Assembly: GCF_036322585.1 (NCBI RefSeq)
Contig: NZ_AP024600.1
Coordinates: 248,001-312,000 of the forward strand
Length of the DNA: 64,000 nt
Direction: 5' to 3'
Source of the DNA: Luteolibacter sp. LG18
GTDB lineage: Bacteria; Verrucomicrobiota; Verrucomicrobiia; Verrucomicrobiales; Akkermansiaceae
Below the pieces are notes generated by a model. That model saw only the letters and a program-made list of their open reading frames with translations. It was not told the DNA's origin and searched no databases. A program made the position numbers and the translations under genes. This document shows positions 1-64,000 of the stretch, in pieces (the stretch's first letter is position 1; every line of letters begins with the position of its first letter).

Positions 1-242
1 GCGGCGGTCAGGATCAAGCCATCGGCGGAGGTCACGATGCCGGAGCCGGAGGAGCCGGTCTGCTCGGACACCAGCGCCACGGTGGCAGGCATCACCTTCG
101 CGGCCACGGCGGCCACCTCGGTTTCGATGTGTTTGAGATCGGCCACCGATTTGACCGGCTCCCGGGCCCACAGCGGGACGGCCGGAGACCAGGCCACCAC
201 CACGGCGGCGACGGCTGCAAAAAACGCATGCGTTTTCATCAT
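1..242 (-). CDS. HtrA/DegP-like serine protease, N-terminal fragment
   Basis: The reading frame runs off the left edge of the window. From the ATG at 242 it encodes a hydrophobic signal peptide (core AAVAAVVVAW, predicted cut near LWA), a short helical linker, and then SGSGIVTSADGLILTA. That segment is typical of the first beta-strands of trypsin-like S1C proteases, just before the catalytic His. The triad itself lies outside the window. In-frame ATGs also occur at 239 and 296, so the exact start is open. The gene is divergent from the PBP gene that starts at 357. A periplasmic quality-control protease is the likely role; family assignment rests only on the N-terminus. Confidence 0.7.
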   Translation of the reverse strand, partial: MMKTHAFFAAVAAVVVAWSPAVPLWAREPVKSVADLKHIETEVAAVAAKVMPATVALVSEQTGSSGSGIVTSADGLILTA

Positions 243-356
243 TCCAGGGGGCATAGCGCCGCCGGGACGGCCGTTCGTCTGCGGTTTCCTCTTCATGGGT
301 TCTTCATCAATACGGGGTGGCGGCGGACAATAGAGCACGCTACGGTCCGCCCAGCG

Positions 357-2702
357 ATGCCGAAAAGCGCCCAGCCAGACACCATTCCGCCCAAAAACCG
401 CCCGCGCCGGGACGAGGATCGATCGGAGGGTGGGACCACCTTCGTCTCGCTGCTGTTTTTCTGGCCATTCCACCTGTTCCGGGCGGTAACCAGTCCGCTC
501 GGCTCGCCGCTGCGGCCGCTGCTGCGCTTTTTCGGCTACCCCTGCGTGGCGGGCCTCTACGTGCTGCTGGTGCTCGGGATCGTCTACGGGGCACGCGCCA
601 GCCGCTACGATCTGGCGAAGATCCACGCCCTGCCGGAGCGCTCGATCGTCTATGACCGGAACGGCGAGGAGATCGGCCGCATCCACGGTGAGAAACGGGA
701 CGTGATCCCCCTTTCCCAAGTCTCGGAAACCTTCCGTAAGGCGATCCTCGCCCGCGAGGACGAGCGCTTCTACCAGCACGGAGCGGTCGACCCGATCGGC
801 ATCGTCCGCGCGTTCACCAAGAACCTCGCCGGCAAAAAGGAGGGTGCCTCGACGCTCACCCAGCAGCTCGCGTCCGACGTCTTCAAGCTGAAGCAGGGCG
901 AATCGAAGAACACCGTCAGCCAGATCGATCGCAAGTTCCTCGAGATCGCCATCGGCATCCGCATCGAGTCGACGATGTCGAAGGACGACATCCTCCAGGC
1001 CTACCTGAACTCGATCAACTGGGGCCGCCAGATCCGAGGCATCGAGGAGGCCTCCCGCGTGTATTTCGAAAAGCACGCCTCGCAGCTCAACCTGCCGGAA
1101 TCCGCGATGCTCGCGGGCATCGTGCGCGGCCCGGACGCCTACAATCCCTTCAAGAGCCTTGAAAGCGCCAAGCGCGAGCGCGACACCACGCTGGACCGCA
1201 TGGTGGCCGCCAAGGTCATCACCCAGCCGGAAGCGGACGCCGCAAAGACCGAACCGATCGAGATCCGGCCGGAGTGGCGGCGGAAGTTCCAGGAATCCTA
1301 CGCGATGGATGCCATCCGCCACGACCTGGAGCTGATCTTGGAAAAGGAGAACATCGAGCTGGGCGGGCTCACGATTTCCACGACCATCGACAACCGCATC
1401 CAGCAGCGCGGCGAGGAGGCGCTCGACAAGCGTCTGAAGGACCTCGAGCGGGCGTCCGGCTACGGCCACGTCACCCGCACCGCCTGGCAGAAAAAGCCGG
1501 AGGACAAGCGCGACGAACCAACCTACATCCAAGGCGCGGCGGTGGTGATCGAGAACCACGGCGGTGCGGTGCTGGCGGTGGTCGGTGGCCGCGATGCGAA
1601 CGAATCCCGTTTCAACCGCGCCCAACAAGCGGAGCGCCAGATCGGCTCGATCTTCAAGCCCTTCGTCTACCTCGCGGCCTTCGACCGCGGCCTGCGTCCG
1701 AGCACCAGCATCAGCGACGACCCGATCTCCCCGGGCGAGATCGCGGGTGCCCCCTCGAACTGGCACCCGAAGAACTCGGACGGCACCTACACCGGCAATC
1801 ACGAGGCGGAATACGGCCTGATCCGCTCCCGCAACACGATGTCACTGCGCGTGGGCAACTACGCCGGGATGGAGCGGGTGAAGAACGTGGCAAGGACCGC
1901 GGGCTTCGGCGAGAAGATCCCGGAAAAGCCGACGTCCTACCTCGGTGCGTGGGAATCGACGCCGTGGCGGGTTGCCTCGGCCTACACCATCTTCCCGAAC
2001 AATGGCGAACGCTTCCGTCCCTACCTGATCCGTGAGATCCGGGACCAGGCGGGCAACGTGCTCTACACCACGCCCCAGCTCGCCTACCCGGCGGCCAAGC
2101 CCGGCTCGGCGTGGGCGGTTTCCAAGATCCTGCGCGAGGTGGCCACCCATGGCACTGCGGCGGCGGTGAGAAAACTGGGCTTCGACAAGCCGTGCGCGGG
2201 CAAGACCGGCACGACGAACGACTTCAAGGACGCGTGGTTCGCGGGCTACACCTCCAGCCTGACCTGCGCGGTGTGGGTCGGTTTCGACACCCCGGTGAAG
2301 ACCATGCAGGGCGGCTACGGCGCGACGCTGGCACTGCCGGTGTGGGTGGAGATGATGAAGACGGCGGACCGACTCGGCTACAAGGCGGGCGAATTCAGCC
2401 CCGGCTCGAAATCGATCAACGCCCGCCTGTGCCGCCAGTCCGGCAAGCGTGCCACCGCGGGCTGCGAGGCCGCGGGCACGGCCTACGACGACCACGACGT
2501 GCCCGCCGACACCTTCGATCCGAACGACCTCTGCCCGATCCATCCGGCCAAGGCGATCCCGGTGGATGAGGACGTGGTGCCCGAAAGCGCCACACCGCGC
2601 GCGCGCCCGGTGGCTCCTCCCTCCTCGCCAGGCCATCCACCCCGCGCGGTGCCGGTCGAGGAACCCAACGCACCGCTTCGCGCCGAGCCGGTGGAAGAGT
2701 GA
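357..2702 (+). CDS. Class A penicillin-binding protein (PBP1A family)
   Basis: Bifunctional peptidoglycan synthase of about 781 residues: it polymerises glycan strands and cross-links peptides on the outer face of the inner membrane. There is one N-terminal membrane anchor (VAGLYVLLVLGIVYG). The GT51 glycosyltransferase domain follows, with EDERFYQHGAVD, the GASTLTQQLA motif and RKFLEI. The transpeptidase domain carries SIFK (SxxK), SRN (SxN) and KTGT, so it looks fully active. The C-terminal tail is proline-rich with Cys pairs. I chose the ATG at 357 because upstream residues in the frame look non-coding and the basic N-terminus then precedes the anchor. A degenerate paralogue follows 89 bases downstream. 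Confidence 0.93.
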   Translation: MPKSAQPDTIPPKNRPRRDEDRSEGGTTFVSLLFFWPFHLFRAVTSPLGSPLRPLLRFFGYPCVAGLYVLLVLGIVYGARASRYDLAKIHALPERSIVYDRNGEEIGRIHGEKRDVIPLSQVSETFRKAILAREDERFYQHGAVDPIGIVRAFTKNLAGKKEGASTLTQQLASDVFKLKQGESKNTVSQIDRKFLEIAIGIRIESTMSKDDILQAYLNSINWGRQIRGIEEASRVYFEKHASQLNLPESAMLAGIVRGPDAYNPFKSLESAKRERDTTLDRMVAAKVITQPEADAAKTEPIEIRPEWRRKFQESYAMDAIRHDLELILEKENIELGGLTISTTIDNRIQQRGEEALDKRLKDLERASGYGHVTRTAWQKKPEDKRDEPTYIQGAAVVIENHGGAVLAVVGGRDANESRFNRAQQAERQIGSIFKPFVYLAAFDRGLRPSTSISDDPISPGEIAGAPSNWHPKNSDGTYTGNHEAEYGLIRSRNTMSLRVGNYAGMERVKNVARTAGFGEKIPEKPTSYLGAWESTPWRVASAYTIFPNNGERFRPYLIREIRDQAGNVLYTTPQLAYPAAKPGSAWAVSKILREVATHGTAAAVRKLGFDKPCAGKTGTTNDFKDAWFAGYTSSLTCAVWVGFDTPVKTMQGGYGATLALPVWVEMMKTADRLGYKAGEFSPGSKSINARLCRQSGKRATAGCEAAGTAYDDHDVPADTFDPNDLCPIHPAKAIPVDEDVVPESATPRARPVAPPSSPGHPPRAVPVEEPNAPLRAEPVEE

Positions 2703-2753
2703 GCGTCAAACCACCCTCCCTTCTCCGGCATTTTCATTTCGAAATTCCTCTTC

Positions 2754-2777
2754 TCTGGTTTCTGGATTCTTGATTCT
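2754..2777 (+). repeat. 24-base dispersed repeat, copy 1
   Basis: This T-rich stretch (beginning TCTGGTTTCTGG) matches 25041-25064 at 23 of 24 positions. It lies 14 bases before the ATG of the second PBP gene. The other copy lies 8 bases before the E2 gene start. The flanks differ, so this is a short dispersed element or a shared leader signal, not a gene duplication. Confidence 0.6.
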
Positions 2778-2791
2778 GGAGTCTTCCTGCT

Positions 2792-4501
2792 ATGTCCACT
2801 TGGCGACCACTCGACGCTCCACCCCGCCTGCTGCGGTGGCTGCCGGTGTGGCTGCATGGCCCGGTGAAGTGGGCGTTCAAGCTCGGCGTGTTCGGGCTGG
2901 TGATCGTGGCAGGGATCGCGTTCTTCTATTTCTGCCTGGCGATGAAGTTCGACCTCAACGAGGTCAACCGGCTGCCCGCCGCGAACATCATCTACGACCG
3001 CAACGACAAGGAGATGGACGCCGCGGCCGGCAACAACCGCCGACTGATCACCCGCGCGGACCTGCCGGACTTCATGGTGAAGGCGCTGCAGGCCCGCGAG
3101 GACGCGCGGTTCTTCGAGCACTCCGGCGTCGACGTGCGCGGGCTGCTGCGCGCGACGATCCGGAATCTCAAGGACCGCGATTTCACGCAGGGCGCCTCGA
3201 CGCTGACCATGCAGCTCGCCCGCAACACCTTCGAGATCCGAGCGAAGTCGCTGCACCGCAAGTTCCTTGAAATCGCGCTGACGCTCCGCATCGAGGGCCG
3301 CTATTCCAAGGACGAGATTCTCACCGGCTACCTGAACCGCATCTACTTTGGCGCGGGCTGCCATGGCGTGGAGGAAGCGGCGCGCACCTACTTCGGCCGC
3401 TCCGTGCGCGACCTCAACGAGGGCGAGTGCGCGATGATCGTGGGCATCATCCGCGGACCGCACATCTTCTCCCCTTTCCGGAACCTCCCCGCCGCAGAGG
3501 CCCAGCGCAACGAGGTGCTCGACCGCATGATCGCGATGAAGTTCATCACCGACGCCGACAAGGCCCGGATCATGGCCACCCCGGTGCGGCTGGTGAAGGA
3601 CGACGACCGCGAGGTCCAGCGCTCCTACGCGATGCAGACGCTGCGCCGCGAGCTGGACACGATCCTCGATGAATCGGACATCCGCCTCGGTGGGCTCCAA
3701 ATCCGCACCTACATCGATCTCGCCTGGCAGACGCGTCTGGAAACCGAATTGGCGCGCGCGGTGGAATCACTGGAGAACGAAAAGTCGTGGCAGAAGCCGA
3801 CGCACGCCTCCCACAAGGACGGTGACCCGGTCGACTACCTCCAATACGCGGCGATCACCATCGAGTTCAAAACCGGCGCGATCCTCGCCTACATCGGCGG
3901 ACGGGATTTCAAGGACACCCGCTACGATTTCACCAAGGTCCGCCGCGACCTCGGCTCCGCGTTCGAGCCCTTCGTGGCCGCGGCGGCGGCCCAGCGTGGC
4001 AAGCTGGTGCTGCCCGGAAAGCCCGTCCAGACCGGTAGGCAGGTGGGTCCGGCGGAGGTCCAGAAGATCGCCAAGCGCTGCGGCATCTCCGGTCCCTTCC
4101 TCGACACCGAGGACCTGTTCCGCGGCTCGGTATCCGCCACGCCGATGGAAATGGCGATCGGCCTCTCGACGCTGGGCAACAAGGGCAGCCGGCCGCGCCC
4201 CTACATGATCCGCGAGATCCGCAACGCGGCGGGTGAGATCGTTTACACCGCCCGTCCCGAGGAGGCGCAGGCCCTTTCTCCGAACGCCGCCGCCGAGGCG
4301 AAGTCAGTGCTCAAACCGCGCTCCGGCACGCTCTGTTTCACCGGGGCCACCGGCTCGGAGCGCGAGGCCTGGACCCTGCGACTCGGCCCGAAAGGCGCGA
4401 CGGTGATCTGGATCGGCTTCGACAAGCCCGCCGTGATCGCACCCGAAGCCCGCCTGAAGGCGCTGCTGGACGAGTTCGTGGACCGGCTGGGGAACGACTG
4501 A
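2792..4501 (+). CDS. Class A PBP paralogue with a degenerate transpeptidase domain
   Basis: Protein of 569 residues with one N-terminal membrane segment (LGVFGLVIVAGIAFFYF) and an intact GT51 domain: EDARFFEHSGVD, GASTLTMQLARNTF and RKFLEIALTLRIEG. The C-terminal half aligns by eye with the transpeptidase of the upstream gene but has lost its catalytic motifs. The SxxK tetrad reads SAFE (Lys to Glu), the SxN segment is deleted, and the KTGT region reads FTGATG. It is also about 200 residues shorter. I infer a monofunctional glycosyltransferase with a pseudo-transpeptidase domain, arising from tandem duplication. A GGAG lies about 12 bases before the ATG. Whether the dead domain has a regulatory or scaffold role cannot be told from the sequence. 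Confidence 0.88.
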   Translation: MSTWRPLDAPPRLLRWLPVWLHGPVKWAFKLGVFGLVIVAGIAFFYFCLAMKFDLNEVNRLPAANIIYDRNDKEMDAAAGNNRRLITRADLPDFMVKALQAREDARFFEHSGVDVRGLLRATIRNLKDRDFTQGASTLTMQLARNTFEIRAKSLHRKFLEIALTLRIEGRYSKDEILTGYLNRIYFGAGCHGVEEAARTYFGRSVRDLNEGECAMIVGIIRGPHIFSPFRNLPAAEAQRNEVLDRMIAMKFITDADKARIMATPVRLVKDDDREVQRSYAMQTLRRELDTILDESDIRLGGLQIRTYIDLAWQTRLETELARAVESLENEKSWQKPTHASHKDGDPVDYLQYAAITIEFKTGAILAYIGGRDFKDTRYDFTKVRRDLGSAFEPFVAAAAAQRGKLVLPGKPVQTGRQVGPAEVQKIAKRCGISGPFLDTEDLFRGSVSATPMEMAIGLSTLGNKGSRPRPYMIREIRNAAGEIVYTARPEEAQALSPNAAAEAKSVLKPRSGTLCFTGATGSEREAWTLRLGPKGATVIWIGFDKPAVIAPEARLKALLDEFVDRLGND

Positions 4502-4515
4502 GGCCGGGCGGGAAA

Positions 4516-4614
4516 TGGCTGGGAGCAGGGACATTCCTGTCCCGTTTCCTGAATATTTGCCAGCAAGCTGGGTGGCTTTCAAGAACGGGACAAGAATGTC
4601 CCTGCTCCCAGCCA
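4516..4614. repeat. REPIN-like palindromic element 1
   Basis: Two 31-base arms (4516-4546 and 4584-4614) are inverted copies differing at one position and separated by 37 bases. Each arm contains its own hairpin, GGGACATTCCTGTCCC on the left and GGGACAAGAATGTCCC on the right. The element lies between the second PBP gene and polX and contains no open frame of note. The core ACATTCCTGT recurs in the element at 16845-16977. Confidence 0.85.
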
Positions 4615-4687
4615 CTACCCCCGGCAACGTTTGAATACCGATTCGGCCTAGCCGACCGCACCTCCATGCGGTTCATTCGAGGCCGTC

Positions 4688-6421
4688 ATGACCCGCGACA
4701 CCCTTGCCGAAGTCCTCGAAGAAATCGCCCAGCTCCTCGAACTGAAGGGCGAGAACCCGTTCAAGGTCCGTGCCTACCGGCAGGGCGCGGAAGTGGTGCG
4801 CGGCTACGACGGCGACATCGTGGCGCTGGCCGCCGCGAACGAACTGGATGGCATCAAGGGTCTCGGTGACGCGCTGCGCGACAAGCTCCACGAGCTGGCG
4901 ACCACCGGCGAGCTCCAGTTCCACAAGAACCTGCGCGCGGAGTTTCCCGAAGGCTTGTTCGAGCTCTTCGACGTCTCCGGGCTGGGGCCGAAGAAGATCA
5001 AGGCGCTGTTCGACACCCTCGGCGTCGGCTCCATCGCGGACCTGAAAGCCGCCTGCGAGGCCGACAAGGTGGCGGGCCTGCCCGGCTTCGGCGCGAAGAC
5101 CCAGACGAAGATCCTGGAGGCGCTCCAGCAGCGCGAAACCTTCGCCGACACCTTCCGTCTCGGCACCGTGACCTCGCTGGTGGACGACATCCTGGATGCC
5201 CTCCGCGATCATCCGGCCGTATCGCAGGTCGCCGTGTGCGGTTCGTTCCGCCGGGCCAAGGAAACGGTGCATGATCTCGACTTCCTCGTCGCCACCAAGG
5301 AACCCGCCGAGCTGTGCCGCTACTTCACCACCTTCCCGATCGTGAAGTCGGTGATCGCCCAGGGCGAGACCAAGACCTCCGTGCGTCTGGACAACGGCAT
5401 CCAGTGCGACCTGCGGGCCGTTTCCAACGCCGAGTTCCCGTTCGCGCTGATGTATTTCACCGGCTCGAAGGAGCACAACGTGGCGATCCGACAGCGGGCG
5501 CTGAAGTACGGCTGGTCGCTGAACGAATACGCGCTCACCCCGGTGGAGGGCGCGGCCCCGCCGCCGGAAGTCCACGACGAACCGGGCCTCTACAAGGCGC
5601 TCGGCCTGCGCTACATCTCGCCCGAGCTGCGCGAGAACCGCGGCGAGATCGAGGCCGCGGAAACAGGCGACCTGCCACGGCTGGTGGAGCTCTCCAACCT
5701 GCGCGGCACTTTCCACAACCACACCAACGCCTCCGACGGCGGCGACACGCTGGAGGAAATGGCGGAGGCCGCCCAGGAACTAGGACTCCAGTATCTGGGC
5801 ATCTCCGACCACTCGAAGTCCTCCTTCCAGGCGCGCGGCCTCGACGAGGAACGCCTCACCGCCCAGATCGCCGCGATCCACGAGCTGAACAAGACCTTCA
5901 CCAACTTCCGGATCTTCGCCGGCTCCGAGGTGGACATCCTCAAGGACGGCACGCTGGACTTCGACGACGCGATGCTCTCCCAGCTCGATTTCACCGTGGC
6001 TTCGGTCCACAACGTCTTCACCCTTTCCGAGGACGAGATGACGGAGCGCATCTGCCGCGCGATGGAGAACGAGCACGTCACCATGCTGGGCCACCTCACC
6101 GGCCGCCTGCTGCTGAAGCGCGACGGCTACGCGGTGAACCACGCGAAGATCATCGACTGCGCCGCCGAGACCCGCACCATCATCGAGCTGAACTGCAACC
6201 CGATGCGCCTCGACATGGACTGGCGCTGGTGGAAGCGGGCGAAGGACAAGGGCGTGCTGTGCTCGATCAACCCGGACGCCCATGCCACCGACCACCTCCA
6301 GTTCCTCCACTTCGGCATCCGCCTGGCGCGGAAGGGTTGGCTCTCGAAAGAGGACGTCCTCAACACCCGCCCGCTGGCGGAGGTGGAGAAATTCCTGAAG
6401 ACGCCGAAGGCGAAAAGGTGA
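4688..6421 (+). CDS. polX: DNA polymerase/3'-5' exonuclease PolX
   Basis: Family X repair polymerase of 577 residues, the usual bacterial length. The N-terminal part has helix-hairpin-helix segments (GIKGLGDALRDK, SGLGPKKIKALF, LPGFGAKTQTKI). The polymerase active site follows, with GSFRRAKETVHDLDFLV supplying two catalytic Asp and QCDLRAV the third. The C-terminal PHP domain starts at FHNHTNASDGGDT, with metal ligands continuing through ISDHSKSS, GSEVDIL, VASVHN and INPDAHATDH. Gap filling in base-excision repair, plus metal-dependent exonuclease activity, is expected. A GAGG about 9 bases before the ATG supports this start. It appears monocistronic, with the palindromic element just upstream. 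Confidence 0.95.
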   Translation: MTRDTLAEVLEEIAQLLELKGENPFKVRAYRQGAEVVRGYDGDIVALAAANELDGIKGLGDALRDKLHELATTGELQFHKNLRAEFPEGLFELFDVSGLGPKKIKALFDTLGVGSIADLKAACEADKVAGLPGFGAKTQTKILEALQQRETFADTFRLGTVTSLVDDILDALRDHPAVSQVAVCGSFRRAKETVHDLDFLVATKEPAELCRYFTTFPIVKSVIAQGETKTSVRLDNGIQCDLRAVSNAEFPFALMYFTGSKEHNVAIRQRALKYGWSLNEYALTPVEGAAPPPEVHDEPGLYKALGLRYISPELRENRGEIEAAETGDLPRLVELSNLRGTFHNHTNASDGGDTLEEMAEAAQELGLQYLGISDHSKSSFQARGLDEERLTAQIAAIHELNKTFTNFRIFAGSEVDILKDGTLDFDDAMLSQLDFTVASVHNVFTLSEDEMTERICRAMENEHVTMLGHLTGRLLLKRDGYAVNHAKIIDCAAETRTIIELNCNPMRLDMDWRWWKRAKDKGVLCSINPDAHATDHLQFLHFGIRLARKGWLSKEDVLNTRPLAEVEKFLKTPKAKR

Positions 6422-6450
6422 CGCACGCCCCGCCGTCGCGAATGGCGGAC

Positions 6451-6681
6451 TCAAAAGCCACCCCAATGTGAGTCCCTGTGGCGCTTGGCGCGCTCTTCGG
6501 CCTCTTCCTGCTCTCTTTCCCGGGCAACCGCCATCCGGGCCTTGATCGCTTCCATCTCGGATTGGAGCGCTGCCTTCTCCTCCGGAGACAGCCTCATTTC
6601 CGGCGGAAGCGGCGCCCCGCAATAGCCGCAGGTGCCATGCTGGCGGCTATAGACAGGGCGCTGACATTCCGGGCAATTCAT
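6451..6681 (-). CDS. Small zinc-ribbon protein
   Basis: Predicted 76-residue cytoplasmic protein. Two Cys pairs near the N-terminus (CPEC and CGYC) form a zinc-ribbon knuckle. The rest is one charged helix rich in Glu, Arg and Ala, probably a coiled coil, ending in HWGGF. No catalytic feature is visible. It lies 37 bases downstream of the toroid-protein gene on the same strand and may share its transcript. Function unknown. Confidence 0.65.
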   Translation of the reverse strand: MNCPECQRPVYSRQHGTCGYCGAPLPPEMRLSPEEKAALQSEMEAIKARMAVAREREQEEAEERAKRHRDSHWGGF

Positions 6682-6718
6682 CGGGAAAGAACGATCACAT
6701 GCCGGGGCGAATCATCCA

Positions 6719-7870
6719 TCACTTGTTCGGGATCGCGTAGTACACCTGCTCCAGCGCGAGGATCGAGTAGGCGGTGACCAGCACCGGATTGCTCTCCATC
6801 CACTTGCCATCGGTGTTCTTCCACGAGCCGTCGCCCTGCTGGAGCGAGAGGAGCTTGTCCGCCACATCCTTGCGCCAGTCGGCTTCCTTGCCATCGGCGA
6901 GCTTGAGCGTGGAGAGGTTGGCGGCGCTGAGCGCCTTGGTCATCGTCTGGTAGTAGTAATACTGGCCGCTGGTGCCGAGGCCGGGGTTCTCGGAAACGGT
7001 GTAGTTCTTGCCCAGCCACTCCTTCACCGCCTTCACGCGCGGATCGTCGGCACCGACCTTGGCGTAGATCATCGAGAGCAGGCCGGCGTAGGACATGGAG
7101 CCGTAGGAACGCAGCGCCTTCTTGCCATCCGGGAGGATGTCCTCGGCCTTGGAGCCGGTGGGGCTGTAAACGAAACCGCCCTTGTTCTTGTCGTCCTCGG
7201 ACACCCACGGCTGGTCGTTGACGGAGGAGAGGTTCTGGCAGCGGGAGAGGAAGGTCTGTGCGGCCTTCCAATCGAGGTCCGGCTGGTCGCCGTGCTTGCC
7301 ATCGGCCACCACGTTGGCGGACAGTGAGATCGCCTCGATGGCGAGCCAGGTGTTGGAAAGGTCGTCGTGGTCCTTGTTGGTGCCCGCGCCGTAGCCCACG
7401 CCGCCATCGTTGGGATTGTCGGTCTTGCCCTTCTCGCCGGTGTCCCACTGCTGGCCGATGAGGTGCTTGCGGGCCTTCACGATGGCGGGCTCGTAGCCGT
7501 CCTTGCCGAGCGCGACCAAGGCGGTGATGGAGGTGGCGGTGTTATAGGTGGACAGGCCGCGGTTGTAGATGCCGCCGTCCTCCTTCTGCTGCTTCACCAG
7601 CCAGTCGTAGCCCTTGGCGAGGTGGTCGGGCACCTGCTTCTTGACGTCCACGTTCGGATCGCGGGTGGCGGCGGTGAGGGCCAGCGCGGTGAGGGCCGGA
7701 AGCCCCTCGTCATCCCAGTGGCCGTCCTCCTTCTGCTGGGTCTTGAGCCAGGCATTGCCGCGGGCGATGGCCTGCTTGATCTCCTGCTGGACGGACGTGT
7801 AGCGGTCGGACGAATCGGCCGCGGCGGCGATGCCGGCGGCGAGGATCGAGAAAACGACGGTGGCTTTCAT
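6719..7870 (-). CDS. Secreted squalene-cyclase/prenyltransferase-fold repeat protein
   Basis: Protein of 383 residues with a signal peptide (MKATVVFSILAAGIAAAA), followed by repeats of the terpene-cyclase alpha/alpha toroid. QW-like motifs include QKEDGHWDDEG, QQKEDGGIYNRG and LQQGDGSWKNTDG, each followed by helices of the ALTALALTAA type. There is no DxDD or DDxxD signature of real terpene cyclases, so binding or scaffolding outside the cytoplasm is more likely than catalysis. The ATG at 7870 overlaps the stop of the upstream YdjY-domain gene as ATGA. A related protein is encoded at 35178-36158. Fold assignment is firm; function is unknown. Confidence 0.82.
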   Translation of the reverse strand: MKATVVFSILAAGIAAAADSSDRYTSVQQEIKQAIARGNAWLKTQQKEDGHWDDEGLPALTALALTAATRDPNVDVKKQVPDHLAKGYDWLVKQQKEDGGIYNRGLSTYNTATSITALVALGKDGYEPAIVKARKHLIGQQWDTGEKGKTDNPNDGGVGYGAGTNKDHDDLSNTWLAIEAISLSANVVADGKHGDQPDLDWKAAQTFLSRCQNLSSVNDQPWVSEDDKNKGGFVYSPTGSKAEDILPDGKKALRSYGSMSYAGLLSMIYAKVGADDPRVKAVKEWLGKNYTVSENPGLGTSGQYYYYQTMTKALSAANLSTLKLADGKEADWRKDVADKLLSLQQGDGSWKNTDGKWMESNPVLVTAYSILALEQVYYAIPNK

Positions 7871-8628
7871 GGGGTGGTGCTGGGTTTGGAACCTTCGTGC
7901 GGAGTGATGATGAGAGTGACCTTGGTGCCGACGGACGGCACGCGCTTGGGGAAGGGCAACCACGCCTCGTCGTCGTTGTTGTCCTTGCCCGGGTAGTTGA
8001 GGATGGCGCTGCTGCTGAGAAAAATGGCGGCGACGTCGCCGGTGGCCTCGGCGTGGTAGCGGCCGTTGGAGATTTCCGAGCCGCCATAGACCCACGGACC
8101 GGACGGCATCTGCTTCTCGGTCACGGCGTGGGCGATCCATTCGTTCACCGGCACGGCGCGGGTCTTCCCGGCATCCTCCCACTCCACCTTCAGGTCCACG
8201 CGGGCCCCGGCCTTCACCTCTGTGGGCACGTCCGGAAACTTCGTCCCGGCCTCGTGTTCCGCCGGGCCATCGGTGGCGTAGAGCTCCTGGGACCGCTGGT
8301 AACGCAGCAGGGTGAAGACCACGTTCAACCGGGTCGGCGACACCGCCGTGGCGAAGAGCGATTCGTGCACCTTCCCCTTCTCGTGGACGATGAGGTATTC
8401 GAGCAGCCCCTCGGTCATGTTGACCCTGGCGGGGAAACGGATCTCGCGGGTCTTGCTGTCGAAGGTGATCTCGCCGAGGCGCAGGCGGGTGCCATCCAGC
8501 TTCTCAATGGCGGGCTTGTCCTTGTCCCCATCCGCCTCCGTGACAGGAGCTTTCTCCGGCGCTGGCTCCTGCGCCACTGCCACGACAGGCAGAATGAAGG
8601 CGACGAGCGATGTCCGGAACAATCCCAT
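7867..8628 (-). CDS. Secreted YdjY-domain protein
   Basis: Protein of 253 residues with a signal peptide (MGLFRTSLVAFILPVVAVAQ). The segment REIRFPARVNMTEGLLEYLI followed by KVHESLFATAVSPTRLNVVF resembles the YdjY domain found in secreted planctomycete and verrucomicrobial proteins. No Cys cluster of the E. coli ferredoxin-like form is visible. A sigma70-like promoter lies directly upstream and would start transcription at or near this ATG, which supports the start at 8628. Its stop overlaps the start of the toroid-protein gene, so the two are probably translated as a pair in the envelope. Biochemical role unknown. Confidence 0.75.
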   Translation of the reverse strand: MGLFRTSLVAFILPVVAVAQEPAPEKAPVTEADGDKDKPAIEKLDGTRLRLGEITFDSKTREIRFPARVNMTEGLLEYLIVHEKGKVHESLFATAVSPTRLNVVFTLLRYQRSQELYATDGPAEHEAGTKFPDVPTEVKAGARVDLKVEWEDAGKTRAVPVNEWIAHAVTEKQMPSGPWVYGGSEISNGRYHAEATGDVAAIFLSSSAILNYPGKDNNDDEAWLPFPKRVPSVGTKVTLIITPHEGSKPSTTP

Positions 8629-8636
8629 GGCAGCGA

Positions 8637-8664
8637 AATTCAAACGGCGAAGACGGCTTGTCAA
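8637..8664 (-). promoter_or_regulatory. Sigma70-like promoter for the YdjY/toroid operon
   Basis: On the minus strand a perfect TTGACA (8664-8659) is followed after 16 bases by TGAATT (8642-8637). Only 8 bases then separate the -10 box from the ATG at 8628, so a leaderless transcript is predicted. The -35 match is strong and the -10 match is weak. Confidence 0.5.
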
Positions 8665-8724
8665 AGCCGCGAATCTTCCGGTGGTCTATTGAGAAAACCC
8701 CGGAAGCCGGATTTCGTCTCTGGA

Positions 8725-9819
8725 TCAGCGCCCCTGCCGACGGTTCGGCGCGGTCGTCGGTGCCGGGTTGGCACGCGGCGCGGCCGGAGTCGCGCGGGGC
8801 GGCTGGGGCGTGGAGGGCTTGTTGGCGCCGCTGCGATTCGAGCGCGGAGCGGGTTGGGCCGCCTCGCGGGCGGGCGGAGCAGGAGCCGGGGGTGGTGGCG
8901 GCGTCAGATTGAGCCCCGCACCGAGTTCCCGCCAGCAGAGGCGGGTCACCCGGTGATGGAGGGCATCCGCCGGGTTCTCGTCCTCTGAAAGCTCCGGCAG
9001 CGCCACGTAGGCGGTCTTCCGTTTGAGCTGGCCGCCCACCAGGCTGTAGATGGTGGAAAGGACCTGCTTCCGCAGGTTGGCGGGATTGTCGACCGTGAAG
9101 GACAGGGCATCCGTGGCGGGGGCTTCCTTCGCTGAGCCGGAGAGCCACAGGGCCACGGGAGCGGGACCGGTGGGATTCGGGGACTTCTTGCCCACTGCGA
9201 TGTCCACCGTGACGGCCAGAATCCCTTCGGACGCGGCCCCGATCTCGCGGGCGGCGGCTTCCAGCTCCGGCTTCAGGGCCGTTGCGGTGGCAGGGCCCGT
9301 GCCGGCGTGGATCACCACTGGAATCGCCCCCTCAGGATCGATGTTCCAAGCGGGCAGGGTCGGGCGCAGGCGTTTCACGGACGCGAGCGCGGCGGCGTAG
9401 TTCACGGGATCCGTCGAGCCGTGGTCGAGCACCCGTTCCCACGCCAGCAGGGCGCGTTGGAAAGCGCCCTTGGCCTCGAGCGCGGTAGCCAGTTTCACCA
9501 GGTGGTCGGACCCTTTCGGGGAGTCCACGGCATAGGCTTCCAACCCCGGGGCGGTCTCGATGTTCCCGAGGTCAATTTCCGGCTCCTTCGGAGCCTCCGC
9601 GGCCCCCTCGTCATTCGGGGCCTGCCCGTCGACCGCGGCCCGCTTCGGGGCATCCTGGGGCGAGGCGGGCGAGAAATCCCGGGCTGCCTCGGCGCGGACC
9701 TGGGCCAGCTTCGCCTCGGTGGGAGGCGTGGTGAAATCGTAAGTCAGAGTCCCCTGCCACCACACGAGCCCAACCACGGCCACAACCAGCAGCAACACGA
9801 TGTAAACAGGCACTCGCAC
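8725..9819 (-). CDS. Membrane-anchored protein with a proline-rich tail
   Basis: I do not recognise a family. From the GTG at 9819 it encodes about 364 residues: one N-terminal transmembrane helix (YIVLLLVVAVVGLVWW), a charged linker, a TPR-like helical part (LATALEAKGAFQRALLAWERVL), a mixed alpha/beta region and a low-complexity Pro/Ala/Arg tail. The only earlier start in frame is a TTG at 9885, inside the rplS terminator, so I prefer a GTG at 9819 or 9813; neither has a clear ribosome binding site. It lies 95 bases upstream of the YdjY gene on the same strand. Probably an envelope protein; function unknown. Confidence 0.65.
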   Translation of the reverse strand: MRVPVYIVLLLVVAVVGLVWWQGTLTYDFTTPPTEAKLAQVRAEAARDFSPASPQDAPKRAAVDGQAPNDEGAAEAPKEPEIDLGNIETAPGLEAYAVDSPKGSDHLVKLATALEAKGAFQRALLAWERVLDHGSTDPVNYAAALASVKRLRPTLPAWNIDPEGAIPVVIHAGTGPATATALKPELEAAAREIGAASEGILAVTVDIAVGKKSPNPTGPAPVALWLSGSAKEAPATDALSFTVDNPANLRKQVLSTIYSLVGGQLKRKTAYVALPELSEDENPADALHHRVTRLCWRELGAGLNLTPPPPPAPAPPAREAAQPAPRSNRSGANKPSTPQPPRATPAAPRANPAPTTAPNRRQGR

Positions 9820-9885
9820 GCGCGGAACGTGACGCGGGCCCGCACCGCCGAAAAGCGGAAACACGCGGCACCCCGTGAAAAGCAA

Positions 9886-9915
9886 AATGCCCCGCCGGAG
9901 AACCGGAGGGGCATT
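9886..9915 (-). terminator. Intrinsic terminator of rplS
   Basis: Two 13-base arms (9886-9898 and 9903-9915) pair with one mismatch around a 4-base loop. On the minus strand the hairpin is followed by TTTTGCTTTT. It lies about 20 bases past the rplS stop. Confidence 0.8.
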
Positions 9916-9935
9916 CGCGAAAATCAGGAAAAGGC

Positions 9936-10286
9936 TCAGGCCTGGTCGGCGGACTTCACCAAGAGGGCGCGCTTGCCGACACGACCGCGGAGGTAGTGCA
10001 GCTTGGCACGGCGGACCTTACCCTTGGAGGCCACTTCGATCTTGGAGATGCGCGGGGTGTGCAGCGGGAAGACGCGCTCGACGCCTTCACCGTAGGAGAT
10101 CTTGCGGACGGTGAACGAGGCGTTCACGCCGGTGCCGCGCTTGGCGATGACGAGACCGGCGAAGATCTGGACGCGCTCCTTGCCGCCTTCGACGACGCGG
10201 GTGTGGACCTTCACGGAATCACCGACGTGGAACTCGGCGACGTCCTGCTTCAACTGCTCTTGCTCGATTTTCTTGATGATGTCCAT
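9936..10286 (-). CDS. rplS: 50S ribosomal protein L19
   Basis: Protein of 116 residues, the usual length for L19, which sits at the 30S-50S interface. Recognisable segments are [53 protein letters not shown] and the basic C-terminus [19 protein letters not shown] strong AAGGAGGA precedes the ATG at 10286. A TTGCAA-17-TAGCTC promoter lies upstream and a clear terminator downstream, so it looks monocistronic. The usual rpsP-rimM-trmD neighbours are absent here. Confidence 0.97.
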
Positions 10287-10357
10287 GGGTCCTCCTTCGC
10301 TGGAAATTGGTCCTCCGAGGCGGCCTGGGAACCAGACGGTGCCACGCGGGGGCGGGA

Positions 10358-10386
10358 GAGCTAGTGGATCTTTCCCGGGATTGCAA
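10358..10386 (-). promoter_or_regulatory. Sigma70-like promoter of rplS
   Basis: On the minus strand TTGCAA (10386-10381) and TAGCTC (10363-10358) are separated by 17 bases. The leader to the rplS ATG is about 65 bases and ends with a strong purine-rich ribosome binding site. Confidence 0.5.
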
Positions 10387-10403
10387 CCGCGAAATTCACT
10401 GGA

Positions 10404-10853
10404 TCAGGCTTTTCCGTACACGGCACCGGGGTCGAAGGTGCGTCCGCCGCCCGTGAATTCAAGGGCCGCGGCCCCATCCGCGCCCTTTACCACCCGGCGA
10501 TAGAAACAGGAGCCGCGGCCGGTGTGGCAGGCTCCAGCCCCCACCTGCTCGACCACCAGCACCAGCGCGTCCTGGTCGCAATCGGTGCGGATCTCGACGA
10601 TTTTCTGGACGTGCCCGGAAGTCGCGCCCTTGTGCCAGAATTCCTTCCTGGAGCGGGACCAATAGACGGCCTCGCCGATTTCCAAGGTCCGGCGGAGGGA
10701 TTCCTCGTTCATATAGGCGAGCATCAGCGGCTCACGGGTGACGAAGTCGATGGCCATGGCGGCGATCAGTCCATCGGCGTCGAATTTCGGGGCGAAAGCG
10801 GCGCCCTCCTCGATCTCGACCTTGTTTCCACGGGGTGCGAACACGGGATTCAT
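10404..10853 (-). CDS. hisI: Phosphoribosyl-AMP cyclohydrolase
   Basis: Third step of histidine biosynthesis: opens the adenine ring of phosphoribosyl-AMP. The 149-residue protein contains the HisI core [37 protein letters not shown], the metal site TDCDQDA and [13 protein letters not shown], with the zinc and magnesium ligands in place. There is no fused HisE pyrophosphohydrolase domain. I start at the ATG at 10853; longer versions of the frame run into the divergent holB gene. hisA is about 9 kb away, so the his genes are scattered. Confidence 0.95.
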
Positions 10854-10937
10854 GGCGGGACCGTGCAACCGGTCCCCCGCCCTGCCAAGCGCCAAGTGTT
10901 GACCGGACCGGCAGCGGCGGGCCAGCATCCGCCCGGA

Positions 10938-11951
10938 ATGGCATACTCGGCGGATCACGCATATCAATTGGTGGAAGCAGCCCACAAACGCGGGCGGCTG
11001 GCGCATGCCTTCCTGATCAGCGGGGCCCGTGGCAGTGGCAAGGAAGCCCTCACTGCCCGCATCATCCAGCTCGTGAACGGCGCGGAGCAGTCCGGCGGCG
11101 GCTTCGATCTTTTCGGCGAAGCCGTGGCCGTGGAGACCCCGCCGCTGGACGATCTGGAGGGCCAGTGGGTGCACATCCTGCGCCCGCGCATGAAATCCCG
11201 CCGCATCGCCGTGGACGCGATCCGCGACCTGGAGCGCCCGCTCCGGCTGACCGCCCCGGAGGGGAAATGGAAGGTCGGCGTGGTTGCCGAGGCGGACCGG
11301 ATGGGCGTGGAAGCCTCCAATGCCTTCTTAAAGACCCTCGAGGAACCGCCGGACCGCACCCTGCTGCTGCTGCTGACCTCCAATCCACAGGCCCTGCTGC
11401 CCACGATCCTCTCCCGCTGTGTCCGCCTCCCTCTGCTCGGCGGGGTCGGACTGGAGGCCGAAGGCGGCCATGAGCTCGTCGGCGCCCTGGACAAGGCCAC
11501 CGCCAATGGCCTCGGCAGCCCCCGCGTGGCCCTGACCATCAAGGCGATCTTCGGTTCCCTCCTTGAACAACGCCGTGAAACGGCCAACGCCGCCGCCGAA
11601 GCCGCCCTCAAGGAGGAGGAACAGGCTTACAAGCAGGTCACGGAAGGCGACTGGCTGAAGCGCCGCGAGGAATTCCACAAAGCCGCGGCGGAATCCGAGT
11701 ATCTGGAAGCCCGCGGCCGCCTCTTCGACGTGCTCACGGCCTGGATGGCCGACGTGCTGCGGGTGAAGGCCGGATCCGGCGGCCTCGATTTCCCGGACTC
11801 CAGCGCCGCCCTCCAGCGCGTGGCGGGAAACGAGACGGAAGAACGCCTGCTCAAACGGATGGACGCCCTGGAGACCCTCCGCCGCTCGCTGGACACCAAC
11901 GCGCAGGAGCAGCTTGCCCTGGAGGTCGGCTTCCTCCGCGCCTTCGGCTGA
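10938..11951 (+). CDS. holB: DNA polymerase III delta' subunit (HolB-like)
   Basis: Clamp-loader subunit of 337 residues. It has the AAA+ fold of DnaX/HolB proteins: [18 protein letters not shown] (P-loop region), [41 protein letters not shown] and the sensor/arginine-finger stretch [10 protein letters not shown]. The zinc-binding Cys cluster of DnaX proteins is absent, as expected for delta'. The C-terminal third is helical. I start at the ATG at 10938, which puts the first helix ([21 protein letters not shown]) at the N-terminus. It is divergent from hisI with about 85 bases between. Confidence 0.88.
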
Positions 11952-12085
11952 CGCCGGGACCAAGATATGCAAAAGGGAACCGCGCCACACATGATGCGCG
12001 GCGCGCCCCCTGTCTTGCACACCCCGGAGACCCAATTCATCCAGTTATGATAATCCGGATCTCCAAGGGCGGAATGTGATGCCCA

Positions 12086-13054
12086 TCAGTAGGTGATGAA
12101 GGTGCCGCTCACGTGGGTGAAGTTCGAATCGATCCAGAGCGAATTGAAGGAGCTGGCGGCCCCGGTGATGAAGCCATTGGTGCCGCAATCCTCGAATTCA
12201 GCGCAATCGGCGAAGGTGCCGACGACGTTGACCTTGTCGCTCTTGCCGGGCCCGACTTCGACCATCAGCTTTTCAGCGAAGGCCATGTTGAGCTTGAGCT
12301 GGTCGGTATCGGAACCCGTGTCGATGCAGAACCGCTCGCACCCGAAGTTGGGCAGCGATCCGACTTGCACGGCCACGTCATCCTTGCCGCTGCCGCCGGT
12401 GACTTCCAGTTTCTTGACTTGGAAGTTCTGGACGACGATGCGGTCGTTCCCGGAGCAGCCCGCGATGGTCGACCACTTGCTGGACGAGCCGCCGCTGGTC
12501 TGCGCCTTGGTGGTCAGCAGATCGGAGTCAACGGTATTGGGAGACCAATAGGCGTTGTACAACACGACCAAATTGTTCACCCAGAGCGAGTCGTTGCCGT
12601 CGTCACCCTTCAAGCGGAGATACCCGCCGGAACTGCTGACCTCCTCGCTCTGCAGACCCTCCGCAACGATGGAATACCCACCGATGGTGAGGTTGTTCAG
12701 CGCGACATTGTCGTTCCCGGAACCCATGTAAATGCACAGTGATTTCGGGATGATGCCGTCCTGGACCACGAGGCCGTCATTGCCGCCCTTCATGTCGATG
12801 CGGATGCCGCAGTAGACAGGATCGAAATCCTGATAGCTGCTGCCGTTGATTTTCGTGGAGCCGGCCAGGCTGGATACCCGCCAGGTGGAAGGCCCGATCT
12901 GCCGCACTCCGACGTTGTCCGCGGAGCTGGTGCCGCAAATCACGAGGTCACCACCGTCCAGATAGGCATTCACGTTGCCGCCCCGCGCGAGCGGAGCAGC
13001 CAGAAATGCAGCCGCACAGGCCGCGCGGAAAACACAAGACTGGGATTTGTTCAT
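12086..13054 (-). CDS. Secreted RTX-like beta-roll repeat protein
   Basis: Protein of 322 residues with a signal peptide (MNKSQSCVFRAACAAAFLAA). After it come at least seven degenerate GGxGxD-type repeats: KGGNDGLVV, GSGNDNVAL, GDDGNDSLWV, GCSGNDRIVV, GGSGKDDVAV, DTGSDTDQL and GPGKSDKV. These repeats bind calcium and build a parallel beta-roll. There is a Sec signal rather than a C-terminal type I signal, and no catalytic domain. The ATG at 13054 follows GGAG with good spacing and a strong promoter. The gene and its upstream region are visibly less GC-rich than the neighbours. Role unknown; possibly surface or matrix. Confidence 0.8.
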   Translation of the reverse strand: MNKSQSCVFRAACAAAFLAAPLARGGNVNAYLDGGDLVICGTSSADNVGVRQIGPSTWRVSSLAGSTKINGSSYQDFDPVYCGIRIDMKGGNDGLVVQDGIIPKSLCIYMGSGNDNVALNNLTIGGYSIVAEGLQSEEVSSSGGYLRLKGDDGNDSLWVNNLVVLYNAYWSPNTVDSDLLTTKAQTSGGSSSKWSTIAGCSGNDRIVVQNFQVKKLEVTGGSGKDDVAVQVGSLPNFGCERFCIDTGSDTDQLKLNMAFAEKLMVEVGPGKSDKVNVVGTFADCAEFEDCGTNGFITGAASSFNSLWIDSNFTHVSGTFITY

Positions 13055-13081
13055 TGTTTTCTCCTTTGTTGGGGGATGGCC

Positions 13082-13110
13082 TGTATATGACTTCGGGAAA
13101 AGAATGTCAA
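13082..13110 (-). promoter_or_regulatory. Strong sigma70-like promoter of the RTX-like gene
   Basis: On the minus strand a perfect TTGACA (13110-13105) and TATACA (13087-13082) are separated by 17 bases. The leader is about 20 bases and carries AAAGGAG before the ATG at 13054. The -35 box is one arm of the palindrome at 13105-13121, which suggests regulation by occlusion. Confidence 0.7.
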
Positions 13111-13121
13111 CTTGTTTGACA
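13105..13121. promoter_or_regulatory. Inverted repeat overlapping the -35 box
   Basis: TGTCAA and TTGACA form perfect 6-base arms around 5 bases. One arm is the -35 element of the RTX-like gene. Possible operator. Confidence 0.45.
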
Positions 13122-13132
13122 ACAATAAGATA

Positions 13133-13167
13133 TGTAAGCAAACCAATAAGTATCACTTTTGCTTACA
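13133..13167. promoter_or_regulatory. Inverted repeat upstream of the RTX-like gene
   Basis: Perfect 10-base arms TGTAAGCAAA (13133-13142) and TTTGCTTACA (13158-13167) lie around a 15-base AT-rich spacer. A third, smaller inverted repeat (ATGTCC/GGACAT) lies at 13184-13204. The 13070-13210 region is AT-rich in an otherwise GC-rich window, consistent with a regulatory region shared by two divergent genes. Confidence 0.5.
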
Positions 13168-13266
13168 TTCCCCAAAACGTAACATGTCCCACAATTTCGG
13201 ACATTTGAGCCGCGAGACTTGTTTCTTCCTTCCACCCGGCGGGGATCGGGTGTTCAATGACCGCTG

Positions 13267-14373
13267 GTGTCTTCGCGGCAACATCCCCCTGTGCCTCAGA
13301 CCAACCGGCCCTCCCGCCGCATCCTGATCGGGACCGCCGTGCTGCTGGTCGGGGCCGCCACGGCCATGTGGTTCCATGCGAACAAGGATCCCGGCACAAC
13401 CGACGGAGATGTGGACTCCGCTTCCCCCACTCGGACCACCTCGTCTCCCTCCCGCCCCCGGCCGGTCGCGGATGTGGAAGCGGTGCCTCCCGGGACCCGC
13501 ATTCCCGAGCCTCCCGCCGGAAAGGCCTGGGGGCCTTCGTTGAAAGCAGCCTTGGCCGAAATCTTCGCCCTCACCAACGAGAACGAGCGCGACAGGCGCC
13601 TCCAGGCAGCCGCCGACGCGGTGGATCTGGCCGACGCGCCCGCCATCCTCTCCTACCTCATGGCTTTCGATGAGGACGACCTGGCCTCCAACCTGGTGGC
13701 CGAGCTCGACAACCGGATCCTGGCACGTTGGGCCGAGAAGAACCTGAAAGCCGCCTCGGAGTGGGCTGCCACCGCGCGCGATGGAACGATGCGGGAGGAT
13801 GCGATCCAAACGGTCATCCGGGTCTCCGCCGCCGCGGACGTCGGGGAGGCGGAGAAATGGGCCCGCGCCATCCCGGACGAGGCCGGCCGCGCCTTTGCCC
13901 TGGGGGCCTTGATCGAGGACCGGACGGCCGAACATCCCTCGGACGCCCTGCGGCTCCTCAAGGAGCTCCCAGCCGAGGACGCCAATCCGAAGCGGGATAT
14001 CCTGATCAACATCTCCGCGGCGGGCTGGGCCCACGACGATCCCGCCGCCGCCACCGAATGGGCTCGGAAGTTGGAAGATTCCCCTCTCAAGGCCCAGGTG
14101 ATCTCGGGTATCGCGATCACCATGGCGGAGAAGGATCCCGCGGCAGCCGCGGCCTTGGCAGTGACCGAGATGCCAGCGGGACAGGCGCAATCGGATACGG
14201 TCGTCAGCCTCGTCCAGCGCTGGGCCCTCCAGGATCCGGAGAAAGCCGCCGCCTGGGTGGAGCAATTCCCCGCTGGCACGATGAAAAGCGCGGCGACCCG
14301 CACGCTGGTGGCGGCGTGGACCCTCAAGGAGCCGGACAAAGCCACCGCTTGGGGCAAGACCCAGTCACCGTGA
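13267..14373 (+). CDS. Membrane-anchored alpha-helical repeat protein
   Basis: Protein of up to 368 residues with an N-terminal transmembrane helix (RRILIGTAVLLVGAATAMW), a Ser/Thr/Pro linker and then tandem helical repeats of about 30 residues. The repeats have the pattern D-P-x-A-A-x-W-x-x-x-L/F-P (examples: DPAAATEWARKLEDSP, DPEKAAAWVEQFPAG and EPDKATAWGK). Such repeats are common in secreted or anchored verrucomicrobial proteins and usually mediate protein contacts. The start may be the GTG at 13267 or the one at 13291. It ends 3 bases before a convergent gene and is divergent from the RTX-like gene. Function unknown. Confidence 0.72.
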   Translation: MSSRQHPPVPQTNRPSRRILIGTAVLLVGAATAMWFHANKDPGTTDGDVDSASPTRTTSSPSRPRPVADVEAVPPGTRIPEPPAGKAWGPSLKAALAEIFALTNENERDRRLQAAADAVDLADAPAILSYLMAFDEDDLASNLVAELDNRILARWAEKNLKAASEWAATARDGTMREDAIQTVIRVSAAADVGEAEKWARAIPDEAGRAFALGALIEDRTAEHPSDALRLLKELPAEDANPKRDILINISAAGWAHDDPAAATEWARKLEDSPLKAQVISGIAITMAEKDPAAAAALAVTEMPAGQAQSDTVVSLVQRWALQDPEKAAAWVEQFPAGTMKSAATRTLVAAWTLKEPDKATAWGKTQSP

Positions 14374-14376
14374 GCC

Positions 14377-14943
14377 TCAAAACTCGCCGCCCACGGCCGA
14401 ATCATCGGGCGTGGCGGAGCCTTCCAGCAGCCGGTCCAGTCCGCTGATCACCGTGAGAATACCGTCCCCCCAGCGTTGCAAGGCCCACGCCGGGCCCGCC
14501 AGTTCAAGGAGGTGATCAAGCGCCTCATGAGTCACGTAGGGCTCCAGCCCGTAGCCCACCATCAGCGAACCCTCGATCCGACCCGGATCGATCATCAGCA
14601 GGATGGTGTGGTTTTCCGCCCCACGATGGCTGTCACCGGCAAACGACGCCGCATTGAAAACCCAGAACGCGTGAAGCCCGAAGGGATGCTCCGGAGGAAA
14701 CGTGTGGATCACCACCTGGACCGTGACCTGCGGGAACTTCCGCTCCAGCGTGTCGATCGCCCGTTTCACCTTTCCCAGCTCGGCGGAGGACAGCAACCGG
14801 CCGCCATCGGAGATCCCGGTGGACAACCGCGGCAAAGCCCCCAGCAGGGCGGAAGCCCGCGGGAAGGTCACCCGGCACGCCGGACACTCCGGCGCACCGG
14901 CGGCGAGCGGGGATCGGCAGAACGGGCACAACATCGGCGGCAC
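14377..14943 (-). CDS. Zinc-ribbon plus TPM (TLP18.3/Psb32/MOLO-1) domain protein
   Basis: Protein of 188 residues. The N-terminus carries two CxxC knuckles (CPFCRSPL and CPACRVTF), forming a zinc ribbon. The rest matches a TPM domain: SSAELGKVKRAIDTLERKF, VQVVIHTF, NHTILLMIDPGRIEGSLMVGYGLEPYV and a C-terminal helix with WGDGILTVISGLDRLL. TPM domains are usually exported and membrane anchored. This one has no signal peptide or transmembrane segment, so it is predicted to be cytoplasmic. Function in this arrangement is unknown. Confidence 0.75.
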   Translation of the reverse strand: MPPMLCPFCRSPLAAGAPECPACRVTFPRASALLGALPRLSTGISDGGRLLSSAELGKVKRAIDTLERKFPQVTVQVVIHTFPPEHPFGLHAFWVFNAASFAGDSHRGAENHTILLMIDPGRIEGSLMVGYGLEPYVTHEALDHLLELAGPAWALQRWGDGILTVISGLDRLLEGSATPDDSAVGGEF

Positions 14944-14988
14944 TCTAACCGATGCCCGCCGGATGGAAAGCGCGCATCGGCGGCGGGA

Positions 14989-15474
14989 TCACTGGATCGC
15001 CACCACCATGCGCTCGTTCTGATTCCGGTAGATTTCGTATTCGCCCGGCCCGGTGTAGTGGAGCTTCACCGAGAACAAGGTCACCGGTCCTCCGATCGTC
15101 AACCCGTTGCCGTCAGCGCCTCTGGCCAGTGGCCGGGAATCCGGGTCTGAAACACTCACGCAGAGGCTGGCATCCTCCCCGGACCACGCATTGAGTTCCA
15201 CCAGCATTCGCCGGTGATCTGTCGAAACCAAGGTCGCCAGGGAGTAAAAGCGTTCCCCTGCATTCATGTTCTCCACCGCCGCCGGGACGGTCACCGTGGC
15301 CGTGGTCGCGCCGTCGCCCAAAGCCACGAGTTTCATGGTGACTTTCCGCGTCTCCTTCGGCTTGGAAGCTTCCGCTGGCTTCGCGGGCTCCGGTTCACCA
15401 TGCAGGAGGACAGGGAAGCTGGCACACGCCCCAAACAGGACGACAAGAGACAGGAGTTGGAAACGACGGGTCAT
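14989..15474 (-). CDS. Secreted hypothetical protein
   Basis: Protein of 161 residues with a signal peptide (LLSLVVLFGACASFPVLLHG), a Lys/Pro/Glu linker and one beta-rich domain of about 120 residues ending in GPGEYEIYRNQNERMVVAIQ. GACAS could be read as a lipobox, but cleavage after LLHG is equally possible. A good ribosome binding site (TAGGAG) precedes the ATG. A 7-base inverted repeat lies just upstream at 15489-15511. I recognise no family. Confidence 0.65.
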   Translation of the reverse strand: MTRRFQLLSLVVLFGACASFPVLLHGEPEPAKPAEASKPKETRKVTMKLVALGDGATTATVTVPAAVENMNAGERFYSLATLVSTDHRRMLVELNAWSGEDASLCVSVSDPDSRPLARGADGNGLTIGGPVTLFSVKLHYTGPGEYEIYRNQNERMVVAIQ

Positions 15475-15488
15475 GCTCCTATTGTGAC

Positions 15489-15511
15489 TGAATGAACCAT
15501 CCGGTCATTCA
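15489..15511. promoter_or_regulatory. Inverted repeat upstream of the secreted hypothetical gene
   Basis: TGAATGA and TCATTCA form perfect 7-base arms around 9 bases, 15 to 37 bases before the ATG at 15474. Possible operator in the region shared with fabG; no convincing -35/-10 pair was seen beside it. Confidence 0.35.
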
Positions 15512-15613
15512 ATGATATTCGCCATCGTGGAAGCGGACCTTTCTCATCTGGCCGAGAGCCCTCCGCTTTGATCTTGGCACCCCGGCTCCCCCGCCCCACG
15601 CTCCGCGCCACAC

Positions 15614-16360
15614 ATGCAACGCTTTGCCAACAAAACGGCCGTGGTGACCGGCGCCGGACGCGGCATCGGCCAGGAAATCGCCAAGGCCCTCGCCGCCGAG
15701 GGCGCGAAGGTCGCCGTCGTGAGCCGCAGCGAGTCGAGCTGCTCGAAGGCCGCCGAGGAGATCAACGCCCTCTATCCCGGCTCCGCCACCGCCTACGCCG
15801 TGGACGTGGCCGACCACGCCGCCGTGCAGGAACTCGCCAAGAAGATCGGCGACGAGCTCGGCACCGTGAACATCCTCGTGAACAACGCCGGCGTCACCCG
15901 CGACGGCCTGCTGATGCGCATGAAGGAAGAGGACTGGGACACCGTGCTCGACACCAACCTCAAGGGCGCCTTCAACACCGTGAAGGGCTTCATGCGCGTG
16001 CTGATGAAGGCGGAGGACGCCCGCATCATCAACATCGCCTCCGTGATCGGCCTGATCGGCAACGCCGGCCAGGCGAACTACTCCGCCTCGAAGGCCGGCC
16101 TGATCGGCTACACCAAGGCGGTGGCCCGTGAGCTCTCCGGCCGCAAGGTGACCTGCAACGCGATCGCCCCCGGCTTCATCACCACCGACATGACCGACGA
16201 GCTGCCGGAAGCCGTCCGCGCCGAAGTGCTCAAGAAGATCCCGCTCGGTGATTTCGGCAAGACCGATGACATCTCCGCCGCGGTGCTCTTCCTCGCCAGC
16301 CCGGCCGCCCGCTACATCACCGGCCAGGTGCTGGCGGTCGATGGCGGCATGACCATGTAA
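15614..16360 (+). CDS. fabG: 3-oxoacyl-[acyl-carrier-protein] reductase
   Basis: NADPH-dependent reduction of 3-oxoacyl-ACP in fatty-acid elongation. The 248-residue protein is a textbook short-chain dehydrogenase: TGAGRGIGQEIA cofactor loop near residue 12, NILVNNAGVTRDGLLMRM, and a catalytic Ser in NIASVIG followed by YSASK. APGFITTDMTDELPE and the C-terminus GQVLAVDGGMTM are FabG-typical. sixA follows after 13 bases and is probably co-transcribed. The rest of a fab cluster is not nearby. Confidence 0.95.
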   Translation: MQRFANKTAVVTGAGRGIGQEIAKALAAEGAKVAVVSRSESSCSKAAEEINALYPGSATAYAVDVADHAAVQELAKKIGDELGTVNILVNNAGVTRDGLLMRMKEEDWDTVLDTNLKGAFNTVKGFMRVLMKAEDARIINIASVIGLIGNAGQANYSASKAGLIGYTKAVARELSGRKVTCNAIAPGFITTDMTDELPEAVRAEVLKKIPLGDFGKTDDISAAVLFLASPAARYITGQVLAVDGGMTM

Positions 16361-16373
16361 CCCATCCCCGCCG

Positions 16374-16847
16374 ATGGAACTGATCCTTCTCCGCCACGGC
16401 AAAGCCGAAGACCACGGACACCCCGGGGGCGACGGCGAACGCGCGCTGGTGGAGAAGGGCTACGAACAAGCCCGCCGCGCCGGTGAACTGGCGAAGGCGG
16501 CGGGTTTCGCACCGGACCTCGTGCTCACCAGCCCGCTGGTCCGCGCCCGCCAGACGGCGGAAACCTTTTGCGAAGCCGCTGGGATCGCCGCGCCGCTGAT
16601 CCAGCCGTGGATCGCCTGCGGCATGCGCGCCGACACCGCGCTCAACGAGCTGCGGGCGTTCTCCAACTTCCGGCGCGTGGCCATCGTCGGCCATGAGCCG
16701 GACCTCTCCAGCCTGATCGAGTTTCTTCTCGGTGCCAGCGGTGGCGCGGTGGACGTGAAGAAGGGCGCGCTCGCGTGCCTCGATGTGGCACCCTCGGGAC
16801 GCCGCGGGCGGTTGCTGTTTCTGATCCCGCCGAAGCTGGCTGAGTAG
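16374..16847 (+). CDS. sixA: Phosphohistidine phosphatase SixA family
   Basis: Histidine-phosphatase-superfamily protein of 157 residues. RHGKAE near the N-terminus carries the phospho-accepting His, DLVLTSPLVRARQTAE is the second conserved block and VGHEPDLSSL holds the second catalytic His. SixA enzymes remove phosphate from His on phosphotransfer proteins. The gene follows fabG closely. Its TAG stop is the first three bases of the palindromic element at 16845-16977, so the element's insertion or spread may have set the C-terminus. Confidence 0.88.
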   Translation: MELILLRHGKAEDHGHPGGDGERALVEKGYEQARRAGELAKAAGFAPDLVLTSPLVRARQTAETFCEAAGIAAPLIQPWIACGMRADTALNELRAFSNFRRVAIVGHEPDLSSLIEFLLGASGGAVDVKKGALACLDVAPSGRRGRLLFLIPPKLAE

Positions 16848-16977
16848 CACAAGCATTCCTTGCTTGTGAGTGTGAACGGCTCGATGGCCGGGGAGTATCC
16901 AAACCATCCGCCGGGATCGTTTGGGGATCTCCAACAACGCGGACTCCACCCGCTCACAAACAGGAATGTTTGTGCTA
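16845..16977. repeat. REPIN-like palindromic element 2, spanning two stop codons
   Basis: Imperfect inverted arms lie at 16845-16870 and 16953-16977. Both outer ends read TAGCACAA when viewed outward-in. The left TAG is the stop of sixA and the right TAG (minus strand) is the stop of the M48-like gene. Each arm has an internal hairpin with a CATTCC core. The inner region (ATCCAAAC and GTTTGGGGAT) also pairs, so the whole element can fold into one long branched hairpin. Confidence 0.85.
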
Positions 16978-17529
16978 CCGACCCACCCCGTAGTGCTTCG
17001 CCAGCTCATGGGCGCGCCAGTGGAGGTCGCCGTGGCTCGGGGTGTAGTGGGAGGGACGTGACAGCATCCAGCGGATGTAGGGCCGGAGTTCATACCCCGC
17101 ATCCATGGCGTAACGCGCGCCGATGATGTCGGCGCGGAGCTCCTGCTGGGGATCGGTGTGGCCGCGGTGGCCGAAGTTGTAGACCTGATGGGCGAACTCG
17201 TGGCCGAAGATGAACGCCCAGGCATTGAGCGGCACCTCGCGGGCGGCCCGCGGGTTCACGCTGATGCGTTCACCGCCGGACACCGCCTGAATGGACGCCA
17301 GCGGGCCATTGGTGTCATAGCTCTGATGGATCGTCCCGGCGACATACAAGCCGCTGGTGCGGGCGACGCGGTGGGCCACCCCTTCGATCTCCCCCAGCCC
17401 CATCGCGGGACGGTCGAGAATGCCGGAGAGCCCCTGCTGCCGTTGCCACGCCATCTGCCGGGCCGGCATCGGCGGCGGCGCGATGCAGGACGGGAGCAGC
17501 AGGACCGGCAGCAGCGCGAGAAACTTCAT
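16975..17529 (-). CDS. M48-like zinc metalloprotease lipoprotein
   Basis: Predicted lipoprotein of 184 residues: signal MKFLALLPVLLLPSC ends in a lipobox. The zinc motif HEFAH (HExxH) is followed about 20 residues later by QQELRADIIGARYAMDAGYE, the M48-type third ligand and AD-x-x-A helix. Envelope protein turnover is a plausible role. The ATG at 17529 overlaps the stop of the upstream 330-residue protein gene as ATGA, so the two are translationally coupled. The stop codon lies inside the palindromic element. Protease family fairly sure; substrate unknown. Confidence 0.82.
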   Translation of the reverse strand: MKFLALLPVLLLPSCIAPPPMPARQMAWQRQQGLSGILDRPAMGLGEIEGVAHRVARTSGLYVAGTIHQSYDTNGPLASIQAVSGGERISVNPRAAREVPLNAWAFIFGHEFAHQVYNFGHRGHTDPQQELRADIIGARYAMDAGYELRPYIRWMLSRPSHYTPSHGDLHWRAHELAKHYGVGR

Positions 17530-18518
17530 CCCTCTTCCTTGAACGGCTCGGCGCGGCGCTCCTCGAGGCAGCGGCTGAGCCAGCCAACCAGCTTCTCCGC
17601 CTCCTCCGACTCGGTGCGGAGCGAGCCGAGCGCGTTCCAGTCGATGTGGTGGCGGGAATGCGGCGCGGCGATGCGGTTGATCTCCAGCTTGCCCATGATC
17701 GCCTCGGTTTCCCGCGGGTGGGCATTCAGGATGTTCGCCGGACGCGGCAGGTCGTCGAGCGCCTCGGCAGTCAGGCCGAACGAGGTCACGCCCACACCGA
17801 ACTGGGCATTGAGCTTGCGGAGGCCATCGGCCAGCGCCTCGTCCTCGATCGGCGCGGCATAGATCAGCTCGCCACCCTGCGCCCACATCGAGACGGCCAG
17901 CGTCTGGAAGAAATCCTCGCGGTAGCTGAGCAGCGAGGGCTGGATGCGCAGGCGCGCGCCGTGGAGACGGAACGGCGGCAGGCCGAGGCGCTGCTTCAGC
18001 GAAAGCATCGTCTCATCCAGCGTCATCTCCTCGTCCGCGGACTCGCCGGTTTCCCAATCGACCAGCACCAGCTCCGGATACTTCCACAGGTTGCCGAGCG
18101 GGGCGTCCTTGGCGAAGGCCTCGCGGAAGGCGAAGGGGAAGCGGCCGTTGATTTCGAAATAGCGGGTGACCACGGCGCGGAACTTGCGGATGCGCATCAG
18201 CGCGTTGTCCGCCGTCTGCGGATCCGCCGTGAGGTCGTCGAGGCGGCCCTGGGTCATCGAGAGCAGCTCCTGCGCGCCGGAGAGCGCGGGCACGGAGGCG
18301 GTGCGCTTGTAGTAGCCCTGGCCCTTTTCCACCTTCGCGATCGGCGAGGCCGGATCGCAGGACATGATGGAGAAATGATATCGCAACGAGGCATCCGAAT
18401 AGTTCCCCGTGAGTTGCAGGCGGGTCAGGCGGATCAGCTCGGTTCCCTTGATCGCGTCCACCGGATTGTTGGGGAGCAACGAGGGAAGGATGTCCGATAA
18501 CTGCTTGCGAAGACTCAT
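17526..18518 (-). CDS. Conserved-looking cytoplasmic protein, function unknown
   Basis: Soluble protein of 330 residues without signal peptide or membrane segment. The N-terminus (LLPNNPVDAIKGTELIRLTR and then DASLRYHFSIMSCD, followed by AKVEKGQGYYKR) has the feel of a winged-helix domain. A central region and the ending HIDWNALGSLRTESEEAEKLVGWLSRCLEERR are helical. I recognise no enzyme motif. The gene overlaps the M48-like lipoprotein gene by four bases, so a functional link with that envelope protease is likely, for example as a regulator; this is inference. Confidence 0.75.
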   Translation of the reverse strand: MSLRKQLSDILPSLLPNNPVDAIKGTELIRLTRLQLTGNYSDASLRYHFSIMSCDPASPIAKVEKGQGYYKRTASVPALSGAQELLSMTQGRLDDLTADPQTADNALMRIRKFRAVVTRYFEINGRFPFAFREAFAKDAPLGNLWKYPELVLVDWETGESADEEMTLDETMLSLKQRLGLPPFRLHGARLRIQPSLLSYREDFFQTLAVSMWAQGGELIYAAPIEDEALADGLRKLNAQFGVGVTSFGLTAEALDDLPRPANILNAHPRETEAIMGKLEINRIAAPHSRHHIDWNALGSLRTESEEAEKLVGWLSRCLEERRAEPFKEEG

Positions 18519-18655
18519 GGTTGGGGGCGTGGCCGCGTGAAAGGCGTTAGGGTGATCCAATTCCGGCCCCGCGTCCCCATCAAGCCCGGAATGGAACCAT
18601 TTTGAAAAACCGGGGTTCGAACGTGCAGGTTTTTTGAAGGAATCGGCTCCCGCTC

Positions 18656-18683
18656 TTGTCCAATCCGGCAACCCGGCTACCCT
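18656..18683 (+). promoter_or_regulatory. Sigma70-like promoter, probably leaderless
   Basis: TTGTCC (18656-18661) and TACCCT (18678-18683) are 16 bases apart. Only 6 bases separate the -10 box from the ATG at 18690, so transcription should start at the start codon. No ribosome binding site is present. Confidence 0.5.
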
Positions 18684-18689
18684 ACCCTT

Positions 18690-19397
18690 ATGCTCCGCGC
18701 CCTTTTCGCCACCACGATCCTGGCCATCGCCAGCGCCGCCGCCCAGAACCCGGATCCCGCCAAGATCATGGAGGGCACCCGCATCGCGACCACCCTCCAG
18801 CAGAGCGACCTCCACGGGAATCTCTCGAAAAACGGCACAAAAACCCCGGTCCACCTGTTCCTGCGCGGCAAGGACATCCAGTTCGCCTACGACTCCGGCG
18901 GCACCACCCAGCGCTTCCACCTCCGCCTCGGCGACGGCAAATACGACCTCTTCGACGTCGGCGCGGACGGCAAGACCACCATCTTTCCGGCCAGCAAGCT
19001 GACCAGCCCGATCGCCGGCACCGACCTCACCTACGAGGACCTTTCTTTTCAATTTTTCTATTGGCCGGATCCCAAGCTGGAAGGCACCGAAAGCGTCGGC
19101 GGCCAGGAGTGCTACAAGATCCGCCTCAACAAACCCGCCGGCAGCGGCGGCCGCTACGCCGTGGTCTACGTGTGGGTCCACACCAAGCAGGGCGCCTTCA
19201 TGCGCGTCCGCGGCTTCGACAAGAGCGGCGCGATGCTGAAGGAATTCCAAGTCGATGAAATCATGAGCGTCGGCAATGGAGTTTACACATTGAAAAAAAT
19301 GACCGTCTCCAGCATGGCGGGCGACCGCCGCACCGGCGTGACCACGCTGCTGTTTGACAAGCCGCAGGACGCGGGCGGCCCCAAGGGCCTCCGCTGA
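18690..19397 (+). CDS. LolA-like outer-membrane lipoprotein-sorting protein
   Basis: Periplasmic protein of 235 residues with signal peptide MLRALFATTILAIASAAAQ. The body is a run of amphipathic beta-strands (VHLFLRGKDIQFAYD, FHLRLGDGKYDLFDVG, ITGTDLTYEDLSFQFF-like, VGGQECYKIRLNKP, VYVWVHTKQGAFMRVRGFDKSG, MLKEFQVDEIMSV). This fits the half-barrel of the LolA-like family that carries lipoproteins or lipids across the periplasm. The strand segment beginning at LTYEDLS is the family's most recognisable block. hisA follows after 50 bases but has its own promoter. Confidence 0.75.
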   Translation: MLRALFATTILAIASAAAQNPDPAKIMEGTRIATTLQQSDLHGNLSKNGTKTPVHLFLRGKDIQFAYDSGGTTQRFHLRLGDGKYDLFDVGADGKTTIFPASKLTSPIAGTDLTYEDLSFQFFYWPDPKLEGTESVGGQECYKIRLNKPAGSGGRYAVVYVWVHTKQGAFMRVRGFDKSGAMLKEFQVDEIMSVGNGVYTLKKMTVSSMAGDRRTGVTTLLFDKPQDAGGPKGLR

Positions 19398-19411
19398 CCG
19401 TCGATTCGCGG

Positions 19412-19440
19412 TTTACCATTTCCCCTCCACGCCCTAACAC
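19412..19440 (+). promoter_or_regulatory. Sigma70-like promoter of hisA, probably leaderless
   Basis: TTTACC (19412-19417) and TAACAC (19435-19440) are separated by exactly 17 bases. The hisA GTG follows 7 bases after the -10 box, so the transcript should begin at the start codon. No ribosome binding site is visible. Confidence 0.55.
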
Positions 19441-19447
19441 CCGGCCC

Positions 19448-20212
19448 GTGACGCGATTCCGCCCCTGCATCGACCTCCATGACGGCAAGGTGAAACAAAT
19501 CGTCGGCGGCACCCTGCGCGACAGCGGTGCCGGGCCGACGGAGAACTTCGTTTCCGAAAAGCCTTCCGCCTGGTTCGCCGAATCGTTCCGCCAGAACCAC
19601 CTGACCGGCGGGCACATCATCAAGCTCGGCCCCGGCAACGACGAGGCCGCCCGCGAGGCGCTCGCCGCGTGGCCGGATGGCATGCAGCTCGGCGGCGGGA
19701 TCACCCCGGAGAACGCCGTCGAGTGGATCGAGGCCGGAGCCAGCCACGTGATCGTGACCTCAGCCCTCTTCGACCGGGACGGCCGTTTCCTCCCGGAGCA
19801 AATCAAGGCCTTGGTCAAGGCCGTGGGCCGCAAGCGCGTGGTGATCGACCTGTCCTGCCGCCGCACCGATCGCGGCTGGACGGTGGCGATGAACCGCTGG
19901 CAGACGCTCACCGACCTGGATGTGACGGTGGAGACGCTCGACCGTCTCGCGCCGTATTGCGACGAGTTCCTGATCCACGCCGCCGATGTCGAGGGCCTGT
20001 GCCGTGGCATCGATGGCGAGCTGGTCGAGTTCCTCGGTGCCTGGGGCGAAATCCCGCTCACCTACGCCGGAGGAGCCGCGAGCTTCTCGGACGTGGCGAA
20101 GGTGGACGCCCTCGGCCAGGGCAAGGTGGACGTGACCGTCGGCAGCGCACTGGATCTCTTCGGCGGCAAGGGCGTGCGATACGCGGATCTGATCGCTTGG
20201 AACCGGAGATGA
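19448..20212 (+). CDS. hisA: ProFAR isomerase HisA, eukaryotic (HIS6) type
   Basis: Fourth step of histidine biosynthesis, the Amadori isomerisation of ProFAR to PRFAR. The 254-residue (beta/alpha)8 protein begins TRFRPCIDLHDGKVKQIVGG and continues with FVSEKPSAWFAE, GGHIIKLGPGNDEAAREALA, MQLGGGITPENAVEWIEAGA and SHVIVTSALF. These blocks belong to the eukaryotic-type HIS6 subfamily rather than the usual bacterial HisA. The start is a GTG, supported by the promoter placed directly before it. hisI lies about 9 kb upstream on the other strand, with no other his gene near. Confidence 0.92.
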   Translation: MTRFRPCIDLHDGKVKQIVGGTLRDSGAGPTENFVSEKPSAWFAESFRQNHLTGGHIIKLGPGNDEAAREALAAWPDGMQLGGGITPENAVEWIEAGASHVIVTSALFDRDGRFLPEQIKALVKAVGRKRVVIDLSCRRTDRGWTVAMNRWQTLTDLDVTVETLDRLAPYCDEFLIHAADVEGLCRGIDGELVEFLGAWGEIPLTYAGGAASFSDVAKVDALGQGKVDVTVGSALDLFGGKGVRYADLIAWNRR

Positions 20213-20218
20213 TAACCC

Positions 20219-20710
20219 ATGCAAACCGCAGGAAAAGAATGTCACGCATGTGGGCAAAAAATCGTAATCGCCCCGAACGGGACGTGGTGCCCCGAGTGCC
20301 AGACGATCATTTGCAGATCTTGCATCTCGCCCAGGGAGCCTTGTCCCAATTGCGCCCGCCCTTGGAGAGACCCGGCAGACACATTCTATTACTTGAGCAC
20401 CTGCTCCCGTTGTGGTGCCGGGCTTGATCGAAACTACAGTTGTCCTGATTGCGGTGAACCCTCCCAATGGGATTCAGCCGCACATTACGAACAGTATCTC
20501 ACCGCGAAAAGAGAAGAGAACGACGGCCGATCCTCGGCTGGCCTGACGATGATCGCAACAGGGATATTGGTAATGCTTTTGTCCGCTCTTGTAATTTTCG
20601 CCCTATTCACCAGTGGGATTATCTGGGGATTGAGCATGGCATTTCTCTTTGGGGGAGCCTGCTTGGTCGGGGACGGCATCAGGCGTTGGAAAATGGACAG
20701 AAAGCCCTGA
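20219..20710 (+). CDS. Zinc-ribbon membrane protein
   Basis: Protein of 163 residues. The first 90 residues hold five Cys pairs (CHAC, CPEC, CRSC, CPNC, CSRC and CPDC among them), giving two or three zinc knuckles. Two transmembrane helices follow (GLTMIATGILVMLLSALVIF and IIWGLSMAFLFGGACLVG). It starts 6 bases after hisA but is less GC-rich than its neighbours, hinting at different ancestry. No family recognised. Confidence 0.75.
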   Translation: MQTAGKECHACGQKIVIAPNGTWCPECQTIICRSCISPREPCPNCARPWRDPADTFYYLSTCSRCGAGLDRNYSCPDCGEPSQWDSAAHYEQYLTAKREENDGRSSAGLTMIATGILVMLLSALVIFALFTSGIIWGLSMAFLFGGACLVGDGIRRWKMDRKP

Positions 20711-20749
20711 CACCATCCTTTCTCCTCTGCTTTGAAGTAAGCTCCCCGG

Positions 20750-22816
20750 TTAGGGCGCGGGAATTAGGCCGATCTCCGCCGCTGTGACGTGGTTCTTCTC
20801 CACGGCGTGCAGGCCGGTGAAGCGGAAGTAGCGGGCGGTGACCGGCGCTTGCAAGGGCACGGTCTGTTCCAGCGGGTTCGCCTTGATGTTGGAGAACTCC
20901 CCTTCCGCCGCCTGCGTCCATGACTGGCCATCGCGGCTGACCTCGAAACGGTAGCGGTCGGTCATGCCGTGGGCCACGCCATCCTGGCGCGGCAGGTAGG
21001 TGAAGGCGGAGATTTTCACCTCACCGCCGAGGTCGATCACGAAACCCTGCGGCGGCGGCAGCTCACCGGAGGCCGGGTGCGTTTGCCATAGCGTCTTCGG
21101 GTTTTCGTCGATGGCGTTCTTCGCGTCGCCCGCGGTCATCGAGACCACCTTCCATGCGGACTTCGTCATCCCCAGCGCGCGGGATGCCACCGGCCCGAGC
21201 TTGTCCCCGGCCACCACGCGGGCCTTCACCACGCCGCCGGAGGGCAGATCCACCGGTTCCTTGTATTCCGAGGAGGACGCGCCCGGCTCCGAGCCATCGG
21301 TGGTGTAGCGGATCGATCCCCCCTGCGCGGCGAGGGTGAGTTTCCCCGCGTCATCGCGCGCGATCGTGGGAGCCACCAGCACGACGGGTGCCTGGAACAC
21401 CGCGAGCTCACTGAGGCACGGCACCGCGGGCGAGGCGGTGATGCGGAGACGCAGGCGGTCGGTGGTGCAGCTCGTGCCCAGACGCGCCAACACCTGGTTG
21501 CCGATGGTGGAACCCTTGTGAACTTCCTTCCAATCATTGCCCTGCCACGCGTCGATCGCAAAGCCCTCGACGCGCTGGCCGAGCCGGATCTGCTCGCGCA
21601 GGCGGATCACGTCGAAGGTCGCCGGAGCGGCGAAACGGATCTCCACGGACGGGGTGTTGTTGCCGTCGTCCACGGTCCAGTAGCTGTCGATGTTGCCATC
21701 GGTGAGATTGCCGGGAGCGAACTTCGCGTCATTCCCACGGAACGGTCCGCCCGCTTTCGCGCCGCGGGCGAAGTCCTTCGAAAGCATCGATTCCCGTAGC
21801 TCGCGGAAGCCCTTCAGCGAGGCGATGTCCGGAGCACTGAGCTGCCCGGTGCGGTTCGGCGGGACGTTGAGAATGAGGTTCGCACCGCGGCCGACACAAT
21901 CAAACCACACCTGCAGGAGCTTCTCGGAACTCTTCACCTGGGCGTCCTCGCGCTGGTGCCAGAACCAGCCGTGACGGATCGAGGTGTCCCCTTCCGCGGG
22001 CACCCAGCGGTCGCCGTGGGCAAGGCCGGTCGCCCCATTGCCGCCACGCTTCGAATCCAGCGTCGCCCAGTGCGGGTAGGCCACGTGACCCTGCTCGGAG
22101 CCACCCCAGCGCGCGTCGCCCGAGGTCCCCGCGCCCCACACCACGCACTGCGGCTGGAGCTTTCGGACCATCTCGACGATTTTCGGGAAGTCATAGTAGT
22201 TCGCCGGGATCTTCCGCGTTTCCTTCGCGCCGCCGTACCAGCCGTCGCCGCCGTTCGCGCCATCGAACCAAATCTCGAAGATGGGCCCGTAGTTGCTCAG
22301 CACCTCGCGGATCTGCTCATGGAAGACCTTCACGTAGCCGTCCTTGCCGTATTCCGCCTGACTGCGGTCCCAGGGCGAAACATAGACGCCGAATTTCAGC
22401 CCCTCCGCCTTGCAGGCCTGGGAGAAGTCGCGGACGAGGTCACCCTTGCCGCCCTGCCAGCCGCTTTTCGAAATGTTGCGGTCGGTGGTCTTGGTAGGCC
22501 ACAGGCAGAACCCGTCGTGATGCTTCGCCGTCAGCACCACCCCGGTCATGCCCGCCTCCTTGAACTGGCGGACGATCGCGCGGGCGTCGAAGGACGAGGG
22601 ATTGAACAACTTCGGGTCCTCGTCGCCATAGCCCCACTCGCGGTCGGTCCAGGTGTTCAGGCCGAAATGGACGAACGCGTAGTATTCCATCCGCTGCCAG
22701 GCCACCTGCCGCTCGGCGGGAACCGCCCCGAAGGGAGCCGGAGGGGTGGCCGCCCAGGCGCTGGAGAGCAGGGCGAAGACGGGAAGGGCAGGCACGAGGC
22801 GGGAGACAAAAGACAT
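20750..22816 (-). CDS. Secreted alpha-L-fucosidase (GH29) with carbohydrate-binding domains
   Basis: Exported glycosidase of 688 residues with signal peptide ending SSAWA. The GH29 barrel shows YYAFVHFGLNTWTDREWGYG, GMTGVVLTAKHHDGFCLWPT, GLKFGVYVSPWDRSQAEYGK and the nucleophile Asp in PIFEIWFDGANGGDGW. After the barrel come an F5/8 type C-like domain (DGNIDSYWTVDDGN), a chitobiase C-terminal-like linker domain (SIRYTTDGSEPGAS) and a second F5/8 type C-like domain at the end (KTLWQTHPASGELPPPQGF). It probably removes fucose from algal or host-type glycans outside the cell. It is divergent from the E1-alpha gene with a 200-base gap. Confidence 0.9.
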   Translation of the reverse strand: MSFVSRLVPALPVFALLSSAWAATPPAPFGAVPAERQVAWQRMEYYAFVHFGLNTWTDREWGYGDEDPKLFNPSSFDARAIVRQFKEAGMTGVVLTAKHHDGFCLWPTKTTDRNISKSGWQGGKGDLVRDFSQACKAEGLKFGVYVSPWDRSQAEYGKDGYVKVFHEQIREVLSNYGPIFEIWFDGANGGDGWYGGAKETRKIPANYYDFPKIVEMVRKLQPQCVVWGAGTSGDARWGGSEQGHVAYPHWATLDSKRGGNGATGLAHGDRWVPAEGDTSIRHGWFWHQREDAQVKSSEKLLQVWFDCVGRGANLILNVPPNRTGQLSAPDIASLKGFRELRESMLSKDFARGAKAGGPFRGNDAKFAPGNLTDGNIDSYWTVDDGNNTPSVEIRFAAPATFDVIRLREQIRLGQRVEGFAIDAWQGNDWKEVHKGSTIGNQVLARLGTSCTTDRLRLRITASPAVPCLSELAVFQAPVVLVAPTIARDDAGKLTLAAQGGSIRYTTDGSEPGASSSEYKEPVDLPSGGVVKARVVAGDKLGPVASRALGMTKSAWKVVSMTAGDAKNAIDENPKTLWQTHPASGELPPPQGFVIDLGGEVKISAFTYLPRQDGVAHGMTDRYRFEVSRDGQSWTQAAEGEFSNIKANPLEQTVPLQAPVTARYFRFTGLHAVEKNHVTAAEIGLIPAP

Positions 22817-22981
22817 GACCGGATATTCAGGATGAAAGGACGCGAACGAATCAATCGGCAATTCTGCCCACAGGCATGGCGCGTAAAGGGAAAAAAACCT
22901 GCCTTCCGGCCCCACCACTTCCGGGGAAACAATCCTCCATCCCCGCACCTGGACGTTTTGCCTGTTGCGATCCGAAAGCTG

Positions 22982-23011
22982 TTGCGGGGCTTGTCCGCCC
23001 TGCCCTAGCCT
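22982..23011 (+). promoter_or_regulatory. Sigma70-like promoter of the E1/E2 genes, probably leaderless
   Basis: TTGCGG (22982-22987) and TAGCCT (23006-23011) are 18 bases apart. The GTG of the E1-alpha gene follows after 6 bases with no ribosome binding site between. Confidence 0.45.
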
Positions 23012-23017
23012 CCTCCC

Positions 23018-24034
23018 GTGCCTGAGCTGGACGTGCAACCTTTTACCGATGGAGCGGTTTTGAACCGGGAGTATATCCGGGCGGCGTTCCGGTCGATGCT
23101 CCGGGCGCGCCTCCTCGAAAACAAGCTCTCCAGCCTCTACAAGGCGGGCAAGATCGTCGGCGGCGTCTACCTCGGCCGCGGCCAGGAAGCCGTGAGCGCC
23201 TGCGTCGGCGCGGCCCTGGTCCAGGGCAAGGACGTCTTCGCCCCGCTGATCCGCGACCAAGCCGGCCGCGACGCCTTCGGCGAGCCGATGATCGACTGCA
23301 CCCGCACCTACCTGGGCTCCGTGATGGGGCCGATGAAGGGCCGGGACGGCAACATCCACCGCGGCCGCCCGTCGATGGGCATGCCGGCGATGATTTCCCA
23401 CCTCGGCGCGCAGGTGCCGCTGGTGGCGGGCATGCTTTTCGCCAAACGCCTGAAGGGCGAGCTGGCCGGTGTGGTCGGCGCGACCTGCATCGGCGACGGC
23501 GCGACCTCCACCGGGGCCTTCCACGAGGGCGTGAACCTCGCCGCTATGGAAAAGCTGCCGATGGTGGTGGTGGTGGCGAACAACGGCTTCGCCTACTCGA
23601 CCCCGAACGACCGCCAGTTCGCCTGCCGTGATCTGGTCGAGCGCGCCCGCGGCTACGGCATCGCCGGCCACGCGGTGGACGGCACCGACCTGCTCGCCTG
23701 CGCCTCGGTGATCGGCAACGCCGTCCAGCGCGCCCGCGAGGGCCACGGCCCGCAGATGGTCGTCGCCCAGCTCCTGCGCCTCTCCGGCCACGGCGAGCAC
23801 GACGATGGCTCCTACGTGCCGGACACGATGAAGGCGGGCCACTACGGCCGCGACTGCATCGAGGTGGCCATGCGCCAGCTCGTGGAGCACGGCTTCGCCA
23901 CCGTGGATGAACTTTTCGCCTGGCAGGAAGAGACCGCGGAAGAGGTCCAGCGGTCCGTCGCCCAGGCCCAGCAGGAACCGACGCCCGATCCCTACTCCGA
24001 CGACTGGCGCGCGTATTCCACCCGACTTTCCTAA
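23018..24034 (+). CDS. 2-oxo acid dehydrogenase E1 component, alpha subunit
   Basis: Thiamine-diphosphate-dependent decarboxylase subunit of 338 residues. The ThDP motif is GDGATSTGAFHEGVNLAAM ending in VVVVANN. Other family blocks are RARLLENKLSSLYKAGKI, GRGQEAVSACVGAAL and GHGEHDDGSYVP. The heterotetrameric alpha2beta2 type (pyruvate, branched-chain or acetoin dehydrogenase) fits; the substrate cannot be decided from sequence. The start is a GTG with a promoter directly upstream. The beta subunit gene follows after 10 bases. Confidence 0.93.
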   Translation: MPELDVQPFTDGAVLNREYIRAAFRSMLRARLLENKLSSLYKAGKIVGGVYLGRGQEAVSACVGAALVQGKDVFAPLIRDQAGRDAFGEPMIDCTRTYLGSVMGPMKGRDGNIHRGRPSMGMPAMISHLGAQVPLVAGMLFAKRLKGELAGVVGATCIGDGATSTGAFHEGVNLAAMEKLPMVVVVANNGFAYSTPNDRQFACRDLVERARGYGIAGHAVDGTDLLACASVIGNAVQRAREGHGPQMVVAQLLRLSGHGEHDDGSYVPDTMKAGHYGRDCIEVAMRQLVEHGFATVDELFAWQEETAEEVQRSVAQAQQEPTPDPYSDDWRAYSTRLS

Positions 24035-24044
24035 TTTTTTCCGA

Positions 24045-25010
24045 GTGAGTGTCACCTACATCGATGCGATCCGCGAGGCTCAGCTGAAGCTGCTGCGCGA
24101 GGATTCCCGTGTCTTCCTCTACGGCCAGGACATCGCCACCTTCGGCGGTGCGTTCAAGGCGACGAAGGGCCTGGCCCAGGAGTTTCCGAACCGCGTGTTC
24201 GACGCGCCCATTTCCGAAGACGCCATGCTCGGCCTGGCGGTCGGCGCGGCGATCGAGGGGATGCGGCCGATCATTGAAATGCAGTTCGCCGACTTCTCGT
24301 CGATCGCGTTCAACCAGATCGTCAACCAGGCGGCGACCCACTACTACCGCACCGGCGTGCCGGTGCCGCTGACCGTGCGCCTGCCCTCCGGCGGCACGCC
24401 CGGCTCCGGGCCCTTCCACAGCCAGAGCATGGAATCGATCTACGCCCACTACCCCGGGCTGATCGTGGTGACTCCGGCCACCGTGTCCGATGCCTACCAC
24501 ATGCTGCTCGACAGCGTGGCGCTCGAGGACCCGGTGATCTACTGCGAGCACAAGTTCCTCTACCGCTGGCTGAAGGCGAAATCGATCAACGGCGACTACC
24601 TGCCGATCGGCCAGGCCCGCATCGTGCGCCCCGGCAAGCACGCCACCGTGGTGACCTACTCCGCCATGGTCCATGAGGCCGTGCGCGCCGCCGAACGCCT
24701 CCAGGCGGACGGTTGGGAAATCGAAGTGGTGGACCTGCGCTCGGTGAAGCCGCTGGACATGGACACCGTGCTGGCCTCCGTGGCCCGCACCGGCCGCCTG
24801 CTCGCCGTGGGTGAAGCCTTCCCCTGGGGTGGCGTCACCGCCGAGGTGGTGGCCCGCACCGTGAGCGAGGGCTTCCACCTGCTGGACGCGCCGCCGCAGC
24901 GCCTGAACTCCCGCGACACGCCGGTCCCCTATCACCCGAAGCTGTGGGCCGCCCACCGCCCGACCCCCGAGTCGATCGGTGAAGCCCTCCGCCGCCTTCT
25001 TTCCTTCTAA
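24045..25010 (+). CDS. 2-oxo acid dehydrogenase E1 component, beta subunit
   Basis: Partner of the alpha subunit, 321 residues. It begins VTYIDAIREAQLKLLREDSR and carries VFLYGQDIATFGGAFKATKG, FDAPISEDAMLGLAVGAAIE and PIIEMQFADFSSIAFNQIVN, with the substrate-site stretch TVRLPSGGTPGSGPFHSQSM. The C-terminal transketolase-like domain has TVVTYSAMVHEAVRAAERL and EVVDLRSVKPLDMDTV. I start at the GTG at 24045; the frame upstream overlaps the alpha gene out of register and is not protein-like. The E2 gene follows after 62 bases. Confidence 0.94.
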   Translation: MSVTYIDAIREAQLKLLREDSRVFLYGQDIATFGGAFKATKGLAQEFPNRVFDAPISEDAMLGLAVGAAIEGMRPIIEMQFADFSSIAFNQIVNQAATHYYRTGVPVPLTVRLPSGGTPGSGPFHSQSMESIYAHYPGLIVVTPATVSDAYHMLLDSVALEDPVIYCEHKFLYRWLKAKSINGDYLPIGQARIVRPGKHATVVTYSAMVHEAVRAAERLQADGWEIEVVDLRSVKPLDMDTVLASVARTGRLLAVGEAFPWGGVTAEVVARTVSEGFHLLDAPPQRLNSRDTPVPYHPKLWAAHRPTPESIGEALRRLLSF

Positions 25011-25040
25011 TCACTCCGAACTGGAAACTCTTCCCTGGAT

Positions 25041-25064
25041 TCTGGTTTCTGGACTCTTGATTCT
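25041..25064 (+). repeat. 24-base dispersed repeat, copy 2
   Basis: Matches 2754-2777 at 23 of 24 positions and lies 8 bases before the E2 gene ATG, where a ribosome binding site would be expected. No purine-rich site is visible in this leader. Confidence 0.6.
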
Positions 25065-25072
25065 CAATTCCC

Positions 25073-26308
25073 ATGCCTTTCGTTCCGATCCTCATGCCCC
25101 AGCTCGGCGAATCCATCGCCGAGGCTACCATCGTCCGGCTGGATGTCGCGGTGGGTGACACGGTGCGCACCGACCAGGAGATCATCGAGGTCGAGACCAA
25201 CAAGGCGGTGATGGGAGTCACCACGCTCTGCGATGGCATCGTCTCCGAACTCCGCGCCCAGGAAGGCGTGTCCTACTCCGTGGGCAGCGTGCTCGGCATG
25301 CTGGAGGTGACGGAAGAGGAAGTGGCCCGCACCGGCGTGGAAACGCTGGAAGCCATGGAGGCCAAGCTCAGTGTGAACCCACCTCCGGGCAGCCCGCAGG
25401 CCGAGGAAAACCTTCATTTCGGCAATCAGGACGAAAGCTACGAGGAGGCCCCGGCCGTGGTGCCCACCGTAAAGGGCCTGCCCGTGCCGACCGGCACCAT
25501 GGGCGCCCACTACATCTCGCCGCGGATGCGCGCGCGGATGGACGATCTCGGCCTGCGCGAGGCGGACATTTCCGCCATCGTCGGCACCGGTTCCGGCGGC
25601 CGTGTGACGGTCAACGACCTCGAGCGTTTCATCGATTACATCGAAACCTGGCCGAGCAGCCAGGCCTCGCCGATGCGCCTCGCGGTGGCGGACGCCATGC
25701 GCCGGAGCTGGACCCGCCCGCTGGCCACCGTCGGCCTGCCGGTCCGCCTCGACCGCGCGCTGGAGCACCGCCGCAACAGCGATCCCAAGCCCGGTCTCAC
25801 CCTCTATCTCCTCCGAGCTTTCGCCAAGGCCCTGTCCGAAGACCCGGCCAGCGCCGGTTTCCTGATGGGCGGCAAGGTCGTGCATCCCCGCGCCTTCGAC
25901 ATCGGCGTGGCCGTGCAAGTCGAGGACGGCGTGGTCGTGCCGGTCATGCGCAAGGTCGATCAAAAGCCGCTGCGCGAATTGGTCCGGGAATATGACGACA
26001 TCGTCGACCGTGGCCGCCGCCGCCGCCTCACCGAGGAAGACACCAAGGGCGGCATCGCCACCGTGACCAACTTCGGCACCTTCGGCCTGACCTGGGCAAC
26101 TCCGATCCCGCTGCCGAATGAAACTCTCATCCTCGGCATCGGTGCCGGCGTGAAGAAGCCGGTGTGGAGCACCGAGGTGGAAGCCTTCCTGCCCGCCACT
26201 GAGGCCGACCTCGTCCTCACCTTCGACCACCGCGTGGTCGACGGCGGCGGTGCCGGCCTGCTGCTCAAGCGCGTGGCCGAGCTGATGCAGAAGCCGGAAG
26301 AGCTCTGA
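25073..26308 (+). CDS. 2-oxo acid dehydrogenase E2 component (lipoyl acyltransferase)
   Basis: Protein of 411 residues with the standard E2 layout. One lipoyl domain is at residues 1-80 with the modified Lys about residue 44 in VETNKAVMG. A peripheral-subunit-binding domain lies near residues 145-180 (ISPRMRARMDDLGLREADIS and GSGGRVTVNDLERFID). The catalytic acyltransferase domain ends with FDHRVVDGGGAGLLL, carrying the active-site His. It transfers the acyl group from E1 to CoA. E1 and E2 genes are together, but no E3 dihydrolipoamide dehydrogenase gene follows in this window. Confidence 0.94.
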   Translation: MPFVPILMPQLGESIAEATIVRLDVAVGDTVRTDQEIIEVETNKAVMGVTTLCDGIVSELRAQEGVSYSVGSVLGMLEVTEEEVARTGVETLEAMEAKLSVNPPPGSPQAEENLHFGNQDESYEEAPAVVPTVKGLPVPTGTMGAHYISPRMRARMDDLGLREADISAIVGTGSGGRVTVNDLERFIDYIETWPSSQASPMRLAVADAMRRSWTRPLATVGLPVRLDRALEHRRNSDPKPGLTLYLLRAFAKALSEDPASAGFLMGGKVVHPRAFDIGVAVQVEDGVVVPVMRKVDQKPLRELVREYDDIVDRGRRRRLTEEDTKGGIATVTNFGTFGLTWATPIPLPNETLILGIGAGVKKPVWSTEVEAFLPATEADLVLTFDHRVVDGGGAGLLLKRVAELMQKPEEL

Positions 26309-26314
26309 GGCCTG

Positions 26315-26629
26315 TCAACGCACTGGCCTCCAATACATCGTCCTGTCTTTCCGGACGTTCACCCGTTTGCCTTCCACGACCGGACCGCAGGCGAGGTCGG
26401 GGCTATCCGCGGATTGCCATTCATCCGGCGACAAATGGATGCCGCCGCGTTCCCCGGCTTCCCGCAATTGGGACTCGAAAGCCCGACCGTCTTCCCAAAC
26501 CCGGGCCAGCCACACGGCCTGCTCCTCGGCTCGCAAACGGACGCCCCTGGAGGCGGATACCTGTCCCAGCCACCAGAAGAAACCCGCCGCCACCACCAGC
26601 GCCACCGCCATGCTGATTCCCGCCTTCAT
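26315..26629 (-). CDS. Small membrane-anchored or secreted hypothetical protein
   Basis: Protein of 104 residues with an N-terminal hydrophobic helix (ISMAVALVVAAGFFWWLG) and a charged helical body. No family recognised. It starts 3 bases after the stop of the 26633-27118 gene on the same strand, so the two form a small operon. It converges with the E2 gene. Confidence 0.6.
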   Translation of the reverse strand: MKAGISMAVALVVAAGFFWWLGQVSASRGVRLRAEEQAVWLARVWEDGRAFESQLREAGERGGIHLSPDEWQSADSPDLACGPVVEGKRVNVRKDRTMYWRPVR

Positions 26630-26632
26630 GGA

Positions 26633-27118
26633 TCAATTCCAGTCCGTATAGAGCCTCACGCCCACCCGCTTGCAGTCGATGGGAAAGATCTGCACGTCCA
26701 GGAAATCCCCGGTGGGCGATTCACACTCGTAGCTGGCCATCGGATGACTCTTCGTCCACGCGGCGGAGACCCGGTAGACCTCATTTCCCGGGATCGAGGT
26801 GCGGGAACCCTGCACCTTCAGCTTGGACACGAACCCGCACAGGTCCTTCCGCGCCATCTCGAAGGTGGAGGAAGCCCCCCGATCCAGAATCATGTGCCAG
26901 GCATCGCCGCGGCACTCCGGATTCGAGGCGGACGCAGGCAAGGCAATCCCGTGCTCGCGGGCAATGCGATCGGTCGATTGGTCCAGCATGGCCTCGTAGG
27001 CGACGAAGCCCGCCGCCGCGACCATGAGCAGGCCCAGCCCCCACACCGACCGGCCGAACCAACGCTCTCCGGCCGAGGGGGCGGGGACGGAGGATCCGGG
27101 ATCGCGCGTTTCAGACAT
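26633..27118 (-). CDS. Single-pass membrane protein, function unknown
   Basis: Protein of 161 residues with a short cytoplasmic N-terminus, one transmembrane helix (SVWGLGLLMVAAAGFVAY) and an outer domain of about 110 residues with four Cys (PECRGDA, KDLCGFV, SYECES, PIDCKR) that could form two disulfides. I start at the ATG at 27118. The gene is divergent from rex across about 95 bases that contain the direct repeat CCGGTTA twice. No family recognised. Confidence 0.65.
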   Translation of the reverse strand: MSETRDPGSSVPAPSAGERWFGRSVWGLGLLMVAAAGFVAYEAMLDQSTDRIAREHGIALPASASNPECRGDAWHMILDRGASSTFEMARKDLCGFVSKLKVQGSRTSIPGNEVYRVSAAWTKSHPMASYECESPTGDFLDVQIFPIDCKRVGVRLYTDWN

Positions 27119-27212
27119 GCACCGGTTACGATTTCCGGTTAGGATTTCTCTCACCTCCCCTCCGGTGACCGGGCTTGACCACCGGCGATGGGATGGCTTT
27201 TCTCCAGCACCC

Positions 27213-27833
27213 GTGGATAAGGTGGATATTCCAAAGAAGGCCATTTACCGGCTTTCGATCTACTACCGTTGCTTGCAGCGGCTGAAGGAAAACGGCGTGG
27301 AAACGGTGAGCTCCACGGCGCTGGCGCGTGCCGCGGGCGTGAAGCCGTCCCAGCTCCGCAAGGACCTGGCGTATTTCGGCCAGTTCGGCACCCGCGGCCT
27401 CGGCTATCCGGTGGACCTGCTGGCCACCACCATCCGCGAAACGCTGGGCCGTGAGCGGCTCCAGCCGGTGGTGTTGATCGGCGCGGGCAACCTCGGCTCG
27501 GCCCTTTTGCGCTACCAAGGCTTCCAGAAGGAAGGCTTCGAGGTGGTCGCCGCCTTCGATTCCGCGCCGGACGCCGCCCGGGCCCGCGGCATCAGCGTGC
27601 CGGTCCACGCGGACACGGAACTCGACGATTTCCTGGTGAAACACGGAATCAAGCTTGCGATCCTCTGCATCCCGGTCGAATTCGCGCAAGCCACCGCCAA
27701 CCGGCTCGTTGCCGCCGGCGTGCAGGGCATCCTCAATTTCTCGCCGATCCTCCTGGAGGTGCCGGCGGACGTCACCGTGAACAATGTCGACCTCGCCCTC
27801 GAACTCGAACACCTCAGCTACTTCATCCGCTGA
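27213..27833 (+). CDS. rex: Redox-sensing transcriptional repressor Rex
   Basis: NADH/NAD-responsive repressor of 206 residues, the normal length for Rex. The N-terminal winged helix is YRLSIYYRCLQRLKENGVET continuing to VKPSQLRKDLAYFGQFGTRG. The Rossmann domain has VVLIGAGNLGSALLRYQGF for the dinucleotide and CIPVEFAQATANRLVAAGV. The C-terminal helix (NVDLALELEHLSYFI) swaps between subunits in the dimer. The start is a GTG at 27213. The last 50 bases overlap the next gene in another frame, which suggests coupling. It would control fermentation and respiration genes when NADH is high. Confidence 0.94.
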   Translation: MDKVDIPKKAIYRLSIYYRCLQRLKENGVETVSSTALARAAGVKPSQLRKDLAYFGQFGTRGLGYPVDLLATTIRETLGRERLQPVVLIGAGNLGSALLRYQGFQKEGFEVVAAFDSAPDAARARGISVPVHADTELDDFLVKHGIKLAILCIPVEFAQATANRLVAAGVQGILNFSPILLEVPADVTVNNVDLALELEHLSYFIR

Positions 27834-29334
27834 CGCGCAGGAGCGCTTCATCGCCGCCGCCCTGATCGCGCACGAGGCGCATCTGGTGGCCGAGGCCCGG
27901 AACACGACCGGCGATACCGACAAGGCACGCGAGGCGGTGATGGGGGCGTTTCTCGAACTTTGCCGCCAATCCCCGGACCTGTATCCAGAAGGCGCCAAGG
28001 ATTGGCTGGAAACCGCCACGGCCAAACGGGCCCGCAAGCTGGCCCCGAAGGGCGGACCAACGACCACCGAGGACGTTCGCTGGAAGCGGGTGGCAGGCAC
28101 CGGCGAAACCATCGTCGAACCCACGGCCGCACCGGTCACCCTGCTGCCCACGCAGCGCGAAACCATCCTGCATGCCGCCCGACTCGGAGTGGCCCAGCCC
28201 GATCGGCCGAGCTCATATCCCCGCTGGGTGCTGCCAATGGTCGGCGTCACCGTGGGGATCATCGCCCTCGTGATGTTCCTGAAGCGCCCGGACAACCCGG
28301 AACCGGTCGCCCAATCCCCGGCCCCTACCGCTCCTGCCCCGGCAGCAGCCACGCCATCACCGGCCGAACCTCAGGCTCCTGCGCCGACACCCGCAGCCCC
28401 GGCCCCGACTGTGCCGCTGGAGGTGCTCCTGCTGCCGTTGCCCGGCCCGGCCTTGGCTCCTGCCGCCGCCCAACCAGCCCTGAGCACCGCCGCCGCCAAT
28501 GCCCGGCTCCGGAGACAGGCGCTCGACGCCGCTCCGGGGGATTTCCTGACTGGTGCCGCCGCCAAGCTCGCCGCCACCCCGAATCTCGACCTGACCACGC
28601 TGCCGGAGGTTTCAGCGCGCGCCGCCATTCAGACCTCGGCCACCCAGCAACTCCCGTTGCCTGTTCTCGCCGGAACCGCCAGCCTCGGTTGGATTTCCTC
28701 CAGCGTGACGGGCAAGCACGTGCTGCCTCCCGCCAAGGCGGTGCGTCTTGAGGAAATCCTGAACGCCTTTTCGCTGAAACCCGGCGGCACCGCCGCCATC
28801 GCGAAAGGAGCTAGCGTGGTAGCTGAATCCTTCTCCTGCCCGTGGAAACCCTCCGCCACGCTGCTGATGGTGCGCATCCAGGGCGCGGCGGATGGCCAGC
28901 GGGCCATCGAAGCCTTTCTCGACGTTGCCCCGACGGCCGTCACCCAGTTCCGCCTCCTCGGCTATTCGCCGGTGAAGGATCTGGAAAACGAGCCCATCCC
29001 CGGAATCCTGCCCGCCAAAACCGGCACCACCCTCCTGATCGAAGTCGAAGCCCGGGCCGGAGCCAAGAACCTCGGCGCCATCCATTGGAAGGTGGACGGC
29101 AAGGACGCCGCCCCTCTTCCCATCCAGCCACCGTCCGACGAAGCGGAGCCTTCCAATGACGCCCGTTTCGCCGCCCTGCTCGCCGCGTGGTCGGCGTGGC
29201 TGATCCAGGAGCAGCCCGAGATCTTCGACGAGGACCTGGTTTCCGGCCTCGCCCGCGAATGCGCCGCCGGAGACCTGCCAAAGGACCGGCGGGACGCGCT
29301 GGTGCTGATCGCGAGGAGCCTGGAGCTACGGTGA
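27784..29334 (+). CDS. Fused membrane protein with a sigma-region-2-like N-terminus
   Basis: Protein of 516 residues. The first 100 residues resemble a worn ECF sigma factor region 2: a leading helix, then TGDTDKAREAVMGAFLEL and DWLETATAKRARKLAPKG, laid out like the sigma helices around the -10 recognition helix. No region 4 follows. A transmembrane helix (WVLPMVGVTVGIIALVMFL) leads to a Pro/Ala-rich linker and a large, otherwise unrecognised domain on the far side. The start overlaps rex by 50 bases. The sigma resemblance is my inference from pattern; the rest is without a family. Confidence 0.7.
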   Translation: MSTSPSNSNTSATSSADAQERFIAAALIAHEAHLVAEARNTTGDTDKAREAVMGAFLELCRQSPDLYPEGAKDWLETATAKRARKLAPKGGPTTTEDVRWKRVAGTGETIVEPTAAPVTLLPTQRETILHAARLGVAQPDRPSSYPRWVLPMVGVTVGIIALVMFLKRPDNPEPVAQSPAPTAPAPAAATPSPAEPQAPAPTPAAPAPTVPLEVLLLPLPGPALAPAAAQPALSTAAANARLRRQALDAAPGDFLTGAAAKLAATPNLDLTTLPEVSARAAIQTSATQQLPLPVLAGTASLGWISSSVTGKHVLPPAKAVRLEEILNAFSLKPGGTAAIAKGASVVAESFSCPWKPSATLLMVRIQGAADGQRAIEAFLDVAPTAVTQFRLLGYSPVKDLENEPIPGILPAKTGTTLLIEVEARAGAKNLGAIHWKVDGKDAAPLPIQPPSDEAEPSNDARFAALLAAWSAWLIQEQPEIFDEDLVSGLARECAAGDLPKDRRDALVLIARSLELR

Positions 29335-29374
29335 AAGCTCGCTTTTGCCGGATCACGCGTTACTTTTGCGCCCG

Positions 29375-29587
29375 ATGACGGTCATTGAGTCCATCATGCA
29401 CGATCTCCACGGCATGCCTTTGCGCAAGCTCGTGGAGGTTGCCCGCTATGTGCATCGTCTGAGCGAAACCGCGGAGCGGGAGCGCGCCGAAGTCTTGCGG
29501 GAAACCCATGGATTTCTCGATGAGCGGGACGGGCAGGCATTCGAACAAGCCGTCGAAAACTCCCGCCGCTTGGAAGACCATGGCTGA
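29375..29587 (+). CDS. Putative VapB-like antitoxin
   Basis: Protein of 70 residues, highly charged and helical, resembling the short DUF2281-type antitoxin partners of PIN toxins. It overlaps the toxin gene by 8 bases, the usual antitoxin-first order of type II modules. No clear DNA-binding motif is visible. It would neutralise the VapC-like RNase encoded downstream. Confidence 0.7.
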   Translation: MTVIESIMHDLHGMPLRKLVEVARYVHRLSETAERERAEVLRETHGFLDERDGQAFEQAVENSRRLEDHG

Positions 29588-29978
29588 TCGCTCACAGGGC
29601 ATCCTGTTGGATTCCAGCGTGATCATTGCCCACTTCCGCGGGAAACTCGATCTGTTCCAATTGGTGCGGCCCAATGAACCCCTGTTCATGCCACTGGTGG
29701 CCTTGGGAGAACTTTGGAAGGGTGTCTTGAAATCGGCGAACCCACCCAAACACCAAGGCAAACTCCTGTCTTTCTTGAAGGTGGTCGCCGTACTTCACCC
29801 GGACGGCGCCACTGCCGAGCACTATGCCCGGGCCTCCGTGGCTCTGGAAACCAAGGGTCGGCCGATTCCAGAAAACGACATTTGGATCGCAGCCGTCGCC
29901 TTGGAACTCGACATGCCGCTGGCCACCCGGGATGCCCATTTCGATCGGATCGACGGTCTGACGGTCATCCACTGGTGA
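29580..29978 (+). CDS. vapC: PIN-domain toxin, VapC family
   Basis: Ribonuclease toxin of 132 residues. The four acidic PIN residues are present at about Asp11 (LLDSSVII), Glu44 (ALGELWKG), Asp100 (PENDIWIAA) and Asp118 (TRDAHFDR), so the active site looks intact. Preceded with overlap by the small antitoxin gene. Such modules usually cleave tRNA or rRNA when the antitoxin is degraded. aroB follows after 54 bases and is probably independent. Confidence 0.88.
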   Translation: MADRSQGILLDSSVIIAHFRGKLDLFQLVRPNEPLFMPLVALGELWKGVLKSANPPKHQGKLLSFLKVVAVLHPDGATAEHYARASVALETKGRPIPENDIWIAAVALELDMPLATRDAHFDRIDGLTVIHW

Positions 29979-30032
29979 GGCACGCCTCCTTGGGCCTTGA
30001 TTCCCCCGGCCCGGGGCCTCTTGATCCCCCGC

Positions 30033-31118
30033 ATGCCGACGGTGCATGTGGATTTGGCGGAGCGCTCCTACGACGTGGTCGTGGAGCCAGGTGCTTTGGC
30101 GAAAGCGGGCGAATTGCTGGGAGCGATCAAATTCGGCGGCAAGATCGCCGTGGTGAGCGATGCGACCGTGGCGAAATTCCACGGCGCGCCGCTGCTGGCA
30201 TCGCTGGAAGCCGCGGGCTTCAAGGCCACGCTCCACACCGTGCCCTCCGGCGAGCCCTCGAAGTCCCTTTCCCAGGCCGAGGAACTGTGCCGCTCGATGA
30301 TCCGGGCCGGCCATGACCGGAAATCCTCCGTGATCGCGCTCGGCGGTGGCGTCACCGGCGACCTCGCCGGGTTCGTGGCGGCCATTTTCTACCGTGGCAT
30401 CCCGTTTGCCCAGATCCCCACCACCATCGTCTCGAACGTTGATTCCTCCGTGGGCGGCAAGACCGGCGTCAACGTGGCCGAGGGCAAGAACCTCGTGGGC
30501 GCGTTCCACCAGCCGAAATTGGTGATCGTGGACCCGGAGCTGCTCCGCACCCTGCCCGCCCGCGAGTTCCTCGAAGGTTTCGCCGAGGTGATCAAGCACG
30601 CCGCCATCCGCGATGCCGCGATGCTCACGGAGCTGGCCGCCCTGGACTCGGATTCCCGCGACGTCCCGGCGGACCTGATCGCCCGCAACATCGCCATCAA
30701 GGCCCGCATCGTCGAAGCCGATGAGCACGAGCTGACCGGCGAGCGTGCGTTGCTGAACTTCGGCCACACCATCGGCCACGGCATTGAGGCCGCCGTGCCC
30801 TACGGCGAGATGCTCCACGGCGAGGCAATCTCGCTCGGCCTGCGAGCGGCTCTCTACCTTTCCGAAAAGCGCGCCGGGCTGGCGGCGGCGGATTCCGCCC
30901 GGATCCTGGCGTTGCTGAAACGATTCTGCCTGCCGCTCGTGCTTTCCCCGGAAATCACGACGGAAACAGTCCTTGAAAAGTTGGGACGCGACAAGAAGTT
31001 CGAGAGCGGGAAGGTCCGCTTCGTGGTGCTCGATGCGCCTGGATCGGCGCGGTTGAGCGACGAGGTGACCCCGGAGGACCTCCGCGAAGCGATCGAACAC
31101 CTGCGCACCCAGCCATGA
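30033..31118 (+). CDS. aroB: 3-dehydroquinate synthase
   Basis: Second step of the shikimate pathway, converting DAHP to 3-dehydroquinate with NAD and zinc. The 361-residue protein has GGGVTGDLAGFVAAIFYRG (NAD-binding), PTTIVSNVDSSVGGKTGVN, KNLVGAFHQPKLV, EGFAEVIKHAAI and the zinc ligands in LNFGHTIGHGIEA and LHGEAISLG. I start at the ATG at 30033. The next gene overlaps its stop as ATGA, so the MBL-fold protein is translationally coupled. Confidence 0.96.
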   Translation: MPTVHVDLAERSYDVVVEPGALAKAGELLGAIKFGGKIAVVSDATVAKFHGAPLLASLEAAGFKATLHTVPSGEPSKSLSQAEELCRSMIRAGHDRKSSVIALGGGVTGDLAGFVAAIFYRGIPFAQIPTTIVSNVDSSVGGKTGVNVAEGKNLVGAFHQPKLVIVDPELLRTLPAREFLEGFAEVIKHAAIRDAAMLTELAALDSDSRDVPADLIARNIAIKARIVEADEHELTGERALLNFGHTIGHGIEAAVPYGEMLHGEAISLGLRAALYLSEKRAGLAAADSARILALLKRFCLPLVLSPEITTETVLEKLGRDKKFESGKVRFVVLDAPGSARLSDEVTPEDLREAIEHLRTQP

Positions 31119-31720
31119 ATCTCAGTCTTTTCACCGGTGGTTTTGTCCAGACCAACGGTTACCTGATCGAAGCCCCCAGCGGGCACATTCTCGTCGATGC
31201 CCCGGCCGGGGTGGTCGCTTGGATGGAGCAAAAGGGCATCCATCCCACCGATGTGCTGCTGACCCACCAGCACTACGACCATGTCGAGGATGTCGCCGCC
31301 CTGCACCGGCTGGGAGCCCGGATCCACGCTTTCGCGGAGTATTCGCCGTCGCTGACGCTGGAACGGGAGGCCCGCAGTTGGGGCATGCCCATCGCGATCG
31401 AGCCCTACGAGGTGAACCACCTCCTCAAGATCGACGAGCCACTGAAAATCAACGGATTCGTCATCAAACTGGCCCATGTACCGGGCCATTCCGCGGACAG
31501 CGTGACGTTCTATTTCCCGGAGGAAGGCGTGCTGTTTTCCGGCGACACCTTGTTCGCGCGGAGTGTCGGGCGCTTCGATCTCCCCGGCGGCGACGGCCCG
31601 CTGCTGCTCGATGGGATCACCCGCAAGCTGCTCACCCTGCCCCCGGACACCCGGGTGTTTCCCGGACATGGTCCTTCCACGACGGTTGGAAAGGAACAAA
31701 AGGCGAATCCGTATCTCTGA
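31115..31720 (+). CDS. MBL-fold (glyoxalase II-like) metallo-hydrolase
   Basis: Cytoplasmic hydrolase of 201 residues with the metallo-beta-lactamase fold. The metal motif is THQHYDHVED (HxHxDH), followed by HVPGHSADSVTFY, the bridging Asp in LFSGDTLFARSVGR and the final His in VFPGHGPSTTVGKE. The arrangement is that of hydroxyacylglutathione hydrolase-like proteins, though the glutathione-specific C-terminal domain is missing. Coupled to aroB by an ATGA overlap. Substrate unknown. Confidence 0.88.
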   Translation: MNLSLFTGGFVQTNGYLIEAPSGHILVDAPAGVVAWMEQKGIHPTDVLLTHQHYDHVEDVAALHRLGARIHAFAEYSPSLTLEREARSWGMPIAIEPYEVNHLLKIDEPLKINGFVIKLAHVPGHSADSVTFYFPEEGVLFSGDTLFARSVGRFDLPGGDGPLLLDGITRKLLTLPPDTRVFPGHGPSTTVGKEQKANPYL

Positions 31721-31852
31721 GAGGACGGCGGAGTCCCGGAGCGGGGCTGTTTCGGCAGCCTCTAACGCGCGATAAATCGACTGGAAACCAGGCTCCTTGT
31801 CTGGAAGGTTAAGGGATCGCGCTCCGGACCCGAGATCCCGTCTGTCATCCGC

Positions 31853-34495
31853 ATGCCTGAAATCCCTCCATCGCCCCCTCCGGTGCCGATTCCCGAGTCG
31901 CTGCGCCTGCAGCTTGAGGAATTCCGCCGGGTCTTGTGGCGGATCAAAGTCCAGGAAGCAGTCATCGCCGGGGTAATCGGCCTTTTGGTGTCGTTCCTGC
32001 TGGTTTACGGCCTCGACCGGATCTGGCAGACGCCGGCACTGGTGCGCCTGCTGATCCTCATCGGCGGCACCTCGGTGTTCGCCATTTTCGCGCCGTTCTG
32101 GATCCACCGCTGGGTGTGGCGGCACCGCCGGGAGAACCAGCTCGCCCGCCTGATCGCCCAGCGGTTCCCGGGGCTTGGCGACCGGCTGCTGGGAGTCGTG
32201 GAACTCCAGAGCCAGCAGGAGAGCGTCACCTCGCTTTCACCGCGCCTCCGGGCTGCCGCCATGGAAGCCGTGGCCGCGGAAGCCGCCAGTCGCACGCTGG
32301 CCGAGGCCCTGCCGCCTGCCCGCCACAAAAAATGGGCGCTGGCCGCGCTGACCTTGTTCGCCGGAGCCGCCGCAATCCTGATTTCCGCCCCACGGGCGGG
32401 CACGAACGCCCTGCGCCGCTGGTTGATGCCGCTTTCCGACACGCCCCGCTACACTTTCACGATGCTGGACTCGCCGCCCACCGAGCTGGCAGTGCCGTTC
32501 GGCGAGGCCTTCGACATCGAGCTGCGGCTTTCCCCGGACTCGGAGAAGCAGCCCGGAACCGCCGCGGGCCGCTACGGCCTCCAGCCTCCGGTGAACACCG
32601 ACCTGCACGACGGCCTCTACCATTTCCAATTCCCCGGCCAGCAGGACCCGGGCACGATCGTGTTCCACATCGGCGACGCAGTCCACGAAACCCGGATCAC
32701 TCCGGTCCAGCGTCCCGCCGCGGAAAAAACGACCGTCCACGTGATGCCGCCGACCTACCTTGGCATCCCGGAAAAGACGGTGGAGCTCGACACCGGCGTG
32801 CTGAGCGTGGTGGAGGGTAGCCAGGTGGACATCCGGATCCGCACCTCGCGGCCGCTCCAGACCGCCCGTTTCGGCCCCACCGTCGCCAGCCGCCCCCCGG
32901 CTCCGGACAAGCAGGAGGCCGTGCCTGCATTCGTGCCAATCGAGGGGGAACTGACCCTCCAGGGCCAGGATGCGCGCACGCCGGTGATTGCCGTGGGCAG
33001 CGTGCCCTTCGACATCCCCTTTTCCTGGAAGGATGATTTCGGCCTCGCCAATGGCAGCGGCTTCAAGCTCCGGATCGACCCCCTCAAGGACGCGGCACCG
33101 ACCGCCTACCTCCAGGGCGTGGAACGCCAGAAGGTGATGCTCCCGGAGGAGACGCTCGACATGGAAGTGCTCGCCGAGGATGACTTCGGCTTGAAGGTCG
33201 CGGGCATCGAGTGGACGGGCGAGTTCACCCGGCCCACCGACGAAGCCCCCGCGAGCGGCGGCATGAAGTTGAGCGATGGCGGCACCGAGCAGCGGCGTTT
33301 TTCCGGTCCGGTGGCGTTCTCGCCCGCGGCCTTCGGCATCGGGCCGCAGAAACTCACCCTGCGCGCCTATTCGGAGGATTTCCTCCCCGGTCGGCCGCGC
33401 GCCTATTCGGAGCCGGTCACGCTCTACGTGCTGACCCGGGACGAGCACGCGCAGATGTTGAAGAACCAGTTCGACCGCTCGATCACCGAGCTGGAGGACC
33501 TCGCCCGCCGCGAGCGCAACCAGCTTGAGGAAAACGAGCGTCTCCAGCGTCTGGATGGAGCCGACCTCCAGAAGGACGAGAACCGCAACCGCCTCGATGC
33601 CCAGCAGCAGGCGGAAACGGAAAACACCCGCCGCATGGAAGAGCTGTCCCAACGCATGGAGCAGCTCATGAAGGACTCCACCCGCAACGGCCAGATCGAC
33701 AAGAACACGCTCAAGAAGATGGCGGAGTCACTCAAGTCGATGCAGGAGCTGTCCAAGCAGGACATGCCGAAGGTCGACTCCAAGCTCGGCGATTCGACCG
33801 AGGAAACCAACACGCCCGAGAAGACGAAGAAGGACGTGGAGGACGCGGTGAAGGAGCAGCAGAAAGCCGTGGAGAAAATGCAGGCCGCCATCGAGAAGGC
33901 GAACGACGCCAACCGCCGTTTCGAGGCCGGCACCTTCGTCAGCCGCTTGAAGAAGGCCGCCTCCGAGGAAGACGGCATCGCCACCACGCTGGTGCGGAAG
34001 CACGACGTGCTGCTCGGATTGAAAGCCTCCGAGATCGACCCCGCCGACCAGCGGCTGCTGAACGAATCGGTGCGCCAGCAATCCGACACCGCCTCCGACG
34101 TCCGCTGGATCCAGGAGGACTTGGGCCACTACTACACGCGGACGGAGAAGGAGACCTTCAAGCAGATCCTCGACGAGATGCGCGATTCCAAGATCGACAT
34201 CGGACTGGAGGAAGTGCGCGCCCGGCTGCAGACCGCGAAAAGCTTCACCGCCACCGAGGGCGCCAAGGACTGGTCCACCAAGCTCGCCGAGTGGGCGAAG
34301 AAGCTGGAAGGCGACATGAACCAACCGGGCGGCGGCGGTGGCGGCAACGGCGGAGGAAACTCCGAGGACGAGGATTTCGAGTTCATGCTGCGTGTCATGA
34401 AGATGGTGCAGCAGGAAATGGACATCCGCTCGCAAACCCGTGCCTTGGAACAATTCCAGCGCGCCAACCAGGAACCCGCTCCCGCCAAGCCATGA
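31853..34495 (+). CDS. Large membrane protein with long coiled coil (DUF4175-like)
   Basis: Protein of 880 residues. There are three transmembrane helices near the N-terminus (AVIAGVIGLLVSFLLVYGL, LLILIGGTSVFAIFAPFWI and WALAALTLFAGAAAILISA). A periplasmic region with repeated Ig-like or beta-sandwich segments follows. The C-terminal 350 residues are strongly helical and charged (LARRERNQLEENERLQRL onward) with a Gly/Asn-rich break near the end (GGGGGGNGGGNS). The layout matches the DUF4175-type proteins common in this phylum. It is the first gene of a tightly coupled run; the next start overlaps its stop. Assembly or scaffold role in the envelope is inferred. Confidence 0.8.
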   Translation: MPEIPPSPPPVPIPESLRLQLEEFRRVLWRIKVQEAVIAGVIGLLVSFLLVYGLDRIWQTPALVRLLILIGGTSVFAIFAPFWIHRWVWRHRRENQLARLIAQRFPGLGDRLLGVVELQSQQESVTSLSPRLRAAAMEAVAAEAASRTLAEALPPARHKKWALAALTLFAGAAAILISAPRAGTNALRRWLMPLSDTPRYTFTMLDSPPTELAVPFGEAFDIELRLSPDSEKQPGTAAGRYGLQPPVNTDLHDGLYHFQFPGQQDPGTIVFHIGDAVHETRITPVQRPAAEKTTVHVMPPTYLGIPEKTVELDTGVLSVVEGSQVDIRIRTSRPLQTARFGPTVASRPPAPDKQEAVPAFVPIEGELTLQGQDARTPVIAVGSVPFDIPFSWKDDFGLANGSGFKLRIDPLKDAAPTAYLQGVERQKVMLPEETLDMEVLAEDDFGLKVAGIEWTGEFTRPTDEAPASGGMKLSDGGTEQRRFSGPVAFSPAAFGIGPQKLTLRAYSEDFLPGRPRAYSEPVTLYVLTRDEHAQMLKNQFDRSITELEDLARRERNQLEENERLQRLDGADLQKDENRNRLDAQQQAETENTRRMEELSQRMEQLMKDSTRNGQIDKNTLKKMAESLKSMQELSKQDMPKVDSKLGDSTEETNTPEKTKKDVEDAVKEQQKAVEKMQAAIEKANDANRRFEAGTFVSRLKKAASEEDGIATTLVRKHDVLLGLKASEIDPADQRLLNESVRQQSDTASDVRWIQEDLGHYYTRTEKETFKQILDEMRDSKIDIGLEEVRARLQTAKSFTATEGAKDWSTKLAEWAKKLEGDMNQPGGGGGGNGGGNSEDEDFEFMLRVMKMVQQEMDIRSQTRALEQFQRANQEPAPAKP

Positions 34496-35181
34496 AAACC
34501 CGACACTTGCTCGCCATGATGCTCGTCGCCACGGCTCCGCTGTGGGCGGAGGGTGACGCCGCACCGGCGAAACAGGCGATTGCCAAGGCGGACGACACCG
34601 TGGTGACCGCGGATGACGACCACAAGGCTGGCTCAGGCAAACTCGCGACCCGGCAGGACGAGCTCTCCGCCGATGTCCAGCAGCTCGCGCTGGAGCAGAC
34701 CGTCAAGAAGGTCATCGACCTCCTCAAGGAGTGCGAGGACATCATGGGCGAGGCCACCGAGCGGCTGATGGACCAGGACACCGGCGGCGAGACCATCGCC
34801 GCCCAGACCGAGGTTATCGAAAAGATCCTGGAAGCCGCCAAGGCCCGCCAGCAACAGAGCGGCCAAGGCCAGGGACAGGACCAAAGCCAGAGTCAGGCCG
34901 GCGGCGCGATGATGGACATGCTCGAACGCATGGCCGGAAAGCCCCAGCCGGGCGACCAGGAAGGCCCGCCGAAGGAAGGCAAGCAAGGCGGCGACACCGG
35001 CGGTGGCGGCGTCCACGGCCTGTCCGACAGCGCCAACTCCACCACTGGAAACGGCGGCGACGGCAAACCGGAGCCACGCCGCGTGCCGAAGGCCGCAGGG
35101 ACCGCGGGCAAAGCCCTGCCGGAGGAGTTCCGCGGCGCGCTGGACGCCTACAACCGGGGGGCCGACAAACTCGCGAAATGA
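34492..35181 (+). CDS. Secreted Gln/Gly-rich protein
   Basis: Protein of 229 residues with signal peptide MKTRHLLAMMLVATAPLWA. An alpha-helical domain (LSADVQQLALEQTVKKVIDL onward) is followed by a low-complexity Gln/Gly stretch with repeated GQGQDQSQSQ-like units and a Gly-rich segment (GGDTGGGGVHGLSDS), ending in a short conserved-looking helix (LPEEFRGALDAYNRGADKLA). The start overlaps the preceding stop as ATGA, and the next gene overlaps this one the same way. No family recognised. Confidence 0.72.
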   Translation: MKTRHLLAMMLVATAPLWAEGDAAPAKQAIAKADDTVVTADDDHKAGSGKLATRQDELSADVQQLALEQTVKKVIDLLKECEDIMGEATERLMDQDTGGETIAAQTEVIEKILEAAKARQQQSGQGQGQDQSQSQAGGAMMDMLERMAGKPQPGDQEGPPKEGKQGGDTGGGGVHGLSDSANSTTGNGGDGKPEPRRVPKAAGTAGKALPEEFRGALDAYNRGADKLAK

Positions 35182-36158
35182 GATTCTTCCTGCCACTCCT
35201 TTTCCTCGTGACGGCCGCCCGCGGCCAGGACCTGCCGCGGCGCGCGGATGACACCATCCCCGCGCAGGTGGAGTCGATGTACGTACGAGGCTTGCAGTAT
35301 CTCGCCAAAAACCAGAACGCGCAGGGCTCGTGGACCGACAACGTCGGATCCGAACCCGCCGTGGTCGGATTGTGCGTGCTGGCCTTCCTCGCCCACGGCG
35401 AGGATCCGAACGTGGGCCCGAACGCCCCCTACATCCGCAAGGGGCTCGACTACATCTTGTCCCAGCAGAACGCGAACAACGGCTACATCGGGAACAGCAT
35501 GTACAACCACGGGTTCTCGACGCTCTGCCTGGCGGAGGCCTATGGCGTGGTCGACAACCCGAAGATCGCCCCGGCCCTGAAGAAGGCCGTGGACCTGATT
35601 CTCAGCGCCCAGAAGCGCAACTCCCGCTTCAACGCCTGGCGCTACACGCCGGACAGCAAGGACGCGGACACCACCGTCTCCGGCTGCCAGATCGTGGCCC
35701 TCTTCGCCGCGCGCAACGCGGGACTCGGCGTGCCGGACGACTCCATCAACAAGGGCCTGGCCTACCTGGCCAAGAACCGGGACAACGACGGCGGCTACGG
35801 CTACACCTCCGCGGGCGGCAGCAAGCCGACCCTCACCGCGATCGGCTCGCTCTGCCTCTCGCTGGCGAAGAGCAAGGACTCGAAGGAATACAAGGCCAGC
35901 CTGGAATACCTGAAGAAGAACCTCGACTACCGGGACCGCTACTACCCCTACTACTACGAATACTATATGTCGCAGGCGCTGTTCCACGCGGACGAGACCG
36001 TCTGGCGCGACTGGAACGCCCGCAACATCCGCTACATGGCCACGCTCCAGAACCGGGACGGGTCGTGGCCCGGCAGCCAGGGCGGTTCCTTCAGCACCGC
36101 CGGAGCCCTGCTTTCGCTGGCATTGAACTATCGGTTCCTGCCGATCTACGAGAAATGA
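35178..36158 (+). CDS. Secreted squalene-cyclase/prenyltransferase-fold repeat protein
   Basis: Protein of 326 residues with signal peptide MRFFLPLLFLVTAARG. Alpha/alpha toroid repeats follow with QW-like motifs: KNQNAQGSWTDNVGSE, SQQNANNGYIGNSMYNHGFS, KNRDNDGGYGYTS and LQNRDGSWPGSQGGSFSTAG. There is no DxDD catalytic motif. It is a paralogue of the protein encoded at 6719-7870. It is translationally coupled on both sides (ATGA overlaps), placing it at the centre of the envelope operon. Likely a binding or scaffold protein outside the inner membrane. Confidence 0.84.
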   Translation: MRFFLPLLFLVTAARGQDLPRRADDTIPAQVESMYVRGLQYLAKNQNAQGSWTDNVGSEPAVVGLCVLAFLAHGEDPNVGPNAPYIRKGLDYILSQQNANNGYIGNSMYNHGFSTLCLAEAYGVVDNPKIAPALKKAVDLILSAQKRNSRFNAWRYTPDSKDADTTVSGCQIVALFAARNAGLGVPDDSINKGLAYLAKNRDNDGGYGYTSAGGSKPTLTAIGSLCLSLAKSKDSKEYKASLEYLKKNLDYRDRYYPYYYEYYMSQALFHADETVWRDWNARNIRYMATLQNRDGSWPGSQGGSFSTAGALLSLALNYRFLPIYEK

Positions 36159-37684
36159 AGCGCCTTTTTCCAGCCCTGCTGCTCGGCATCTCCCCGGTCC
36201 ACTCCGCGGAAGAAGCCGCGTCCGCCGATCTCCTGCGGTTCACCAACGGGAACCGGCTCGACGGGCATTTCGGCGGCCTGAAGGAAGGCCCGGCCGTGGT
36301 GTGGAAGCGGGACGACGTGGACGCCCCCGTCGACTTCAAGGTCACCCAGCTCCGCCAGGTCGTGCTCCGCTCCGCCCGCCCCGCGAAACCGCTTCCGGAC
36401 CTTTCCAGCGTCAGCCTCGTGAATGGCGACCGCATTCCGGGCACCATCACCGCGATGGACGCCCACGAGGTCTCCATCGACACCGTCTTCGCCGGTCCGC
36501 TGGTGATTCCGCGGGCGAGCGTGAGCATGATCTCCCCGAATCCCCTGGGTGGAAAACTCCTCTTCAACGGCCCGTTCTCGGAAGAAGGATGGAACCTCAC
36601 CGCCCCCGAGCAGGAGGAACCTCCGGCCGTGAAAGCCAACGGGAACCGCAAGGACGCCGATCATGCGGACGATCCACCGGAGGAGAAAAAGCTGCCCGCG
36701 TGGTCCTACTCCAGCGGCGCGTGGTACCACCGGCAGGGTGCCACGGCGCTCACCCGGGATGTGCACATGCCGGACCGGGCGATGGTCCGGTTCCAGATCG
36801 CGTGGAAATCGCGGCTCGCGCTGGCGATCGCCTTCCACGCCGACCTCAAGAAGCCGGACAAGGCGGCCGACGACGCGAAGAACGGGCAAGGTCGTCCGGA
36901 CAACGGCCCCGGCCTGCCGATGATGTTCGGCAATGCCTACGTGATGAACCTTTATCCCGGCTACGTGATCCTGAACCGCTGCGGATACGACGACAACGGC
37001 AAGCCGGTCCTAGAGCGCATCCAATCGAGCGCCACCAACGCCCGCCTGCCGGAATCCGGCGAGGCCACGGTCGAGATCCGCTGCAACCGCAAGAACGGGG
37101 AGATCGCCCTGTTCATCAACGACGAGTTCGCCGCCCAGTGGACCGAAGGCACGGGCGAGGGCGACGATGGCTACGCGGGCCGCGGCGGTGCCATCGGCTT
37201 CCAGGTCCAGACCTTGTCCGCACCCGGGCAGATGGCCAATGCCCCGGTGCGCATCTCCGACCTGGTGGTGGCGGAGTGGAACGGCATGCCCGATGCCGCC
37301 CGCAGCCTCCAGACCAACGACATGGACATCGTCCTGCTCTCGAATGGAACCGACCGCTTTTCCGGAGAAGTCACCGGGCTGGCGAAAGGGAAGCTCCAGT
37401 TGAAGGGCCGCTACGGAGCCGTCGAGTTCCCCATGGATGACGTCGCCGAAGTGCGCTTCGCCCGCAACCGCCTGGCGAAGGCCCAGGAACCGACCTCGAA
37501 CCAGGTCCAAGTGCGCTTTCTCCCGTTCGGCCGTTTGTCCGGAGCCACCAAGGAAGGCACCGGCTCGAGCCTGATCCTCACCTCCCCGGTGGTCGGAAAA
37601 ACCAAGGTCGACCTCGACTACGCCGTGATGCTCGATTTCAAAAACTCCAACAGTTTTCTCGATGATTGGGATGCCCAGTTCTGA
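36155..37684 (+). CDS. Secreted LamG/DUF1080-like protein, paralogue 1
   Basis: Protein of 509 residues with signal peptide MKRLFPALLLGISPVHS. N-terminal beta-repeats carry the signature N-G-x-R-L/I-x-G (LLRFTNGNRLDGHFGG and LVNGDRIPGTITAMD). A central beta-sandwich begins LLFNGPFSEEGWNL, like the LFNGKDLxGW start of 3-keto-disaccharide hydrolase (DUF1080) domains, and continues with strands such as GEIALFINDEFAAQW. A final repeat reads GTDRFSGEVTGLAKG. No catalytic residues can be assigned. First of three tandem paralogues; it overlaps its neighbours on both sides. Confidence 0.78.
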   Translation: MKRLFPALLLGISPVHSAEEAASADLLRFTNGNRLDGHFGGLKEGPAVVWKRDDVDAPVDFKVTQLRQVVLRSARPAKPLPDLSSVSLVNGDRIPGTITAMDAHEVSIDTVFAGPLVIPRASVSMISPNPLGGKLLFNGPFSEEGWNLTAPEQEEPPAVKANGNRKDADHADDPPEEKKLPAWSYSSGAWYHRQGATALTRDVHMPDRAMVRFQIAWKSRLALAIAFHADLKKPDKAADDAKNGQGRPDNGPGLPMMFGNAYVMNLYPGYVILNRCGYDDNGKPVLERIQSSATNARLPESGEATVEIRCNRKNGEIALFINDEFAAQWTEGTGEGDDGYAGRGGAIGFQVQTLSAPGQMANAPVRISDLVVAEWNGMPDAARSLQTNDMDIVLLSNGTDRFSGEVTGLAKGKLQLKGRYGAVEFPMDDVAEVRFARNRLAKAQEPTSNQVQVRFLPFGRLSGATKEGTGSSLILTSPVVGKTKVDLDYAVMLDFKNSNSFLDDWDAQF

Positions 37685-39017
37685 CCGCCTCGCACGCCTC
37701 GCGGGCGGGATGGTCCTGCTGGCGATGGCCAACGCCACCGCGGATGAAATCGTCCTGGACGGCTCCTCGAAGCTTTCCGGGAAGGTCACCGCCATCACGG
37801 AGGGCGGAGGCGTTCAAATCGAGTCCCCGGTGGCGTCCGAGCCACTGTCGCTGAAACCCGGCGCGGTGAAGCGCGTGGTCTTCGCGGAAACCAACGAGAC
37901 CCCGGCACCGGGCGGCACCCGGCTCACGCTGCAGAACGGCGACCACCTGCCCTGCGAGCTGAAAAGCATGGATGACTCGACCTTGATGGTCGCCACCTCC
38001 TTTGCCGGGGACCTGAAGATCCCCCGCGCGATCCTCAGCACGATGGACCTGGGCATCCACGAGGAAAAGGTGCTCTACGACGGGGTCACCGGCTTGGAAG
38101 GCTGGACCAACGACAAGTGGAAATCCCAGGACAACCGCTTTACCTGCAACGGCAGCGGCCGGATGTCCCGCTCGTTCGACTTGCCCGACCAGTTCGCGAT
38201 CCGTTTCACGCTCTCCTGGCGCGGCAACCCGAACTTCCAGGCGACCTTCGCCGATCTGCCGGACTCCGATTCCCCGACCGTCAGCCGCTACGCCTTTCAG
38301 TTCAACAATGGCGGCATCGAGTTGCGCCGCCTGGGCGGGCAACGCCCGGGTGCCTCGACCACGCTCATCCAGCTCAACAACAACCGCCAGCCGGACTCGT
38401 TCCCGAACTCCAGAATGGACGTGGAGATCCGCGTGAACCGCGGCCGTTCGGAGCTGTGGCTGCTCGTCGACGGCGTGCTGGAAGGCCACCGCGCCGATCC
38501 GGTGAAGGACCCGCCCGCGGGCGGCGGCCTCTCCTTCTCCACCAATGCCGGTGGCGACACCGAGCAAACGGTCAGCAATCTCCGCATCACCTCCTGGGAT
38601 GCGGACAGCGACCGCTACCGCACCGAGGACCGCGGTGACACCACCAGTGATTCGCTCATCTTCGCCGACGGTGATCGCTACAGCGGCAAGCTCGAGTCCA
38701 TCCGCACTCCCGCCGATGGCAAAACCGTGCTGTCATTCAAAAGCCCGGTGCTGGAGCAACCGATGACCATTCCGGCCCGGAACGTATCGACGGTGTTCTT
38801 CAAGGCTCCCAAGAACACGGAGCCCGCCCCTCCCCCTTCCCCGTTTCTCCTACGCCTACAGGGAGGCGGTAGCCTGCAGGTCGACTCCTGCTCGTTCTCC
38901 GGCAATCGCATCGAGGCTCGCCACGCGCGGCTCGGCGCCCTGTCCCTGAAACGCTCTTCCGTGGCCTCGATCGAACAGGCCGGCTTCACCCCGGACCCAA
39001 AGGAATCCCAGGAATGA
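37662..39017 (+). CDS. Secreted LamG/DUF1080-like protein, paralogue 2
   Basis: Protein of 451 residues with a signal peptide (ARLAGGMVLLAMANATA). It has the same plan as its neighbours: beta-repeats (DGSSKLSGKVTAI and LQNGDHLPCELKSMDD), a central domain starting VLYDGVTGLEGWTND, the strand pair SELWLLVDGVLEGHR, and a C-terminal repeat (ADGDRYSGKLESIR). The start may be the ATG at 37662 or 37671; both overlap the previous gene. It ends in an ATGA overlap with paralogue 3. Function unknown. Confidence 0.76.
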   Translation: MIGMPSSDRLARLAGGMVLLAMANATADEIVLDGSSKLSGKVTAITEGGGVQIESPVASEPLSLKPGAVKRVVFAETNETPAPGGTRLTLQNGDHLPCELKSMDDSTLMVATSFAGDLKIPRAILSTMDLGIHEEKVLYDGVTGLEGWTNDKWKSQDNRFTCNGSGRMSRSFDLPDQFAIRFTLSWRGNPNFQATFADLPDSDSPTVSRYAFQFNNGGIELRRLGGQRPGASTTLIQLNNNRQPDSFPNSRMDVEIRVNRGRSELWLLVDGVLEGHRADPVKDPPAGGGLSFSTNAGGDTEQTVSNLRITSWDADSDRYRTEDRGDTTSDSLIFADGDRYSGKLESIRTPADGKTVLSFKSPVLEQPMTIPARNVSTVFFKAPKNTEPAPPPSPFLLRLQGGGSLQVDSCSFSGNRIEARHARLGALSLKRSSVASIEQAGFTPDPKESQE

Positions 39018-40408
39018 AACTCCAGCACCTGACCGCCCTTCTGTTGACGGCCATGCTTCCCGCCGGGGCCGCCTCCAATGGGACCATCCTGCTCTCGAAC
39101 CACGACCAACTGGGTGGCGGGCTTTCCTCCATCTCCAAGGAACGCATTATCTGGGAATCGCCACTGCTGGAGCGTCCCGCTTCGTTCATGATGGGCAAGG
39201 TGCAGGAACTGAACCTGCCCGCTGCCACTCCCGAATCGACGGCGAACTACGAAGCCGTGGTAGCCCTCACCAACGGCGACACGCTCCGCGGCCAACTGGC
39301 ATCGGTGACGGACAAGACGATCGAACTGGACACCTGGTACGCAGGGCGCCTCACCCTGAACCGCCCGATGGTGGAAACGGTGCACATCGAGGACCGCCCG
39401 AAGCTGTTGTTCCGCGGACCGGATTCCATCGATGGCTGGACGATCGATGAAAACTCGCAGCGCCAGAAGGACAAGCCCGCTCCCTGGTTCTTCGAATCCG
39501 GCGCGCTGCAATCGCGATCCCAAGGCGGCATCTCGCGGGACGTGAAGCTCCCGGACCTGTGCCGCATCGGCTTCACCCTGGAATGGCATTCGGCCCTGCG
39601 GCTGAAATTCGTTTTCGCCTCGGACGCTCCCGGCACCGTCAATCCCCGGCACTGCTACGAGCTGATGATGCAGCGCCGCTACGCCTCGCTGCGGAAAAAA
39701 TCCGAGAGCGGCTCGATCGTGCTCGGCCCCCAGACGCAGAACATCCCGGAGTTCAGCGAGAACGAGAAGGCGCGGGTCGAACTCTGCGTCGACCGGAAAA
39801 AAGGCGTCTTCAATCTCATCGTTGAAGGCCGCTCGGTGGTGGTGTGGAACGATCCCGATGCCCGGGACGTCCCGACCGGAGGAAACATCCACTTCGTCAC
39901 CGAAGATGGCAGCTCGATCCGTATTTCCCGGATCGAAATCTCCGCGTGGGATGGAGTGATCGACCAGATGCCGGAGACGGAGGATCTGAATGCGGCCGAA
40001 CAGCAGGAGAACGAAGCCAAGGAGGCCAAGTCGAAGGAAGTGGAATCCGGCCGGATGATGCTGCGGAACGGCGACTCACTCGCCGGGGACGTGCTTTCGA
40101 TCAAGGACGGCCTGATGAAGGTGAAAACCCGCTTCAGCGAGATCGACCTGCCGGTATCCCGTCTCAAGACGATCTCCCTCAAGCCAGTGGATCCGGAAAG
40201 CCCGAAGATCCGGGATGGCGACATCCGCGCCTGGTTCCCGGATGGCAGCCGCGTGGTCTTCCGCCTGGACTCGTCCACTGCGGACACCCTCACCGGCTAC
40301 AGCCAGAATTTCGGCACCGCCACCTTCAAGACCTCGGCCTTCAACCGCATCGAGTTCAACCTCTACGATCCCGCCTTCATGGAGCTGCGGGGCGAAAAGG
40401 GCTGGTAG
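39014..40408 (+). CDS. Secreted LamG/DUF1080-like protein, paralogue 3
   Basis: Protein of 464 residues with signal peptide MKLQHLTALLLTAMLPAGAA. Repeats (LSNHDQLGGGLSSIS and LTNGDTLRGQLASVTD) precede the central domain, which starts LLFRGPDSIDGWTIDEN and includes GVFNLIVEGRSVVVW. The C-terminus has a further pair (RNGDSLAGDVLSIKDG and FPDGSRVVFRLDSS). It is the last gene of the coupled run and ends 7 bases before the convergent aat gene, with no obvious terminator between. Function unknown. Confidence 0.77.
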   Translation: MKLQHLTALLLTAMLPAGAASNGTILLSNHDQLGGGLSSISKERIIWESPLLERPASFMMGKVQELNLPAATPESTANYEAVVALTNGDTLRGQLASVTDKTIELDTWYAGRLTLNRPMVETVHIEDRPKLLFRGPDSIDGWTIDENSQRQKDKPAPWFFESGALQSRSQGGISRDVKLPDLCRIGFTLEWHSALRLKFVFASDAPGTVNPRHCYELMMQRRYASLRKKSESGSIVLGPQTQNIPEFSENEKARVELCVDRKKGVFNLIVEGRSVVVWNDPDARDVPTGGNIHFVTEDGSSIRISRIEISAWDGVIDQMPETEDLNAAEQQENEAKEAKSKEVESGRMMLRNGDSLAGDVLSIKDGLMKVKTRFSEIDLPVSRLKTISLKPVDPESPKIRDGDIRAWFPDGSRVVFRLDSSTADTLTGYSQNFGTATFKTSAFNRIEFNLYDPAFMELRGEKGW

Positions 40409-40415
40409 GAGGGCC

Positions 40416-40991
40416 TCACTTGAGAAGGTCCGTGAGCGCCTCCTTCAGGAGCTTTAGATAGGCCTTCCGGGGCACCTCGAACGCGCCGAAGGTGGCGAGG
40501 TGGCTGGTCAGCCATTGGGTATCAAGCAGCGTGAACCCGTGTGTGCGCAATCGCTCGACCAGATGGACGAGCGCGATCTTCGAAGCGTCCGTCTTCCGGG
40601 AAAACATGCTCTCCCCGAAAAACGCCCGCCCTAGGGCCACGCCGTAGAGACCACCCTGCAATCCCTCGTCGTCCCAACACTCCACCGAGTGGGCGAATCC
40701 CCGTTCGTGCAGGGCGCAGTAGCTTTCCACGATCCGTGGATCGATCCACGTCTCCGGACGCTCCGAGCAACCCGTCATCACCTCGCGGAAGGCCGTGTCC
40801 CAACGGATCTCGAAGGGATGCTTTCGCAGGGCCCGCTTCAGGCCGTGCGGGATGTGGAACCGCCTGTCCAGCGGGATGACTCCGCGCATTTCAGGCGAGA
40901 ACCACAGGATCTCGCCCTCATGCGCCATCGGAAACACGCCCTGGGCGTAGGCCCCCAGGAGCGTGTCCGGTGGAATAACCTCGTGGCTCAC
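40416..40991 (-). CDS. aat: Leucyl/phenylalanyl-tRNA-protein transferase
   Basis: N-end-rule enzyme: adds Leu or Phe from aminoacyl-tRNA to proteins with N-terminal Arg or Lys, marking them for ClpAP. The 191-residue protein shows LGAYAQGVFPMAHEGEILWF, SPEMRGVIPL, ETWIDPRIVESYCALHERG, GGLYGVALGRAFFGESMFS and TLLDTQWLTSHLATFGAFEV. The start is a GTG at 40991, overlapping the stop of the Sel1-repeat gene as GTGA. No clpS or clpA gene is nearby. Confidence 0.94.
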   Translation of the reverse strand: MSHEVIPPDTLLGAYAQGVFPMAHEGEILWFSPEMRGVIPLDRRFHIPHGLKRALRKHPFEIRWDTAFREVMTGCSERPETWIDPRIVESYCALHERGFAHSVECWDDEGLQGGLYGVALGRAFFGESMFSRKTDASKIALVHLVERLRTHGFTLLDTQWLTSHLATFGAFEVPRKAYLKLLKEALTDLLK

Positions 40992-42553
40992 GGCTTGCCC
41001 GCGGCCGGCTTCGCGCCATTGCCGTTCTTCGGAGCCTCCGCCTTCGGAGCGGGCTTGTCGGACTTGATGTCCTCGAGCGCCTTCTTGGCCTCGGCCTTCT
41101 GCTCGGGGGTGAACTTGGCATCCAGTTCCTTCGCGAGCTTCTCACCTTCCTCCTGCTTGCGCTCGGCCGCCAGCGTGGCCAGCGCCCAGGCCTTCGGGAG
41201 ATCCTGTTTGATCCCGGTGCCGGTGGCGAACAAACGCGCGAGCGCGAAGGTGGCCGGGCCGTGACCTTGGTTCGCGGCCAGCGAGTAAAGCTGCCCCGCA
41301 TTGGCCATGTTCTGCTGCACGCCACCCGCACCACGCTCATACATGGTGGCCAGGTTGTTCTGCGCCGGAGCATAGCCGCCCTGCGCCGAGCGGGTCAGCC
41401 AGGCGACGGCGGCCACCGGATCGGCGACGCCACCGAGCTTCTGGGAGAGATAGAACAGGGCGAGCTCGTTCTGCGCTTCCGGCAAACCACCCGCGGCGGC
41501 GGACAGGAGGTGGCCGTAGCCGATCGAAAGATCGGCGGGAGCGGGCTTCTCAAGCGAGAGCCGCGACACGGCGAGACGGAGATGGGCCGGAGCGCTGCCC
41601 GCCGTCGCCGCCTTTTCCAGCAGCTTCACCCCGCGGTCCTCGTCTTTCTCGGTGCCCTTGCCTTCGAGATAGGCCTGGGCGGTGCGGAGCGTGCAATCCA
41701 CCTGACCGGCATCATCGCCCTTGCGATAGGTCTCAAGCGCGGCCTTCGGGTCCTTCTTCACGTTTTCCTCGAAATCGCCGAGCGCCAGATAGGCGGAGTA
41801 TTCCTTGGCCTCGATGGCCTTCTTGATCCACTCGCGGCCTTCCTTCTCGTTGCGATTGGCCTCGGGGCCATTGAGCAGGCGGGAACCGAGCGCCACCATG
41901 GCACCGGCGTCGCCGAGACCGGCGGCCTTGCGGTAGGTGTCATTGGCCTTCTTCAGGTCCTTCTTCTCCGGGAACCCGAACTGGCCTTCGTAAAGGCGGG
42001 CCAGCAGCATCAGGGACGGCGGATCACCGGCGTCCGCGGCGCGGCCCCACCAGAAGAGGACCTTCTCGTAATCCGGCTCCTTGCTCAGGCGGCCGCGCAG
42101 CCAGGCTTCGCCCAGGATGCGGCCGGCCACGGCCGGATCGTCCTTGGCGGCGTTCTCCAGTGCCTCGCGGCCCTGGGTGCGCTCCTTCTCGTCCTCCGAA
42201 GCGAGCAGGATGAAGGACATGCGGTAGGTGGCGTCCTTCTGGCCGGTGGCAGCCGCCTTCTTGTAAAACTCCAGCGCCTTCTCCTTCGAGGCATCCGCGC
42301 CCTGGCCGGTTTCATGGGCATAACCCATCAGATAGAGGGCATCGCCATTGCCCTGCTCCACCAGCGGCTTCGCCAGCTCCACGGCCTTCGCAAAACGGCC
42401 GTCCTTGAAGGCTTCAAGGGCGTCCTTGGCCGGTCCCTCGGCCTTTTTGGTGAGCCCCGCATTGGGTTCGGCAGGCATCGAAACCGCGGCCACCAACGGC
42501 AGGGCCGAGGACCAGGAAACAAGCAGGGAGAGGAGAGCGGATTTCAAACGCAT
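40988..42553 (-). CDS. Secreted Sel1-repeat (TPR-like) protein
   Basis: Protein of 521 residues with a signal peptide (ALLSLLVSWSSALPLVAA). About ten Sel1-like repeats of 36 residues follow, for example GDALYLMGYAHETGQGADAS, GDAGAMVALGSRLLNG and GYAPAQNNLATMYERGAGGV, then a Lys/Pro/Ala-rich tail. Sel1 proteins act as adaptors in envelope complexes. Translationally coupled to aat downstream, an odd pairing of a periplasmic and a cytosolic protein. Partner unknown. Confidence 0.88.
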   Translation of the reverse strand: MRLKSALLSLLVSWSSALPLVAAVSMPAEPNAGLTKKAEGPAKDALEAFKDGRFAKAVELAKPLVEQGNGDALYLMGYAHETGQGADASKEKALEFYKKAAATGQKDATYRMSFILLASEDEKERTQGREALENAAKDDPAVAGRILGEAWLRGRLSKEPDYEKVLFWWGRAADAGDPPSLMLLARLYEGQFGFPEKKDLKKANDTYRKAAGLGDAGAMVALGSRLLNGPEANRNEKEGREWIKKAIEAKEYSAYLALGDFEENVKKDPKAALETYRKGDDAGQVDCTLRTAQAYLEGKGTEKDEDRGVKLLEKAATAGSAPAHLRLAVSRLSLEKPAPADLSIGYGHLLSAAAGGLPEAQNELALFYLSQKLGGVADPVAAVAWLTRSAQGGYAPAQNNLATMYERGAGGVQQNMANAGQLYSLAANQGHGPATFALARLFATGTGIKQDLPKAWALATLAAERKQEEGEKLAKELDAKFTPEQKAEAKKALEDIKSDKPAPKAEAPKNGNGAKPAAGKP

Positions 42554-42661
42554 GCCGCGACGCTAACGGGAGCCAGCGTCGCGGGCAATAAACAATCGAA
42601 GGCAGCTTCCGGGACAGCTCCGGCACTCCCGGGGGCAGGAAGCCACCCCAATCCCCAGGCT

Positions 42662-43072
42662 TCAAACCTCGTATCGGTCGAGAAAACCCGCCCTCAACAT
42701 GGCCCAATACAGGAGGACCGGGAGCACGAGAAAAAGCAGCAAGCCAAGATAAGCCGGTAACCACGAACGCCCGACCAACCAGGCCACCGGCGCGAGATAA
42801 ACGGCGAGAATGCCAATCACCACCGCTGGCTCCAGCCAAACGGGAAAATCGAACCGGTGCTCGTTCAAATACACGGAAATGGAGGCCACCGGTGCGAGCA
42901 CCGTCACGCTGAACAAGAGCATCAGCAACCCAGCCACGAAGAGGGACACATCGAGCATCGGGGACTGGGGATCGCCCACGAAGACCCATACATTCCTGCC
43001 CGCCACCCAGATCGGCGCGAACACGACCGAACACAGGAAGATGGCGAGAATATGGAGCGTCAGTCTTTTCAT
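42662..43072 (-). CDS. Four-helix integral membrane protein
   Basis: Protein of 136 residues, almost all hydrophobic. Four transmembrane helices can be drawn, including LHILAIFLCSVVFAPIWVAG, LFVAGLLMLLFSVTVLAPVA, PAVVIGILAVYLAPVAWLVG and LGLLLFLVLPVLLYWAML. No family or conserved charged residue in the membrane stands out. It lies between tex and the Sel1-repeat gene on the same strand. Confidence 0.65.
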   Translation of the reverse strand: MKRLTLHILAIFLCSVVFAPIWVAGRNVWVFVGDPQSPMLDVSLFVAGLLMLLFSVTVLAPVASISVYLNEHRFDFPVWLEPAVVIGILAVYLAPVAWLVGRSWLPAYLGLLLFLVLPVLLYWAMLRAGFLDRYEV

Positions 43073-43142
43073 CCCTTTGCTTGGTCCGGCCTGTGGATAT
43101 TGATTCGATCCCGACCGGACTCAAGCTTCCCCCGTTTCGGGA

Positions 43143-45470
43143 TTACTTCTTCTTGGCGTTGTTCATCGCCTGGCTGAACCAGTCGTTGCCACCACCACCG
43201 CCACCCTGCTGCGGGCGGGAGTCGCGCTGGAAGCGCTGGCCGCCACCACCGCCACCGCGGCGGTTGTCATCGCGGTCGCCCGGAGCGCTGCGGCGGTTTT
43301 CCATCTCCGGCTTCGACTTCATCGAAAGCGCGATGCGGTTCCGCTTCAGGTCGACCTCGACGACGGTGACATTGACCTTCTGGCCGACCTTCACCACCTC
43401 GCTGGCGTCGCGGACGAACTGGTCCGAAAGCTGGCTGACGTGGACGAGGCCGTCCTGGTGCACGCCGACATCCACGAAGGCCCCGAAGGCGGTCACGTTG
43501 GTCACGATGCCCGGCAGCTTCATGCCCGGGGAAAGGTCGGCGGGCTTCTCGACGCCGGCGGCGAACTCGAACAGCTCGAACTTCGCGCGCGGGTCGCGGC
43601 CCGGCTTGCCAAGCTCGGCGAGGATGTCGCGCAGGGTTGGCAGGCCGACGTCGCCCTCGACGTATTTCTGGAGGTCGACCTTCTTGTGGAGCGCCTCGTT
43701 GCCGATGAGCTCGCCCACCTTGCAGCCGAGATCGGAGGCCATGCGCTCGACGAGCGGATAGCGCTCCGGGTGCACCGCGGAGGAATCCAGCGGATGCCCG
43801 CCACCGCGCACGCGGAGGAAGCCGGCGGCCTGTTCGAAGGCCTTGTCACCGAGGCGCGGCACCTTCTTCAGATCAGCGCGGGAGGTGAAGGCGCCGTTCT
43901 CGTTGCGGAAAGCGACGATGTTCTCGGCGAGCGAGCTGTTCAGGCCGGAGACGTAGGAGAGCAGTTGCTTGGACGCGGTGTTCAGCTCCACGCCCACGGC
44001 GTTCACGGAGCTGATCACGGTGTCATCGAGGCTGGCCTTGAGCGCGCGCTGGTCGACGTCGTGCTGATACTGGCCCACGCCGATCGACTTCGGATCGATC
44101 TTCACCAGTTCGGCGAGCGGGTCCATCAGGCGGCGGCCGATGCTGACCGCGCCGCGCACGGTGACATCGTGGTTCGGGAATTCCTCGCGGGCCACTTCGG
44201 AAGCGGAGTAGATCGAGGCTCCGCTCTCGTTCACCATCACCACGGCGATGGAGGACGGCAGCTTGAGCTTCTTCACGAAGGCCTCGGTTTCACGGCTGGC
44301 GGTGCCGTTGCCGATCGCGATGGCTTCGATATCGAACTTCTTGATGAGGGTCGTGAGTTCCACGGCCGCCTCGTAGAGCTGCGTGTTCGAGCCAGCGGTC
44401 GGGTGGATGACCGTGTTGTGGAGGAGCTTGCCGGAGCGGTCGAGGACGACGGTCTTGCAGCCGGTGCGGAAACCGGGGTCGATGGCGAGCAGGCGCTTCT
44501 CGCCGAGCGGCGAGGCCAGCAGCAGCTCACGGAGGTTTTCGGCGAACACCTGGATGGCGGTCTCGTCGGCGCGCTTCTTCCCGAGCAGGCGCATTTCCGT
44601 CTCCATGGACGGCATGAGCAGGCGCTTGCAGCCGTCCTCGACGGCCATGCGGACCTGGTCCGCGGACTTGCCCGAGCCCTTCACCCAATCCGACATCGCC
44701 AGACCGGTCACGCGCTCCAGCGGGACCTCCACGCGCATGAGGAGGAACCCTTCCTTTTCACCACGGCGGATCGCCAGCATGCGGTGGGACGGGATGTTTT
44801 TGAATGGCTCGCTCCACTCGAAGTAGTCGCGGAACTTCGCGGCTTCCGCGTCCTCTTCCTTCCCATACATCACCTTCGAGGACACGGTGGACTCCTCCTC
44901 ATAGCGCTGGCGGGCACGGCCGCGCAGCGCGGCGTCATCGGTCACCCGCTCGGCGATGATGTCGCGGGCACCGGCGAGGGCGTCGTCCGCGGTCGGCACC
45001 TCCTTCTCGGCGTCCACGAACTTCGTGGCCTCCTCGGCCGGGTCCGAGTTCTGGTTTTCGAAAATCCAATCGGCCAGCGGTTCGAGGCCGCGCTCCTTCG
45101 CCTTGGTGGCACGGGTCTGGCGCTTCGGGCGGTAGGGTGCGAACACGTCCTCCAGCGAGGTCATGGTGGCGGCGGCCTCAACCTTCTTCTTCAGCTCCGG
45201 CGTAAGCAGCGAGCGCTCCTCCAGGGACTTCAGGATCGCGGAGCGGCGGGAGTCGAGTTCCGCGAGCTGGAGCATGCGGTCACGGATCGTGGTGATCTGA
45301 ACTTCATCGAGCGAACCGGTCTGCTCCTTGCGGTAACGGGAAATGAACGGGACGGTGCCCCCTTCGGCAAGCAGCTTGGCGGTGGCGGCAACGGACCGGG
45401 CGTTGATCCCGGTCTCACGGGCGATCACTTCCAGGTGCTTGGCGGCGGCTTCGGTCGGGGCGTCAGTCAT
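43143..45470 (-). CDS. tex: Tex family transcription accessory protein
   Basis: RNA-binding protein of 775 residues. The N-terminal Tex domain shows GTVPFISRYRKEQTGSLDEV and TSLEDVFAPYRPKRQTRATK. The YqgF-like RNase H fold has LLAIDPGFRTGCKTVVLD, followed by IAIGNGTASRETEAFVKK. Helix-hairpin-helix segments and a C-terminal S1 domain (GIVTNVTAFGAFVDVGVHQD) follow. After S1 the tail is Arg/Gly-rich (DDNRRGGGGGGQRFQR), an addition that probably boosts RNA binding. I start at the ATG at 45470, giving MTDAPTEAAAK. Confidence 0.95.
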   Translation of the reverse strand: MTDAPTEAAAKHLEVIARETGINARSVAATAKLLAEGGTVPFISRYRKEQTGSLDEVQITTIRDRMLQLAELDSRRSAILKSLEERSLLTPELKKKVEAAATMTSLEDVFAPYRPKRQTRATKAKERGLEPLADWIFENQNSDPAEEATKFVDAEKEVPTADDALAGARDIIAERVTDDAALRGRARQRYEEESTVSSKVMYGKEEDAEAAKFRDYFEWSEPFKNIPSHRMLAIRRGEKEGFLLMRVEVPLERVTGLAMSDWVKGSGKSADQVRMAVEDGCKRLLMPSMETEMRLLGKKRADETAIQVFAENLRELLLASPLGEKRLLAIDPGFRTGCKTVVLDRSGKLLHNTVIHPTAGSNTQLYEAAVELTTLIKKFDIEAIAIGNGTASRETEAFVKKLKLPSSIAVVMVNESGASIYSASEVAREEFPNHDVTVRGAVSIGRRLMDPLAELVKIDPKSIGVGQYQHDVDQRALKASLDDTVISSVNAVGVELNTASKQLLSYVSGLNSSLAENIVAFRNENGAFTSRADLKKVPRLGDKAFEQAAGFLRVRGGGHPLDSSAVHPERYPLVERMASDLGCKVGELIGNEALHKKVDLQKYVEGDVGLPTLRDILAELGKPGRDPRAKFELFEFAAGVEKPADLSPGMKLPGIVTNVTAFGAFVDVGVHQDGLVHVSQLSDQFVRDASEVVKVGQKVNVTVVEVDLKRNRIALSMKSKPEMENRRSAPGDRDDNRRGGGGGGQRFQRDSRPQQGGGGGGNDWFSQAMNNAKKK

Positions 45471-45604
45471 GCGGTGGAGCGGTTGGGTAGCCGAGACCGC
45501 GGCAAATGGCAACCGCACGAGTTTCCGGAACCGGGAAACCAAGCAATTCCAATGGGTTATTCCGCGGAAGAATCCGGTTTCCAGGGCGGTATTTCCCCGT
45601 GCTC

Positions 45605-47773
45605 ATGCGTTTACCCGCCTTCTTTTCCACCGCCCTGCTGGCCCTCCCGGTGCTCGCCCGCGCCGAGTCTCCTCCGCCATTTCCAAGCGACCCGGCCGCC
45701 GTCGCGGAACGCACGTGTTTCCAGACCTCCGAAGCCTGGAATTCCAACGGCAACCTGCGTTCCGACGTCGCTCTGGTCTATGGCATCGACGCGGGGCTCC
45801 CCGACCGGATCAAGAGCTGGCGGGAACGAGGCTACCGGGTCCATGTGATGACCGGCGTGGCCTGGGGCAATTACCAGGACTATCTCTATGGCCGCTTCGA
45901 TGGAGTGAACCACGAGGACAATGCCCAGACCGACAAGAACGGCAAAAAGATCGGCCACGGCGGGGATGTCTATTACATGTGCCCGACCTCGAACTACGGC
46001 ACCTATCTCGCTACCGGCGTGCAGCGCGCACTCGATGCCGGAGCCGAGGCGATCCATCTGGAGGAGCCGGAATTCTGGGCCCGCGCGGGCTACTCGGAAG
46101 CTTTCAAGCGCGAGTGGCAGGACTACTACCAGGAACCCTGGCAGCCGCCGCACCTCTCCGTGGACGGCCAGTGGCGATCCTCGAAGCTGAAGTACTATCT
46201 TTATCGTCGTGCGTTGCAGCAGGTGTTCGACCACGTCCAGGAGTTCAACCGGAAGACCGGTTCAAAGGTCCGCTGCTACGTCCCGACCCACAGCCTGATC
46301 AACTACGCCCACTGGTGCATCGTCAGCCCGCAATCGAGCCTGGCGACGCTCAACGGCTGCGACGGCTACATCGCCCAAGTCTGGACCGGCACCTCCCGCA
46401 CGCCGAACCATTTCCGCGGCGTCGGCAAGGAGCGCACCTTCGAAACCGCCTTCCTGGAATACGGAGCGATGCAGAACCTCGTCCGCGCCACCGGCCGGGG
46501 CGTCTGGTATCTGAACGATCCGGTGGAGGACAATCCGCGGCACGATTGGACCGACTACCGCACCAACTGGGAATCGACCCTGGTGGCCTCCCTGCTCCAG
46601 CCGGATGTTTCCAGCTATGAGGTTGCGCCGTGGCCGGAGCGGATCTTCGGGGGAAAGTATCCGAAGAGTGCCAAGCCGGAAGACCGGAAGTCGATTCCGC
46701 CCGACTATGCCACGGAACTCCAGGTGGTGATGAACGCGCTCAACAGCATGAAGCAGCCGGACCTCCAATGGGAGGCCGGCACCCCCGGGATCGGAGTGCT
46801 GGTCAGCGACTCGCTGATGTTCCAGCGCGAGCAACCGACGCCGAGCGATCCCAACATGGCGCATTTCTACGGACAGGCGCTGCCGATGGTGAAACGCGGC
46901 ATCCCGGTCACGCCGGTGCAACTGGAGAACATCGCGCACGCCGGTTTCCTCGATGGCATGAAGGTCCTGATGCTGAGCTACCAAGGCCAGAAGCCGATGA
47001 GCGCGGAGGTCCACGCACCGCTGGCCGCGTGGGTGGAACAAGGCGGCGTGCTGGTGATGATCGACGACGACTCCGATCCCTACAACCGCGTGAAGGAGTG
47101 GTGGAACGAGGGCGGGAAGACCACCACCCTGCCCCGTCAGCACCTTTTCCAAACGCTCGGCGTGAAGGACGAGGATTTCGCCAACACCAACGAAGCTCCC
47201 ATCGGCAAGGGTGCGGTGATCTGGCTGAAGCGGAATCCCGTGGGCCTCGCCCTCAGCGTGGAGGCGGATGCGCTGCTCGCCTCCGTCATCCGAAAAGCCG
47301 TCGAACGAGGCGGCGGCACGTGGAGGGAAACCAACCACCTCGCCCTGCGCCGCGGCCCCTACTGGATCGGGGCGGGCCTCGATGAAAGCATCGGCGGCGA
47401 GGTGAAAACCCTGCGCGGACGCTTGGTGGATATCTTCGATCCGGAACTGAAGATCCGGCGAACCGTCGACCTCGCGCCCGGCAGCCGCTGCTTCCTGATG
47501 GATCTGGACAAGCTCACCGGAACCGGCACCCGGATCCTCGCCTCCGCCTGCAAGGCCCTGCCCGCTCCCAACAAGGGACACCCCGCTTGGACCGTGGAGG
47601 GAGTCGGCAACACAGATGCCATCGTGCTGATCGCCTGCGAACAAGCCCCGAAGAGCGTCCTGCTAGGCGGACAGCCGCTTACCACCTTCGACCACGATGC
47701 CGCGGAAAAGCTGCTGCGGGTCCGCTTTCAAAACGAAGCATCCCCCCGCCTATTGGAATTCATCGAGCGGTAA
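45605..47773 (+). CDS. Large secreted glycosidase-like protein
   Basis: Protein of 722 residues with signal peptide MRLPAFFSTALLALPVLARA. The N-terminal half reads like a (beta/alpha)8 glycosidase barrel: RIKSWRERGYRVHVMTGVAW, EAIHLEEPEFWARAGYSEAF with acidic residues at a strand end, and KVRCYVPTHSLINYAHW. A later region (KVLMLSYQGQKPMSAEVHAP, GGVLVMIDDDSDPYN) resembles the glutamine-amidotransferase-like trimerisation domain of GH42 beta-galactosidases. A beta-rich C-terminus ends the protein. I cannot name the family; catalytic residues are guesses. Divergent from tex. Confidence 0.72.
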   Translation: MRLPAFFSTALLALPVLARAESPPPFPSDPAAVAERTCFQTSEAWNSNGNLRSDVALVYGIDAGLPDRIKSWRERGYRVHVMTGVAWGNYQDYLYGRFDGVNHEDNAQTDKNGKKIGHGGDVYYMCPTSNYGTYLATGVQRALDAGAEAIHLEEPEFWARAGYSEAFKREWQDYYQEPWQPPHLSVDGQWRSSKLKYYLYRRALQQVFDHVQEFNRKTGSKVRCYVPTHSLINYAHWCIVSPQSSLATLNGCDGYIAQVWTGTSRTPNHFRGVGKERTFETAFLEYGAMQNLVRATGRGVWYLNDPVEDNPRHDWTDYRTNWESTLVASLLQPDVSSYEVAPWPERIFGGKYPKSAKPEDRKSIPPDYATELQVVMNALNSMKQPDLQWEAGTPGIGVLVSDSLMFQREQPTPSDPNMAHFYGQALPMVKRGIPVTPVQLENIAHAGFLDGMKVLMLSYQGQKPMSAEVHAPLAAWVEQGGVLVMIDDDSDPYNRVKEWWNEGGKTTTLPRQHLFQTLGVKDEDFANTNEAPIGKGAVIWLKRNPVGLALSVEADALLASVIRKAVERGGGTWRETNHLALRRGPYWIGAGLDESIGGEVKTLRGRLVDIFDPELKIRRTVDLAPGSRCFLMDLDKLTGTGTRILASACKALPAPNKGHPAWTVEGVGNTDAIVLIACEQAPKSVLLGGQPLTTFDHDAAEKLLRVRFQNEASPRLLEFIER

Positions 47774-47787
47774 AATCGCCACCCCTC

Positions 47788-48066
47788 TCACCCAGCCTGT
47801 CCGGAAGATCGTTCCCGGCAGACCTCGATTGCCTTCTGCGACGCCTCTGCTGCCACCGGGTTCATCTCTCCAAGGGCAGCCCCCCAAACCTCCAGCGCCG
47901 CCAAGTTCCCGGGTTGGGTGAGATCCAGCCAAGCGGTTCTCACCCTCCCATTCGTCGATTGCCAAGGCGGAACCTCATGATCCTGCTCCTCGGCACGCAC
48001 TCTCGAAAGCTCAAGCCAGCGCTCCCACAACGGGTCCGGCTGTCCATTCAAGGAAAGGTCCGACAT
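47788..48066 (-). CDS. Small hypothetical protein
   Basis: Soluble protein of 92 residues (DPLWERWLELSRVRAEEQDH and WLDLTQPGNLAALEVWGAAL), without signal peptide or Cys. A well-placed AGGAG supports the ATG at 48066. It lies 65 bases downstream of the small lipoprotein gene on the same strand. No family recognised. Confidence 0.6.
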   Translation of the reverse strand: MSDLSLNGQPDPLWERWLELSRVRAEEQDHEVPPWQSTNGRVRTAWLDLTQPGNLAALEVWGAALGEMNPVAAEASQKAIEVCRERSSGQAG

Positions 48067-48131
48067 CACCGGACTCCTACGGTTGCCGGATTGTAAATCC
48101 AGCAACCGGATCTTCCCTCTCCAATGATTCC

Positions 48132-48302
48132 TCAGAACCCCACCTGCGTATCGACCCCGATTTCCCCGTGGAGTTCAGGACCGCCCCGATGGGGCTCGGC
48201 GATCTGCTCGAGCGGATCCCCCGTCCCCCAGTCCTTGCCGGGGGTGGAGGCACAGGAAGCGAGCAAGGCCACGCCGAGCAGGACGAGAAGCGACCGGATC
48301 AT
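48132..48302 (-). CDS. Small lipoprotein, 56 residues
   Basis: Short reading frame starting 2 bases after the tpiA stop on the same strand. The first 17 residues (MIRSLLVLLGVALLASC) are a complete lipoprotein signal with lipobox LASC. The mature part of about 40 residues is acidic and polar, ending EIGVDTQVGF. It is probably expressed with tpiA. Too short for family recognition, but the lipobox and spacing argue that it is real. Confidence 0.65.
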   Translation of the reverse strand: MIRSLLVLLGVALLASCASTPGKDWGTGDPLEQIAEPHRGGPELHGEIGVDTQVGF

Positions 48303-48304
48303 GG

Positions 48305-49078
48305 TCACTTCTCTACCGTGCCGTTGTGGATGATGTCGAGGAAGCTCTGGGGATCGAGCGAGGCACCGCCGATGAGCGCGCCATCGATGTCCGGGCAGGC
48401 CATCAGCTCGGCGGCGTTGTTCGGCTTCACGCTGCCGCCATACTGGATGCGGACCTTGGCGGCGGTTTCCGGGCCGTAGATGTCCGCGATCACCGAGCGG
48501 ACGAAAGCGTGGGCCTCCTGGGCCTGCTCGGAGGTGGCGGTGACGCCGGTGCCGATCGCCCAGACGGGCTCGTAGGCGACGACGGTTTCCGTCATGTCCT
48601 TTTCGGACAAGCCCTTGAGGCCTTCGGTGATCTGGGTGCGGAGCACGGACTCCAGCTTGCCGGCCTCGCGCTCCTGGAGCGTTTCGCCGATGCAGAAGAT
48701 CGGGCGCAGGTTGGCCTCGCGGGCCTTCTTGAGCTTGGCGTTGATGACCTCGTCGGTCTCGCCGTAGATCGCGCGGCGCTCGCTGTGGCCGAGGATCACG
48801 TAGTGGACCAGCAGCTCACGGAGCATGACCACGCTGACCTCGCCGGTGTAGGCACCGGAGTCGAACTGCGAGCAGTTCTGCGCGGCGATGGCGATGCCGT
48901 GGTGGTTGTTCAACGCCTCCGCCGCCTTCGGCAGGGCGATGTAAGCCGGAGCGATCACCACATCGCAGGAAAAGGGCTGGTTCTGGATCTTGGAAAGGAT
49001 GCTCTTCACAAAGTCTTCCGCTTCGGACGGACCTTTGTTCATCTTCCAGTTTGCGGCGAAAATCGGCTTGCGGCTCAT
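48305..49078 (-). CDS. tpiA: Triosephosphate isomerase
   Basis: Interconverts dihydroxyacetone phosphate and glyceraldehyde 3-phosphate. The 257-residue barrel has the N-terminal AANWKMNKG with the active-site Lys, AQNCSQFDSGAYTGEVS, VILGHSERRAIYGE with the catalytic His, AYEPVWAIGTGVTAT with the catalytic Glu and loop 6, and IQYGGSVKPNN. Start at the ATG at 49078. Follows pgk by 63 bases and is followed within 2 bases by a small lipoprotein gene. Confidence 0.97.
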   Translation of the reverse strand: MSRKPIFAANWKMNKGPSEAEDFVKSILSKIQNQPFSCDVVIAPAYIALPKAAEALNNHHGIAIAAQNCSQFDSGAYTGEVSVVMLRELLVHYVILGHSERRAIYGETDEVINAKLKKAREANLRPIFCIGETLQEREAGKLESVLRTQITEGLKGLSEKDMTETVVAYEPVWAIGTGVTATSEQAQEAHAFVRSVIADIYGPETAAKVRIQYGGSVKPNNAAELMACPDIDGALIGGASLDPQSFLDIIHNGTVEK

Positions 49079-49141
49079 ACGGGGAAAGGGAGGCTTTTTC
49101 ACGGGGGTGCGGGCCTTCGACGTGAAGGCCCGCGGAATCAT

Positions 49142-50335
49142 TCAGGCAATCGAGAGCGCGGCGACGCCGGGCAGCTCCTTGCCTTCGAGAAGTTCGAGCG
49201 AGGCACCGCCACCGGTCGAAATGAAGGTCATCTTGTCGTCGAGGCCGAACTTGTTCACGGCCGTGACGGAGTCGCCGCCGCCGACGATCGTGACGCCGGT
49301 GCTGGCGGCCATCGCCTCGGCGATCGCCTTGGTGCCCTTGGCGAAGGAATCGAGCTCGAACACGCCCATCGGGCCGTTCCAGATCATGGTCTTGGCCTTG
49401 GCGACCTCGGCGGTGAACTCGTCGATCGCGACGTCGCCGATGTCGATGCCTTCCCAGCCTTCCGGGGTGAAGCCGCCCTTTTCATAGGGATCGGTGACCT
49501 GGGTCGTGGCGCCTTCCTTGAACTCCTGCGTCACGCGGGTGTCGGCCGGAAGCAGGAAGCTCACGCCCTTCTCCTTCGCGGTGGCGAGGATGCTGAGGGC
49601 GAGGTCGAGCTTGTCGGCTTCGACGCGGCTGTTGCCGGTCTGGTAGCCCTGGGCCTTGCGGAAGGTGTTCGCCATCGCACCGCCGATGATGAAGGCGTCC
49701 GCCTTCTCCATCAGGGCATTGATGACCTGGATCTTGTCGGACACCTTCGCGCCCCCCATGATCACGAGGAACGGACGCTCCGGGCTTTCCAGCTTGCCGA
49801 CGAGGTATTCCAGCTCGCGCTCCATGAGGAAGCCCATGGCGCTCTTGGAAACGTAGTGGGTCACGCCTTCGGTGGAACCGTGGGCGCGGTGGGCGGTGCC
49901 GAAGGCATCGTTCACGAAAATTTCGGCGCTGCCGGCCAGCTCCTTGGCGAAGGCGGCGTCATTGGCTTCCTCCGCGGCGTGGTAGCGGGTGTTTTCCAGC
50001 AGCAGCACCTGGCCGGACTGGAGCGCGGCGCGGAGGGCGGCGGCATCGGCACCGATGCAATCCGGGGCGAGCTTCACCTCCTGGCCGAGGATCTCGGCGA
50101 GGCGGGCGGCGGCGGGAGCGAGCGAATACTTCGCTTCCGGGCCGGACGGGCGGCCGAGGTGGGAACAAAGCACGAGCTTCGCACCACCGGCGAGCAGGTG
50201 CTTGATCGAAGGCACTGCGGCCTGGATGCGGGTGTCATCGGTGATGACGCCGTCCTTGAGCGGGACGTTGAAGTCCACACGCATCAGGACTTCCTTGCCC
50301 TGTACATCGAGATCGCGGATCGAGAGTTTGGCCAT
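49142..50335 (-). CDS. pgk: Phosphoglycerate kinase
   Basis: ATP-forming step of lower glycolysis. The 397-residue protein carries VLMRVDFNVPLKDGVITDDT, KLVLCSHLGRPSGPEAKYSL, LLLENTRYHAAEEANDAAFA, VNDAFGTAHRAHGSTEGV, the hinge region, WNGPMGVFE and VGGGDSVTAVNKFGL. All substrate and nucleotide segments look intact. Start at the ATG at 50335. It lies 34 bases after the SpoIIE-type phosphatase gene and before tpiA, so the three are probably co-transcribed. Confidence 0.97.
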   Translation of the reverse strand: MAKLSIRDLDVQGKEVLMRVDFNVPLKDGVITDDTRIQAAVPSIKHLLAGGAKLVLCSHLGRPSGPEAKYSLAPAAARLAEILGQEVKLAPDCIGADAAALRAALQSGQVLLLENTRYHAAEEANDAAFAKELAGSAEIFVNDAFGTAHRAHGSTEGVTHYVSKSAMGFLMERELEYLVGKLESPERPFLVIMGGAKVSDKIQVINALMEKADAFIIGGAMANTFRKAQGYQTGNSRVEADKLDLALSILATAKEKGVSFLLPADTRVTQEFKEGATTQVTDPYEKGGFTPEGWEGIDIGDVAIDEFTAEVAKAKTMIWNGPMGVFELDSFAKGTKAIAEAMAASTGVTIVGGGDSVTAVNKFGLDDKMTFISTGGGASLELLEGKELPGVAALSIA

Positions 50336-50369
50336 GCGGGGCAAATCCCGCCCGAGCGCCCCCGCCAAG

Positions 50370-52481
50370 TCAAGCCCCGCGTGGCACCACCATCCCCCCG
50401 TTCCCGGCTTCCACGGCGACCAGGCACACATCGTCATCGTATTGCGCCCGCCGCTGGAAGGCCGTCACCTCGCAGACGATTTTCGCCGGCATGGCCGCCA
50501 TCGGGCCGTCCAGCGCCTCATCGAAGCACTTCGCCAGCCGGTCGACCCCGAAGGCCTCCCCGGCCGGATTTTCCGCCTCCACCGCCCCATCCGTGTAGAG
50601 CAAAAAGACATCTCCCGTCCGCAGCGGGGACTCGGTGGTGTGGTAGGCGGCCCGCGGCATCAGCCCCAGCGCGGGCTGGCGGGGCGGATCGGCCCACAGC
50701 GGCTCGGGAGTCCGGCCGCTTCCACGGCGCACCCGCAGGGGTGCCGGATGCCCTGCCACCGCCCACGACACCTTGCCATTCCGGGTGTCCAGGATCAGGA
50801 AAAACGCCGTCACGAACAGGGTCTGGCCGCTGCGGGCGATCACCTCGTGCAGGTGCCGGTTCAGCTCGCTGAGAAACGCTCCCGGGTCCCGCGCCTGCTC
50901 GGTGCTGTTCCGCACCAGCGCCCGCAGGATCGCCGTCACCAGCGCCGACCGCGCTCCGTGGCCCATCACATCCGCGATCAGCACCCCGGCGCAATCGTCG
51001 CCCAATTCGATCAGGTCGAAAAAGTCACCGCCCACCGTCGAGGCCGGTTGGTAGAAATGCGCGAATTTCAGCCGCAGTGCGGCTTCCACCTCCGCCGGTG
51101 GCACGTCCGGATACCCGGAGGGCAGCAGGGCGTTCTGGAACTGCCGGGCCATCTCCAGATCCTCCTGAATCACCGAGGTCTTCGCCGAAACCTCCTCCTC
51201 CAGCTCGCGTTGGTAACGCAGCACCCGCGAGGTCATCACCGCCAGATCCCCGGCCAAGGCCTCCACCTCGTCGCCGGTCCGGATCGCCTGGATCCGCTGC
51301 AGATCCTCCTCCGCCGCGGCCCGCTTCGCCTTCACCACCGCCTCATCCGGACGATCGCCCTGATGCAGCCGCGCGGTGGCGGATATCGAGCGCGCGGCCC
51401 GTCCCAGCACCTCCAGCGGGGCGAGCACCTTCCGCCGGATGAAGGCAAACCCCGCCAGCGCGCACAGCCCGACCAGCAGCGCCGAGCCGACACCCACCCA
51501 CGCCAGATTCCTTCGCAGCGGAGCCACCACCTCGTCCCTGCGTGACGAAAAAATCACGTAGCCACCGGGCTTTCCACCCTCCTCACCCAGCTTCATGAAC
51601 CCGCACAGCCGGGACTCCCCGGCCTCCTCCCGCCGCACCGTACCGCTGCGGCCGCCCTTGGTGATTTCCCACAGCGTGTCGGCATCGACCGATTCCTTCA
51701 GCGAGACAAAGCCACTCCGAGAGCTGGCCAGGATCCGCCCGTCCGGCAGCACGATTTCCCAGCGTTCGCCCTTCGCCTCGCCATCGAATCCCAGCGTCCG
51801 GAACAGCGAGGTGATGTCCACCGACATCTTCGCGACCCCGGCGAAGGCCGCGCCATCGTAAAGCGGCACCACCACGTCCTGGGAAAACACCCGCGAGCTC
51901 TCGTCGAACTCCAGCACATCCGTCCAGACCTGCCCCTTCGGCAGCGCCCGCCCCTTTTGCCACCACGCCTCGTCCGCCTGGTCGTAGTCGCTGGTCTTCT
52001 CATTGGTGGCCACCAGCCGACCCTCCTTGTCGGTCACCAGCGCCTCGGCCACCTCCGGGTGGATCGCCAGGAACTCCCGCAGGCTATCCGCGCCGCGGTT
52101 CCGGATCGTCGCCTGGATGCGCGGCTCGTTCACGTCCCACGACGGCCACGAGGCATCGATGCTCCGTGTTTCCTCCCGCACCTCGCGGATGTCCCGGCTG
52201 GAAAGCTCGCGGTTCTTTGCCGTGAGGAACTCCACCAGCGCGGCATCCGCGTCCTGCCAGGTGGCGAAGAGCTTACCCTCCTCGTTCGAGGCCTGCTGGA
52301 TCGCCTGCACCAGCGTCAGCGCCTCCATCTGGTGCATCTTCCCGCGCTCCCGCACCATCCCCCGGTAGGCGATGGTTTCCAGCACGATCAGCCCCACCAC
52401 CAGCGGCACCGCCGCGGCGATCAACAGCGCCGCAACGAACTTCCCACGCAATCCGGGCAGATGGAACCTCATCGTTGCCAT
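50370..52481 (-). CDS. Membrane SpoIIE/RsbU-type protein phosphatase with sensor domain
   Basis: Protein of 703 residues. A first transmembrane helix (FVAALLIAAAVPLVVGLIVL) is followed by a periplasmic dCache-like sensor domain (ALVTDKEGRLVATNEKTSDY and DVVVPLYDGAAFAGVAKMSV), a second helix (GSALLVGLCALAGFAFI), a HAMP-like segment and a PP2C/SpoIIE phosphatase domain. The domain shows YQPASTVGGDFFDLIELGDD, GVLIADVMGHGARSALVTAI and LYTDGAVEAENPAG, with the metal Asp residues present. Such proteins dephosphorylate anti-anti-sigma partners. Placed between gap and pgk. ATG possible at 52481 or 52472. Confidence 0.9.
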   Translation of the reverse strand: MATMRFHLPGLRGKFVAALLIAAAVPLVVGLIVLETIAYRGMVRERGKMHQMEALTLVQAIQQASNEEGKLFATWQDADAALVEFLTAKNRELSSRDIREVREETRSIDASWPSWDVNEPRIQATIRNRGADSLREFLAIHPEVAEALVTDKEGRLVATNEKTSDYDQADEAWWQKGRALPKGQVWTDVLEFDESSRVFSQDVVVPLYDGAAFAGVAKMSVDITSLFRTLGFDGEAKGERWEIVLPDGRILASSRSGFVSLKESVDADTLWEITKGGRSGTVRREEAGESRLCGFMKLGEEGGKPGGYVIFSSRRDEVVAPLRRNLAWVGVGSALLVGLCALAGFAFIRRKVLAPLEVLGRAARSISATARLHQGDRPDEAVVKAKRAAAEEDLQRIQAIRTGDEVEALAGDLAVMTSRVLRYQRELEEEVSAKTSVIQEDLEMARQFQNALLPSGYPDVPPAEVEAALRLKFAHFYQPASTVGGDFFDLIELGDDCAGVLIADVMGHGARSALVTAILRALVRNSTEQARDPGAFLSELNRHLHEVIARSGQTLFVTAFFLILDTRNGKVSWAVAGHPAPLRVRRGSGRTPEPLWADPPRQPALGLMPRAAYHTTESPLRTGDVFLLYTDGAVEAENPAGEAFGVDRLAKCFDEALDGPMAAMPAKIVCEVTAFQRRAQYDDDVCLVAVEAGNGGMVVPRGA

Positions 52482-52546
52482 CTAACACGCTTCCGGCCCT
52501 CCTCGCCAGAACCATTTGCTTTTCGCAAGCCCTCTTGTGGAACGCA

Positions 52547-52580
52547 AAAACGGCGACCCGGAGCACCGGACCGCCGTTTT
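52547..52580 (-). terminator. Intrinsic terminator of gap
   Basis: Inverted arms AAAACGGCG and CGCCGTTTT with an extended GC-rich inner stem (two mismatches) lie about 25 bases past the gap stop. On the minus strand it is followed by a T run. It separates gap from the phosphatase-pgk-tpiA genes. Confidence 0.7.
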
Positions 52581-52602
52581 GAAATCAGGCGTCAGCCGGG
52601 GA

Positions 52603-53772
<1,170 letters not shown>

Positions 53773-53845
53773 TCAATCGTCCTCGGCCCCGAAATTCACG
53801 CGATCCCGCTTGTTTTGGGGTTTTTCGACCGTATCGGGTCCAAGA

Positions 53846-54649
53846 ATGTGGCGTGTTCTCGCATTTTCCTGCGTTTTGTTGTTTCCGGCGATGGCCTTTC
53901 CTAACGAAGTCGTCACCGCGGAACCCGTGCTTCAGAACCTCGCGTCCCTGGAAGCCCCTTTCCGAAAGGAATCCCTCACCGGCACCTTCGTGTTCGGGGA
54001 CCCTGCGACCGGTCCCCTGAAGGTCTGGAACCCCGCCCGGGCAAAGAAACGCGAGATCCCGGCCTCCACCTTCAAGATCGCGAACACCGTCATCGGACTG
54101 GAGACCGGAGCCGTCAAAACCATCGACGAAGTGCTGCCCTACGGCGGCAAACCGCAGTGGATGAAGGAATGGGAGCACGACATGCCACTGCGCGAAGCGA
54201 TGCCGCTGTCCGCCGTGCCCATTTATCAGGAACTGGCGCGGCGGGTGGGCCTGGAGCGGATGCAGGCCTCGGTGACGAAACTCCACTATGGAAACGGCCG
54301 GATCGGCCAAGTGGTCGACCGCTTCTGGCTCGATGGCCCGCTGGAAATCTCGCCGGTGGAGCAGGTCGATTTCCTCGGCCGCCTGCTGCGCGGGCAGCTC
54401 CCGGTTTCCGATGCCGCCGTGGCCGGGGTGAAGGAGATCCTCCCGAAAACCGCGCTCGGCACCGCCACCGTCCGCTACAAGACCGGCTGGTCCACCAACA
54501 GCAAGCCCCAGCTCGGCTGGCTGGTGGGGTGGCTGGAAACCGCAGACGGGAAAACGACGCCCTTCGCCCTCAACATCGACATGCCCACCCAGGATCTGGC
54601 GGCCAAGCGGCTGCCGCTCGCGCTGGCCTGCCTGGAGATTGCGAAATAA
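53846..54649 (+). CDS. Class D (OXA-type) beta-lactamase
   Basis: Exported serine beta-lactamase of 267 residues with signal peptide (MWRVLAFSCVLLFPAMAF). All class D motifs are present: STFK at 74-77, SAV at 122-124, YGN at 148-150, Trp161 in the omega-loop region and KTGW at 212-215 followed by WLVGW. The distances from the active Ser (48, 74, 87 and 138 residues) equal those of OXA-10 in the standard numbering. It therefore looks catalytically complete. Start at the ATG at 53846; a weak promoter (TTGTTT-16-TATCGG) ends 8 bases before it. Chromosomal context between gap and sugar genes suggests an intrinsic gene. Confidence 0.9.
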   Translation: MWRVLAFSCVLLFPAMAFPNEVVTAEPVLQNLASLEAPFRKESLTGTFVFGDPATGPLKVWNPARAKKREIPASTFKIANTVIGLETGAVKTIDEVLPYGGKPQWMKEWEHDMPLREAMPLSAVPIYQELARRVGLERMQASVTKLHYGNGRIGQVVDRFWLDGPLEISPVEQVDFLGRLLRGQLPVSDAAVAGVKEILPKTALGTATVRYKTGWSTNSKPQLGWLVGWLETADGKTTPFALNIDMPTQDLAAKRLPLALACLEIAK

Positions 54650-54762
54650 CGGGCCAAGTCCGGTAACGTCTTCCCGTAGGATTGCGCCGGATCGCCCGCG
54701 CGCGTTAAATGGAAGGCGGATGGCTCACTTCCCCCAACCCGGAGCCGTTCTCCCCCCCTTGC

Positions 54763-55962
54763 ATGAGAATCCTGATCCACGACTACGCCGGTCACGCTTT
54801 TCCGACCGCGCTGAGCCGAGAGCTGGCCGCGCGCGGACATGAGGTCGCGCACGTGTTCGCCAGCGACCTGCAAACCCCGCGTGGAGATCTGAAACGCCGG
54901 GACACGGACGCGCCCGGGCTGGCGTTCCATGAGATCCCGATGGATCCGGATTATCCGCGCTACAAGTACTCCTTCCTCCGCCGCCGCAGCATGGAGATCG
55001 GCTACGGCAAGCGCGCCGCCGCCTTCATCCGCGAGTGGAAACCGGACGCCGTCCTTTCCGGCAACACCCCCACCGAGGTCCAGGAGCCGATCACCCGCGC
55101 CACCCTCGCCGCAGGCGGCCGCTTCTACTACTGGCTCCAGGACTTCTACAGCCTGGCGGTGGACAAGCTGCTGCGGAAAAAGATGCCGGGCATCGGCCAT
55201 GCCGTGGGCGCGTGGTACCGGTTCCTGGAAGGACGCCAATTCCGCCGCAGCTCGCGAATCGTGGCGATCACCGGCGACTTCGGTCCGATCCTCGCCGGGG
55301 AATTCGGCGTGGCTCCGAACCGGGTGGCGGTGGTGCCGAACTGGGCCCTCATCGAGGAGCTGCCGATGCACGACAAGGACAACGCCTGGGCGCGCCGCCA
55401 CGATCTCCACGACAAGTTCGTCTACCTCTACTCCGGCACCATCGGGATGAAACACAACCCGGCGCTGATCCTGGAGCTGGCTAGGAAATTTTCCGGCGAC
55501 CCGAAGGTGCGCGTGGTGGTGGTGTCCGAGGGCATCGGCGCGGAATGGCTGAGGAAGGAAGCCGGAGACACGCTGCCGAACCTGGTGATCCTGCCCTACC
55601 AACCCTTCGCCGAGCTGCCACAGGTGCTGGCCACCGGCGACGTGCTGGTGGGCATCCTGGAACCGGCCGCGGGCACCTTCTCGGTGCCCTCGAAAACCCT
55701 CAGCTACCTCTGCGCCGGCCGGCCGCTGCTGCTGGCCGTGCCGCACGACAACCTGGCCGCCCGCATCACCCGCGACGAGGGCGCGGGGGTGACCGTGGAG
55801 CCGCATGATCTCGACGGATTTATCTCGGCAGCAGGCACCCTCCTAACAGATACTCCACGCCGCGTGGAAACCGGGCGCAATGCCCGCGCCTACGCCGAAA
55901 AGACTTTTTCCATCGGCCCCACGGCCACCACCTTCGAGGCGATCCTCGCGAAACAGGCCTGA
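54763..55962 (+). CDS. Glycosyltransferase (GT4-like, GT-B fold)
   Basis: Protein of 399 residues starting MRILIHDYAGHAFPTALSRE. The N-terminal Rossmann domain ends near RFYYWLQDFYSL; the C-terminal one has FVYLYSGTIGMKHNPALILE and LPYQPFAELPQVLATGDVLV, then FSVPSKTLSYLCAGRPLLLA, the GT4 donor-binding block. It resembles WbuB-like enzymes of cell-surface polysaccharide assembly. First gene of a likely exopolysaccharide locus. Confidence 0.87.
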   Translation: MRILIHDYAGHAFPTALSRELAARGHEVAHVFASDLQTPRGDLKRRDTDAPGLAFHEIPMDPDYPRYKYSFLRRRSMEIGYGKRAAAFIREWKPDAVLSGNTPTEVQEPITRATLAAGGRFYYWLQDFYSLAVDKLLRKKMPGIGHAVGAWYRFLEGRQFRRSSRIVAITGDFGPILAGEFGVAPNRVAVVPNWALIEELPMHDKDNAWARRHDLHDKFVYLYSGTIGMKHNPALILELARKFSGDPKVRVVVVSEGIGAEWLRKEAGDTLPNLVILPYQPFAELPQVLATGDVLVGILEPAAGTFSVPSKTLSYLCAGRPLLLAVPHDNLAARITRDEGAGVTVEPHDLDGFISAAGTLLTDTPRRVETGRNARAYAEKTFSIGPTATTFEAILAKQA

Positions 55963-56007
55963 CGGTTCCGCGGCGGCACGCCACCACCTTCAGCCACCCG
56001 ACTCCCG

Positions 56008-57192
56008 ATGCGCTGCCTCTGGATCACCCGACAGGACCCGCGCCCTTCCGACAGCGGCGAGTTGATCTACACCCGCGGCCTGCTGCGCGCCCTTTCCGCC
56101 CATCCGGGATTCAAGGTCACGGTGCTGGCCCACCGCGCCGCCACCACACCGGAGGAACCGCCCGATCCGAAGCTGCGCTGGGAACTCCACGGCTGGATTC
56201 CAAAGGGCCGTCTCGGCGGACTGTTCTCCCGCCTGCCGAGCGACGCCTGGCGGCTGGGCAATTTCACGATGCGGGACAGCCTCGAGACGCTCTCCGAGGA
56301 AGGCCACTGGGACTGGGTCATCATCGACCAGGCCGCCTGCGGCTGGGTGCTGAAACACCTGCCCGAGCCCGGACGCCCGAAGGTCGCCTACCTGGCCCAC
56401 AACCACGAGGCGACCGTGCGCAAGCAGGTGGCTTCGGAACGCGGCGGCTCGCCCCCGTTCCGCGCCGCGCTCGCGTGGGATGCCTGGAAATACGCCCGGC
56501 TGGAACGCGCGGTCTGCGAACGCGCCGACCTCATCAGCGCGATCACCCCGCGGGATGAGGCCCTCTTCAAGCGCGAGTTTCCGTCGAAGCCCACCATCTG
56601 CCTGCCGCCCGGCTACAAGGGCCCGATGGTGGAAACCCCGCCACCGATCGTGAAGGGCAGCCCACGTCGCGTGGTGCTGGCGGGAGCCTTCGAATGGCTG
56701 GCGAAGCGACGGAACCTCGAAATGTTCCTCGCCGCGGCGGATGGCCCGTTCCGCCATCACAACATCCACTTCGTGGTCGCAGGGAAGGCCGATCCCGCCT
56801 ATTTCGCCGCCTTGGGCAAACGGTATCCGTGGGCGGAGTTCCACGCCAACGTGCCCTCGATGGACAAATACCTGTCCAACGCCCGCATCGGACTGATCCC
56901 GGAAGCACTCGGTGGCGGCTTCAAGCTGAAGGCGCTCGACTACATCTTCCGCGGGCTTCCCATCGCCGCGCTGGAACCCGCGCTCAGCGGGCTGCCGGTC
57001 GATCCCGGCCAGGACGCCATCGTGGCGCGGACCCCGGCCGACCTCGCGAACGTGGTGGCCGCGCGCATCGACGACCTGGAATTTCTCAACGCCGCCGCGG
57101 CCCGGGCCTTGTTCGCCTGCCGCGCGGCTTTCCATTGGGAGGACCGGGGTTCAACCCTGGCCCATGCCTTGGAGGATCTCGCCACGCGATGA
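56008..57192 (+). CDS. Glycosyltransferase (GT4-like)
   Basis: Protein of 394 residues starting MRCLWITRQDPRPSDSGELI, a layout with the sugar-acceptor glycine loop of GT-B enzymes. The donor domain shows RVVLAGAFEWLAKRRNLEMF, FVVAGKADPAYFAALGKRYP and GLIPEALGGGFKLKALDYIF, followed by GLPIAALEPALSGL. The stop overlaps the start of the polymerase-like gene as ATGA. Probably adds a sugar to the repeat unit; donor unknown. Confidence 0.84.
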   Translation: MRCLWITRQDPRPSDSGELIYTRGLLRALSAHPGFKVTVLAHRAATTPEEPPDPKLRWELHGWIPKGRLGGLFSRLPSDAWRLGNFTMRDSLETLSEEGHWDWVIIDQAACGWVLKHLPEPGRPKVAYLAHNHEATVRKQVASERGGSPPFRAALAWDAWKYARLERAVCERADLISAITPRDEALFKREFPSKPTICLPPGYKGPMVETPPPIVKGSPRRVVLAGAFEWLAKRRNLEMFLAAADGPFRHHNIHFVVAGKADPAYFAALGKRYPWAEFHANVPSMDKYLSNARIGLIPEALGGGFKLKALDYIFRGLPIAALEPALSGLPVDPGQDAIVARTPADLANVVAARIDDLEFLNAAAARALFACRAAFHWEDRGSTLAHALEDLATR

Positions 57193-58580
57193 ATGATGCC
57201 GCCACCATCGGGGACGATCCGGTCCGGGTGCCCGCCGCCGCCAGCGCGGGGCGGGTGGAGCTGTGGCTGTGGGTCTTCATGCTCTCCTTCGCCCTGGACT
57301 ACCGCGCCGATGAAGCGCGCGCCGAAGGAGCCGGAGCCGGTCTCGACCAGCTCGTGTTCCTCGGTTTGTCCGGGCTCTCGACACTGGCGATCCTGTGGCA
57401 CGGCTGGCGTCATCTGCTGACCCGCCCGGGCGCGTGGACGCTCCTGATGTGGGGCGCGTTCCTGTGCTTCATGCTGGGCAATGCCTTTCTCCAAGGCGTG
57501 GCACCGGGACACTCGCTGCGGATCATCCTGCCGCTGGTGCTGTGCCTCTGCGGGATGATGAACTCCCACATCGCGGGCTGCCTGGGGATCACGCCCTCAC
57601 GCATCGTCGCTCCAGTGTTCGTCGCCGCATGCACCAACATCTGCTGGCGGATCGCCCAGGGCTTCCTCTTCAAGGGCGTGACCTTGGACACCGTGCGGGT
57701 GGAGGTCCAGAGCTCGGCGAACAACTGGCTGGCGGCGTGGATCGGCTGCTGCGTGCTGCTGCGGCGTGGTTTCGACTGGCGGCTGCTGGTCGGCTGCGGG
57801 GTGCTGTTCACCGGGATCTTCATCACCGTGACGCGCTCGCTGCTGTTTCCCGTGATCGCCTCGGCGCTCGCGGTTTCCCTCTGCTACCTGATCGGGATAG
57901 CGTGGGGGCTGTTCCGCGCCCGCGAGATCCCGCGCCGGTTGATGCCGGTGGCCGTGGCAGGAGGGTTGGTCGTGCTCGGCGTGGCGGCGATGTTCGTGGT
58001 GGAGCCCACGTTGGTGGAGCGCTGGAACGAGCGCCTGTTCCACCACGCCTCGGACCGCAATGTGAAGTCCGACATCTCCTACCTCACCCGCCGCGCCGAG
58101 GCCGATGCGATCCTCCACATCCTGAACAAGGATCCGGTCCACTACCTCCACGGCAAGGGCATCGGCGCGACGTATTACTGGGACCCCGCCTACATGCCGG
58201 AGATCCATCTGGTCTACCCGGTGGAAATGGAGCTGGGCCACGAGGTGTGGTTCGCCGGCCACTCGTTGTGGACCTACGCGCTGTTCTCCGGTGGCGTGAT
58301 CGGAGTGGGTGCCTACCTGCTGCTGCTCGGCAGCACCATGTTCGCCAGTCTGCGGGCCGCCCGCGCCAATGCTTCCGATCCCGGCCCGGACCAATGGCTG
58401 GCGTTCCTGCCCTTCGTGGCGGTGCTGTGCCTGGTGAGCGAAAGCGTCACCTCGAATCCCTTCGACGAGCGCCTCGCCGCGATCATCTTCGGCGTCATGG
58501 CCGGTCTGCCGCAGGCCTTCATGGTGCGCGCGTCATGGATCCACGCCGCGCAAACACCACCTCCAGCCTCACTCCGATGA
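57189..58580 (+). CDS. O-antigen ligase/polymerase-like membrane protein
   Basis: Integral membrane protein of 463 residues with about ten transmembrane helices, including LIRIILPLVLCLCGMMNSHI-like, LLVGCGVLFTGIFITVTRSL and LMPVAVAGGLVVLGVAAMFV. A long hydrophilic loop in the second half (WNERLFHHASDRNVKSDISY to EVWFAGHSLWTYALFSGGVI) has the conserved H-S/N-x-x-L-x-x-x-x-x-G pattern of Wzy/WaaL proteins. Coupled on both sides by ATGA overlaps with glycosyltransferase genes. Confidence 0.8.
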   Translation: MNDAATIGDDPVRVPAAASAGRVELWLWVFMLSFALDYRADEARAEGAGAGLDQLVFLGLSGLSTLAILWHGWRHLLTRPGAWTLLMWGAFLCFMLGNAFLQGVAPGHSLRIILPLVLCLCGMMNSHIAGCLGITPSRIVAPVFVAACTNICWRIAQGFLFKGVTLDTVRVEVQSSANNWLAAWIGCCVLLRRGFDWRLLVGCGVLFTGIFITVTRSLLFPVIASALAVSLCYLIGIAWGLFRAREIPRRLMPVAVAGGLVVLGVAAMFVVEPTLVERWNERLFHHASDRNVKSDISYLTRRAEADAILHILNKDPVHYLHGKGIGATYYWDPAYMPEIHLVYPVEMELGHEVWFAGHSLWTYALFSGGVIGVGAYLLLLGSTMFASLRAARANASDPGPDQWLAFLPFVAVLCLVSESVTSNPFDERLAAIIFGVMAGLPQAFMVRASWIHAAQTPPPASLR

Positions 58581-59848
58581 ACGCGCACGCCGGACCACCG
58601 CCGACCATCGCCTTGATCGACCCGCTGTGGTACGGGCACCACCCGATGTATTTCGCGCAGTTCACGACGTCGTTCCTGAAAGCGGGGGCCCGTGTGATCG
58701 GGCTGTGCCCCGAACCCGCCGAAGCCACCGCCGACGCGATCACCGCGGCGGCCTTCCGCGGCATCCCGGATGCAGCGGAACGCATCTCGATGCACCACCT
58801 CCCGGCCGGAAAACGGAGCTGGTTCGGCAACCGCTTCGAAGGCGACCCATGGCGCACCTTCCAACGGTGGCGGCGGGCCGCGAATGCCCTGGACGAGGCC
58901 GAGGCGCTGACCCGTTGGCACGCGGATTTGGTCTACTTCCCCTACCTCGACAGCTACCTGCGGTTCCTGCCCGTCGCCCAGGTGCCCGCCACCACCTTCG
59001 GTCGACCGTGGAGCGGCCTCTACCTCCGCAACCACCATCACGCGGAGCCTCCCTCGCCCAAGCGCCAGCTCCGGTTTCTCGCCAAGGGCGACGCCCTGAT
59101 GCGGAGCGACCTTTGCCGCGGCATCGGCGTGCTGGACGAACGCTTCAACGGCTCGCTGGAAGCCTACACCGGCCAACCCGTCGTTTCCTATCCGGACGCA
59201 ACCAACACCGAGATCACCCCGGAGCCCACCGCGCTCGCCCGCACCGTGCTCGCCGAGGCCCGAGGGCGGAAAATCATCGGCCTGATCGGGCTGGAAAAGC
59301 GCAAGGGCCTGCTCACGCTGCTGAAGGTGGCGGTGGAGGCGGATCGCTTGAAGCTGCCCTGGTTCTTCGTCTGTGGCGGTGTCTTCGGCCGCCACCTTTT
59401 CCAGCCGGACGAGCAGGCGTTCATCGATGGCATCGTGGCGCGGGTCCAATCGGGCGGGCTGGACAACCTCCACTTCGACCCCGCGGCGAAGCGGATCGGC
59501 ACCGATGCGGAGTTCAACTCGCTGTTCTCCACCTTCAACATCGCCTGGACCGCCTACGAGGGCTTCGAGGGCAGCAGCGGCGCGCTGACCAAGGCCGCCG
59601 AGTTCAACATCCCGTCCCTGGCCACGGCGGGCGAATGCATCGGCGCGCGGGTGGAACGCCACCGCATCGGGCTGGCAATCCCGGAGGGCGATCCGACCAA
59701 GGCGCTGGAGGCAATCCGGAGGATCTTCGAAGCAAAGGATTGGGACGACCGCCCGTTGAACCCCGACTACGAGACTTATCGTAGCGAACACAACCTTGCC
59801 CGCCTCGACACCATCCTCGCCGCACTGGTGGCTGGAGTTATTCCTTGA
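58577..59848 (+). CDS. Glycosyltransferase-like protein
   Basis: Protein of 423 residues starting with IALIDPLWYGHHPMYFAQFT. The two-domain GT-B plan is visible: LVYFPYLDSYLRFLPVAQVP in the first domain, and KIIGLIGLEKRKGLLTLLKV then FNIAWTAYEGFEGSSGALTK in the second. The latter holds the usual donor-site acidic and Gly residues. The start overlaps the stop of the polymerase-like gene. Its end overlaps a convergent lipoprotein gene by 11 bases. Confidence 0.8.
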   Translation: MNAHAGPPPTIALIDPLWYGHHPMYFAQFTTSFLKAGARVIGLCPEPAEATADAITAAAFRGIPDAAERISMHHLPAGKRSWFGNRFEGDPWRTFQRWRRAANALDEAEALTRWHADLVYFPYLDSYLRFLPVAQVPATTFGRPWSGLYLRNHHHAEPPSPKRQLRFLAKGDALMRSDLCRGIGVLDERFNGSLEAYTGQPVVSYPDATNTEITPEPTALARTVLAEARGRKIIGLIGLEKRKGLLTLLKVAVEADRLKLPWFFVCGGVFGRHLFQPDEQAFIDGIVARVQSGGLDNLHFDPAAKRIGTDAEFNSLFSTFNIAWTAYEGFEGSSGALTKAAEFNIPSLATAGECIGARVERHRIGLAIPEGDPTKALEAIRRIFEAKDWDDRPLNPDYETYRSEHNLARLDTILAALVAGVIP

Positions 59849-60218
59849 GGCGGAACTCCTTCACCATCCGCCGCGGCACCACGATCTCCTTCCGGGTCAT
59901 CACCCCGCTCGCGTCCCGGAACGGGATCGAGACGACCAGCTCGGTGGCACCGATCGTCTTCAGGTATCCGGTGACCATCTGCCCGGCGGCAGTTTCCACG
60001 ATCATCTCCGGGGCCGCCGCGCCGCCATCGAGCGCCGAGGCGCTACCATAGACCAGGATCGCGCAGGTTTCCCCGGCGGAGGACGATTTGAGATCGTTCA
60101 GCGCGACCGCCCGGTAGCGCCCGATGTCCTCGGCGGTGGGGCGCGTGAACTTGGCCGGATCCTTGCACGAGGACAACGGCAGGACGGCGGCGAGCACCAG
60201 CCAGGGAAGTCGTTTCAT
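59838..60218 (-). CDS. Small lipoprotein
   Basis: Protein of 126 residues with lipoprotein signal MKRLPWLVLAAVLPLSSC. The mature part is a small beta-rich domain (ETAAGQMVTGYLKTIGATEL and SIPFRDASGVMTRKEIVVPR). An alternative ATG lies two codons upstream at 60224. Divergent from the phosphodiesterase gene and convergent with the last glycosyltransferase. No family recognised. Confidence 0.7.
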   Translation of the reverse strand: MKRLPWLVLAAVLPLSSCKDPAKFTRPTAEDIGRYRAVALNDLKSSSAGETCAILVYGSASALDGGAAAPEMIVETAAGQMVTGYLKTIGATELVVSIPFRDASGVMTRKEIVVPRRMVKEFRLKE

Positions 60219-60331
60219 GACCATGCGCCGGTTCACCGGCTTCCCACCGGTAGCAAAGGACCCGTTGAAAATCAAGCGGCCGGAATTTGACCGGCTTGCG
60301 GGCCGGGCGGTTGATGTTAGAGTGGAGTGTC

Positions 60332-61063
60332 ATGCCCCGCCCCCTGTTCATCGCCCACCGCGGGGCCTCGGACGCCGCCCCCGAGAACACCCTGGCCGCC
60401 TTCCGCAAGGCGTGGGAAGAAGGGGCTGACGGCATCGAGGGGGATTTTCGGGTCACCGTCGACGGGCAGGTGATCTGCATCCACGACGCGGACACCAAGC
60501 GCACCGCCGGGATCAAGCACCGGGTGGAACGCTGCCACTGGAAAACGCTGGCGGGCCTCGACGTCGGTTCGTGGAAGGGCAAACGGTTCGCCGGGGAACG
60601 GATTCCGCTGCTAACGGAGGTGTTGGAAATTCTCCCCCCGGGAAAGCGGCTGTTCATCGAAATCAAATCCCGGCTGCGGATCATCGAGCCGCTGAAACAG
60701 GTCCTGAGCCAACATGGTGCGGATCCGAAGCAGGTCGTGCTCATGGCCTTCGATCCGGTGATCGTTTCGGCCTGCCGGGAAGCGATGCCCTCGTTCGAAA
60801 GCCACCTGATCCACTCGCTCAAGGGCATCTCGAAACCCGCCCGGGCCGCCGCCTACGCCAGCGAGTTCGAACGCTGCGGGGCCCAGGGCCTCCAGTTCGA
60901 TTGCCGCGCGCCGGTGTCCGCGGAATGGCTCGCGTCGCTGGACTGCCCGCTCACCTCGTGGACCGTCAATGACATGAAAACCGCCCGCAAGGTCCTCGCG
61001 CTCGGCGTCGATCACCTCACCACCAACAAGCCCGCGAAGCTGAGGGAGGCTCTGGGAGAGTAG
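60332..61063 (+). CDS. Glycerophosphodiester phosphodiesterase
   Basis: GDPD-family enzyme of 243 residues that hydrolyses deacylated phospholipids to glycerol 3-phosphate. It has FIAHRGASDAAPENTLAAF with the catalytic His and Glu, DGIEGDFRVTVDGQVICIHD with the second His, and LFIEIKSRLRI. ADxxGVDxITTNKP-like C-terminus reads LALGVDHLTTNKPAKLREAL. No signal peptide, so cytoplasmic. The Glu-x-Asp metal pair is EGD, slightly off the common E-x-D. The palindromic element begins at its TAG stop. Confidence 0.9.
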   Translation: MPRPLFIAHRGASDAAPENTLAAFRKAWEEGADGIEGDFRVTVDGQVICIHDADTKRTAGIKHRVERCHWKTLAGLDVGSWKGKRFAGERIPLLTEVLEILPPGKRLFIEIKSRLRIIEPLKQVLSQHGADPKQVVLMAFDPVIVSACREAMPSFESHLIHSLKGISKPARAAAYASEFERCGAQGLQFDCRAPVSAEWLASLDCPLTSWTVNDMKTARKVLALGVDHLTTNKPAKLREALGE

Positions 61064-61199
61064 CTGAAAGCTTTGCTTTCAGAATGTAGGGGGAAGCTCT
61101 GCTTTCCCTCTTCGGGGGAAGGAGATCGTTTGGCCTGACCGCCACCGCCAACTGGAGCTGGCGGAGACACTCCGAAAGCGGAGCTTCCGGCTACATTCT
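61061..61199. repeat. REPIN-like palindromic element 3
   Basis: Two 28-base inverted arms (61081-61108 and 61172-61199) pair with five mismatches. A separate hairpin CTGAAAG/CTTTCAG lies at 61064-61082 and an inner one CCGCCA/TGGCGG at 61145-61164. The left end is the TAG stop of the phosphodiesterase gene. The architecture (TAGC end plus AAGC/GCTT hairpin, then long inverted arms) resembles the element at 16845-16977, although the bases differ. Confidence 0.8.
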
Positions 61200-61207
61200 C
61201 CGCTCCT

Positions 61208-63226
61208 TCACTCCCGCCAATCATCCAAGATCTCTCCCGCCCAATCCGGCAGTCCCTCGATGGAGAGCAAGCCATCCACCGCCTCCGCCGTAATGGCCTG
61301 CACCATATTATCCGCGGCATGGACATGGCCGGGCTCGCCGCCCTCGATTCTCAGCAGTCCATAGGGCAGCGGGACCGAACTCGTGAGCGCCAGATTCCCC
61401 GCCACCACGATGCCCGCAGGATGCACCGGGTCCTCGGTTTCGAAATTGGCCAGTTCGGGATACTCTTGGAACGCCGGATCGGCGGCGGGCCCCTCAAGCG
61501 CCAGGGTCCATTTCCGCTGGTAGTCCGGCAATTGATCCGCCGCCCAGGTGGCGAACAGGAACGCCGTTTCACAGGGCACCGGACAATCGAGGAACAGGTT
61601 CCGCTCGACCCGGTTGTAGCCACCGCCATGGATCATCACGGTCCAGTCGTCGCCACCCGCCCCGACGTTCCGGAACAGGTTGCCGTGGACCGTCACGCCC
61701 ATCGTGGCGTTGTCGAGATACACCGCGGAGCGGCTGCCACCGGCTCGGCCGATGTCATCGAAGAAGTTCCCCTCGATCACCGTCCCGCGCCGCAGCGGGT
61801 TCTCGCCGAGGTTCAGATACACCGCGCCCATGTCCCGGAAATCGGTGCAGGTGCGGCGGAACAGGTTGTCCGCGATCAGGAAGTCGTTTCCCTTCGCCTC
61901 GATCGCCAGGTGGGGAAGATCGACGAACTGGCAATCGGTGACCTGATGCGCCACGCCATCGAGCTCCACCGATGCGTTGAAGACGTGCGACCACCACGCG
62001 TTCCGCTGGAACAGGCAGCGGTTGACCTCGCTTCCCGACGGCGTCAGCTCCACCGGATCGCCGCCGGTCAGGCGCAGGCCCGCGCCACCGCAGGCTTCGA
62101 AACGGCAGTCGCTGATGTGGATGTCCTCTCCCTCGGCCACCAACCCGTCGCCCCCATTGCGGCGGAACGTCGTGTCCCGGATCGTGATGTCCGAACTGGC
62201 CTCGACCTGCATCAGCCCGTCCCGAGCACCTTCCAGGACCATGCCTTGCAGCGTGAACCCGGTGGCAGATTTCACCCGCACCAGAGGCCCCGGTGTCCAC
62301 AGGACCGAGGCGGAGGATTTCCACGCATCACCCGCTTCGGGCGGGAGCAACAGCAGCCGCCGCTTGGTGGTATCGATGCAATACTCGCCGGGCACACTGA
62401 TCTCCGAGACCGCATTCACCACCCGGAAGCCGGGATGCAGCCACGCGTCCCCCAGCAGGCCGCTGACCTCGCCATTCGCCAAGGTGACGGTGCTGGTGAG
62501 CCGGTTGACCTTGCTGATCCGGTTGAAGCTCCATTCCCAATCGTAGCCGAAAATGCCGTCCACCCACAGGTTCTTCTCCTTGCCCCAGGCGGTGAGGCGA
62601 TCGGACCCAAAACGGAAGGTCCCGCCACGGCGGTAAAAATCGCGCGCGCCCTCGCCATCGCGGGTCGGACCGGCATCGACGATCGCCGCGGGCTTCACCG
62701 TGCCGTTGTCCGGCCAAGCTGCCAATGGCATGGCGTTCCCGCCGATGAACAGCAGCGCCGGCGGCGTCTCACGCACCTCGGCGACATTGAAACCGCGGCG
62801 ACTCAGCCGACCGGCATCCCCGCTGGCGATCTGGGAATAGGCCACCTGCACGACCTTCGCCTTCACCTCGGGCCGGAGCATCGCAGCCGTGGCCGCATCC
62901 AGCTTCTTCCATGCGGCCTGGGGGATTGCCCGGAAACCGCTCAAAATCGCTCCCGGCTCCCCGCGGAGCGTGAGCCGTCCTTGCGCATCCGAGGCGAGGT
63001 TCGCCCCGATCTCCAGGGTCGAGGTTACCGGATAATTGCCCGCGTGCAGCACGATCTCGGCGTCGCCAGGCGCACGCTTCGCCGCCCGACTGAACGCCTC
63101 TCCCACGGTAGCGAGCGGGGCCGTGTCCGTGCCCGCGGCCTGGTTGTTGCCACCGGGTGCCACCACCCACGTCGCGGCCATGGCGGGAGCGACCAGCAGC
63201 AAACAAGCCGGAGCGAAGCGGATCAT
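61208..63226 (-). CDS. Secreted right-handed parallel beta-helix protein
   Basis: Protein of 672 residues with signal peptide MIRFAPACLLLVAPAMA. After a start typical of the fold (TWVVAPGGNNQAAGTDTAPL then GEAFSRAAKRAPGDAEIVLH), beta-helix coils occupy residues 330-560, for example SDITIRDTTFRRNGGDGLVA, EDIHISDCRFEACGGAGLRL and TVIEGNFFDDIGRAGGSRSA. Such proteins are often polysaccharide lyases, hydrolases or epimerases; no catalytic set can be named. The ATG overlaps the stop of the flippase gene, so it belongs with exopolysaccharide export or processing. Confidence 0.86.
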   Translation of the reverse strand: MIRFAPACLLLVAPAMAATWVVAPGGNNQAAGTDTAPLATVGEAFSRAAKRAPGDAEIVLHAGNYPVTSTLEIGANLASDAQGRLTLRGEPGAILSGFRAIPQAAWKKLDAATAAMLRPEVKAKVVQVAYSQIASGDAGRLSRRGFNVAEVRETPPALLFIGGNAMPLAAWPDNGTVKPAAIVDAGPTRDGEGARDFYRRGGTFRFGSDRLTAWGKEKNLWVDGIFGYDWEWSFNRISKVNRLTSTVTLANGEVSGLLGDAWLHPGFRVVNAVSEISVPGEYCIDTTKRRLLLLPPEAGDAWKSSASVLWTPGPLVRVKSATGFTLQGMVLEGARDGLMQVEASSDITIRDTTFRRNGGDGLVAEGEDIHISDCRFEACGGAGLRLTGGDPVELTPSGSEVNRCLFQRNAWWSHVFNASVELDGVAHQVTDCQFVDLPHLAIEAKGNDFLIADNLFRRTCTDFRDMGAVYLNLGENPLRRGTVIEGNFFDDIGRAGGSRSAVYLDNATMGVTVHGNLFRNVGAGGDDWTVMIHGGGYNRVERNLFLDCPVPCETAFLFATWAADQLPDYQRKWTLALEGPAADPAFQEYPELANFETEDPVHPAGIVVAGNLALTSSVPLPYGLLRIEGGEPGHVHAADNMVQAITAEAVDGLLSIEGLPDWAGEILDDWRE

Positions 63227-64000
63227 GCGGGACGAGGGGGAGAAGCGGGCACCGGTTCGGACCGGCGCAGCACGCGCGCGACCATGACCGGCAGAATCCG
63301 GCCTGTCATCAGAAACAACACCCCGCCCATCGCCAGCAGCATCGCGTTGAGGCCGCCAAAATGCAGTCCCAGCCACGCCGCCACGGCCACCACGGCGGAC
63401 TCCAGCAACTGGATCCGTGCCATCCGCCCGACTTGGCCGGTGCCGATCATCAACGTGTGGTTCAGGTGCCGCCAGATGTGCGCCAGGAAATAGAACGCGT
63501 AGCAAGCGAACACGCCGTGACCGATCCCCGCGAACTCCGGGCCCAGCCACCAGGGGAACACCCACGGCCCCAGGGCCACCAGCCCCGCCGCCGAGGCCAG
63601 CGCGAAGCCACCGCCAAAGCGATAGAGCCGACCCGCCGCGCGCCGCGCCCAGCCCACGTCCTCGCGGGCCAATGCCTCCGCCACCGCGGGCCACGTGGGC
63701 GTGCTGATCATCAGCACGAAGCCCGCCTGCATGATCGTGAGGCTGATGAAAACGCCGTAGAGCGCCACCGCCGCCGGTCCGCCATCATGGCCCACCATCC
63801 AGCCCACCACGTTGTATTCGACCACGCCGGTGATCAGGCAGCAGGTGGAAAACGCGAGGCCGTCCCCCATCAACAACCGCGCCATTCCCGGCCGGAACCA
63901 CTTCCACGAGGGCATCACCTCCGGATGCTTCCGCCACAACAGCCCGGTGTTTACCAGCTTCGCGAGCGCGAGTGAACCATGGATCGCCAACACCAGAAAC
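63223..64000 (-). CDS. Polysaccharide flippase-like membrane protein, C-terminal part
   Basis: The reading frame continues past the right edge. The visible 259 residues hold about six transmembrane helices of the MATE/Wzx type (DGLAFSTCCLITGVVEYNVV, VALYGVFISLTIMQAGFVLM, FGGGFALASAAGLVALGPWV, VFACYAFYFLAHIWRHLNHT, LLESAVVAVAAWLGLHF and LLAMGGVLFLMTGRIL). It would move lipid-linked sugar units across the inner membrane. Its stop overlaps the beta-helix gene as ATGA. Confidence 0.8.
   Translation of the reverse strand, partial: FLVLAIHGSLALAKLVNTGLLWRKHPEVMPSWKWFRPGMARLLMGDGLAFSTCCLITGVVEYNVVGWMVGHDGGPAAVALYGVFISLTIMQAGFVLMISTPTWPAVAEALAREDVGWARRAAGRLYRFGGGFALASAAGLVALGPWVFPWWLGPEFAGIGHGVFACYAFYFLAHIWRHLNHTLMIGTGQVGRMARIQLLESAVVAVAAWLGLHFGGLNAMLLAMGGVLFLMTGRILPVMVARVLRRSEPVPASPPRPA

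What the first reader, a model, noticed from the sequence alone, without database searches (positions are those of the whole stretch)
31853..40408. Six-gene, translationally coupled envelope operon of unknown function
Six consecutive genes overlap by ATGA (34492, 35178, 36155, 39014) or by 14-23 bases (37662/37671). They encode a large three-helix membrane coiled-coil protein, a Gln/Gly-rich secreted protein, a squalene-cyclase-fold protein and three paralogous secreted proteins. All but the first have signal peptides and none shows a known catalytic set. Such tight coupling argues for a stoichiometric envelope complex. DUF4175-like and toroid proteins are known to occur near MoxR/VWA genes in related phyla, but none of those is present here. 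This is the best candidate for an undescribed system in the window.
Basis: partly seen in the sequence, partly recalled or inferred. Interest (0 to 1): 0.72.

Follow-up and report, generated by a model that had tools for sequence, protein, structure and literature searches.

The report
Split-off half of MoxR envelope system
The six overlapping genes look like the downstream half of a larger cell-envelope machine with a MoxR-type ATPase, whose upstream half sits about 169,000 bases away in the same genome; in the relatives sampled, including what is very probably the gut bacterium Akkermansia muciniphila, the two halves are almost always present or absent together.

Summary
But the locus is not a stand-alone system. 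In ten fetched loci from eight other families, homologues of P1 and P3 (and, in nine, of P4-P6) follow MoxR, DUF58, a BatA-type protein and a second membrane protein ("c5") on one strand. In the window's own genome these four genes lie together 169 kb upstream. P1 and c5 co-occur: both in 42, P1 alone in 2, c5 alone in 0, neither in 145 of 189 class genomes; in a phylum draw of 193, the same 32 genomes carry each. In 21 Akkermansia-group genomes the parts are all present in 13 and all absent in 8, the latter one clade. P2 is carried as the C-terminus of P1 in 13 of 14 sister P1s. P6 has a concanavalin-like jelly roll (Z 18.1). Best reading: a MoxR-based chaperone module acting on a periplasmic P1-P2/toroid/lectin-like complex. 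The linkage is shown; the mechanism is inferred.

The parts
31853..34495 (+). P1: 880 aa, three TM segments (N-terminus inside by the positive-inside rule, judged by eye), beta strands 211-526 and helices 529-822 in the predicted periplasmic part; distant relative of proteins in DUF4175-type operons
34492..35181 (+). P2: 229 aa, exported by its N-terminus (by eye), Q/G-rich; corresponds to the C-terminus of P1 in sister families
35178..36158 (+). P3: 326 aa, exported (by eye), squalene-cyclase-type toroid; DAD[TS][TS] in 15 of 16 homologues aligned (one has a residue inserted) and the tail LNYR[FY]LPIYE[KR] in 16 of 16
36155..37684 (+). P4: 509 aa, exported (by eye); paralogue of P6, fold by homology only
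37671..39017 (+). P5: 448 aa, exported (by eye); paralogue of P6 (alternative start 37662), fold by homology only
39014..40408 (+). P6: 464 aa, exported (by eye); model shows a jelly roll at about 131-311 with small five-strand units before and after it (four in all)

Best explanation
P1-P6 is the client/effector half of a verrucomicrobial MoxR-type envelope system whose other half (MoxR, DUF58, a BatA-type protein, and c5, a membrane protein with a glutamine-amidotransferase-like region and a VWA-like DxSxS motif) now sits at about 103.4-110.5 kb of the same genome. Inferred mechanism: the cytosolic MoxR ATPase with DUF58 spends ATP; the membrane proteins BatA and c5, each with a DxSxS motif after the second of three TM segments (so probably on the periplasmic side), couple this to P1. 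P1 and its detached C-terminal piece P2 form the scaffold in the inner membrane and periplasm. The toroid P3 docks there, possibly through its invariant tail, and the lectin-like P4-P6 are the outward, glycan- or surface-facing parts that the machine loads, folds or re-arranges. Shown: gene order, separation into two loci, co-occurrence, P1:P2 fusion, the P6 fold. Inferred: topology of the complex, direction of work, glycan binding.
For: MoxR-DUF58-BatA-c5-P1-P3 run in ten loci of eight families: L042 and L048+L091 (f2), L053+L090 (f3), L046 and L055+L092 (f4), L100 (f43), L101 (f10), L104 (f55), L108 (f15), L110 (f58); P4-P6 homologues follow in nine, none was found in L101; one or more extra genes (c3) lie between P1 and P3 in f2, f3, f4 and f43. 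The own-genome block L083 holds the MoxR closest to the operonic ones (64-72% identity to eight of them, against 27-47% to seven other own-genome MoxR-type proteins; the 4.32 Mb copy was not in that comparison and is 53% to L042 MoxR, where L083 is 68%). Co-occurrence: 42 both, 2 P1 only, 0 c5 only, 145 neither of 189; one exception (G070) has c5 cut by a contig end. In a phylum draw of 193, the same 32 genomes carry both, 19 of them outside the class. In 12 class genomes the halves are on one contig but far apart (20 kb or more) and both kept; in 17 they are on different contigs. In 21 Akkermansia-group genomes MoxR orthologue (64-72%), c5, P1 and P3 are all present in 13 and all absent in 8. 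The P2 profile matches the tail of 13 of 14 sister P1s and of none of 17 split-type P1s above threshold. Topology agrees: three TM segments put the P1 C-terminus outside, and P2 has its own leader. DxSxS in BatA (97) and c5 (98), invariant in 11 of 11 c5. P6 fold. Folding/redox partners: an AhpC/TSA domain ends 11 of 13 long P4-P6 homologues tested and a PPIase domain lies in one of them; a cyclophilin gene follows P6 in L071 and L078.
Against: No expression, interaction or phenotype data. Co-occurrence counts are not phylogenetically independent; the 8 Akkermansia-group absences form one clade, so one event. G111 has P1 but no c5 hit. For the 17 genomes with the halves on different contigs a contig break is excluded only where I read the flanks. 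Many sister loci show no MoxR block next to P1 (listed in the full report), and L102 and L105 have BatA-c5 without MoxR and DUF58 nearby. Pfam gave no VWA match to c5 or BatA of the own genome; the VWA reading rests on one motif. No carbohydrate-binding residues were tested. The P1 model is of modest quality (pTM 0.48).
Confidence: 0.6

Rival explanations
1. Bat-like redox/stress maintenance: the system keeps exported proteins folded or reduced in the periplasm, and P4-P6 are chaperone-like holders rather than glycan binders.
For: Bat operons combine MoxR with DUF58 and VWA proteins, and a Riemerella moxR mutant links them to heat and oxidative stress resistance (passages of PMC3557215 and PMC11834572). 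An AhpC/TSA domain ends 11 of 13 long P4-P6 homologues tested, and one of them has a PPIase domain; cyclophilin genes follow P6 in L071 and L078.
Against: P4-P6 of the window have no thioredoxin match and only 2-3 cysteines each. Growth and morphology of Leptospira bat mutants were equivalent to wild type (section heading seen).
Confidence: 0.25
2. P3 is an active class II cyclase-like enzyme and the locus makes or modifies an envelope isoprenoid.
For: Toroid match to SQHop_cyclase_C; DAD[TS][TS] in 15 of 16 P3s resembles the DxDD stretch of hopene cyclases (judged by eye, from recall).
Against: 326 aa only. Profile matches place this stretch late in the cyclase profiles, away from the DxDD site (the place of DxDD in them is recalled), though the repeats make the register uncertain. 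None of the other five proteins had a Pfam or NCBIfam match to an isoprenoid enzyme.
Confidence: 0.1
3. The unlinked halves are unrelated survivors of an old gene neighbourhood; each now works alone.
For: The halves are not adjacent in any of the 22 f1 genomes with both (12 far apart on one contig, 10 on different contigs), nor in genomes of six further families (different contigs).
Against: Near-perfect co-retention, and joint absence in one Akkermansia-group clade.
Confidence: 0.05

Closest known systems
Bat (Bacteroides aerotolerance) MoxR-DUF58-BatA operons
   Same: MoxR, DUF58 and the BatA N-terminal domain by Pfam; membrane proteins with a DxSxS motif
   Different: The downstream part is P1/P2, a toroid and lectin-like proteins; no BatC-type TPR or BatD match among the proteins scanned; here the set is in two loci
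NorQ/NorD and other MoxR/VWA chaperone pairs (PMC9976466, passages)
   Same: AAA+ MoxR plus, here by motif only, VWA-type partners
   Different: One VWA partner and a known membrane-enzyme client there; two membrane-anchored partners and an exported multi-protein set here
DUF4175 proteins (PF13779), e.g. Acinetobacter AdvA (PMC7481262, passages)
   Same: P1 is a BLAST relative of the equivalent gene in paralogous MoxR operons; such a protein in the own genome scores over the DUF4175 cut-off
   Different: P1 itself does not match PF13779
CBM66 / galectin-like concanavalin fold (4azz, 1oq1)
   Same: Jelly roll of P6: 1oq1 Z 18.1, rmsd 2.7, 174 aligned; 4azz Z 16.2, rmsd 2.9, 154 aligned
   Different: Flanked by small barrel-like units; binding residues not tested; the GH16-type ExDxE pattern is absent from window P4-P6, and among 18 rows a looser pattern occurs only in five rows of L071 and L078, in acidic inserts or tails

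Membership tests
MoxR-type (Bat-like) envelope system | MoxR AAA+ ATPase adjacent to the locus | tested here: not met
   No AAA_3 match in the window; nearest orthologous block 169 kb away
MoxR-type (Bat-like) envelope system | MoxR + DUF58 + BatA-type + second membrane gene contiguous with homologues of this locus in relatives, and present in trans here | tested here: met
MoxR-type (Bat-like) envelope system | VWA domain with MIDAS in the membrane partners | tested here: inconclusive
   DxSxS motif in BatA (97) and c5 (98), but no Pfam VWA match to either own-genome protein at E 0.01; L042 BatA has a weak one (0.02)
MoxR-type (Bat-like) envelope system | physical or functional interaction of both halves | not testable with these tools
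   needs genetics or pull-down
Bacteroides-type bat operon | BatC (TPR) and BatD present downstream | tested here: inconclusive
   No such Pfam match among P1-P6 or the relatives scanned; genes after c5 in L083 were not scanned
DUF4175 (PF13779) | profile score over the curated cut-off for P1 | tested here: not met
   (no match up to E 1); genome search with the family found only the 4.33 Mb protein
DUF4175 (PF13779) | homology of P1 to proteins that do score | tested here: inconclusive
   P1 hits the equivalent proteins in L058-L063 (E 1e-11 to 3e-15) and L064 (3e-6), but not L057, the one shown to score
Squalene-hopene / oxidosqualene cyclase | toroid fold by sequence profile | tested here: met
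   PF13243 2.3e-12, over cut-off
Squalene-hopene / oxidosqualene cyclase | two-domain protein of about 630 aa (size recalled; the solved ones listed are 631-732 aa) | tested here: not met
   326 aa
Squalene-hopene / oxidosqualene cyclase | DxDD acid motif at its place | tested here: inconclusive
   DADTT present; register in the repeats ambiguous
Concanavalin-A-like lectin/glucanase fold (P6; P4 and P5 by homology) | jelly-roll fold | tested here: met
   P6 model only: Z 18.1 to 1oq1, 16.2 to CBM66
Concanavalin-A-like lectin/glucanase fold (P6; P4 and P5 by homology) | carbohydrate binding | not testable with these tools
   no binding assay or ligand modelling

The most novel reading that the evidence does not exclude
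A previously undescribed ATP-driven trans-envelope machine of Verrucomicrobiota: a MoxR-based motor acting across the inner membrane on a P1-P2-toroid scaffold to load or re-arrange exported lectin-like proteins at the cell surface, kept in A. muciniphila, where it could serve mucin- or wall-glycan handling.
Probability: 0.3. Interest if true: 0.8.

Novelty: new variant of a known kind. Interest (0 to 1): 0.62.

Why it matters
It turns six orphan genes into half of a defined ten-gene set with an assignable motor, gives directly testable partners (c5 and BatA with P1), and is present in a genome that is very probably the A. muciniphila type strain, where the parts are scattered and neighbourhood alone would not connect them. 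Joint absence in one Akkermansia-group clade gives a natural comparison of strains with and without it.

Tried and rejected
Stand-alone undescribed system: rejected, because the other half was found in trans and contiguous in relatives. P1 as a plain DUF4175 member: profile not met; NCBIfam on 17 P1s gave seven families, each in one member only. The P1 Foldseek list held mostly Ig-domain and complement proteins at low TM-score: no useful relative. The P6 fold search also listed clostridial neurotoxin binding domains among many jelly-roll proteins; I read this as a shared common fold, not a relationship. The small barrels of P6 are barely covered by the structure search and remain untyped; weak Hfq-like hits are below cut-off. 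Several independent losses in the Akkermansia group: not supported, one clade in a single-gene tree of a paralogous MoxR. Literature: searches for MoxR with DUF58/Planctomycetes, von Willebrand factor/squalene cyclase (33), squalene-hopene cyclase (70), DUF4175 (7) and for aerotolerance/Akkermansia/von Willebrand factor (69) found no paper; MoxR with BatA/aerotolerance (60), Verrucomicrobia (61) or Akkermansia muciniphila (62) and DUF4175 alone (64) listed 7, 7, 1 and 1, of which I saw titles and abstract starts, and passages of five papers on MoxR, Bat or DUF4175; none that I saw describes this gene set. Subscription journals are mostly missing from that library. An Akkermansia transposon search listed one review, not opened.

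Dropped or against: of 59 genomes (own included) 56 had a P1 match at E 0.001, 51 of them at 1e-60 or better; G003, G042 and G052 had none. I fetched wide stretches around only part of these. L041 lacks P4; L069 and L080 are cut by contig ends. In the class set 52 genomes had a P1 match at 1e-20 and 72 a c5 match; I counted 44 (E 1.5e-128 or better; the next is 5e-39) and 42 (2.4e-227 or better; the next is 1.3e-123), cut-offs chosen after seeing the gaps. The phylum set was run with cut-offs set beforehand in the calls (1e-60 and 1e-100).
Full report
The finding and its check. The six genes are present at the stated places and the junctions read as claimed. In 22 loci of the same family the overlaps recur, most strictly at P3/P4 (20 of 21) and P5/P6 (21 of 22). 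Of 59 genomes searched, own included, 56 had a P1 match and 51 one at E 1e-60 or better. Of 14 genus loci that I fetched widely, 13 carry all six genes in order (in L066 P6 is cut by the contig end) and one (L041) lacks P4. Among 14 loci with named records, five carry all six (in L079 P1 is cut), seven carry only P1-P2 at that place, and two are cut by contig ends. Named hosts include Haloferula rosea and several Akkermansiaceae/Verrucomicrobiaceae records. In the seven P1-P2-only genomes a close P3 exists elsewhere (E 4e-159 or better), and in the three that I fetched it is followed by P4-P5-P6 (L113-L115).

Where the genes come from. In other families the same genes continue a longer run. 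L042, L046, L048 (with L091), L053 (with L090), L055 (with L092), L100, L101, L104, L108 and L110 show MoxR, DUF58, a BatA-type protein, c5, P1 and P3 in this order on one strand (in L053 c5 is in two ORFs, and in L055 about 1.2 kb lies between c5 and P1). P4-P6 homologues follow in nine of these ten; none was found in L101. One or more extra genes (c3) stand between P1 and P3 in L042, L046, L048, L053, L055 and L100. For L042, Pfam gives MoxR/AAA_3, DUF58 and the BatA N-terminal domain; the same holds for the own-genome block. c5 has only a sub-threshold GATase1-like match and no VWA match, but a DxSxS motif that is invariant in 11 c5 sequences; its paralogue in the own genome scores for GATase1_like. 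Not every P1 locus outside the family has this block beside it: L043, L044, L045, L047, L049, L051 and L054 show none, L050 and L052 lie near contig ends or locus edges, L056 has it in the opposite direction, L102 and L105 show BatA-c5 without MoxR and DUF58, L109 shows c5 only, and L103, L106, L107, L111 and L112 show none.

The missing half. The own genome has eight MoxR-type ATPases over the AAA_3 cut-off, none in the window. One of them, in L083, is followed by DUF58, BatA and c5 (MoxR 68%, then 48%, 31% and 44% identical to L042) at about 103.4-110.5 kb, 169 kb before P1. Its MoxR is 64-72% identical to eight operonic MoxRs but at most 47% to seven other own-genome MoxR-type proteins (one of these is below the cut-off; the 4.32 Mb copy was not compared; that copy is 53% to L042 MoxR).

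Co-occurrence. With profiles for P1 (A4) and c5 (A5) over the same 189 class genomes (minimum completeness 90% asked for), both occur in 42, P1 alone in 2 (G070, where c5 is cut by a contig end; G111, where none was found), c5 alone in 0 and neither in 145. Thirteen are adjacent (ten families), 12 are far apart on one contig (all f1) and 17 are on different contigs. A phylum draw of 193 genomes gave the same 32 genomes with P1 and with c5; 19 lie outside the class, of which by my count from the listings 14 have the two genes within 1 kb, two at 1.8-2.1 kb and three on different contigs. Adjacency is therefore probably ancestral and separation derived; no species tree was made. In group g18 (21 genomes) MoxR orthologue, c5, P1 and P3 are all found in 13 and all missing in 8, while lower-identity MoxR paralogues (44-54%) remain in the 8. 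The 8 form one clade in a tree of a paralogous MoxR (support 98/99), so this is one event. g18 is Akkermansia by inference: the single contig of G145 is 2,664,102 bases, the length printed for A. muciniphila ATCC BAA-835 (PMC3048395, passages). In the g18 stretches read, MoxR-DUF58 (L143, L144), BatA-c5 (L118, L119) and P1-P3 with P4-P6 homologues (L093-L096) lie apart.

Anatomy. P1: three TM segments, beta-rich region 211-526 and helices 529-822 (AlphaFold mean pLDDT 75.6, pTM 0.48). P2 matches the tail of 13 of 14 sister P1s (in the exception, L050, the piece is a separate ORF) and of none of 17 split-type P1s above threshold: a fused/split pair, which argues for contact of P1 and P2. P3: a toroid by profile with an invariant tail. 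P6: jelly roll with small units on both sides (mean pLDDT 80.6, pTM 0.60; 1oq1 Z 18.1, rmsd 2.7, 174 aligned; CBM66 4azz Z 16.2, rmsd 2.9, 154 aligned). An AhpC/TSA domain ends 11 of 13 long P4-P6 homologues of other families; L047 and L100 have none.

How it most likely works. Shown: order, two loci, co-retention, fused/split P1-P2, the P6 fold. From published MoxR/VWA work (NorQ/NorD, PMC9976466, passages): ATP hydrolysis in the MoxR ring is passed through a VWA partner whose MIDAS grips the client. Inferred here: BatA and c5 present their DxSxS domains outside the membrane and act on P1-P2, which holds P3 and the lectin-like P4-P6. The redox and PPIase add-ons of relatives fit a folding or assembly task. 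Whether the end product handles surface glycans is open.

Novelty. The ATPase half is of a known kind (Bat-like); the client half and its separation were described in none of the papers that I saw through the searches named in Tried and rejected. I rate it a new variant of a known kind.

Noticed in passing
L057 3359-12218 (G000:C1 about 4.323-4.332 Mb): A second, paralogous set in the window's own genome: MoxR, DUF58, a BatA-like gene, a DUF4175 protein and a GATase1-like protein, contiguous. Related sets lie in L058, L059, L060, L063 and L064; a last gene (HEAT, glutaredoxin-like and weak DsbD by Pfam in L064) is shared by L058, L059 and L063, not seen in L060.
   Followed up: partly
L042, L044, L045, L046, L048, L049, L050, L052, L053, L054, L055: Homologues of P4-P6 are single long proteins ending in an AhpC/TSA (thioredoxin-like) domain (11 of 13 tested); L055 also has a PPIase domain.
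   Followed up: partly
L071 12605-13171, L078 18503-19090: A cyclophilin-type PPIase gene closely follows P6 in Haloferula rosea and a relative.
   Followed up: no
L093 11747-11980: A fragment of a second P3 copy lies before the intact P3 in one Akkermansia-group genome (G077); G198 has two long P3 copies side by side.
   Followed up: no
window 31115-31720 and 40416-40991: A metallo-beta-lactamase-fold gene upstream and aat (opposite strand, 7 bases between the ends) downstream are also neighbours in L097 and L098 (gene names by homology or recall).
   Followed up: no
L045 3126-7337: A 1403-aa protein matches both the sister-family extra gene (c3) and the P4-P6 family and ends in an AhpC/TSA domain, a possible further fusion.
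   Followed up: partly
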